The translations under genes were made by a program, and so were the position numbers. Under the pieces are notes generated by a model, which was not told the origin of the DNA, made no database searches, and saw nothing but the letters and a program-made list of their open reading frames with translations. 32,175 nt of DNA from Methanobacteriaceae archaeon 41_258 (lineage in GTDB: Archaea; Methanobacteriota; Methanobacteria; Methanobacteriales; DSM-23052): contig LGEU01000002.1 in assembly GCA_001507955.1 (NCBI GenBank), forward strand, positions 1-32,175, given 5' to 3'. Numbering within the stretch: position 1 is the stretch's first letter; every line of letters begins with the position of its first letter. Shown here one piece after another: positions 1-32,175 of the stretch.

Positions 1-195
1 CCCATTATCTAATGTTATGATGAACGCCATGTCAACCGCTCCTATACCCGGCCTTGGCTCGCTTGGGTCAACGCATAAGAGCAGCACTTTCTTCTTTCCT
101 TTCATGACATTCTGAAAGTCTTTATGTACAATAAAAGAGAGAATAGTACCTGCAAGGATGATTATTACTATGAATATTATAATTTTCCGGTTCAT
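1..195 (-). CDS. DUF4012-like secreted or membrane protein, N-terminal part (truncated by window edge)
   Basis: The reverse strand reads from an ATG at 195 to the window edge without a stop, giving 65 residues. A charged N-terminus (MNRK) is followed by one hydrophobic helix of about 18 residues, which is a signal anchor. Next comes the segment VLLLCVDPSEPRPGIGAVDM. That segment resembles the opening of archaeal DUF4012 proteins, distant relatives of LytR-CpsA-Psr enzymes, which in Methanobacteriales are probably involved in envelope assembly; this role is inferred from family resemblance. A GGGGAGG lies about 14 nt before the ATG and a TATA-like TTTATATAA (218-226) just beyond it. The C-terminal catalytic part is outside the window. 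Confidence 0.6.
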   Translation of the reverse strand, partial: MNRKIIIFIVIIILAGTILSFIVHKDFQNVMKGKKKVLLLCVDPSEPRPGIGAVDMAFIITLDNG

Positions 196-396
196 GGATG
201 TGATGTTATCCTCCCCATTATATAAATCCTATGTAAGTAAAGCTTGTGCTATGGTGTTAAATTGGGGGGATACGAAGCCTAAAATTGCATGAGGAGAATA
301 TATATCCTGGACTGTCTGTCATTATATGCTTTGAAAACATGAAAATTTTTTTGATATCCATTTTAATAGCGGCGATCCTCTAATAGTCTGGGAAAT

Positions 397-795
397 TTAG
401 AAAATCAAAATGATTAAAAGGATGATTATGATGACTATTGATATAAGTATATAATTAGAACCTCTGGACGTTCTATGGGTCTTAATTTCCTCTCTTTTAT
501 CTTGGACTGTGGAGATAAAATTCTGAGCATTATCATAGTCTTTCTCGAGCAAATTTTCAAGTGTAATTTCACCCTCTTTGGAAGTTCTGTTGGTAGTTTC
601 ATCAACTTTCTGAAGTTTTTCCGTGTAGGCCTCTTCTAGGGAATCATAATGTTGAAGTGAGCCTCCACATTCACATGAGACAAAATCAGAAGGGCTTTCA
701 CCTTTCTTCAGCTTATAATAGCCTCCACATTCTTCACAGACTAGATAGCCTTTAGAATCGGACTTTCCAGCCTTTGGCAACTGGAACCCCCCCAC
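397..795 (-). CDS. Zinc-ribbon protein with C-terminal membrane anchor
   Basis: This 132-residue protein begins with a zinc ribbon: CEECGG near residues 20-25 and CECGG near 41-45, in CxxC...CxC arrangement. A hydrophilic, probably coiled middle follows, and the last 18-20 residues are almost pure I/L/V, a C-terminal transmembrane anchor. No catalytic motif is visible. The architecture suggests a tail-anchored cytoplasmic metal-binding protein; its function is unknown. The GTG at 795 lies behind a G7 tract, but TTG at 780 also lies at good distance from a second G7 tract, so the start is ambiguous by five residues. It is in tandem with the DUF4012 gene, about 200 nt apart. Confidence 0.65.
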
Positions 796-950
796 TTAAC
801 ACCCCCCCACAAATTAAACATCATTATTTTGGGGGAGAGTATTTGGATTTATTTTATATTATTGTTTATAGATAAACCTTTTGTATATACCATTAAAAAT
901 TCTATTATAACTAGAGGCGTGAATAAAATTTTTTTTGAGAGGCTTCCAAT

Positions 951-1658
951 ATGGTGGTTATAGTAGTAGGGGTTGGTGAAAACAAAAATGTTGAGACAGC
1001 AGCGAATAATATGGATTTTGAAGTTCTTTTATCCTATTCAGAGGATGAATTTATTAAGATGATCCATGAGGGCATTGGGGATGCGTATGTGAGGGGTTCT
1101 TTAAATTCAGCGCCCATAATAAAAGAATTGCGGAAAATAGGTGATCCTAAAAGGGCATCTTTTATAGAATTGGATGATCACAGTTTTCTTTTAGCTCCTG
1201 TTGGTATAGATGAGGGGTTCACAATAGATGACAAGATAAAAATAATAGACTACTGTTCCAGGTTTATGGAAAAGATAGGAATGAAAGCTACAATAGCAGT
1301 TATTTCAGGTGGCAGGCCCCAAGATATTGGGAGAGCACTTGAAATCGATAAATCCATCAAAGAAGCCGAGAAGTTAACATCAATGATAAAAGATAAATAT
1401 GATATAAAACATTATTATATTCTGATAGAGGATGCTATAAATGATGGACGTAATCTGATTCTAGCCCCAGATGGTATAACAGGTAACCTAATATTTAGGA
1501 GTCTCGTGTTGATTGGATCAGCTAGAAGTCATGGGGCTATAACCCTTGGGATAGACCCTATTTTTATAGACACTTCTAGAGCCCAGACTGTCAAAGGCTA
1601 TGAGAGAGCGTTAAGATTCGCATATAAACTTGTCAATATGAAGGAGGATGGGGTATGA
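951..1658 (+). CDS. mtxX: Methanogenesis marker protein 4 (MtxX)
   Basis: The 235-residue product matches the MtxX / methanogenesis-marker-4 family, found in methanogens and distantly related to phosphotransacetylases. Visible features are an N-terminal Rossmann-like strand ([12 protein letters not shown]), [12 protein letters not shown] near 117-128, and APDGITGNL near 172-180, which resembles the substrate/phosphate loop of phosphate acyltransferases. Its biochemical role is not established; a methyltransferase label is historical. It opens a cluster with uppS, sharing an ATGA overlap. The ATG at 951 is preceded by GAGAGG, and the upstream GTG lies in another frame. It supports assignment of the genome to a methanogen. 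Confidence 0.85.
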
Positions 1659-2422
1659 AACTCCTAAAGCCACTCTATAAACTCTACGAATGGTACATTT
1701 TAAAAGATCTGAAAAAAGAGAAAATGCCGAGGCACGTAGCCATAATAATGGATGGCAATAGGCGCTACTCAAGATTACAAGGCAGTAGGGATCCTATACA
1801 AGGCCACCAAAGAGGTATTAAAACCCTTGAAAAAGTACTAGATTGGTGTATAGACCTTGGAATAGAAATCGTTACGGTGTATGCGTTTTCCACCGAAAAC
1901 TTCAAACGTCCCAGGAGGGAAGTGGAAGGGCTTATGAGATTATTCGAGGAAAACTTTAAAAGGGTTGCTGAAAATGAGAAGATCCATGAAAATCGTGTGA
2001 GGATCAAAGCCGTAGGCAACCTTGACCTCTTACCCGAGAACGTGAAGGAAGCTATTAGAATAGCTGAAAAGGCCACTGAAGAGTACGATGATAGGATCCT
2101 TAATATTGCAATAGGCTATGATGGGCGGCTAGAAATAGTTGAGGCCACCCGGAAGATAGCGCAGATGGTTAAGGAGGGTGAACTCGACCCAGAAGACATC
2201 GATGAGGATACTATAAATGATAACCTTTATACTGCGGGTTTAGAGGACCCCCACCTTATCATAAGGACTAGTGGAGAGGAAAGATTGAGCGGATTCTTGC
2301 TCTGGCAATCATCTTATTCTGAATTATACTTTTGTGACAGTCTCTGGCCAGAATTTAGGAAAGTGGACTTTTTAAGGGCTCTGAGATCGTATCAGAAGCG
2401 TGAGAGGAGATTCGGCGTCTGA
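1655..2422 (+). CDS. uppS: cis-Prenyltransferase (polyprenyl diphosphate synthase)
   Basis: This 255-residue enzyme elongates an allylic diphosphate with isopentenyl diphosphate in cis to make the long polyprenyl carrier used for glycan and pseudomurein precursor export. Seen directly: [11 protein letters not shown] (27-37) with the catalytic Asp33, [11 protein letters not shown] (76-86), and [11 protein letters not shown] (204-214), the C-terminal substrate-binding signature. The length is normal for the family. Archaeal members are thought to use geranylgeranyl diphosphate as primer. The start ATG overlaps the mtxX stop (ATGA), implying translational coupling. tatD follows after only 18 nt. 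Confidence 0.95.
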
Positions 2423-2426
2423 TAGT

Positions 2427-2432
2427 GGGGGT
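2427..2432 (+). promoter_or_regulatory. Shine-Dalgarno sequence that decides the tatD start
   Basis: GGGGGT lies 8 nt before an ATA codon at 2441, just after the uppS stop. No ATG, GTG or TTG in the tatD frame is available between the upstream stop (TAG 2423-2425) and the conserved HxH motif. This site therefore points to the ATA as initiation codon. Confidence 0.45.
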
Positions 2433-2440
2433 TTGATAGG

Positions 2441-3196
2441 ATAATAGATATTCACTGCCACATAGACTTCAAAGAGTTTAACAAGGACAGGGAAGAGGTT
2501 ATAAAAAGGGCTAAGGGAGGATTAACCGCTATCATAGATTCTGGAGTCGGTCTCGGGGGCGTTAGAAGATCCATCAGATTATCAGAAGAACATAAACATT
2601 TCATATACCCTACACTTGGTTTACACCCCGTAGACGCGGCTAGGATGGGAGACGAGCTCATAGAAACCATCATAAAAGAGATAGAAGATAACATAGAAAA
2701 AGCCGTGGGGGTTGGCGAAACAGGATTAGACTTCCACCATACAAAGGACCTTGAAGGTCGCAGAAGGCAAGAAAAGATCTTCAAATTATTCATAGAACTT
2801 GCGAGTGAATATGAGCTTCCACTCATAATCCATGCAAGGGACGGTGAAAAACAAGCCTTCAAAATCCTAAAAGAACATCCACTAGAAGATGTGATATTCC
2901 ATTGTTATAGTGGCAGCCTAAACACTGCAAAGAATATAATAGAAGAGGGGTATTACCTTTCATTCTCTACTATGATATGTTTCATAGACCATCATCAGAG
3001 ACTAATCAAAGATTTGCCACTTCAAAGTATCCTAACAGAGACAGATAGCCCATACTTGTCCCCATTCAAGGGTAAGCGGAATGAACCATTATTTGTAGAG
3101 GAAGCTGTGAAGAAAATAGCCCAACTAAAAAATACAAGCATCCAGGAAGTCGACAGAACAACGGAAAAAAATGCAAAGAAGATATTCAAAATATGA
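2441..3196 (+). CDS. TatD-family metal-dependent hydrolase, apparent ATA start
   Basis: The TIM-barrel metallohydrolase reads about 251 residues from ATA at 2441, giving (M)IDIHCHIDF. All TatD metal-site elements are present: H5xH7, GVGETGLDF with Glu93, IIHARDGE with His131, FHCYSGS with His154, and ETDSPYLSP with Asp202. Family members are nucleases/phosphoesterases acting on DNA or related substrates. The first conventional in-frame start is ATG 2645, which would remove the HxH strand and 68 residues, so it is unlikely. Either AUA initiates, or a one-base indel near 2433-2450 has separated the TTG at 2433 from the frame. The gene is cotranscribed with uppS and ends 1 nt from the convergent gene. 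Confidence 0.75.
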   Translation: MIDIHCHIDFKEFNKDREEVIKRAKGGLTAIIDSGVGLGGVRRSIRLSEEHKHFIYPTLGLHPVDAARMGDELIETIIKEIEDNIEKAVGVGETGLDFHHTKDLEGRRRQEKIFKLFIELASEYELPLIIHARDGEKQAFKILKEHPLEDVIFHCYSGSLNTAKNIIEEGYYLSFSTMICFIDHHQRLIKDLPLQSILTETDSPYLSPFKGKRNEPLFVEEAVKKIAQLKNTSIQEVDRTTEKNAKKIFKI

Positions 3197-3197
3197 A

Positions 3198-3557
3198 TCA
3201 TTCTAGGACTTCCCTAGCTGCTATTAGAGCATTTATAGCAGCAGGAAACCCAGCATATACTGACATTTGTATTATAGTTTCGATTATTTCCTCCTTCGTG
3301 CAACCCGCATTAACAGCACCATGGATATGACTTTTAAGCTGTGGAGTGGCACAACCAAGGGTTGTTAAAGCGGCGATAGTTATAAGCTCCCTAGTTTTAA
3401 AATCAAGAACGCCACGGGAATATATTTCACCATAAGGGAACTCAGCAATTATACGCGCGAAATCAGGGGCTATACTCTCTAGTTCTTTTTTAAGTTTCTC
3501 ATATGAATCCCTATGAATCCTATCCAATATCTTCAATCCCCTCTCATACCTTTCCAT
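3198..3557 (-). CDS. Carboxymuconolactone decarboxylase / AhpD-fold protein
   Basis: This 119-residue helical protein has the CMD-domain core with [13 protein letters not shown] and the LGC...[16 protein letters not shown] segment. The AhpD redox CxxC is absent; the two Cys here are far apart, so peroxidase function is doubtful. The M. thermautotrophicus counterpart (MTH234) has a solved hexameric structure but, as far as I recall, no proven reaction. I chose the ATG at 3557 because GGGAGG (3567-3572) lies 9 nt upstream. An in-frame TTG at 3596 would add 13 residues but has no matching ribosome-binding site. It is divergent from arfC and abuts tatD tail to tail. Confidence 0.85.
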
Positions 3558-3622
3558 AATCTTATACCTCCCTAAGGCTAATATATCATCCAACAATAAT
3601 AAAGTGGGGGGTGTACAATAAG

Positions 3623-4303
3623 TTGAAACCTTATGTCATATTAAATGCCGCCATGACACTCGATGGTAAAATAGCAACACACACCGGAAGCTCAGAAATA
3701 TCAGGAAAAGAAGACTTGATAAGGGTCCATAAACTGCGCAGAGAATGTGACGCTATAATGGTAGGGATAAACACAGTACTCATAGACAACCCCCGTCTAA
3801 CAATACACAAGATAAAAGCGGACAAGTCAGAAAACCCCACAAGGATAGTTGTCGACAGTAAGGCAAGAACGCCCCCAGATTCCAGAATACTCAACAAAGA
3901 GGCTCCAACAATAATAGCAGTTTCAAAAAGCGCCCCAGAAGAAAAAATCAAAAAATTATCAGAAAAGGCCAAGATAATCACAGCAGGTGATGATAAAGTC
4001 AACTTAAAAACCCTAATGGCTGAACTAGGAAAAATTGGCATAAAAAAGTTAATGCTAGAAGGCGGTTCAACCTTGAACTTCTCCATGCTCAAGGAAGGCC
4101 TCGTAGATGAGGTGAGGGTTTGCATAGCACCCATGATAGTGGGTGGTGTTAAGGCAAAAACACTAGTAGGCGGCCAGGGAATACCCTATATGAAGGATGC
4201 TATAAAACTAAAACTCGAAAAATACTACCCACTTGGGGAGGATCTCATCCTAGAATACAAGGTTATAAGATCCATAAGAAGGGAGGATACTCAAATTGCT
4301 TGA
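3623..4303 (+). CDS. arfC: 2,5-diamino-6-ribosylamino-pyrimidinone 5'-phosphate reductase
   Basis: This 226-residue RibD-C/DHFR-like reductase uses NAD(P)H to reduce the ribosyl group of the pyrimidine intermediate in archaeal riboflavin and F420 (Fo) biosynthesis. Seen: [18 protein letters not shown] at the N-terminus, [18 protein letters not shown], and [22 protein letters not shown] followed by IAPMIVGG, the usual NADPH and substrate elements. TTG 3623 is preferred as start because GGGGGGTG lies about 9 nt before it. GTG 3611 would add four residues but sits almost on top of the G-tract. The stop overlaps the next gene by 8 nt. Confidence 0.88.
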
Positions 4304-4844
4304 GGAAATCTATGAGAGAATAATCAAGTTAAGAGAGGATGGATGTCAAGATGGTCTCAAGAGCATTTGCCGCATGGATGAATTTTATTTCAATCAACTG
4401 ATGGCCCGCCTACAAAAGGAGATAGAAATCGTGAATAAGTATAACCCCCCGGCAAGGCCCGCTTTGGATCCCCTAGTATCCACAGAACTTGGAATTTACC
4501 GGGGCGACGACTACCAGATAGGCCGATTACTAGGTTACCCAGAATGTTGCGTGAAAAGTTTTTCAGAAGAGACAAGATTCGCAATAGATAAAGATCATTT
4601 GAAAGAATTAGAAGAATTAGACGCGCCAGAGGGGGCTTGTGCACTCATACTACCATCAGGTTTCATACCTTGCAGTTTAAAATGTCCAAGAGCATGGGAA
4701 AGTAAATTGATAGCCTATGTAGACTCTGAGGAGTACCAGATGATACTAGAACTTGAGGAGGAACTTAAAAGAGAATTACCACACTTTCATCTAGGCTACA
4801 ATGAATATTATGAGAAACTTCTAATCAAAAAAAAGCCAGGATAA
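4296..4844 (+). CDS. DUF483-family cysteine-rich protein
   Basis: This 182-residue protein carries the archaeal DUF483 signature LLGYPECCVKSF (Cys84, Cys85) plus Cys115, Cys126 and Cys130, a cluster that could bind metal or an iron-sulfur cluster (inference). No enzyme is established for the family. The TTG start at 4296 has GGGAGG about 9 nt upstream, inside the arfC end. The 8-nt overlap makes translational coupling with arfC likely and hints at a link to flavin/F420 metabolism. It ends 5 nt from the convergent DedA gene. Confidence 0.8.
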   Translation: MLEEIYERIIKLREDGCQDGLKSICRMDEFYFNQLMARLQKEIEIVNKYNPPARPALDPLVSTELGIYRGDDYQIGRLLGYPECCVKSFSEETRFAIDKDHLKELEELDAPEGACALILPSGFIPCSLKCPRAWESKLIAYVDSEEYQMILELEEELKRELPHFHLGYNEYYEKLLIKKKPG

Positions 4845-4849
4845 TGGGG

Positions 4850-5464
4850 TTACCTCTTCCTCCATATATAGATTAAGAGCAGGGCTAATCCTATGATAAC
4901 ACCATAATCTAGGATATGGAATATGGACTTTACGGTTGGCCAGTGAGGGCCAAGGGTGTATCCAATGTATGTTAAGGCGAAACACCATGGGATCGATCCT
5001 ATGAGGGTATAAATTGTGAATTTTTTCAAGTCCATTTCAGCTATCCCCGCAGGTAATGAAATGAATGTACGTATACCAGGGAGAACCCGGGAGATGAAAA
5101 CTGCTTCATGACCATATTTTGCAAACCACTCTTCCGCCATTTCAAGTTTCTTCTTTGTGATAAGGATGTATTTGCCATATTTTTCAAGTAATGGTCGGCC
5201 ACCATAAAATCCTATAATGTATGCTATCAATGAACCTATAAGGTTTCCTAGAGCTCCTATGATTGTAACGCCGAGGATGCTCATACCACCCTTCCATGCG
5301 ACGTATCCGCTGAATGGCATTATAACCTCACTAGGCAGTGGAATGCATGCACTCTCAAGGATCATACATATAAAAACGCCAAAATATCCGGTTCCTTGGA
5401 TAAATTCAATGACGATATTGCTCAGATGCTCTAAAAAACTGAATTTTAGGAATATTAGCGTCAT
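4850..5464 (-). CDS. DedA-family integral membrane protein (VTT/SNARE-associated domain)
   Basis: This 204-residue protein has several hydrophobic segments and the DedA hallmarks: an acidic residue in the first helix (Glu37), IPLPSE (41-46), the glycine-rich GNLIGSLIAYIIGFYGG, and the re-entrant motif FISRVLPGIRTFISLPAG (123-140) with the essential arginines. DedA proteins act in lipid-carrier recycling and membrane homeostasis; some bacterial members flip undecaprenyl phosphate. A role in recycling the polyprenyl carrier made by UppS is plausible but inferred. The ATG at 5464 has only a weak upstream AGAGG. Downstream of the beta-helix gene on the same strand. Confidence 0.9.
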   Translation of the reverse strand: MTLIFLKFSFLEHLSNIVIEFIQGTGYFGVFICMILESACIPLPSEVIMPFSGYVAWKGGMSILGVTIIGALGNLIGSLIAYIIGFYGGRPLLEKYGKYILITKKKLEMAEEWFAKYGHEAVFISRVLPGIRTFISLPAGIAEMDLKKFTIYTLIGSIPWCFALTYIGYTLGPHWPTVKSIFHILDYGVIIGLALLLIYIWRKR

Positions 5465-5506
5465 GTCTCTTTTTGCCTCTGATAAAATTATAGGATTTGG
5501 AAGGTA

Positions 5507-6445
5507 TTATGAGAATTTTTTGAATGAGTGGGGGTTGAAGCCGAATCTTATTAATGTCTGTTTGTCTTCTTCTGTGAGTTTACTTTCGGAGGTTGGTGGT
5601 ACTGGTTTTCCGCTCTTTGCTAGTATGGTTCCCCCTTTTCTTTGCGCGCCTAGGAATTTGCCTCCATCCCCATTTATTATGATGGTACCGGATTTCATGT
5701 CAATGGCTGTGAAGTCATCGGCATTTCCATCTATTATTACTGTGCCTCCACTTAGTAGGGCTCCTGTGTTCCTACCAGCATTTCCATCTACTCTTACAAT
5801 GCCCCTTTTCATTAGTATACCCGTGGAAAGGTCAACATTGCCTTTATGTATTATCTGGGCTTCCACGTCTAGGCGCGCCCCAATCGTGTCTCTTATACGC
5901 CTATCATCTATTATAAGCCTGTTACCTGTGAAGGTCGCTCCTATTAGTTTTTCTCCTTGGAGGCCGTTGGTGACTATGTCCGTTATTGATCTGAATTTCT
6001 TATAGCCTTTCTTGTCAGATTCCACTTCTATAAGGTTCCCGATGGGCTCTTTGACCTTGCCTTTGACGTATATACCCCCTTTTAGCATGCTTATACCCAT
6101 CCTGGTGTCAACATCACCCTCTATGATAACATCACCTACGTCTATTGCCTTTCCCGCTCCCCCGAAGAACTTTAGATCGACTCCCATACTTGAGCATGTC
6201 CTATGACCAGCATCTCCTAATATTCTGAGGGTACCACCATTTTTCAAGTGTTCTACGATGTCCTTGTATGTGTGGCCTGTTCCGGGTATTTGGTCTTCTG
6301 GTTCGAGTTCTTCACCCTTTTGTTGCCAATAGAAATTGTAAGTGAAATCTGCTATGCAATCTACGGGACCATCTGGTTCTATTTCAAGGATGTTTTCCCG
6401 GTCACTTTTCCTTTTCAAGAAATTGAACAATTCACTCACCTTCAT
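5507..6445 (-). CDS. GltB domain-3 / FwdC-like right-handed beta-helix protein
   Basis: This 312-residue protein is built from repeated turns of the GXGXG fold of glutamate synthase domain 3 and formylmethanofuran dehydrogenase subunit C. Successive coils are visible: GDAGHRTCSSM, GDVDTRMGISMLKGG, GNVDLSTGILMKRG, GNAGRNTGALLSGG, GNADDFTAIDMKSG and GDGGKFLGAQRKGG. Such helices are structural modules next to catalytic subunits, yet no partner subunit gene lies here, so its role is unknown. The start is ambiguous: ATG 6445 lacks a good ribosome-binding site, whereas GAAGGTGAG just inside the ORF is well placed for the TTG five codons later. Confidence 0.8.
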   Translation of the reverse strand: MKVSELFNFLKRKSDRENILEIEPDGPVDCIADFTYNFYWQQKGEELEPEDQIPGTGHTYKDIVEHLKNGGTLRILGDAGHRTCSSMGVDLKFFGGAGKAIDVGDVIIEGDVDTRMGISMLKGGIYVKGKVKEPIGNLIEVESDKKGYKKFRSITDIVTNGLQGEKLIGATFTGNRLIIDDRRIRDTIGARLDVEAQIIHKGNVDLSTGILMKRGIVRVDGNAGRNTGALLSGGTVIIDGNADDFTAIDMKSGTIIINGDGGKFLGAQRKGGTILAKSGKPVPPTSESKLTEEDKQTLIRFGFNPHSFKKFS

Positions 6446-6514
6446 CAGGATCTTATGTTCTTATTTGTAATATGAACTAAATAATATTTTAGAGAAAGAG
6501 GTGGAGATTCTGGT

Positions 6515-7147
6515 ATGGGAGAAGTTGTTAGGTTCTTGTCAGATATTGGTGTTGACACAAGATTTGTGAGTGTAATGAAGGATGCTGTCCTTATAAATAA
6601 TCTCAGGTTTTCAAGGTTTTCCAGGAGGCGGGAGGAACTGTTCAAGAAACATTATCCTAATATAAAGGTTGTGAGGTCTAAAATTTTCCAGATGATATGT
6701 TCGAGGGTTTCCCGCGTACTATCAGCCGAATTAGAACCTCATCAGAGGATATTTGTCAAGGAAGGTGATGATCCGCTTTCATACACGTTATATGCTGTAT
6801 TGGAGCCCTACACTAGAAAATATGGTGTCAGTTTAGTTTCCGGGCCGGAATTTGATTTTATCGCATCTCCATTAACACTGGATCATATAATAGCTGATGC
6901 TATAGAGAAGATGATTAATGGAAAGCTTATTGTTGGTCCTCCAAGGGAGGATTATAGGGGGAGGTTATTGTATCCTCTATCCAGGGTGCCTGTAGCTTGG
7001 ATTGAAAGATGGTTGGGAGTCGGGCCGATAAGAGTAACAGGGGATAATGTTGTCGAGGAGTTTCTTGGGTTCTTTGAGGAAGTTTTCCCACAATTTAGAG
7101 AGAACATGCTGAAATCCTTAGATTATATCAAAGAGGGTGTTATTTGA
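6515..7147 (+). CDS. Conserved methanogen protein of unknown function
   Basis: I do not recognise a domain in this 210-residue protein. It is soluble and mixed alpha/beta, with a basic N-terminal third ([18 protein letters not shown]), a segment [20 protein letters not shown] near the middle, and [24 protein letters not shown] towards the C-terminus. No Walker motif, zinc site or membrane helix is evident. The ATG is well supported by AGAGGTGGAG about 8 nt upstream. It is divergent from the beta-helix gene across a 69-nt gap. Its last 8 nt overlap the 3' end of rfcL on the other strand. Confidence 0.75.
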
Positions 7148-8423
7148 ATTGTAGTAGTGTTGTCTGTTTTTCCTTGATTGGAGGATCCTCTCTTTCCATT
7201 TTCTTAATTTTGGATGGTTTTCTCTTCCCTTTAAGTATCTTGAATTCTTCATTGGTTAATTCTAAATATTTTCTGATCTCCTGGGCAGTTTTTTCATCTT
7301 CTAGGATTATCTTGAGGTAGGGGAATGTTGTGATGGCAACCTTTTTTGATATGTGCAGTTTTTTTGAGATCTTTTCCGCCAGATTATCTATTATTTGGCG
7401 TTTGGTCTTTGTTCTCCCAAAGAATTGGAATGATCCGGGTCCTGCGTATCTTGTAAATTTCTTATAGGTTTCATCCTTTGATAGGGCCACTCCCACTCCT
7501 ATATGTTCTGATGCATAGCGCCAATATATGTAGTCTCTTGTTTGTGTCGCTCTTCCGAAGAATATGTCGGCGCGGGAGAGATGATTGTAGGCTTTTCTTA
7601 TCTCGTGGGGTTTTTCATATTCTCTTGGGATGTTCTCTGCTGTGAATTCAAGTAATAGTTGGGGGTCTTCGTCGATTTGCATGGCTTCTTTTATATGTCT
7701 AATATTTTTGCTCTTTAGGATGGCTCTTATAGCGTCGAATAGGCCCGGGAAAACATCTTTTTCACCAGCTTCTAGGAGCTCCGCTCCGATCTTCTTTTCT
7801 CCTTTTGCCATGGCCTCTAGGTCGTTTATGGCGGATCTTAGGTCCCCATGTGATCTTTTGGCGAGTTCTCTCAAAATTTTGGGGTCTGCTTCTATGTTTT
7901 CTTTTTGGCATATCCTTTTGAGGAATGCTACTATTGAGTTTGGGTGTGCTTTTCTGATGGTGATGATTTTACAAGCTGGTTTTATTGTTTGAAGTTTTTT
8001 ACTGTAGGGGTCGTTGGCTGTTAATACTATGGGATGTTTTGATTCTTTTATTATCTTGTTTATTGCGCGCACTCCTCCGCGGTCTTCGTTTCCGTGGATG
8101 CCGTCAACTTCGTCGAGTATGATGAGTTTGAGGTTATCATTGAATAGCGATTTGGTGGTTGATGCTTCCCCTATAATGTTCATGAGGAGGTCATGGGATC
8201 TTTTGTCACTAGCGTTAAGTTCTAGTTTATCTGAGAAGTGAGATCCTATGATATGGGCTAGTGTTGTTTTTCCAGTGCCTGGGGGTCCTATTAGTAGGAG
8301 TGGGTGTTGTGGTTTGCCATTTTTCCATGCTTGGATCCATTTTTTTATTTCTTTGATGGCCTTTTTGTTCCCCACCATTTCATTGAATGTTTTTGGCCGG
8401 TATTTTTCAGTCCATGACATCAT
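7140..8423 (-). CDS. rfcL: Replication factor C large subunit
   Basis: The 427-residue AAA+ clamp-loader subunit works with RfcS to open the PCNA ring and load it on primed DNA using ATP. Seen: [15 protein letters not shown] (RFC box), Walker A GPPGTGKT (46-53), Walker B DEVD (104-107), and sensor-1 TAND (135-138). The C-terminal tail ends in QTTLLQF (420-426), a canonical PCNA-interacting (PIP) motif. The first two codons are both ATG; the second (8420) is better spaced from GGGG, so the protein may start one residue later. rfcS lies 10 nt upstream in the same operon. Confidence 0.97.
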
Positions 8424-8433
8424 CTTGCCCCGA

Positions 8434-9387
8434 TCACTTGGATAGGAATGTTGTGAGTAATGCTTCTAATTGTATTCTTGGATTTGCACCTTCTCTTATC
8501 CTGAAGTCGTATTCTCCTATGGAGTCAACGAATTTTATGTAGGTTTCGACTTCTATGGATCCTTCCATGGCTAGTCTTGATACTTCCTGGTATATCTGGT
8601 CTACCATGTCTTCCCCACTTACGCCTTGTAGTATCATTATCTCCCTTAAAAGGTTCCTGGCGTCCATGAAATCTCCTTTGAGGGCCGTTTTTATCATCCT
8701 ACGGACGTCCTTCGGCCGGGCTCTCGAAACTACCTCGTATATTGTGTCTTCAGTTATCTTTTCTTGTAGTGAGGCTGCTGCTTGTAATATGTTTATGGCC
8801 TTTCTAAGGTCACCCTCTGATAGATATGCTATGATGTCTAGAGCCGTTGGTTCATAGTCTAGTTTTTCTTCCTCTGCGATATATTTTAGTCTTTCTTTTA
8901 TCTGGTGGCCTTTGAGTGGTAGGAAGCGGAATATGGCGCATCTTGATTGTAGCGGTTCTATTATCCTCGATGAGTAATTGCAGGAGAGTATGAACGCTGC
9001 AGTTTTTGTGTACATTTCCATTTCTCTTCTGAGGGCGTGTTGGGCGTCCCTTGTCATATTGTCTACTTCGTCGAGGAATATTATCCTGAATGGTGCGCCT
9101 ATTGGTTTTAGACGGCAGAAGTTTTTGATGTTGGTCCTTACAGTGTCTATTCCCCTTGCATCAGAAGCGTTAAGTTCTAGGAAGTTTTGCTTCCAATTTT
9201 TTCCTAGTATTTCCTTTGCCAATGCTAGTGCTGCTGTTGTTTTACCGACTCCTGCAGGTCCTGTGAACATGAGATTGGGCATGCTTTTCTGCTCAACATA
9301 GCGTTTAAGCCTTGATATGATGTGTTCTTGTCCCACTATATCTTCTAATGTTCTTGGCCTGTATTTTTCAACCCATGGTCCTTCCAA
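8434..9387 (-). CDS. rfcS: Replication factor C small subunit
   Basis: This 317-residue AAA+ subunit forms the RfcS portion of the heteropentameric clamp loader. Seen: [16 protein letters not shown], Walker A GPAGVGKT (43-50), DEVD (106-109), sensor-1 SCNYS (135-139), and SRC (148-150), whose Arg is the trans-acting arginine finger. The fold continues with the C-terminal collar helices. The gene starts with TTG at 9387. Its ribosome-binding site AGGTGATC spans the aroE stop codon, so translation is probably coupled to aroE. No intein interrupts the gene, unlike in some euryarchaea. Confidence 0.97.
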
Positions 9388-9393
9388 TTTTGA

Positions 9394-10239
9394 TCACCTT
9401 ATGATTTCTAGTATTGCCTCTTCCATTATATCTGTGGGGGCTTCTTTTCCTGTCCATATCTTGAATGATTCTGCCCCTTGGTATACTAGCATTTTTATTC
9501 CTGATATTGTCCTGGCCCCTGCCTTTTCGGCTTCTTTTAATAATCTTGTCTGAGGTGGATTATAGACTAGATCTTTCACGATCAGGTTCTTATGTAATAT
9601 CTCCGCGGTTGCGAGGGGCTTTGCATCGGTATTTGGGTACATTCCAACCGGTGTTGTGTTGATGAGGATATCCGAGTCCTTAATCTTCTCTTTCAAGTGT
9701 TCTAGGCCGCCGGCGAATACGCTGGTTCCTAGTTTGTTTTTTATGTCCTCTGCTAGCTTCTTGGCGTTTTCAGGTGTCCTGTTGAGGATGTGCAAGCCCC
9801 CTATATTATAGGAGACTAATTGAAATGCGATAGCCCTTGAAGCCCCACCAGCACCCAATATTATAATATTCTTGTCATCGAGTGTTGTCACCTCTTCAAG
9901 GGCTCTTACACAGCCTAAGCCGTCTGTGTTGAAACCCCATACTTTTCCGTCTTCTAATTTTAAAGTGTTAACTGCTCCTATAAGCTCTGTTGTTTCATCT
10001 ACTTTGTCGACGTAGTCTAGTATATCTACCTTATGTGGGATTGTGACATTAAGGCCTTTTATATTAAAGGTTTTCATGGCTTCTATCGCCTCTTTTGCCA
10101 TTCCTTTTTTCACGTGGAAGGCTACGTAAACATAGTCCAGGTTTAGGTGATTGAATGCAGCATTATGCATGATGGGTGATAGGCTGTGTTCCACAGGATC
10201 CCCTATCACCCCAACAACATTGGTTTTTCCTGTTATCAT
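9394..10239 (-). CDS. aroE: Shikimate dehydrogenase
   Basis: The 281-residue NADPH-dependent enzyme reduces 3-dehydroshikimate to shikimate in aromatic amino-acid biosynthesis. Seen: HSLSP (18-22) for shikimate binding, NVTIPHK with catalytic Lys70, NTDG with Asp106, the dinucleotide loop GAGGASRA (129-136), and NRTPENA, whose basic residue favours NADP. The length is standard. ATG 10239 has GGAGG about 11 nt upstream. It is the first gene of a minus-strand operon with rfcS and rfcL, an unusual metabolic-replication pairing that matches the M. thermautotrophicus order as I remember it. Confidence 0.96.
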   Translation of the reverse strand: MITGKTNVVGVIGDPVEHSLSPIMHNAAFNHLNLDYVYVAFHVKKGMAKEAIEAMKTFNIKGLNVTIPHKVDILDYVDKVDETTELIGAVNTLKLEDGKVWGFNTDGLGCVRALEEVTTLDDKNIIILGAGGASRAIAFQLVSYNIGGLHILNRTPENAKKLAEDIKNKLGTSVFAGGLEHLKEKIKDSDILINTTPVGMYPNTDAKPLATAEILHKNLIVKDLVYNPPQTRLLKEAEKAGARTISGIKMLVYQGAESFKIWTGKEAPTDIMEEAILEIIR

Positions 10240-10285
10240 TTTATCAAGGGCCTCCTCTTTTCTTAACTCCTTTGGATAGATCCAA

Positions 10286-10297
10286 GTATATTTATTT
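10286..10297. promoter_or_regulatory. A/T-rich box A-like element between divergent aroE and HARP genes
   Basis: GTATATTTATTT sits midway in the 106-nt divergent spacer. Read in either direction it resembles an archaeal TATA box. A start site 24-26 nt away would leave leaders of roughly 25-30 nt for both aroE and the HARP gene. A second TATA-like stretch lies at 10308-10318. Assignment is by position and composition only. Confidence 0.35.
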
Positions 10298-10345
10298 GTT
10301 GTTGATGATAATATATTCTATCACGATCATGAGAGGGGAATAAAG

Positions 10346-11008
10346 GTGCTTGCAAAACAAAGATTTGTACTTGATACAACTGCATTTACTGATAAACAGT
10401 TAAGGGATCTGATAGGCTCTGGTGATCTGCATAAGTCAGTTGATAAGCTGCTCGACCTCATAGCGAGATCCCGTATCAGATTAAATATAAGCTGTCATAT
10501 GCCCCCAGTAACTTATAAGGAGTTCACTGATTATATGAACAGGTATAGTTGCCCAGAGGATATTCTTGTGAAGGCGGAGACATGGATAGTGAAAAAGACA
10601 CCAAACCGTTATGATACTCAGATACCATCCCAGGTTTTCTTCGAGTATGTCCGGGACATAAGGGAGAGGATGAACAAGGGTATGAGGATCTCAGAGGCCG
10701 CCATATGGGAGGCTGCAGTGGAGGCCATGGTAATGGCCTCGAAGGGTGTTAAAAAGAGCAGAATAGAAATGGAAGTTATAGGCGGGGCTATAAAGGACTT
10801 CAGGAAAAAATATAGGAGCGCCCTCCGCAGGGGGACCCTTGACAGCGCCCCAGATCTTGACGTTTTATTATTGGCTAAGGAACTAGGTGCAGGTGTTGTC
10901 GCAGCAGATGAAGGCATCCAAGTATGGGCTGAAAGATTAGGTTTAAGATTCCTTGACGCAATATCATTCCCCAAAATGTTGGAGGAATACCTTAAATATT
11001 ATGAATAG
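10346..11008 (+). CDS. HARP-type PIN ribonuclease (RNA ligase partner / PIN_5, UPF0278 family)
   Basis: The 220-residue product matches the family once called RNA ligase partner protein and later recognised as homologs of Aquifex RNase P (HARP), minimal protein-only enzymes that trim tRNA 5' leaders. PIN acidic residues are visible: Asp10 in FVLDTTAF, and [10 protein letters not shown] (Asp170, Asp172) with VAADEG (Asp188) near the C-terminus. An Arg/Lys-rich helical insert (about 100-165) fits the HARP protruding domain. In archaea that also have RNP RNase P, HARP has not proved to be the main activity, so the real substrate is open. GTG 10346 has GAGGGG 7 nt upstream. hisS follows after 17 nt. 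Confidence 0.88.
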
Positions 11009-11025
11009 TCCACGGGGGAGAATAC

Positions 11026-12303
11026 ATGGAGATAACAAGGCCACGTGGGACAAGAGATTTTTTATTCAAGGAGATGAAAAAGAGAAAAGAAGTGGAGGAA
11101 ACCTTGAAGAAAATCTTTGAAACTTATGGTTATCATGAGATAAAAACTCCAATCTTCGAAGATTTAAAACTCTTCACTTTAAAATCTGGAGAAGAGATAG
11201 TGAAACAGATATACCATTTCAAGGATAAAGCAAACAGGGAATTGGCTTTGAGGCCAGAGCTTACAGCACCGGTCGCCAGATTATACTTGAATGAGATGAG
11301 AAAACATCCTAAGCCTATAAAATTGTACTATTATGGGAGTTGTTTCAGGTATGAGAGGCCGCAGGCTGGTAGATTCAGACAATTCTGGCAGTTTGGATGT
11401 GAACTTATGGGTGCGGAATCCCCGCAGGCGGAAGCAGAGGTGATAGCATTAGCAGTGCATTGCCTGCGAGAACTTGGCCTCAAGGAATACAAGTTACATA
11501 TAGGACACCTTGGCATACTTAGGGGAATATTAGAAGATGCTGGGATAAAAGGGGAGCCGCAGGATAGAATAATGGGCCTTATCGATAAAGGGGACTTGGA
11601 AGGACTTAAACTCCACTTGGAGAATATAAAAGCAGACAAAACCGTGAAGAACCTGTTATTGTCCATCATAGGCATGAAGGGCGGACTGGAAGTGCTTGAA
11701 AACCTTGAAAGCATGGTTGGGAGTTGCGAACCCGCCCTAGAATCTATTGAAGACCTCAGAAGGCTCGTAATGCTCCTAGATGATTTCAAGGTTGAAAAAT
11801 ATAACTTGGATTTGGGAATTGCAAGGGGATTAGACTACTACACTGGTATAGTATTCGAGATTTATGTACCGTCATTAGGGGCCCAGAAACAAATCTGTGG
11901 AGGCGGCACATACAACCTCATAGAATTGTTCAGTGGCGAAAAAATCCAATCAACAGGATTCGCATTCGGATTCGACAGACTAGTAGCAGCCCTCAAAAGA
12001 CAAGAAAATGAGATTTTCCAATTTGCAAAGGTTTTCGTGGCCCCAGTTTCAGATTCAACCCGTCCATCAGCCTATAGGATAGTCCAGGGGCTTCGAGAGG
12101 CGGGCATACCTTCAGATGTCGACCTTTCAAGTCGGAAACTGAGGAAAATATTATCATATGCAGATCATCTCAACGTGGAAAAAGTCGTCCTCGTAGGTGA
12201 AAGGGACCTCAAGGATGGTAAAGTCACTGTCAAAGACATGAAAACAGGCACTCAAGAGCTTGTAGAAATTGATAAGATAATAGAATACCTCAAGGAGGAA
12301 TAA
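11026..12303 (+). CDS. hisS: Histidyl-tRNA synthetase
   Basis: This 425-residue class II synthetase charges tRNA-His. Seen: motif 2 around 107-125 ([19 protein letters not shown]), the histidine-binding HisA signature RGLDYYTG (267-274), motif 3 GFAFGFDRL (311-319), and a C-terminal anticodon-binding domain beginning near [12 protein letters not shown] 11026 has GGGGGAG at 5 nt. It is cotranscribed with the upstream HARP gene. Its last codons contain the AAGGAGGA used by hisI. Confidence 0.97.
12292..12299 (+). promoter_or_regulatory. Strong Shine-Dalgarno sequence that decides the hisI start
   Basis: AAGGAGGA within the last hisS codons is followed after 6 nt by ATA CTA AAT TTC. It is one of the best ribosome-binding sites in the window but has no ATG, GTG or TTG at the right distance in the hisI frame. 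Confidence 0.55.
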
Positions 12304-12305
12304 AG

Positions 12306-12686
12306 ATACTAAATTTCAGACATGAAATAGGCGGGGAGAAGCTTATAATAGCAATAGCCCAGGACAAAAATACTAACGAGATCCTAATGGTGGCATATAT
12401 GAACAAAGAAGCCCTACAGCGGACAATAGAGACCAGTATGGCCCATTACTGGAGCACATCAAGAAAAAAAATCTGGTTAAAAGGTGAAAGTTCAGGACAC
12501 ATCCAAAGGGTGGATGAAATTTTAGTGGATTGTGACATGGACGCCATTATACTCAAAGTGGAACAAAAGGGTGGCGCATGCCATACTGGTCATTATTCCT
12601 GCTTCTATAGGAGGTTAATCCCCCCAAAAAAGCTGGAGAATATAGGGCGGAAGGTTTTCAATCCTGAGGAAATCTATAGGGGATGA
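12306..12686 (+). CDS. hisI: Phosphoribosyl-AMP cyclohydrolase, apparent ATA start
   Basis: The enzyme hydrolyses phosphoribosyl-AMP in step 3 of histidine biosynthesis. From ATA 12306 it gives 126 residues opening (M)LNFRHEIGGEKLIIAIAQD, the expected N-terminal strand, then MVAYMNKEAL, YWSTSR, LKGESSG, DCDMD (75-79) with the zinc/magnesium ligands, and ACHTG...SCF (Cys92, Cys99). The first conventional start, ATG 12387, would delete about 27 residues including the conserved QD strand. Upstream to the in-frame stop (TAA 12273) there is no ATG, GTG or TTG. AUA initiation is therefore the simplest reading, with an indel as the alternative. The cyclohydrolase stands alone, without HisE. Confidence 0.88.
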   Translation: MLNFRHEIGGEKLIIAIAQDKNTNEILMVAYMNKEALQRTIETSMAHYWSTSRKKIWLKGESSGHIQRVDEILVDCDMDAIILKVEQKGGACHTGHYSCFYRRLIPPKKLENIGRKVFNPEEIYRG

Positions 12687-12692
12687 TTAAAT

Positions 12693-14519
12693 ATGAGAAT
12701 AGTCCCAGATACAAGCGTTATTGTGGATGGTAGAATCACAGATATAGTACAGGAAGATGAATTCAAGGGGAGTGAAGTTATAATACCTGAGGCCGTAGTC
12801 TCAGAACTAGAATATCAAGCGAACAGGGGCCGTGAAACAGGATTTAACGGTTTAGAGGAGCTTAAAAATTTGCAAGAGTTGAGTAAGGGGAATATAATCT
12901 CCATAAGCTTCGTTGGTAGAAGACCCACACTAGATGAGATAGCCCTTGCAAAGGGTGGTGAAATAGATGCCATGATAAGAAGCACAGCCAGAGAACATAA
13001 TGCCATACTAATTACAAGTGACAGGGTACAAGCAGAAGTTGCAAGGGCACAAGGACTAGAAGTAATATACATACAACCAGAAGTCCTAGAATATGATAAA
13101 CTCGAGATAAGCAAATACTTCGATAAGGACACAATGTCGGTACATCTAAAAGAAAACGTTGTCCCCATGGCAAAAAAAGGAAAACCAGGAAAAATAGAAC
13201 TTGTCAAGATAGGATCCAAGCCACTTAAACGTTCAGAAATTCATAGGATGGCCCGTGAAATAGTTGAAAGGGCCAAGAGCGACTTGAAAAGTTTCATTGA
13301 AATAGAAATGGAAGGCGCCACGGTAGTCCAATTCCGTGAATATAGGATATCCATTGCAAGACCTCCATTCTCAGAGGCCATGGAGATAACGGCTGTAAGA
13401 CCAGTTGCAAGGGTTTCACTCGAAGATTATAGTTTATCTGATGAATTAATGGAACGTTTAAGGGACACGGCCAAGGGCATAATAATCGCCGGGGCCCCTG
13501 GCGCTGGTAAAAGCACATTCGCCCAGGCAGTCGCCGAATTCTTCAGCAAGGAAATGAATGCAATAGTCAAAACAATGGAATCTCCAAGAGATTTGCAAGT
13601 AGGTGATGAAATAACACAATATGCTCCAATAGAAAGGGACATGCAAAAGACCGCTGACATACTACTCCTTGTAAGACCAGACTACACAATATATGATGAG
13701 CTGCGGAAGACAAGAGATTTTAGGATATTTGCTGATATGCGCCTTGCAGGTGTGGGCATGGTTGGAGTGGTCCACGCCACCAGGCCCATAGACGCCATTC
13801 AGAGGATAATAGGACGAGTAGAACTGGGGATGATACCCTCAATAGTGGATACGACCATATTCATCGAAGATGGGAAAATAAAAGCGGTCTATGACATCTC
13901 CCTAACGGTTAAGGTACCAAGTGGCATGGTTGAAGCAGACCTTGCAAGGCCTGTTATAGAGATCAGGGATTTTGAAACAGGAGAACTGGTATATGAGATT
14001 TATACTTATGGTGAACAGACCATAGTAATGGAAGTTTCTACCATTGCTGAAAGAAAAACTCCAGCTCAGTTAATCGTTGAGAGGGAAATTGAAAAGGAGT
14101 TCAGCAAGCGGCTACCCCCCGGTAAATTCAAGGTCGAGCTCGAATCTGATGAAAGGGCGAAGGTATGGGTTGAAGAGAAATATATACCCCAGATCATAGG
14201 CAAGAAGGGTAAAACCATCGAAGAGATCGAAGATAATATAGGGATAAGCATCAACATAGAACCTCTCAAAAAAGTAGAGGAAAAGAGCTTAATAAAGGTT
14301 CCAGTAGATATATCTGGGAATTATGTGGTCCTAGAGTTCGGTAAAGATTCCATAGGAGTATCATATGATATACTAATAGATGATGAATATTTGTTCACAG
14401 CCACAGTAGGGAAAAAAGGCACAATAAAGATAAAAAAGGATATTGAATTGGCAGAGATGATATTAAACGCAATGAGGGAGGGAGTGCCGATAAAAGCCCG
14501 TTTAAGGTCTGAAACATGA
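12693..14519 (+). CDS. PIN-ATPase-KH protein (PINA-type)
   Basis: This 608-residue three-part protein has an N-terminal PIN domain ([11 protein letters not shown] at 4-14, later TSD and the acidic site), a central type II/IV secretion-like ATPase with Walker [10 protein letters not shown] (267-275), and a C-terminal KH domain with IIGKKGKTI near 500-508. The architecture is conserved across archaea. The Sulfolobus counterpart PINA interacts with the Holliday-junction resolvase Hjc and promotes branch migration. Calling this a PilT pilus motor would be misleading, since the ATPase lacks a pilus context. ATG 12693 follows GGGGATGAT. The stop overlaps the next ORF (ATGA) if that gene starts at its first ATG. 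Confidence 0.9.
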
Positions 14520-14533
14520 TATGGGGGTATTTT

Positions 14534-15280
14534 TTGGATTTTGGAGTTTCAACATTAGCCTTGCACCCGGCACCACTTAATATTACCCTAGAATACCTAG
14601 AGGGACTTGGTATCAACTATTGTGAGATAATCAACGAATACCCATTAGATAGGATACAGGAGGATCTAATCAGCTCATACTCCCTCAAATTCATAGTACA
14701 TGCTCCAATCTCTGATGTTAACATAGCCTCTCCAAATAAGAGGATAAGAAGATCATCGATAATGGAGATAAAATCTTCACTGGACTTGGCAGCGCACTTG
14801 GACTCGGATAAGCTAATATTACATCCTGGCAGCGTACCATTCCTTGCAAGAGCATACAAGGATAAAATCATAGGATATAATCTCCAGTCACTCAAAGAAC
14901 TTAAAAAGTATGCGGATGATCTGGGCGTGACACTCTGCCTCGAAAACATGCCAAAGATGGAAGGCTACCTCTACAATAACTTGAAAGAATTACAAAAACT
15001 GGTAGAAGAACTGGAGATCATGGCCACCCTTGATATTGGCCATGCCCATACCATGGGTTACACAACCAAGGACATCAGAATAGAATTAGTAGGCCATATA
15101 CACCTCTCAGACAACGACGGCTTAAAAGATTCCCATAATGCCCTTGGAACAGGGAGCATAAACTTCCCTGAATTATTCAAGAACTTGAGAGGATATAATG
15201 GTATCCTAACAATTGAAGTGAAGAGTAAAAAAGAGTTAATTGAAAGTTTAACTTTCCTTAAAAAATTAAACCTACTTTAG
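14534..15280 (+). CDS. AP-endonuclease/xylose-isomerase-like TIM-barrel protein
   Basis: The product is a TIM barrel of the sugar-phosphate isomerase/epimerase-endonuclease IV superfamily. Seen in order: FGVSTLAL, FIVHAPISD, KLILHPGS, LCLENMP, TLDIGHAHTMG, HIHLSDNDG and LTIEVKS, which supply the His/Glu/Asp metal ligands on successive strands. Isomerase versus AP-nuclease function cannot be decided from this. TTG 14534 gives (M)DFGVSTLAL with GGGGGT 5 nt upstream and suits the family. ATG 14516 would add six residues and overlap the previous stop, and cannot be excluded. It lies in the run that includes npdG and hxlB. Confidence 0.8.
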   Translation: MDFGVSTLALHPAPLNITLEYLEGLGINYCEIINEYPLDRIQEDLISSYSLKFIVHAPISDVNIASPNKRIRRSSIMEIKSSLDLAAHLDSDKLILHPGSVPFLARAYKDKIIGYNLQSLKELKKYADDLGVTLCLENMPKMEGYLYNNLKELQKLVEELEIMATLDIGHAHTMGYTTKDIRIELVGHIHLSDNDGLKDSHNALGTGSINFPELFKNLRGYNGILTIEVKSKKELIESLTFLKKLNLL

Positions 15281-15287
15281 GTGGTAT

Positions 15288-15959
15288 ATGATGGATAGGA
15301 AAATTGCCATAATAGGAGGAACCGGAGATCAGGGCATGGGATTGGCCCTAAGACTCGCGATGGCGGGTGAAGATGTTGTAATAGGCTCAAGGGATTCGAA
15401 GAGAGCCCAGGATACAGTGGACAAGATAAAAGAGATGACAGACGCGCCCGGGTTGAAATTGGAGGGTATGAGTAATGAAGATGCCGCCAGCCTAGCAGAT
15501 ATCATAGTATTAACGGTACCATTACATGCCCAGATGGCAACCCTAAAGTCCATAAAGGAACACATCAAAGGTAAGATTCTCATAGATGCTACAGTACCCC
15601 TTGAAAGTTCACTTGGCGGCTCAGGTGCAAAATACCTTGACCTATGGGATGGTTCAGCCGCTGAAAGATCTGCGAAATTCCTAGAAAACGTGGTCGTAGT
15701 ATCGGCATTTAACAACATAAGTGCCTATAGCCTGCTAAACTTCAAGGAAGATGTGGACTGTGACTGTCTCATAACATCAGACGACGAAGAAGCCAAGAAG
15801 ATCGTGATAGAACTTGCAGAGAAAATACCAGGGGTCAGGGGCATAGATTGCGGATCCCTAGAAAATGCTAGGATAATCGAGAAAATAACACCACTACTCA
15901 TCAACCTTAACATGAAAAACAAGATAAAGAATGCTGGTATAAGGATAACAAAAATTTGA
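15288..15959 (+). CDS. npdG: F420H2:NADP oxidoreductase
   Basis: The 223-residue enzyme transfers hydride between coenzyme F420 and NADP, supplying NADPH for biosynthesis in methanogens. Seen: the N-terminal dinucleotide loop IAIIGGTGDQG (6-16), SRDSKR (34-39) for the NADP 2'-phosphate, VLTVPLHAQ, DATVPL, and a glycine-rich F420 region. The length matches the Methanothermobacter enzyme. Two adjacent ATG codons are present; AGGTGGT lies directly upstream, so the second (15291) may be used. It is cotranscribed with the TIM-barrel gene 8 nt upstream and hxlB 11 nt downstream. Confidence 0.95.
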   Translation: MMDRKIAIIGGTGDQGMGLALRLAMAGEDVVIGSRDSKRAQDTVDKIKEMTDAPGLKLEGMSNEDAASLADIIVLTVPLHAQMATLKSIKEHIKGKILIDATVPLESSLGGSGAKYLDLWDGSAAERSAKFLENVVVVSAFNNISAYSLLNFKEDVDCDCLITSDDEEAKKIVIELAEKIPGVRGIDCGSLENARIIEKITPLLINLNMKNKIKNAGIRITKI

Positions 15960-15970
15960 GGAGAATCCAA

Positions 15971-16525
15971 ATGCTCCTCGAAACCGTAAAGAAGATACTG
16001 GAACATGCCTTGAAAGTCGCGGAAAAAATCAACAAAAAAGACCTAGACAAGATCATAGAGTTACTCACAGCATCAAAATCCATATTTGTATTGGGCAGCG
16101 GCAGGTCAAAACTAGTAGGTGAAGAATTCGCAATGAGACTCGCCCAATTAGAACTAAATGTCCATGTGATCGGAGACTCCACAACCATCACACCCAGAGA
16201 AGGCGACCTTATCATAGTTATTTCAAGTTCAGGGGACACAAGCAGCATAATAACAGAGGCCAGGAGATTAAAAAAGAAGGGTGTCAATATCATAGGAATA
16301 ACAGCAAACCCAAGATCGGAACTCTCAAAATTATCCGATATCATAATAGACGTAGGACCATGGAGAGACTACCAAAGGGAGATAAAGGAGGAAAGAGAGG
16401 ATAACATAACGCTACTTGGCACATTATATGAGGATACAAGCCTCCTAATATTAGATGGTATAATATCCGAGTTAATGAGAAAAGTTGGAAAAACAGAAGG
16501 AGACCTTGCAGAAGCACACTATTAA
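15971..16525 (+). CDS. hxlB: 6-Phospho-3-hexuloisomerase
   Basis: This 184-residue SIS-domain enzyme interconverts fructose 6-phosphate and arabino-3-hexulose 6-phosphate in the ribulose-monophosphate route that archaea use to make pentoses. Seen: FVLGSGRSKLVGEEFAMRL (39-57) and ISSSGDTSSIITEA (84-97), both SIS phosphosugar loops, and a C-terminal EGDLAEAHY tail typical of the family. ATG 15971 is chosen because GAGGAGA lies 6 nt upstream. The upstream in-frame TTG at 15956 overlaps the npdG stop and has no matching site. The partner hexulose-phosphate synthase is not in the window. Confidence 0.92.
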   Translation: MLLETVKKILEHALKVAEKINKKDLDKIIELLTASKSIFVLGSGRSKLVGEEFAMRLAQLELNVHVIGDSTTITPREGDLIIVISSSGDTSSIITEARRLKKKGVNIIGITANPRSELSKLSDIIIDVGPWRDYQREIKEEREDNITLLGTLYEDTSLLILDGIISELMRKVGKTEGDLAEAHY

Positions 16526-16538
16526 AGGGTGAGAAGGC

Positions 16539-17045
16539 TTGGACGGTCAGTTTGCAGGTGATACGGTAACAGTACAAGCGGATAATATGGCCCTACGCCT
16601 AAACCAGAAGAGCTACTATGGGAACCTAGAAGGCGACCAACTCAAACTGTCACTGGTAGAAGCGGCCTATTTACAATGGAAAGGCAAACTTTCAATATGG
16701 GATGGTAAAAAGAGGATAAGCTTCAATGAACTCTTATCCATCCTAGACAGGCGCGGCTTATACCAGAAGTTCATAGTCTACAGGGATCTTAGAGAGAGGG
16801 GTTACATAGTAAAAACAGGTTTCAAATATGGTTCAGAATTCAGAGTCTATGAGAGGGGTAAAACCCCAACTAAGGACCATTCAAGTTACCTTGTAAGGGT
16901 TCTACATGAGGGCACAAAACTTAAAATCCTAGACTTTTCAAGTTATGTGAGAGTCGCCCATGGCGTTAGAAAAAAATTAATCCTCGCAGTAGTTGATGAT
17001 GAAGAAGACATCACCTACTACATGGTAGAATGGATCAGACCATAG
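16539..17045 (+). CDS. endA: tRNA-splicing endonuclease (homotetrameric alpha4 type)
   Basis: The 168-residue EndA cleaves introns at bulge-helix-bulge motifs in precursor tRNAs and rRNAs. The catalytic triad is visible in the C-terminal domain: Tyr104 in FRVYERG, His114 in KDHSSYLV, and Lys145/146 in VRKKLILAVVD. The size fits the single-domain alpha4 class. The TTG start at 16539 has GGTGAG 5 nt upstream. The stop lies 9 nt from the trpS ATG; archaeal tRNA-Trp is a classic intron-containing EndA substrate, which makes the pairing suggestive. Confidence 0.95.
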   Translation: MDGQFAGDTVTVQADNMALRLNQKSYYGNLEGDQLKLSLVEAAYLQWKGKLSIWDGKKRISFNELLSILDRRGLYQKFIVYRDLRERGYIVKTGFKYGSEFRVYERGKTPTKDHSSYLVRVLHEGTKLKILDFSSYVRVAHGVRKKLILAVVDDEEDITYYMVEWIRP

Positions 17046-17054
17046 GTGAAAAGC

Positions 17055-18158
17055 ATGATAGACCCCTGGAGTTCAAGAATACTAGAATACAATAAGATAA
17101 TGGAAAACTTCGGCATAAAACCATTCAAAGAAATTCTAGGCGAGATAAAAGATCCCCATTGGCTCATGAGAAGGGGTATAATCTTCGGCCACAGAGACTA
17201 TGAGAGGATACTCGCAGCCATAAATGATGGGAAAGACTTTGCAGTGGTGACAGGGATGATGCCCAGTGGCAGGATGCACATCGGACATAAGATGATAGTT
17301 GACCAGCTCATCTGGTATGATGAACAGGGAGCGGAAATCTACATCCCAATAGCTGATATGGAATCCTATTCCGCACGCGACATCGACTTTAAGGAATCAC
17401 GAGAACTCGCAATCAAAGAATATATAAGTAGTTATATAGCCTTGGGCTTAGATCTTACACAGGACAATATAAATGTTTATCTGCAATCAGAGAATCTCCT
17501 AGTGGAGGATCTTGCTTATATATTCGCGAAAAAGGTTAACTTTAACGAGTTAAGGGCCATATATGGTTTCACTGGTTCGACCAACATGGCACATGTTTAT
17601 GTCCCCCTTATACAAGCAGCCGATATACTACACCCACAGTTAGGAGAGTATGGGGGTCCGAAACCGACTCTTGTACCGGTAGGACCTGATCAGGACCCTC
17701 ACATACGCCTTACAAGGGATATAGCATCACGTCTCCAAAAAAGATATGCTTTCATCCTTCCCTCTTCCACATATCACAGGTTCATGAGAGGACTTACTGG
17801 GGGTAAAATGTCAAGTAGCAAACCAGCCACTGCAATATTCCTAACAGACACGCCAGATGAGATTGAATGGAAGGTTAAAAATGCTAAGACGGGTGGCAGG
17901 GAGACCCTAGAGGAGCAGAGGAGACTAGGGGGCGTTCCAGAGGATTGTATCGTATATGAGATCTTGTTATATCATATGGCGGGCTCTGACAATGAACTTA
18001 AAAGAGTATATGAGGATTGTAGGAACGGCACACTTATGTGCGGTGAATGTAAAAGTAATGTTGCAGATTATATGCGAAGATTTTTTGAAGAATTTTCAAA
18101 GAAGAGAAAAAAGGCTGAGAAAATTGCAGAATCCATACTTGACAAGGTGCACCAATGA
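17055..18158 (+). CDS. trpS: Tryptophanyl-tRNA synthetase
   Basis: This 367-residue class I synthetase of the archaeal/eukaryotic type charges tRNA-Trp. Seen: [10 protein letters not shown] (70-79), the HIGH equivalent, and KMSSSKP (251-257), the KMSKS loop. ATG 17055 is preferred, with AGGTGA 5 nt upstream; GTG 17046 would add three residues. The final codons overlap the SpoIIM-like gene (ATGA). Confidence 0.96.
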
Positions 18159-18751
18159 ATATCATAGATCTTTACAAAAGGAATAGGGATTATCTTATCA
18201 TATCCATCCTAATATTCTTGGGATCATTTTCCCTAGGATACTTATTGGCAGGATTCTTGGATATCTTGTTAGCCCCTCTGATGAGAGAATTTAAAAAGAG
18301 TGTTATAGAAGAGGGTATAACCATAATCTCCATATTCTCCCATAATTTGCAGGCCATCCTCCTATTATATCTTGGCGGTTTATCCCTAAGCATCTTCACG
18401 GGTTTATTCCTTGCACTTAACGGATTATTTATGGGATATTTCGCCACGAAGGTCCCTGTGGTTGATTTCATATTATTAGTGGCCCCACATGGCATGTTCG
18501 AGATCCCAGGTATTATAATCGCGGGTGTGGCGGGTTTCAGGTTATCAAGTTTCATCATCCACTTTATGGGGGATCTTATAAGAGGCCCAGGGTCATTCAC
18601 CCAGAAATTGAAAAAATCCTCCGATAATAATATAAGAGAATTTAAGGATTCTCTACTCCTATTCCTTATAGCTGTCATACTCATACTCATAGCGGCCATA
18701 ATCGAAGCGGAGTTCACATTAACATTCTATTATATGATAAAAGGGTTCTAA
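18155..18751 (+). CDS. SpoIIM/DUF95-family integral membrane protein
   Basis: This 198-residue protein has about five hydrophobic segments and the family hallmarks [16 protein letters not shown] (near 60-75), NGLFMGYF, and [10 protein letters not shown]. The family takes its name from Bacillus SpoIIM, but in non-sporulating archaea the role is unknown, perhaps membrane remodelling or vesicle trafficking. Its ATG overlaps the trpS stop (ATGA), so expression is coupled to trpS. It is the last gene of the long plus-strand operon; thrC follows after 13 nt and may be part of it. Confidence 0.9.
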
Positions 18752-18764
18752 TGAGGTTTTAGAG

Positions 18765-19973
18765 ATGATAAGATGTATAAAATGTGGAACTGAGTATGGG
18801 TTGGATGAGATAATATACACTTGTAGAGAGTGTGGCTCGATACTCGAGGTCATAATAGAACCTAGGGTTTCAAGGGATGTTTTTGAGAGTAGAAAAGAGA
18901 CAATGTGGAAGTATAAAGAATTCATGCCAGTTGATGAATCAAAGATAGTAACACTTCAAGAAGGTGGGACACCCCTTATAAAATGTGATAATATAGGAAA
19001 GGATCTTGGGGTGAAATTATATGTTAAATTTGAAGGTGCTAATCCAACAGGAAGCTTCAAAGATAGGGGTATGAGCGTTGGTATAACCAAAGCCCTCGAG
19101 TTGGGGGTTAAGAGTGTTGGCTGCGCCTCGACAGGGAACACTTCAGCTTCCCTGGCCGCATATGCTGCGAGGGCCAACCTTGACTGTTTAGTGCTTCTGC
19201 CACAGGGTAAAGTCGCTCTTGGCAAGCTTGCCCAAGCCATGTTCCATGGTGCCCGGGTTTTATCTGTTAAGGGTAATTTTGATGAAGCTCTCGAGGCTGT
19301 GACAAGCCTTGCCTTGATGGGTGAAGTTTACCTTCTCAATTCTGTGAATCCTTTCCGTTTAGAGGGCCAGAAGTCCATCGGCTTTGAAATAGTTGATGAG
19401 TTGGGTTGGAGATCCCCTGATCGCATTATATTGCCGGTGGGTAATGCAGGTAACATCTCGGCGATATGGAAGGGTATAAACGAATTCTACCGAGCTGGTT
19501 TTATTGATGAGAGGCCTATGATGACTGGTATACAAGCTGAGGGTGCTTCCCCGATTGTTAACGCTTTTAAGAGGGGTGAGATGAAGATAGAAGCTGTTGA
19601 GAATCCTGAAACTGTTGCGACAGCTATACGTATAGGGGCTCCTGTAAGTTATCTTAAGGCTCTTAGAGCTATTTATGAGTCTGAGGGTCTTGCAGAGTCT
19701 GTGAGCGACGAGGAGATTTTGGAGGCTCAGAAGCTCCTGGCGAGAAAAGAAGGTGTAGGTGTTGAGCCGGCTTCAGCAGCTTCCATAGCTGGCCTTATAA
19801 GGTTGTTGGACGATGGTAAGATTGACAAGGGGGAGGAAATCGTCTGCATAGCAACTGGCCACCTTCTAAAAGATCCTGACACCGCTATAAGGGCATGTGA
19901 GGAGCCCATGGAAGTTGAAGCTGATATAAACAGCCTATTGGCGGTTATAAGGGAAAAGGCCAGTTTTGGGTAA
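18765..19973 (+). CDS. thrC: Threonine synthase
   Basis: The 402-residue PLP enzyme converts O-phosphohomoserine to threonine. Seen: an N-terminal zinc ribbon (Cys4, Cys7, Cys20, Cys23), EGGTPLIKC, GSFKDRG with the PLP-binding Lys99, STGNTSASLAAYAA, and the phosphate loop PVGNAGNISA. The length fits the archaeal/plant-type enzyme. ATG 18765 has GAGGT about 8 nt upstream. A T-rich run directly after the stop suggests that transcription ends here. Confidence 0.96.
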   Translation: MIRCIKCGTEYGLDEIIYTCRECGSILEVIIEPRVSRDVFESRKETMWKYKEFMPVDESKIVTLQEGGTPLIKCDNIGKDLGVKLYVKFEGANPTGSFKDRGMSVGITKALELGVKSVGCASTGNTSASLAAYAARANLDCLVLLPQGKVALGKLAQAMFHGARVLSVKGNFDEALEAVTSLALMGEVYLLNSVNPFRLEGQKSIGFEIVDELGWRSPDRIILPVGNAGNISAIWKGINEFYRAGFIDERPMMTGIQAEGASPIVNAFKRGEMKIEAVENPETVATAIRIGAPVSYLKALRAIYESEGLAESVSDEEILEAQKLLARKEGVGVEPASAASIAGLIRLLDDGKIDKGEEIVCIATGHLLKDPDTAIRACEEPMEVEADINSLLAVIREKASFG

Positions 19974-19974
19974 A

Positions 19975-19986
19975 TTTGTCTTTTTT
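19975..19986 (+). terminator. T-rich terminator after thrC
   Basis: TTTGTCTTTTTT begins 2 nt after the thrC stop. Archaeal RNA polymerase terminates at such T-tracts without needing a hairpin. It is followed by nearly 200 nt without genes before the histone. Confidence 0.55.
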
Positions 19987-20041
19987 GGTTGTCCCTTTTC
20001 ATGGAACTCTCCCATAGCCTATTGTTTTTTATAAAATCTTG

Positions 20042-20060
20042 GATGATAATATCTATCATC
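20042..20060. repeat. Short inverted repeat upstream of the histone promoter
   Basis: GATGATA and TATCATC form a perfect 7-bp inverted repeat around a 5-nt centre, about 60 nt upstream of the histone TATA box. It could be a regulator-binding site, but palindromes of this size also arise by chance in A/T-rich DNA. No second copy was noticed. Confidence 0.3.
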
Positions 20061-20117
20061 ATATCATGGGCGAAAAGTTCATAGTTGGCCCTGAGAATCT
20101 GCAAAATTGCCGATATA

Positions 20118-20125
20118 TTTATATA
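20118..20125 (+). promoter_or_regulatory. Box A (TATA box) of the histone gene
   Basis: TTTATATA matches the methanogen box A consensus. Initiation about 24-26 nt downstream would fall near 20146 and leave a leader of roughly 25 nt carrying GAGGTG. This position rules out the upstream ATG at 20141 as a realistic start. Confidence 0.7.
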
Positions 20126-20170
20126 GAAGTAGTTTAATAGATGATATTTGTAAATATGAGGTGGTTGGTT

Positions 20171-20374
20171 ATGGAATTGCCAATAGCCCCTATTGGGAGA
20201 ATCATAAAAAATGCCGGTGCCGAGAGAGTTAGTGATGATGCAAGAGAAGCACTAGCAAAGGCCCTAGAAGCAAAAGGTGAAGAGATAGCAGCAGCGGCCA
20301 TAAAATTCGCAAAACACGCTGGTAGAAAAACTGTTAAAGCAGAGGACATAGAATTAGCCGTTAAAAGGATATAA
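20171..20374 (+). CDS. Archaeal histone (HMf/HMt family)
   Basis: This 67-residue protein is a complete histone fold without tails: [16 protein letters not shown] forms helix 1, [22 protein letters not shown] the long helix 2, and [16 protein letters not shown] helix 3 with the RKTV loop. Dimers stack into DNA-wrapping hypernucleosomes. ATG 20171 is chosen because GAGGTG lies 7 nt upstream and the length equals HMf-type histones; the longer reading adds an unrelated [10 protein letters not shown]. It is monocistronic, with its own TATA box and T-rich terminator, as expected for an abundant chromatin protein. Confidence 0.96.
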
Positions 20375-20378
20375 GCTC

Positions 20379-20401
20379 TTTCTTCTTTTATTTTTTCTTT
20401 T
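20379..20401 (+). terminator. T-rich terminator after the histone gene
   Basis: A pyrimidine run with several T-blocks, including T6 at 20391-20396, starts 5 nt after the stop. It is a typical archaeal poly-U termination region. Confidence 0.65.
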
Positions 20402-20472
20402 GCCGGGGAAAGTTTTATAAACAATAAAACTAAAATAACTATGATTACTCCTAGTTTTTTTATTAGAAAAAT

Positions 20473-20480
20473 TTTATATA
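20473..20480 (+). promoter_or_regulatory. Box A (TATA box) of the L7Ae operon
   Basis: TTTATATA within an A/T-rich stretch. Initiation would fall around 20500, giving a leader of about 65 nt, long for this genome. A weaker TTTTATAA at 20413-20420 could serve a longer transcript. Confidence 0.6.
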
Positions 20481-20497
20481 TTCCCATAATATAAAAG

Positions 20498-20520
20498 GGT
20501 ACTCACCAGTTTAGAGTATT
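20498..20520 (+). promoter_or_regulatory. Hairpin in the 5' leader of the L7Ae operon
   Basis: GGTACTC (20498-20504) can pair with GAGTATT (20514-20520), a 7-bp stem with two G-U pairs and a 9-nt loop, at the beginning of the predicted leader. L7Ae of Sulfolobus is reported to bind a kink-turn in its own leader and repress translation, so an autoregulatory element would be expected here. I could not identify a convincing kink-turn, so this stays tentative. Confidence 0.3.
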
Positions 20521-20566
20521 GCCGATGGATGGTATCCAAACCAGATGAAAAAGGAGGTAATATTTT

Positions 20567-20938
20567 ATGGCAAAGCCAATCTACGTAAAATTCGACGTAC
20601 CGAAAGAATTAGCCGACAAAGCCGCTGAAGCATTAGAGATAGCGAGAGACACGGGTAAAATAGCTAAGGGGACCAATGAGGTCACTAAAGCAGCTGAGAG
20701 AGGAGTCGCACGACTCATTCTAATAGCTGAGGATGTTGACCCGCCAGAGATAGTAGCACATCTACCAGTCCTTGCAGAAGAAAAAGAAATACCCTACGTA
20801 TACGTGCCCACAAAGGACGAACTAGGAACAGCCGCGGGCTTAAACGTTCCCTCAGCATCAGCATGTATAATAGACCCTGGAGAATCGGAAGAACTAATAA
20901 AAGAAGTGGTAGAGAAAGTCGAAGAACTCAAAAAATAG
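20567..20938 (+). CDS. rpl7ae: Ribosomal protein L7Ae (kink-turn RNA-binding protein)
   Basis: This 123-residue protein binds kink-turns in 23S rRNA, box C/D and H/ACA guide RNAs, and archaeal RNase P RNA. Seen: [25 protein letters not shown] (residues about 36-60), the RNA-binding signature, and [13 protein letters not shown]. The length is normal. ATG 20567 has a near-perfect AAGGAGGT upstream, the strongest ribosome-binding site in the window, consistent with high expression. First gene of the operon L7Ae-S28e-L24e-ndk-aIF5B. Confidence 0.97.
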
Positions 20939-20952
20939 ACTAGGTGATAATA

Positions 20953-21159
20953 TTGGAAGAAGCAACCCCTGCAGAAGTCATTGAAGTCCTAAAAAGGACC
21001 AGGATGACAGGGGAAGTACTACAAGTAAAATGTAGAATACTAGAAGGAAGAGACAAAGGCAGAATACTCACCAGAAACGTGATGGGACCAGTAAGAGAAG
21101 GCGACATACTAATGCTACTGGACACCATTAGAGAAGCCAAAGAAATCAAAGCACCATAA
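20953..21159 (+). CDS. rps28e: Ribosomal protein S28e
   Basis: This 68-residue small-subunit protein contains the family signature [17 protein letters not shown] and [25 protein letters not shown] 20953 yields (M)[12 protein letters not shown], the usual N-terminus, and is preceded by AGGTGAT at 4 nt. The GTG at 20944 would add three residues but lies inside the ribosome-binding sequence. It lies 14 nt after L7Ae and is followed by L24e after 11 nt, the conserved archaeal arrangement. Confidence 0.95.
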
Positions 21160-21170
21160 GGTGTGAAGTT

Positions 21171-21341
21171 ATGAGAACATGCACATTCTGTAACGAAGAA
21201 ATAGAACCAGGAACCGGGAAAATGTTCGTGAAAAGAGACGGTACAGTATACTTCTTCTGCAGCAGCAAATGCGAAAAAAACATGCTAAAACTCAAAAGAG
21301 TCCCCAGGAAAACCAAATGGATCACAAAGAAAAAACAATAG
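21171..21341 (+). CDS. rpl24e: Ribosomal protein L24e
   Basis: This 56-residue zinc protein of the large subunit runs from ATG 21171 to TAG 21339-21341. The zinc site is Cys4-x2-Cys7 and Cys30-x3-Cys34 ([10 protein letters not shown] and [11 protein letters not shown]), followed by the basic RNA-binding tail [16 protein letters not shown] lies 7 nt before the ATG. It sits between S28e and ndk, as in other archaea. Confidence 0.96.
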
Positions 21342-21348
21342 TGATACC

Positions 21349-21807
21349 ATGGAGAGGACATTCATAATGTTAAAACCAGACGCCATCCAAAGAAGACTAA
21401 CAGGAAAAATCATAACACGACTCGAAGAAAGAGGACTTAAAATAGTCGCCGCAAAAATGTTAAATGTTACAAGAGAACTCGCAATGAAACACTATCAAGA
21501 ACACAAGGACAAAACATTCTTCAACGACCTCATAGACTACATAACATCCGCACCAGTACTAGCACTAGTAATAGAAGGGGAAAACAGTATAGAATTGACA
21601 AGGAAGATCGTCGGAGCCACCAACCCCCAAGAAGCAGACCCAGGCACCATAAGAGGAGACTTCGCACTCCAAACAGGGAGAAACATAATACACGCCTCAG
21701 ACTCGCCAGAATCCGCTAAAAGAGAAATAAAATTATTCTTCAACGAAGATGAAATCCACGATTACACCATGCCAGATGAAAAAATAATATACGAATCTGG
21801 AGACTAA
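21349..21807 (+). CDS. ndk: Nucleoside diphosphate kinase
   Basis: The 152-residue enzyme transfers the gamma-phosphate from NTPs to NDPs through a phosphohistidine. Seen: [12 protein letters not shown] at the N-terminus, [17 protein letters not shown], and [12 protein letters not shown] with catalytic His115. The length is standard. The ATG at 21349 has only a weak GTGAT nearby, so translation probably depends on coupling to L24e 7 nt upstream. aIF5B begins 4 nt after its stop and uses GGAGA from the ndk end. Confidence 0.97.
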
Positions 21808-21811
21808 ACAG

Positions 21812-23587
21812 ATGAAAATAAGGTCGCCCATAGTATCAGTCCTAGGCCATGTGGACCATGGCAAAACAACCCTACTAGACCATATTAGGGGTACTGCCAT
21901 AGCCACAAGAGAAGCAGGGGGCATAACACAACATATAGGGGCGACGGAAATCCCAATAGAAACAATAAAAGAAATATGCGGCGAATTCCTTGAAAGATTC
22001 TCCATAAAAGAGAAACTACCCGGCCTATTTTTCATTGACACACCAGGCCATGAAGCATTCACAACCCTCAGGAAAAGGGGAGGAGCCCTAGCAGACCTCG
22101 CAATATTAATCGTTGACATCAATGAGGGCTTCAAGCCCCAAACCTATGAGGCGCTGAACATCCTTAAAATGTACAAGACTCCATTCATAGTCGCGGCGAA
22201 CAAAATAGACAAAATCCCAGGGTGGCAAGCGCACGAAGACACACCATTCATGGACACATTCCCACTACAAGCCAGAAACGTCCAAGAGAAGCTTGAAACA
22301 AGAGTATATGAGCTTGTTGGCAGCCTCCACGAGGAAGGTTTTGCATCCGAACGTTTCGACAGGATAACAGATTTCACAAGCCAAATAGGAATCATACCCA
22401 TAAGTGCGAAGACAGGTGAAGGCATTCCCGAACTTTTAACCATGCTCATGGGCCTTGCCCAACAATACCTTAAAAAGCAGCTAGAGATAGAACCCAACGC
22501 ACCAGCCAAGGGCACGGTACTAGAAGTTAAAGAAGAAAAAGGATTGGGGACAACATTAGACGCCGTTATCTATGATGGTATAATCAGAGACAATGACAAA
22601 ATAGCCCTAATGACCACAGATGATATTATAACTACGAGGATAAGATCACTACTAAAACCAAAACCGCTCGAAGAGATGAGAGAAACCCGGAGAAAATTCC
22701 AAAAGGTAAATGAGGTGGTGGCTGCCGCTGGTATAAAGATAGTGGCTCCGAATATAGATGATGTCATCCCTGGCTCGCCCTTGAGGGTTATCCGAGATGA
22801 TATAAAATCTATAAAGGATGAGCTACAAAAAGAAATAGAGGACGTTAAGATAGCCACAAAGGATGAGGGCATAATCGTCAAAGCCGACACTCTAGGTTCC
22901 CTTGAAGCCATGATAAAACTCCTAGAAGATTTAAAGGTGCCTATAAAAACCGCTGATATAGGTGATATTTCAAGGAAGGATGTTATCAATGCACAGATTG
23001 CAAAACAAGAAAACGAACTTTATGGTGTCATAATAGCCTTCAATGTAAAGGTTCTACCATCCGCCATGGAGGAAATCAAAGCCTCAAAGGTAAAATTATT
23101 CCAAGGGAATGTGATCTACAAGTTAATAGAAGAATACGAGGAATGGATGGAAGAAATCAAGGAGAAACGGAAAAGGAAGTGGATGGAAGCTATCATAAGA
23201 CCAGCTAAGATCAGGATAATACCTAAGCTAGTGTTTAGGCAGAGCAAACCAGCCATCGCAGGTATAGAAGTTCTCGCTGGGACGATAAAACAAGGCTACC
23301 CAATCATGACAAGTGAAGGCAAATCCCTTGGTAGAGTGGCTAGCATGCAAGACAGGGGCGAAAGCAGAAAATCCGCTTCAACAGGGCAGAAATTAGCCAT
23401 GGCAATAACTGACGCCATATTCGGGAAGAACGTCCATGAGGGTGACATACTTTACGTGGACATCCCTGAAAAACATTATAAGATCCTCACAGACAAACTC
23501 AAAGGAGATCTTACCGAGGAAGAATATGATACACTCCAGGAAATAGCTAACATCAAAAGGAAAAAGGATCCAACATGGGGGATCTAA
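21812..23587 (+). CDS. infB: Translation initiation factor aIF5B (IF-2 type GTPase)
   Basis: This 591-residue GTPase promotes subunit joining and initiator-tRNA placement. Seen: G1 GHVDHGKT (12-19), the switch region [19 protein letters not shown] (76-81), and NKID (130-133), then beta-barrel domains II-IV, with a linker helix around [18 protein letters not shown]. It is the eukaryotic/archaeal form without the long bacterial N-terminus. No intein is present. ATG 21812 has GGAGA 8 nt upstream. Last gene of the L7Ae operon or continuing into S6e across 28 nt. Confidence 0.97.
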
Positions 23588-23615
23588 AAAAATAGTATGG
23601 GAGGGAGATGACACA

Positions 23616-23996
23616 GTGACTTTCAAGATAGTAATCTCCGATAAGGAAAAAAGCATACAAATGGAAGCTGACCCTTCACAGGAGAGAAAACTCATAGGAC
23701 TCGCGATAGGTGACGAATTTGAAGGTTCAATAATAGGACTGAAAGGTTACAAATTAAAAATAACCGGTGGGAGCGACAAGGACGGTTTCCCTATGAGAAA
23801 AGATATACCAGGTCCTAGGCGGGTTAGAAGCCTAGTATCAGCCGGTCCAGGTTACAGGCCGAAGCGTAAAGGTGAAAGAAGACGTAAAACCTTGAGGGGT
23901 AATGTAATATCCGAGGATATTGTGCAAATAAACACTGTAATAACCAAGAGGGGTGATAAGCCCCTTGAAGAACTTATAAGTGCCGAGGAAGAATAA
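23616..23996 (+). CDS. rps6e: Ribosomal protein S6e
   Basis: This 126-residue small-subunit protein shows the archaeal S6e pattern: [13 protein letters not shown], the central [13 protein letters not shown], and the basic [18 protein letters not shown]. The start is GTG 23616, with GGGAGGGAGATG in the leader. The 3' end overlaps any longer reading of the aIF2 gamma gene but not the start preferred here. It opens the second translation cluster. Confidence 0.95.
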
Positions 23997-24021
23997 AAAA
24001 GAACCTAATAGGTGCATCCTT

Positions 24022-25248
24022 GTGAAAAAACAATCCGAAATAAACATCGGCCTCGTGGGACACGTCGACCATGGGAAGACAACACTCACAAAGGCCCTGT
24101 CAGGGGTGTGGACAGACACCCATAGCGAAGAGACGAAAAGGGGAATATCCATCCGCTTAGGATATGCGGATATAACATTTAGGAAGTGTCCCAATTGCCC
24201 GCCACCCCAATCCTACACAACAAAGGAAAAATGTGAACATTGCGGTTCCAAGACGGAATTCTTAAGGAAAGTATCATTTGTAGACGCGCCAGGCCATGAA
24301 ACCCTCATGGCAACAATGTTATCCGGCGCCGCTATCATGGATGGTGCAATACTCGTGATAGCCGCCAACGAACCTTGTCCACAGCCGCAGACAAAAGAAC
24401 ATCTCATGGCCCTCGACGTCATAGGAGTTAAGGATGTTATCGTAGTCCAGAACAAGATAGACATAGTATCAAAAGAAAGAGCCCTAGAAAACTATAAGGA
24501 AATCAAAGAGTTCGTGAAGGGCACATGTGCGGCTGACGCCCCAATAATACCAGTATCAGCCCAACAGGGAGCTAACATCGACATATTAATCCAAGCAATA
24601 GAAGAAAACATTAAAACACCAAAAAGAGACCTTAAAAAACCGGCAAGGATGTATGTGGCCCGTTCTTTTGATATAAACAAGCCAGGAGCCACCCCAGACC
24701 AACTAAAGGGTGGAGTTATCGGAGGGTCGCTTATACAGGGCAAATTCCGGGTCGGGGACGAGATAGAGATAAAACCTGGCATACAACTCAAGAAGGATGG
24801 TAAAACATCATGGAACAGCCTCTATTCAGAGATTGTGGGATTAGTTGCGGGTGGAGAGCCAATGGAAGAAGTTGGACCAGGAGGCCTTGTAGGTGTGGGC
24901 ACCAAATTAGACCCATCACTTACAAAGGCAGATTCCCTCTCAGGTTCAGTAGTTGGTGAACCAGACACTCTGCCACCTGTCAGGCATAATCTCACTATCG
25001 AAACACATCTATTAGAGAGAATCGTTGGTACAGAAGAGGAGGCGAAGGTTGAACCTATAAGGACAAATGAACCCCTCATGATCAACGTGGGAACAACAAC
25101 CACTGTAGGTATTGTAACCTCTGCTAGGGAAAATGACGCTGATATCACATTGAAGTTACCAGCCTGTGCCGAGGATGGTCAAAGGATAGCACTATCAAGG
25201 CGGGTAGGTGCAAGATGGAGGCTGATAGGCTATGGTATCATCAAATAG
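24022..25248 (+). CDS. eif2g: Translation initiation factor aIF2 subunit gamma
   Basis: This 408-residue GTPase carries initiator Met-tRNA to the small subunit as the core of the aIF2 heterotrimer. Seen: GHVDHGKT (13-20), a zinc knuckle Cys56-x2-Cys59...Cys71-x2-Cys74 between switches, DAPGHE (88-93), NKID near 133-136, and the C-terminal barrels ending in [14 protein letters not shown] 24022 is chosen because AGGTG lies 7 nt upstream and the next residues match the usual N-terminus; an earlier GTG (23980) would add 14 residues and overlap S6e. The stop overlaps the start of the PIN gene by 17 nt. Confidence 0.96.
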
Positions 25249-25629
25249 GATCATCCTTGATACAAATTTTTTATGATACCATCCCAGTTCAGGGTTGATA
25301 TCATCTCTGAACTGGAAAGAATAGCGCCCAATGGCGAATTTATCATTCCATCATTCATAATAGACGAACTTGAAACGATTAAAAGAAAATCCAGGGGAAA
25401 GGACAAAATTGCCGCGCGTATAGCCCTCAGATTGGCGAAGGAGGGGCCGTTCAAGATAGTAAACTTCCCCTTGAAGGAGGGTGAAAGTGTGGATGACGCG
25501 CTTATACGCTTATCCGACATCCTCTGCACAAATGATAAAGAACTTAGAAAAAAAGCGCGCAAAAAAGGCGTGCCAGTCATTTACTTGCGACAAAAAAAAT
25601 ATCTAACCACCAACGGATACATATCATAA
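25232..25629 (+). CDS. Fcf1-like PIN-domain protein read through a -1 frameshift
   Basis: Two overlapping frames encode one PIN protein. From ATG 25232 (GGAGG 10 nt upstream) the first frame reads [14 protein letters not shown] and then hits TGA at 25274. A -1 shift on T TTT TTA (25267-25273) continues as [11 protein letters not shown] to TAA 25627-25629, about 132 residues in all. The joined NFL-MIPSQF is the sequence expected for archaeal Fcf1-like proteins. Acidic PIN residues lie in both frames: Asp of LDTN in the first, and [14 protein letters not shown] and CTNDKEL in the second. Fcf1-like nucleases are linked to rRNA maturation. Reinitiation at ATG 25273 (ATGA overlap) would make a protein lacking the first catalytic Asp. 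A one-base sequence error or mutation is the alternative. Confidence 0.8.
25267..25273 (+). other. Slippery heptamer T TTT TTA
   Basis: The heptamer is in the correct phase for X XXY YYZ -1 slippage relative to the upstream frame (AAT TTT TTA TGA). It is the same heptamer as the HIV-1 gag-pol site. The zero-frame stop follows immediately. A homopolymer of six T is also a common place for base-count errors. Confidence 0.55.
25284..25315 (+). promoter_or_regulatory. Stable hairpin downstream of the slippery heptamer
   Basis: CCAGTTCAG (25284-25292) pairs perfectly with CTGAACTGG (25307-25315), and the stem can extend inward by G-U, G-C, a U-U mismatch, U-A and G-C to an AUAU tetraloop. It begins 10 nt after the heptamer, slightly beyond the usual 5-9 nt spacer. 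It lies inside coding sequence (SQF...SELE), so part of the symmetry could be coincidental. Confidence 0.5.
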
Positions 25630-25651
25630 AATAAAATGGGAGGGAAAGAGT

Positions 25652-26182
25652 ATGAATCTCTGGAAGGATATTAAACCGGGACCTTCAATCCCCGAGGTCG
25701 TATATGCCATAATCGAAATACCAAAAGGTTCAAGAAACAAGTACGAATATGACAAGGACTTGGAAGCCTTTTCACTCGACAGGGTGTTATATTCACCATT
25801 CTTCTACCCTGCAGATTATGGTATAATACCACAGACATTATATGATGATGGGGACCCTATGGACATCCTTGTACTTATAGATGAGGCCACATTCCCTGGT
25901 TGCATCATAGAATCAAGGCCAATAGGACTGATGAAGATGATTGACAGCGGCGACCAAGACGATAAGATATTAGCAGTGCCTGTCAACGACCCCCACTATG
26001 AGGATGTGAATGATATCACAGATGTCCACCCACATATTCTAAAAGAGATAGCCCACTTCTTCAAGGAATACAAGAAACTTGAAGATAAAAACACTGAGAT
26101 AATCGGATGGGAAAACCGTCAAAAGGCATTAGATGCGGTTATCCACTCAGTGGAACTATACAAAGAAAAATACTTAAAATAG
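25652..26182 (+). CDS. ppa: Inorganic pyrophosphatase (class I)
   Basis: The 176-residue soluble enzyme hydrolyses pyrophosphate to drive biosynthetic reactions. Seen: [15 protein letters not shown] (22-36), [11 protein letters not shown] (52-62), [11 protein letters not shown] (65-75) with the metal-binding aspartates, and [10 protein letters not shown] (101-110). The length is typical for the hexameric prokaryotic type. ATG 25652 has GGGAGGG 7 nt upstream. It follows the PIN gene by 22 nt in the translation/transcription cluster. Confidence 0.97.
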
Positions 26183-26203
26183 AATTTAGATAAGGGGGAT
26201 ACC

Positions 26204-26755
26204 TTGTATTATAAAACAAAGATCGTAGACACGGTTAGAATACCACCACACCGTTTTGAAGAGCCCCTAGAAGAGGTTACATTCGACATACTCAATGAAA
26301 CATATGTAGGCAAGATGGATAAAAAACTTGGACAAATGCTCACAGTAACGGACATAGAAGACATAGGAATAGGCAAGGTCATAATGGGTGACGGGGCCGC
26401 CTACCATGAAGTAACATTCAACGCACTCTTTTTCAAACCAGAACTCCAAGAAGTGGTTGAGGGTGAAGTGATCGAGATAACCAACTTCGGCGCATTCGTG
26501 AGGATAGGCCCCATGGATGGTCTAGTGCATGTTTCACAGGTTACAGACGACTACATAACATATGAGGCCAAGAAGCGCGTCTTAATCGGTAAAGAGACCA
26601 ACAGGAGACTCGAAGAAGGCAACCGTGTGAGGGCTAGGGTAGTCTCATTAAGCCTTAAAGAAGAGGGGAAGATAAAAATAGGCCTCACCATGAGACAGCC
26701 AGGGCTTGGGAGGCTTGAATGGATCGAAGAAGAAAAGAGGAAGAGTAAAAAATGA
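26204..26755 (+). CDS. rpoE1: RNA polymerase subunit Rpo7 (RpoE')
   Basis: This 183-residue subunit forms the polymerase stalk with Rpo4. The N-terminal RNP-like domain begins [17 protein letters not shown]. The C-terminal S1 domain starts near residue 83 with [17 protein letters not shown] and contains [10 protein letters not shown]. The TTG start at 26204 follows AAGGGGGAT. The stop overlaps the Spt4 ATG (ATGA). Rpo4 is not encoded here. Confidence 0.96.
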
Positions 26756-26934
26756 CGCTCAAAGCTTGCACCAAGTGTAAAAGGATCACAGAGGAAGAAC
26801 ATTGCCCAGATTGTGGAGGAGCAACATCTACCAATTGGAGTGGATTGCTCATCATAATCAACCCTGAAAAGTCCAGGATAGCCAGGGAACTGGCCATTAA
26901 CAAACCTGGTGAATATGCGCTGAGGGTCAGATAA
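26752..26934 (+). CDS. spt4: Transcription elongation factor Spt4 (RpoE'')
   Basis: This 60-residue zinc protein partners with Spt5/NusG to make RNA polymerase processive. The zinc ligands are Cys6-x2-Cys9 and Cys18-x2-Cys21, followed by the Spt5-contact strand [15 protein letters not shown]. It was long annotated as RNA polymerase subunit E''. The ATG overlaps the rpo7 stop. The next gene starts 1 nt after its stop. Confidence 0.95.
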
Positions 26935-26935
26935 A

Positions 26936-27445
26936 GTGTTAATCTTACCAAAAAAATTAAGGAAAAAATTAAAGGAACCATTCGGTAGACTATACCCATC
27001 ACCTAAAGAGGCGCTCATACCAGAGGGTGCATTCATAATCTCAGTAGGTGATGTTACAACACATAGACTACTCCAGACAGGTTTAAAACCCCACCTAGCC
27101 ATAATAGATAATCGTGTTCAGAGAAAAACCTCAAAATACAAGATCCGATATGATGCCAAAATCCTAAAATGTGAAAACCCCCCAGGCACTATAACAGATG
27201 AACTCTGGACAATTATAAAAGAGGCCATCAAATCTGGAGATAATCACCTTATCATAGTAGATGGTGAAGAGGATCTTGCAGTTTTACCATCAATCATATT
27301 AGCACCAACAGATGCCATCATATTATATGGACAACCCAATGAGGGGGTTGTCCTAGTCAAAGCAGAGAAGATGAAGCAAAAAGCAGAAAATCTAATTAGA
27401 GAATTTAAGGAGGTAAAAGCAGATGGAGATCAGAATAACCGATGA
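26936..27445 (+). CDS. GTP-dependent dephospho-CoA kinase (DUF359)
   Basis: This 169-residue protein belongs to the DUF359 family, shown in Thermococcus to phosphorylate dephospho-CoA with GTP, the last step of archaeal coenzyme A synthesis. Seen: LYPSPKEAL, SVGDVTTHRLL, IIDNRVQRK, DGEEDLAVLPSI with the catalytic acidic cluster, and LYGQPNEGVVLV. No Walker A motif is present, as expected for this non-canonical kinase. GTG 26936 lies 1 nt after the spt4 stop, and its 3' end overlaps rps24e by 23 nt, so all three are translationally linked. Confidence 0.9.
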   Translation: MLILPKKLRKKLKEPFGRLYPSPKEALIPEGAFIISVGDVTTHRLLQTGLKPHLAIIDNRVQRKTSKYKIRYDAKILKCENPPGTITDELWTIIKEAIKSGDNHLIIVDGEEDLAVLPSIILAPTDAIILYGQPNEGVVLVKAEKMKQKAENLIREFKEVKADGDQNNR

Positions 27446-27728
27446 AAAGGAGAATCCACTCCTTGCAAGGACTGAGATAAAATTTGAATGTTTATATCAG
27501 GGAGAGCCAACACCAAAAATACTCGAAGTTAAAAAGAAGCTAGTTGCTATGCTAAACTCTGATAAAGATCTTCTTGTTGTAGACACTCTAAGACCCTACT
27601 TTGGAGAGGGTAAAGCCAAAGGATATGCCAAACTTTATCAAGACAAGAAAGCACTAGAAAAGATCGAACCAGAACATGTCATAGAAAAGAACCTAGAGAA
27701 GAAAGTGGAAGCTGAGGGAGAAGAATGA
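27423..27728 (+). CDS. rps24e: Ribosomal protein S24e
   Basis: This 101-residue small-subunit protein has the S24e pattern: [44 protein letters not shown], then an acidic C-terminal tail. AAGGAGGT precedes ATG 27423. It begins inside the dephospho-CoA kinase gene and ends overlapping S27ae (ATGA). Confidence 0.95.
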
Positions 27729-27877
27729 GCAAATATAAATTATATGAAGTTAAAGATGACAAGATCAAGAGAAAGAACCCGTTTTGTCCCAGATGTTCAA
27801 GTGGAGTTTTCATGGCCGACCATGGGGACAGATACGCGTGTGGAAGATGCGGGTATACACAATGGAAAAACAGGTAG
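27725..27877 (+). CDS. rps27ae: Ribosomal protein S27ae
   Basis: A 50-residue zinc-ribbon small-subunit protein translated from ATG 27725 to TAG 27875-27877. Zinc ligands are Cys21-x2-Cys24 and Cys39-x2-Cys42 (PFCPRCSSG and [11 protein letters not shown]). Archaeal S27ae lacks the ubiquitin fusion of eukaryotes, as here. It overlaps the S24e stop by 4 nt, the standard archaeal arrangement. Confidence 0.96.
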
Positions 27878-27891
27878 AGGATGGAGGATAA

Positions 27892-29307
27892 TTGAACCTT
27901 AGAGGCGGCAGACTGCAAAAAAAAATGGATGAAGAAGCTGCCAAATTCACATCATCCCTAGAATCCGACCACCACATATTCTACGCCGATATAAAATGTA
28001 ACATAGCCCATACTAGGATGCTAGCCCGAGAGGGCATAATAGACGAAAAAACAGCCCATAAGATAATAAAAGTCTTGGAAGAACTTGGAAAAGAGGGTAT
28101 AAAAGCTCTAAAATTGGATCCATCAGTTGAAGACATCCACATGGCCATAGAGGAATACGTCACGGAAAAGATAGGTGAAGAAGCCGGTTTCATGCACACA
28201 GGGAAATCAAGAAACGACCAGGTAGCAACAGACCTCAGACTCGCCCTCAAAGAAAAAATACGAGAAATACAAAAAGAATTACTAAATTTCATCAAAGTCT
28301 TGGTTAGGATGGCTGAAGACCATAAAGAGACTATAATGGTAGGCTATACACACCTCCAACACGCCCAGGTCACGACCTTCGCCCACCACCTGCTCGCATA
28401 CGCCCATGCATTTAAAAGAGATTATGAACGCTTGAAAGACACTTACAAGAGAGTTGATGTTAACCCCTTGGGTTCAGCGGCCTTGACAACAACTAGCTTC
28501 CCAATAAACAGAAAACTTACAACAAGATTACTAGGATTTAGTGATTACATGGAAAATTCAATGGATGCTGTAAGTAGCCGGGACTTCATAGCAGAGACCA
28601 TATTTGACCTTTCAATGATAGCCGCGAACTTGAGCAGAATCTGTGAAGAGATGATACTCTGGAGCACCTACGAGTTCCGTCTAATCGAATTGGCTGATGA
28701 ATTCTCATCAACCTCATCTATAATGCCCCAGAAGAAAAACCCAGATGTTGCTGAGATAGCCAGGGCCAGAACATCAAACCTCTACAGTAACCTTATGAGC
28801 GTCCTTGGAATTTTGAAGGGCCTACCATATACCTATAATCGGGATCTCCAGGAGATCACACCACACCTTTGGGATGCTCTGGGCACATGCTATGATATGA
28901 TATGTATAGTTAGGAGAATGTTATCAACAGTTAAAGTGAACAGCGAGCGAGGTTTTGAACTTGCAGTTTCCAATTTTGCCACGGCAACCGACCTTGCAGA
29001 TGCTATTGTAATGGAGAAGAAAATCCCTTTCAGGACAGCCCACCAAATCGTGGGACGCCTAATCAACCATGTTATAAAAGAAGGTCTAAGTCTATTAGAT
29101 GTTAATTCAAGTCTAGTGGATAAGGTTAGTGAGGAGATCATAGGGGAAAAACTTGAACTGGATGATGATATTATAAGGAGAGCTCTTGACCCTCATGAGA
29201 ATGTTAAGAGGCGGAATGTTCCAGGTGGACCATCCCCTAGGATGGTGGAAGCCTCTCTCAAAAAATTGGAGGCATATGTTAAAGACGAACTTGAATCATT
29301 AAAGTAA
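27892..29307 (+). CDS. argH: Argininosuccinate lyase
   Basis: The 471-residue enzyme of the fumarase/aspartase superfamily splits argininosuccinate into arginine and fumarate. Seen: [13 protein letters not shown] near the N-terminus, [35 protein letters not shown], and [18 protein letters not shown] with catalytic Ser276. The TTG start at 27892 has GGAGG 4 nt upstream. Placed directly behind ribosomal genes, it is probably the last gene of that operon. Confidence 0.97.
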
Positions 29308-29308
29308 T

Positions 29309-29317
29309 CTATATATA
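29309..29317 (+). promoter_or_regulatory. Box A upstream of the DUF3096 gene
   Basis: CTATATATA is centred about 29 nt before ATG 29342. Archaeal initiation 24-28 nt downstream would fall within a few bases of the ATG. Together with the lack of any Shine-Dalgarno sequence, this suggests a leaderless transcript. Confidence 0.5.
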
Positions 29318-29341
29318 TGTCATGTTATCTTATTCTATTGT

Positions 29342-29482
29342 ATGGTAGCGAAAACAGATCCTCGTGTAATAGGACTCCTTGCAATAATTATAGGCATACT
29401 AATGATCATATACCCCTACCTTGTGGGCTATCTTGTAGGTATCTTCTTGATTGTCTATGGTATATTAAAGTTCTTTGAATAG
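29342..29482 (+). CDS. DUF3096-like small membrane protein
   Basis: A 46-residue protein from ATG 29342 to TAG 29480-29482. A short hydrophilic start (MVAKTDPRV) is followed by two hydrophobic stretches separated by YPYLVGY, forming a helical hairpin; the sequence ends in YGILKFFE. It resembles the tiny DUF3096 proteins, whose function is unknown. No ribosome-binding site is visible. The last 18 nt overlap the 3' end of the convergent PP-loop gene. Confidence 0.7.
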   Translation: MVAKTDPRVIGLLAIIIGILMIIYPYLVGYLVGIFLIVYGILKFFE

Positions 29483-30472
29483 GCCCAGGATAAGGGTTAG
29501 CGCCTCTCCAGGTTCTAATATCCCGGCGCGTGTCTCCCTCAGTATCCTTTGTATTGAGTAGCGTCTAAAATGTGGGAATCTCCTGTGAACTTCACCTAGG
29601 AGGGGGCAGCCGAAAACCTGGGATCCTTTGATATTGAATTTTGAAACCACGCCTTTTACTTCCTGTTTAGATGCTGCGAGGAGGGCTGGGAGGTTTAACC
29701 TTAAAATATCATCCACTTGGTTTATAGCTTGGGACGAGGTTGGTAGTAGATCGCCAAATATGACAATCTTAATATCATGATCTCTGGCATAATCTAGTAT
29801 TTTATCATTTAACTTCTTGGAACATCTTCCACATGGGTGGAATCTCCCCTCAAGGGCCTCTTTTATAAGATCTGAAAAATCAACCTTAATATATTCGTGA
29901 TTTATTTTTAATTTCTTGGATAGTCTTTTTATGTTTTCTTTAACATGTCCTGGTAGTATTATGGTCCCAGGGTCTACTGTTATGGCTTTCACTTTAAAAC
30001 CGAGGTTTTTCGCGATTATGGTGGAAAAGCTGCTGTCAACTCCACCAGATAATGCCACTATAACTTCTTCATTCAGATCTTCAAACTTATATTCTAGAGG
30101 GTCAAATTCTGGGATTTTATCCAGCCTTTTTTGTAGAAGATCCCTGAAAACCTTGAGTTGGTCTGGGAATATTCCCTCTCTTATTAAAGATTCTATTTTA
30201 TTTAGTGAAAGTTTTATCCTATACTTTTTCAAGATTAGATCAGTATAAGCTTCAACATGGACTCTGCCAATCCCAAGGGCTTCTTTGAGCCTGCCAACAA
30301 CCCATCCCCCCTTCCCTATTATAACAGATTTATCTGATCTGTCAGGGGCTATTATGATGAGCTCATCTTTTTCCTTGTTGAAAATAGTCTCTTTGATGTT
30401 CACATCAACCCTTTCATGGCCTATTTCTTCTCTAAGTTCTTCTATCATCTTCTTTAAATATGAAGACTCCAT
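29465..30472 (-). CDS. KH-domain/PP-loop ATP pyrophosphatase, candidate RNA-modifying enzyme
   Basis: This 335-residue protein joins an N-terminal KH-like RNA-binding region (IIGKGGWVVGRL at 51-62) to an adenylating PP-loop domain (SGGVDSS, 142-148). Three cysteines, Cys214 and Cys217 (HPCGRC) and Cys289 (FGCPL), recall the three-Cys [4Fe-4S] site of TtcA/TtuA tRNA thiolases, but the spacing differs and conservation is unchecked. tRNA thiolation or a related modification is an inference. The ATG at 30472 has no Shine-Dalgarno sequence. A TATA-like TTATTTATT on the minus strand, about 26 nt upstream, suggests leaderless initiation. Confidence 0.8.
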   Translation of the reverse strand: MESSYLKKMIEELREEIGHERVDVNIKETIFNKEKDELIIIAPDRSDKSVIIGKGGWVVGRLKEALGIGRVHVEAYTDLILKKYRIKLSLNKIESLIREGIFPDQLKVFRDLLQKRLDKIPEFDPLEYKFEDLNEEVIVALSGGVDSSFSTIIAKNLGFKVKAITVDPGTIILPGHVKENIKRLSKKLKINHEYIKVDFSDLIKEALEGRFHPCGRCSKKLNDKILDYARDHDIKIVIFGDLLPTSSQAINQVDDILRLNLPALLAASKQEVKGVVSKFNIKGSQVFGCPLLGEVHRRFPHFRRYSIQRILRETRAGILEPGEALTLILGLFKEL

Positions 30473-30570
30473 ATAATATAATAGAGGGATGACAAATAAA
30501 TAAGATCCCTAAAAAATAAGACCCCCCTAGAGAGTATCATATTAAGATTATGAGGAAAGGTGACATTGTA

Positions 30571-31179
30571 ATGCCAGATATTAGAAGCCTCCTCTTCGGG
30601 GATAGAGAGGAAGAATGGATCCGTAAAAGGGAAACCGAGAATATAATAATAGGTTATGGTTATAAGAAGTTCAGTAAGCCCCCAATTATAGGTAAAAACC
30701 CCCTTATAAGATCTAATACTGTTATCTATAATGATGTGACCATCGGCGACAACCTCCGCACAGGCCATAATGTGTTGATCCGTGAAAAGACAACAATTGG
30801 AGACGATGTCCTTATAGGTACCAACACCGTCATAGAGGGCCATTCCAAGATCGGGGATAACGTTAGCATACAATCCAATGTTTACTTGCCGAAAAAAAGT
30901 TACATCGAGGATAATGTCTTCATAGGGCCATGTGCTTGTTTCACCAATGACAGATACCCTGTGAGGGTTAAATATAAACTTAGAGGCCCCATAGTAAGGG
31001 AGGGGGCGTCTATAGGTGCTAACACGACCTTCCTCTCGAATATTGAGGTTGGAGAAGGGGCCATAGTAGCCGCTGGTGCTGTTGTCACGAGGAATGTGCC
31101 CCCATGGTCACTTGCCATAGGAGCCCCTGCAAAAATCAAGGCACTACCACCAAAACTGAAAGTACCTAACAGAATATGA
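30571..31179 (+). CDS. Left-handed beta-helix acyltransferase (hexapeptide repeat)
   Basis: This 202-residue protein is mostly hexapeptide repeats: [25 protein letters not shown] and similar turns, then [47 protein letters not shown] and AIGAPAKI. This is the pattern of sugar O/N-acetyltransferases, usually trimeric and using acyl-CoA, for surface polysaccharide or nucleotide-sugar modification. The substrate cannot be told. ATG 30571 is chosen because AAGGTGA lies 7 nt upstream; ATG 30550 would add seven residues. No other sugar gene is nearby. Confidence 0.85.
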
Positions 31180-31214
31180 AAAGAGAGTAATAGTGGATTG
31201 ACCCCACTATGTGT

Positions 31215-31673
31215 TCATTCTCTTGAATATAATCCTATCATCTGTGTTTTTTCGATTATATGCCCTTCCATGGCCTCTAGAAGCTCCTCTTTGGATGTCT
31301 CGGGTTCAAGGTCGAGGCTCGTGTCAAGAGCATATAATTTGAAGAAGTATCTATGCACACCAAATGGTGGGCATGGACCACCATATCCTATACGCCCAAA
31401 ATCGTTAAATCCTTGTATGATCCCGTTTTCTAATTCTCCGACTTTTTCAACACCCTCTGGGAGACCGTTAAGTTCTGGTGGTATGTTGAATATCAGCCAG
31501 TGCGTCCAGGTTTTGGATGGTGCATCTGGATCATCTGATATTAGAGCGAGTGTAACAGTCCCCTCTGGTATGTCCTCCCAAATGAGTGGTGGTGAAATAT
31601 CTTCACCATCACAAGTATACTTTTTCGGTATTCTCTCTCCATCATTAAAGGCAATGCTTCTAATCTTCAACAT
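31215..31673 (-). CDS. YbhB/YbcL-family (PEBP, Raf-kinase-inhibitor-like) protein
   Basis: The 152-residue protein has the phosphatidylethanolamine-binding-protein fold: the ligand-site motif DDPDAPSKTWTHWLIFNIP (near 47-65), and YGGPCPPFGVHRYFFKLYALD with the conserved GxHRY. No signal peptide is present, so it is cytoplasmic. Prokaryotic members have no settled function. ATG 31673 has GGGGGT at 4 nt. It is convergent with the acyltransferase and divergent from the final ATPase gene. Confidence 0.92.
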   Translation of the reverse strand: MLKIRSIAFNDGERIPKKYTCDGEDISPPLIWEDIPEGTVTLALISDDPDAPSKTWTHWLIFNIPPELNGLPEGVEKVGELENGIIQGFNDFGRIGYGGPCPPFGVHRYFFKLYALDTSLDLEPETSKEELLEAMEGHIIEKTQMIGLYSRE

Positions 31674-31717
31674 GTATACCCCCTAATGTATATTTTATCC
31701 TACACATGAATAATATT

Positions 31718-32175
31718 ATGATGAATCATAAAATAAATGTGCCCTCTGATAATAGTATTTTTGTAGAAACCCAAGCCTATCTTAAACTTAAAAATGTGCT
31801 AGAAGATTTGAAGTATGAGAAGGGGAACATAGTACATGTTATAGGCACTCCCGGCACTGGTAAATCAGCGAACATTTACCGGGCCATAGATGAGCTTGGA
31901 CTTAGGGTATATGATGTGGAATGCCACTTAGAGAACTTGTCAGCAACCCCACAAGAAGTTTTCAAGACCATAATAGATAATATTAAGAGATCATTGGATG
32001 TTAACAGTGCAGATGAAGCTTATAGGCGCCTTTCAACCTTTGACGCTGTTTTGTTCGCTGACAAGTTCCATGACAGTCACTTTTTGAAAGATGATGTTCA
32101 TGGTTTCAGTGAATGGACTCTGAAATCAAGGAAAACCCCAATTTTTTATCTGCTCTGCATCAAAGAATACCTAAA
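31718..32175 (+). CDS. P-loop ATPase, N-terminal part (truncated by window edge)
   Basis: The frame is open to the window edge, giving 152 codons from ATG 31718. Walker A GTPGTGKS is at 43-50; no clear Walker B motif falls within the visible part. The N-terminal VETQAYLKLKNVLEDL precedes the P-loop, as in AAA/STAND-like ATPases of methanogens. It is not obviously Orc1/Cdc6. In-frame ATGs also exist at 31706 and 31721. A TATA-like element (31688-31696) placed about 26 nt before 31718-31721, without a Shine-Dalgarno sequence, suggests leaderless initiation there. Confidence 0.65.
   Translation, partial: MMNHKINVPSDNSIFVETQAYLKLKNVLEDLKYEKGNIVHVIGTPGTGKSANIYRAIDELGLRVYDVECHLENLSATPQEVFKTIIDNIKRSLDVNSADEAYRRLSTFDAVLFADKFHDSHFLKDDVHGFSEWTLKSRKTPIFYLLCIKEYL

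Follow-up and report, generated by a model that had tools for sequence, protein, structure and literature searches.

Within the window, by which we mean the whole 32,175-nucleotide stretch of Methanobacteriaceae archaeon 41_258 DNA analyzed here, a gene for a predicted Fcf1-like PIN nuclease lies between those for the translation initiation factor aIF2-gamma and inorganic pyrophosphatase, and its coding sequence is divided between two reading frames. The earlier note on this DNA had described the arrangement accurately: the LDTN motif is encoded in one frame (the 0 frame) and the remainder of the PIN domain in the -1 frame, an in-phase T TTT TTA heptamer at the junction adjoins a TGA, and a perfect 9-bp stem follows after a 10-nt spacer. 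The features, all on the plus strand, are as follows.

23980..25248 (+): aIF2-gamma, translation initiation factor, directly upstream; named from its sequence
25232..25276 (+): 0-frame N-terminal piece, 14-residue product; catalytic Asp codon at 25259-25261
25264..25270 (+): putative slippery heptamer A_AAT_TTT, in phase; found in 42 of 50 split genes
25267..25273 (+): putative slippery heptamer T_TTT_TTA, in phase; TTA-type genera only
25274..25276 (+): 0-frame stop TGA, directly 3' of the slippery site; shares bases with the -1 frame ATG (25273-25275) as ATGA
25273..25629 (+): -1 frame ORF, the remainder of the PIN domain (MIPSQFRVD...GYIS*); alone covers PIN_9 positions 9-116
25284..25315 (+): downstream hairpin with perfect 9-bp arms (25284-25292 and 25307-25315), a probable stimulator; strong in the window's genus, not universal
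25652..26182 (+): inorganic pyrophosphatase, directly downstream; named from its sequence

The junction reads GAT ACA AAT TTT TTA TGA, its T run occupying 25267-25272, and the first 17 nt of the 0-frame piece lie within the end of the aIF2-gamma gene. In a search of the window's own genome the PIN gene proved to be single copy, with no second intact version, and the junction pattern was found once; a plasmid-borne relative of the gene was also searched for, and none was found.

Identity of the encoded protein

Taken alone, the -1 frame ORF matches the Pfam profile PIN_9 from profile position 9 onward (85 bits), and only upon joining the two pieces is the complete profile recovered (positions 1-116 of 116, 102 bits), along with a weaker Fcf1 match that is barely above cut-off. 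An NCBIfam search gave no match. The nearest solved relative of the fused protein is PDB 1o4w (E 2.9e-17), eukaryotic FCF1/Utp24 being weaker; the alignment extends over nearly the whole PIN domain and pairs the Asp of LDTN with the DTN-motif Asp of both 1o4w and FCF1, although the aligned chains, unlike the split gene here, are one-frame products. Among the single-frame members of our alignment A1, the D of DTN, E45, D87 and D101 are invariant, and both the Asp and the Asn of D-x-N are present in 50/50 split genes. By alignment, the LDTN aspartate is the predicted equivalent of D72 in human UTP24, in which the D72N mutation causes a marked drop in pre-rRNA cleavage at sites 1 and 2a (PMC4914098). 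Homology and operon context together suggest that the archaeal protein, too, may process rRNA. A gene model beginning at MIP... is left without the catalytic residue.

Conservation and history of the split

A match to the gene was found in 136 of 152 Methanobacteria genomes, a phylum-level search having given the same genomes as the class-level one, and the junction was read base by base in 121 of these. Fifty junctions are split and 71 are single-frame. The -1 break falls just after the catalytic D-x-N in 14 genera of three families (f1, f2 and f3), and so in the majority of genera of this methanogen order, and the split genomes include six single-contig ones (G002, G010, G011, G016, G019 and G032). 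The window genome belongs to f1. Within f2, G016 has an IF5B identical to PDB 1G7R over 300/300 residues; we take that structure to be from M. thermautotrophicus, and G016 would then be M. thermautotrophicus-like. Methanosphaera stadtmanae SIG25 (L061) is likewise split. Outside the class, seven homologs (Methanolinea, Woesearchaeota and Aenigmatarchaeota; L062-L068) are single-frame at the D-x-N site. Because the identical split recurs in 50 genomes, the one observed here is real and not a product of chance.

A tree built from the downstream PIN part together with the C-terminal part of aIF2-gamma (91 rows) requires at least seven changes of frame state. All deep lineages of the order contain the split, and single-frame genes are scattered on later branches (g3, g4, g6, g14, one of g10 and two of g5, in our numbering of genera). 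The simplest reading is that the split arose once, at the base of the Methanobacteriales, and that the single frame would then have been restored repeatedly. How many restorations took place is uncertain, because the tree was built quickly, its outgroup branches are long and several of its forks are left open. Some lineages, to judge by these restorations, can do without the split.

Two departures from these patterns may be recorded. At locus L136 (G098) the catalytic Asp codon is TAT (Tyr), with an in-frame TAA just upstream and a contig end nearby, and we regard this as a decayed copy or an assembly fault. At L119 (G060, same class, family f4; Methanothermus-like) the D-x-N site is single-frame and a break occurs ~75 nt further downstream at a T7 run (CCATTTTTTTGTTTTGG), where continuing needs a +1 change; as only one genome has it, error, slippage and other recoding are indistinguishable there.

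The slippery site and coding signatures

In 50/50 split genes the sequence AAT TTT T stands in the 0 frame (D-x-AAT-TTT-T), within a run of at least five T. The codon after AAT TTT is TTA (then TGA), TCA (then TGA), TGA or TAA, so that a 0-frame stop is at most one codon away in every one of them. The base 5' of AAT is A in 42 genes and C in the other eight, all from g2, where T_TTT_TTA remains. The earlier note had given the slip site as T_TTT_TTA, which is indeed in phase, and had not mentioned the A_AAT_TTT heptamer that overlaps it; the site is better written AAU_UUU_U: the U_UUU_UUA heptamer is confined to TTA-type genera, and A_AAU_UUU is the commoner form.

Codon usage was estimated from 20-32 kb samples. 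In the window's genus (g1) TTC is commoner than TTT (TTT 0.37; AAT 0.52), and in g2 AAC and TTC each outnumber their synonyms (AAT 0.32; TTT 0.27); single-frame genes include AAC TTT, AAT TTC and AAC TTC, several lineages having shifted to AAC or TTC. Set against this usage, the invariance of AAT TTT T in the split genes indicates that the slippery bases are probably selected beyond coding need, with the caveat that their retention alone is not decisive, because single-frame g4 genes keep AAT TTT as well (51/51). Nor did NFL, which the earlier note had expected as the intact form, turn out to be typical, since single-frame homologs in the order mostly have NFFM; its argument that an added T would give NFF is consequently no bar to transcriptional slippage, and only in TTA-type species does the choice between NFL and NFF at the junction carry information.

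The coding character of the short upstream piece was assessed in 26 representative split genes, using the six codons that precede AAT TTT. Diversity summed by codon position is 2.40, 0.89 and 3.12 for positions 1, 2 and 3, the 0 frame has no stop where the other two have 24 and 10, and the Asp is present in 26/26. Single-base codon differences within genera amount to 267 synonymous and 80 nonsynonymous (pairwise sums over five genera, which are not independent). Read in the 0 frame, the upstream piece shows the evolution of a protein-coding sequence, and both pieces are under purifying selection. Two conserved coding frames in a -1 relation are thus seen to overlap at the slip site.

Some genera carry further features at the junction. 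In g8, g11 and g19 (L013, L014, L016 and L108) a Shine-Dalgarno-like AAGGAGG or GGAGGT lies ~14 nt before AAT TTT, at a spacing that recalls the dnaX stimulator; none was seen in the other split genera. In g5, the Methanosphaera type (L039, L050, L052-L058 and L110-L117), the -1 frame opens with an ATG run (TTTTTGATGATGATG), so that several 0-frame stops follow in succession right after the slip site.

The downstream hairpin

The hairpin in the window folds as RNA at -19.5 kcal/mol; its z is -3.15 relative to dinucleotide shuffles and -4.1 relative to synonymous-codon shuffles. With the latter, the stretch next to the slip site carries excess structure in the split genera, which have a mean z of -1.9 at offset 9 and of ~0 from offset 21 on, compared with a mean z of -0.4 just after the slip site in the single-frame genera. 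Strong structure, with z of roughly -3 to -4, is found in g1, g8, g9, g11 and g19; it is weak in g2 (the Methanothermobacter type) and g12, and moderate in others; in the structure comparison g5 has no hairpin. Its position recurs, and the pairing register shifts between genera (g9 and g18); because the stem arms shift in this way, we claim no column covariation. Part of the hairpin also follows from the conserved protein motif QF...EL. An Rfam search returned only a sub-threshold antisense Trp-leader match, which we judge to be chance.

A universal determinant it is not, as similar stems occur in single-frame g4 and none occur in the Methanosphaera-type genes. We treat it as a lineage-dependent stimulator and not as a defining part of the signal. 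Of what the earlier note had singled out, then, the split is well conserved among relatives (50 of 121 junctions), T_TTT_TTA belongs to one class of genera, and the hairpin, strong here and in several genera, may serve as an element of the putative recoding signal in some lineages only.

Expression of the split gene

Taking the comparative evidence together, we consider programmed -1 ribosomal frameshifting on AAU_UUU_U to be the highly probable mode of expression of the PIN gene. The central proposal of the earlier note is in this sense strongly supported, with its slip heptamer, its NFL product and the standing of its hairpin revised. Translation would begin at 25232, within the 3' end of the aIF2-gamma gene, and proceed as far as ...LDT-AAU-UUU. 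On (A)AAU_UUU_U the tRNAs would then slip back by one base, a step promoted by the 0-frame stop close by and, in many of the genera, by a hairpin ~10 nt downstream. Reading would then go on in the -1 frame (MIPSQF...) to give an Fcf1-like PIN nuclease of ~132 residues that includes the catalytic Asp, and ribosomes that fail to slip would terminate immediately, leaving a peptide of 14 residues. Since the 0-frame product is a short peptide only, shifting would be needed for active enzyme. The frame split, its conservation, coding in both frames, the retained slippery bases and the completion of the domain on fusion are observed; that the slippage is translational is probable, and a role in setting the dose of the nuclease, as the earlier note proposed, is a conjecture.

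A fused protein might also be obtained by transcriptional slippage, in which RNA polymerase would add one U at the T5-T6 run, rendering part of the mRNA single-frame and yielding NFFMIP (NFLM in the Methanosphaera type). Every split site holds its run of at least five T, and the NFFM often found in single-frame relatives is just what an added U would produce in TTA-type species. Against this, the run is only T5 in g5, g7 and g17, which is short for polymerase slippage; the adjacent Asn is fixed as AAT and usually preceded by A, as fits tandem tRNA slippage on A_AAU_UUU; and the hairpin sits downstream, as in ribosomal frameshifting. We regard slippage by the polymerase as improbable. An equally small likelihood attaches to expression with no fusion at all, whereby the mini-ORF would end at TGA and translation resume from the ATG that overlaps this stop, so that a PIN protein beginning MIP..., dead as a nuclease, would be made along with a short peptide that may associate with it. 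The ATGA overlap in most split genes is the classic restart arrangement, and each of the 26 split genes sampled retains the Met, though this Met is ancestral, single-frame relatives and outgroups having it too. Restart leaves the fixation of AAT TTT T unexplained, and it sits poorly with an active-site Asp and Asn that are retained throughout, with an upstream piece that evolves as PIN strand 1, and with the fused protein made by single-frame relatives and outgroups.

A sequencing error, or a gene decayed in one assembly, could be suspected, because the break involves one base, lies at a homopolymer, where errors usually fall, and comes from a genome assembled into 169 contigs. The identical break in 50 genomes, single-contig ones included, refutes error or a lone pseudogene, and purifying selection on both pieces speaks against decay; we assign this explanation practically no likelihood.

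Relation to known recoding systems

According to a 2021 review, the α-L-fucosidase gene fucA1, in strains of Saccharolobus (Sulfolobus) solfataricus, was the sole archaeal cellular gene for which a programmed -1 frameshift had been reported (PMC8211752). The two genes are alike in being archaeal cellular genes with a -1 split at a homopolymer heptamer, a putative stem-loop and one-frame relatives. The fucA1 shift differs in that it uses an A_AAA_AAT site, is restricted to S. solfataricus strains, has a 40-nt overlap and was demonstrated experimentally (PMC8211752), whereas the PIN-gene site is U-rich, order-wide, placed at the catalytic Asp and known from sequence comparison. Other archaeal -1 cases have been proposed for magnesium chelatase in Methanocaldococcus and Methanococcus and for some haloarchaeal viruses (PMC8211752, PMC5009743, PMC3711429). 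The magnesium chelatase genes (Pseudomonas, Methanocaldococcus and Methanococcus) resemble ours in showing a conserved -1 split in archaeal genes (PMC3711429, PMC5009743), and they differ in site (A_AAA_AAR), in gene, and in that short and long products are both thought useful. Our literature search found no prior report of a frameshift in the PIN gene, although an unnamed entry in the supplementary tables of a 2013 frame-transition survey is possible (PMC3711429).

Genome comparison strongly supports reading the PIN-gene split as programmed -1 frameshifting that would be unusual for the domain of life, the type of gene and the depth of its conservation. It represents an order-wide and ancient candidate for recoding in a predicted housekeeping nuclease, for which natural single-frame revertants provide built-in controls, and it offers archaeal translation research a conserved, testable site, M. 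thermautotrophicus included. One may also ask what leads a cell to retain a broken frame in a gene of this kind.

The release factor RF2 (prfB) of bacteria is encoded with a +1 frameshift stimulated by an upstream Shine-Dalgarno element; this frameshift is ancient and has been lost repeatedly. The PIN gene is similar in its very short 0-frame ORF and in the stop adjoining the slip, such that the shift would be required for any active protein, and it differs from RF2 in the direction of the shift, in the stimulator and in a product that is not the release factor itself. By analogy, the PIN-gene frameshift might act as a sensor: slippage at UUU would rise with immature or error-prone ribosomes, with incomplete modification of tRNA-Phe at position 37 or with slow release at the stop, more of the predicted ribosome-maturation nuclease would be made, and this feedback loop would account for the survival of the split from the base of the Methanobacteriales onward. 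We advance this as speculation that is unlikely to be right.

UUU is an interesting slip codon in view of the report that -1 shifting is prevented when tRNA-Phe carries a wyosine-type modification (PMC7761594). Among 60 genomes related to that of the window, Taw1 (PF08608), which acts in wyosine base formation, is present in 58 and TYW3/Taw3 (PF02676) in 0, whatever the frame state; the presence of these enzymes does not track the split, and the tRNA-Phe wyosine hypothesis fails in that form. The occurrence of Taw1 without TYW3/Taw3 in these relatives suggests, as an observation apart, that the order lacks part of the series of tRNA-Phe wyosine derivatives.
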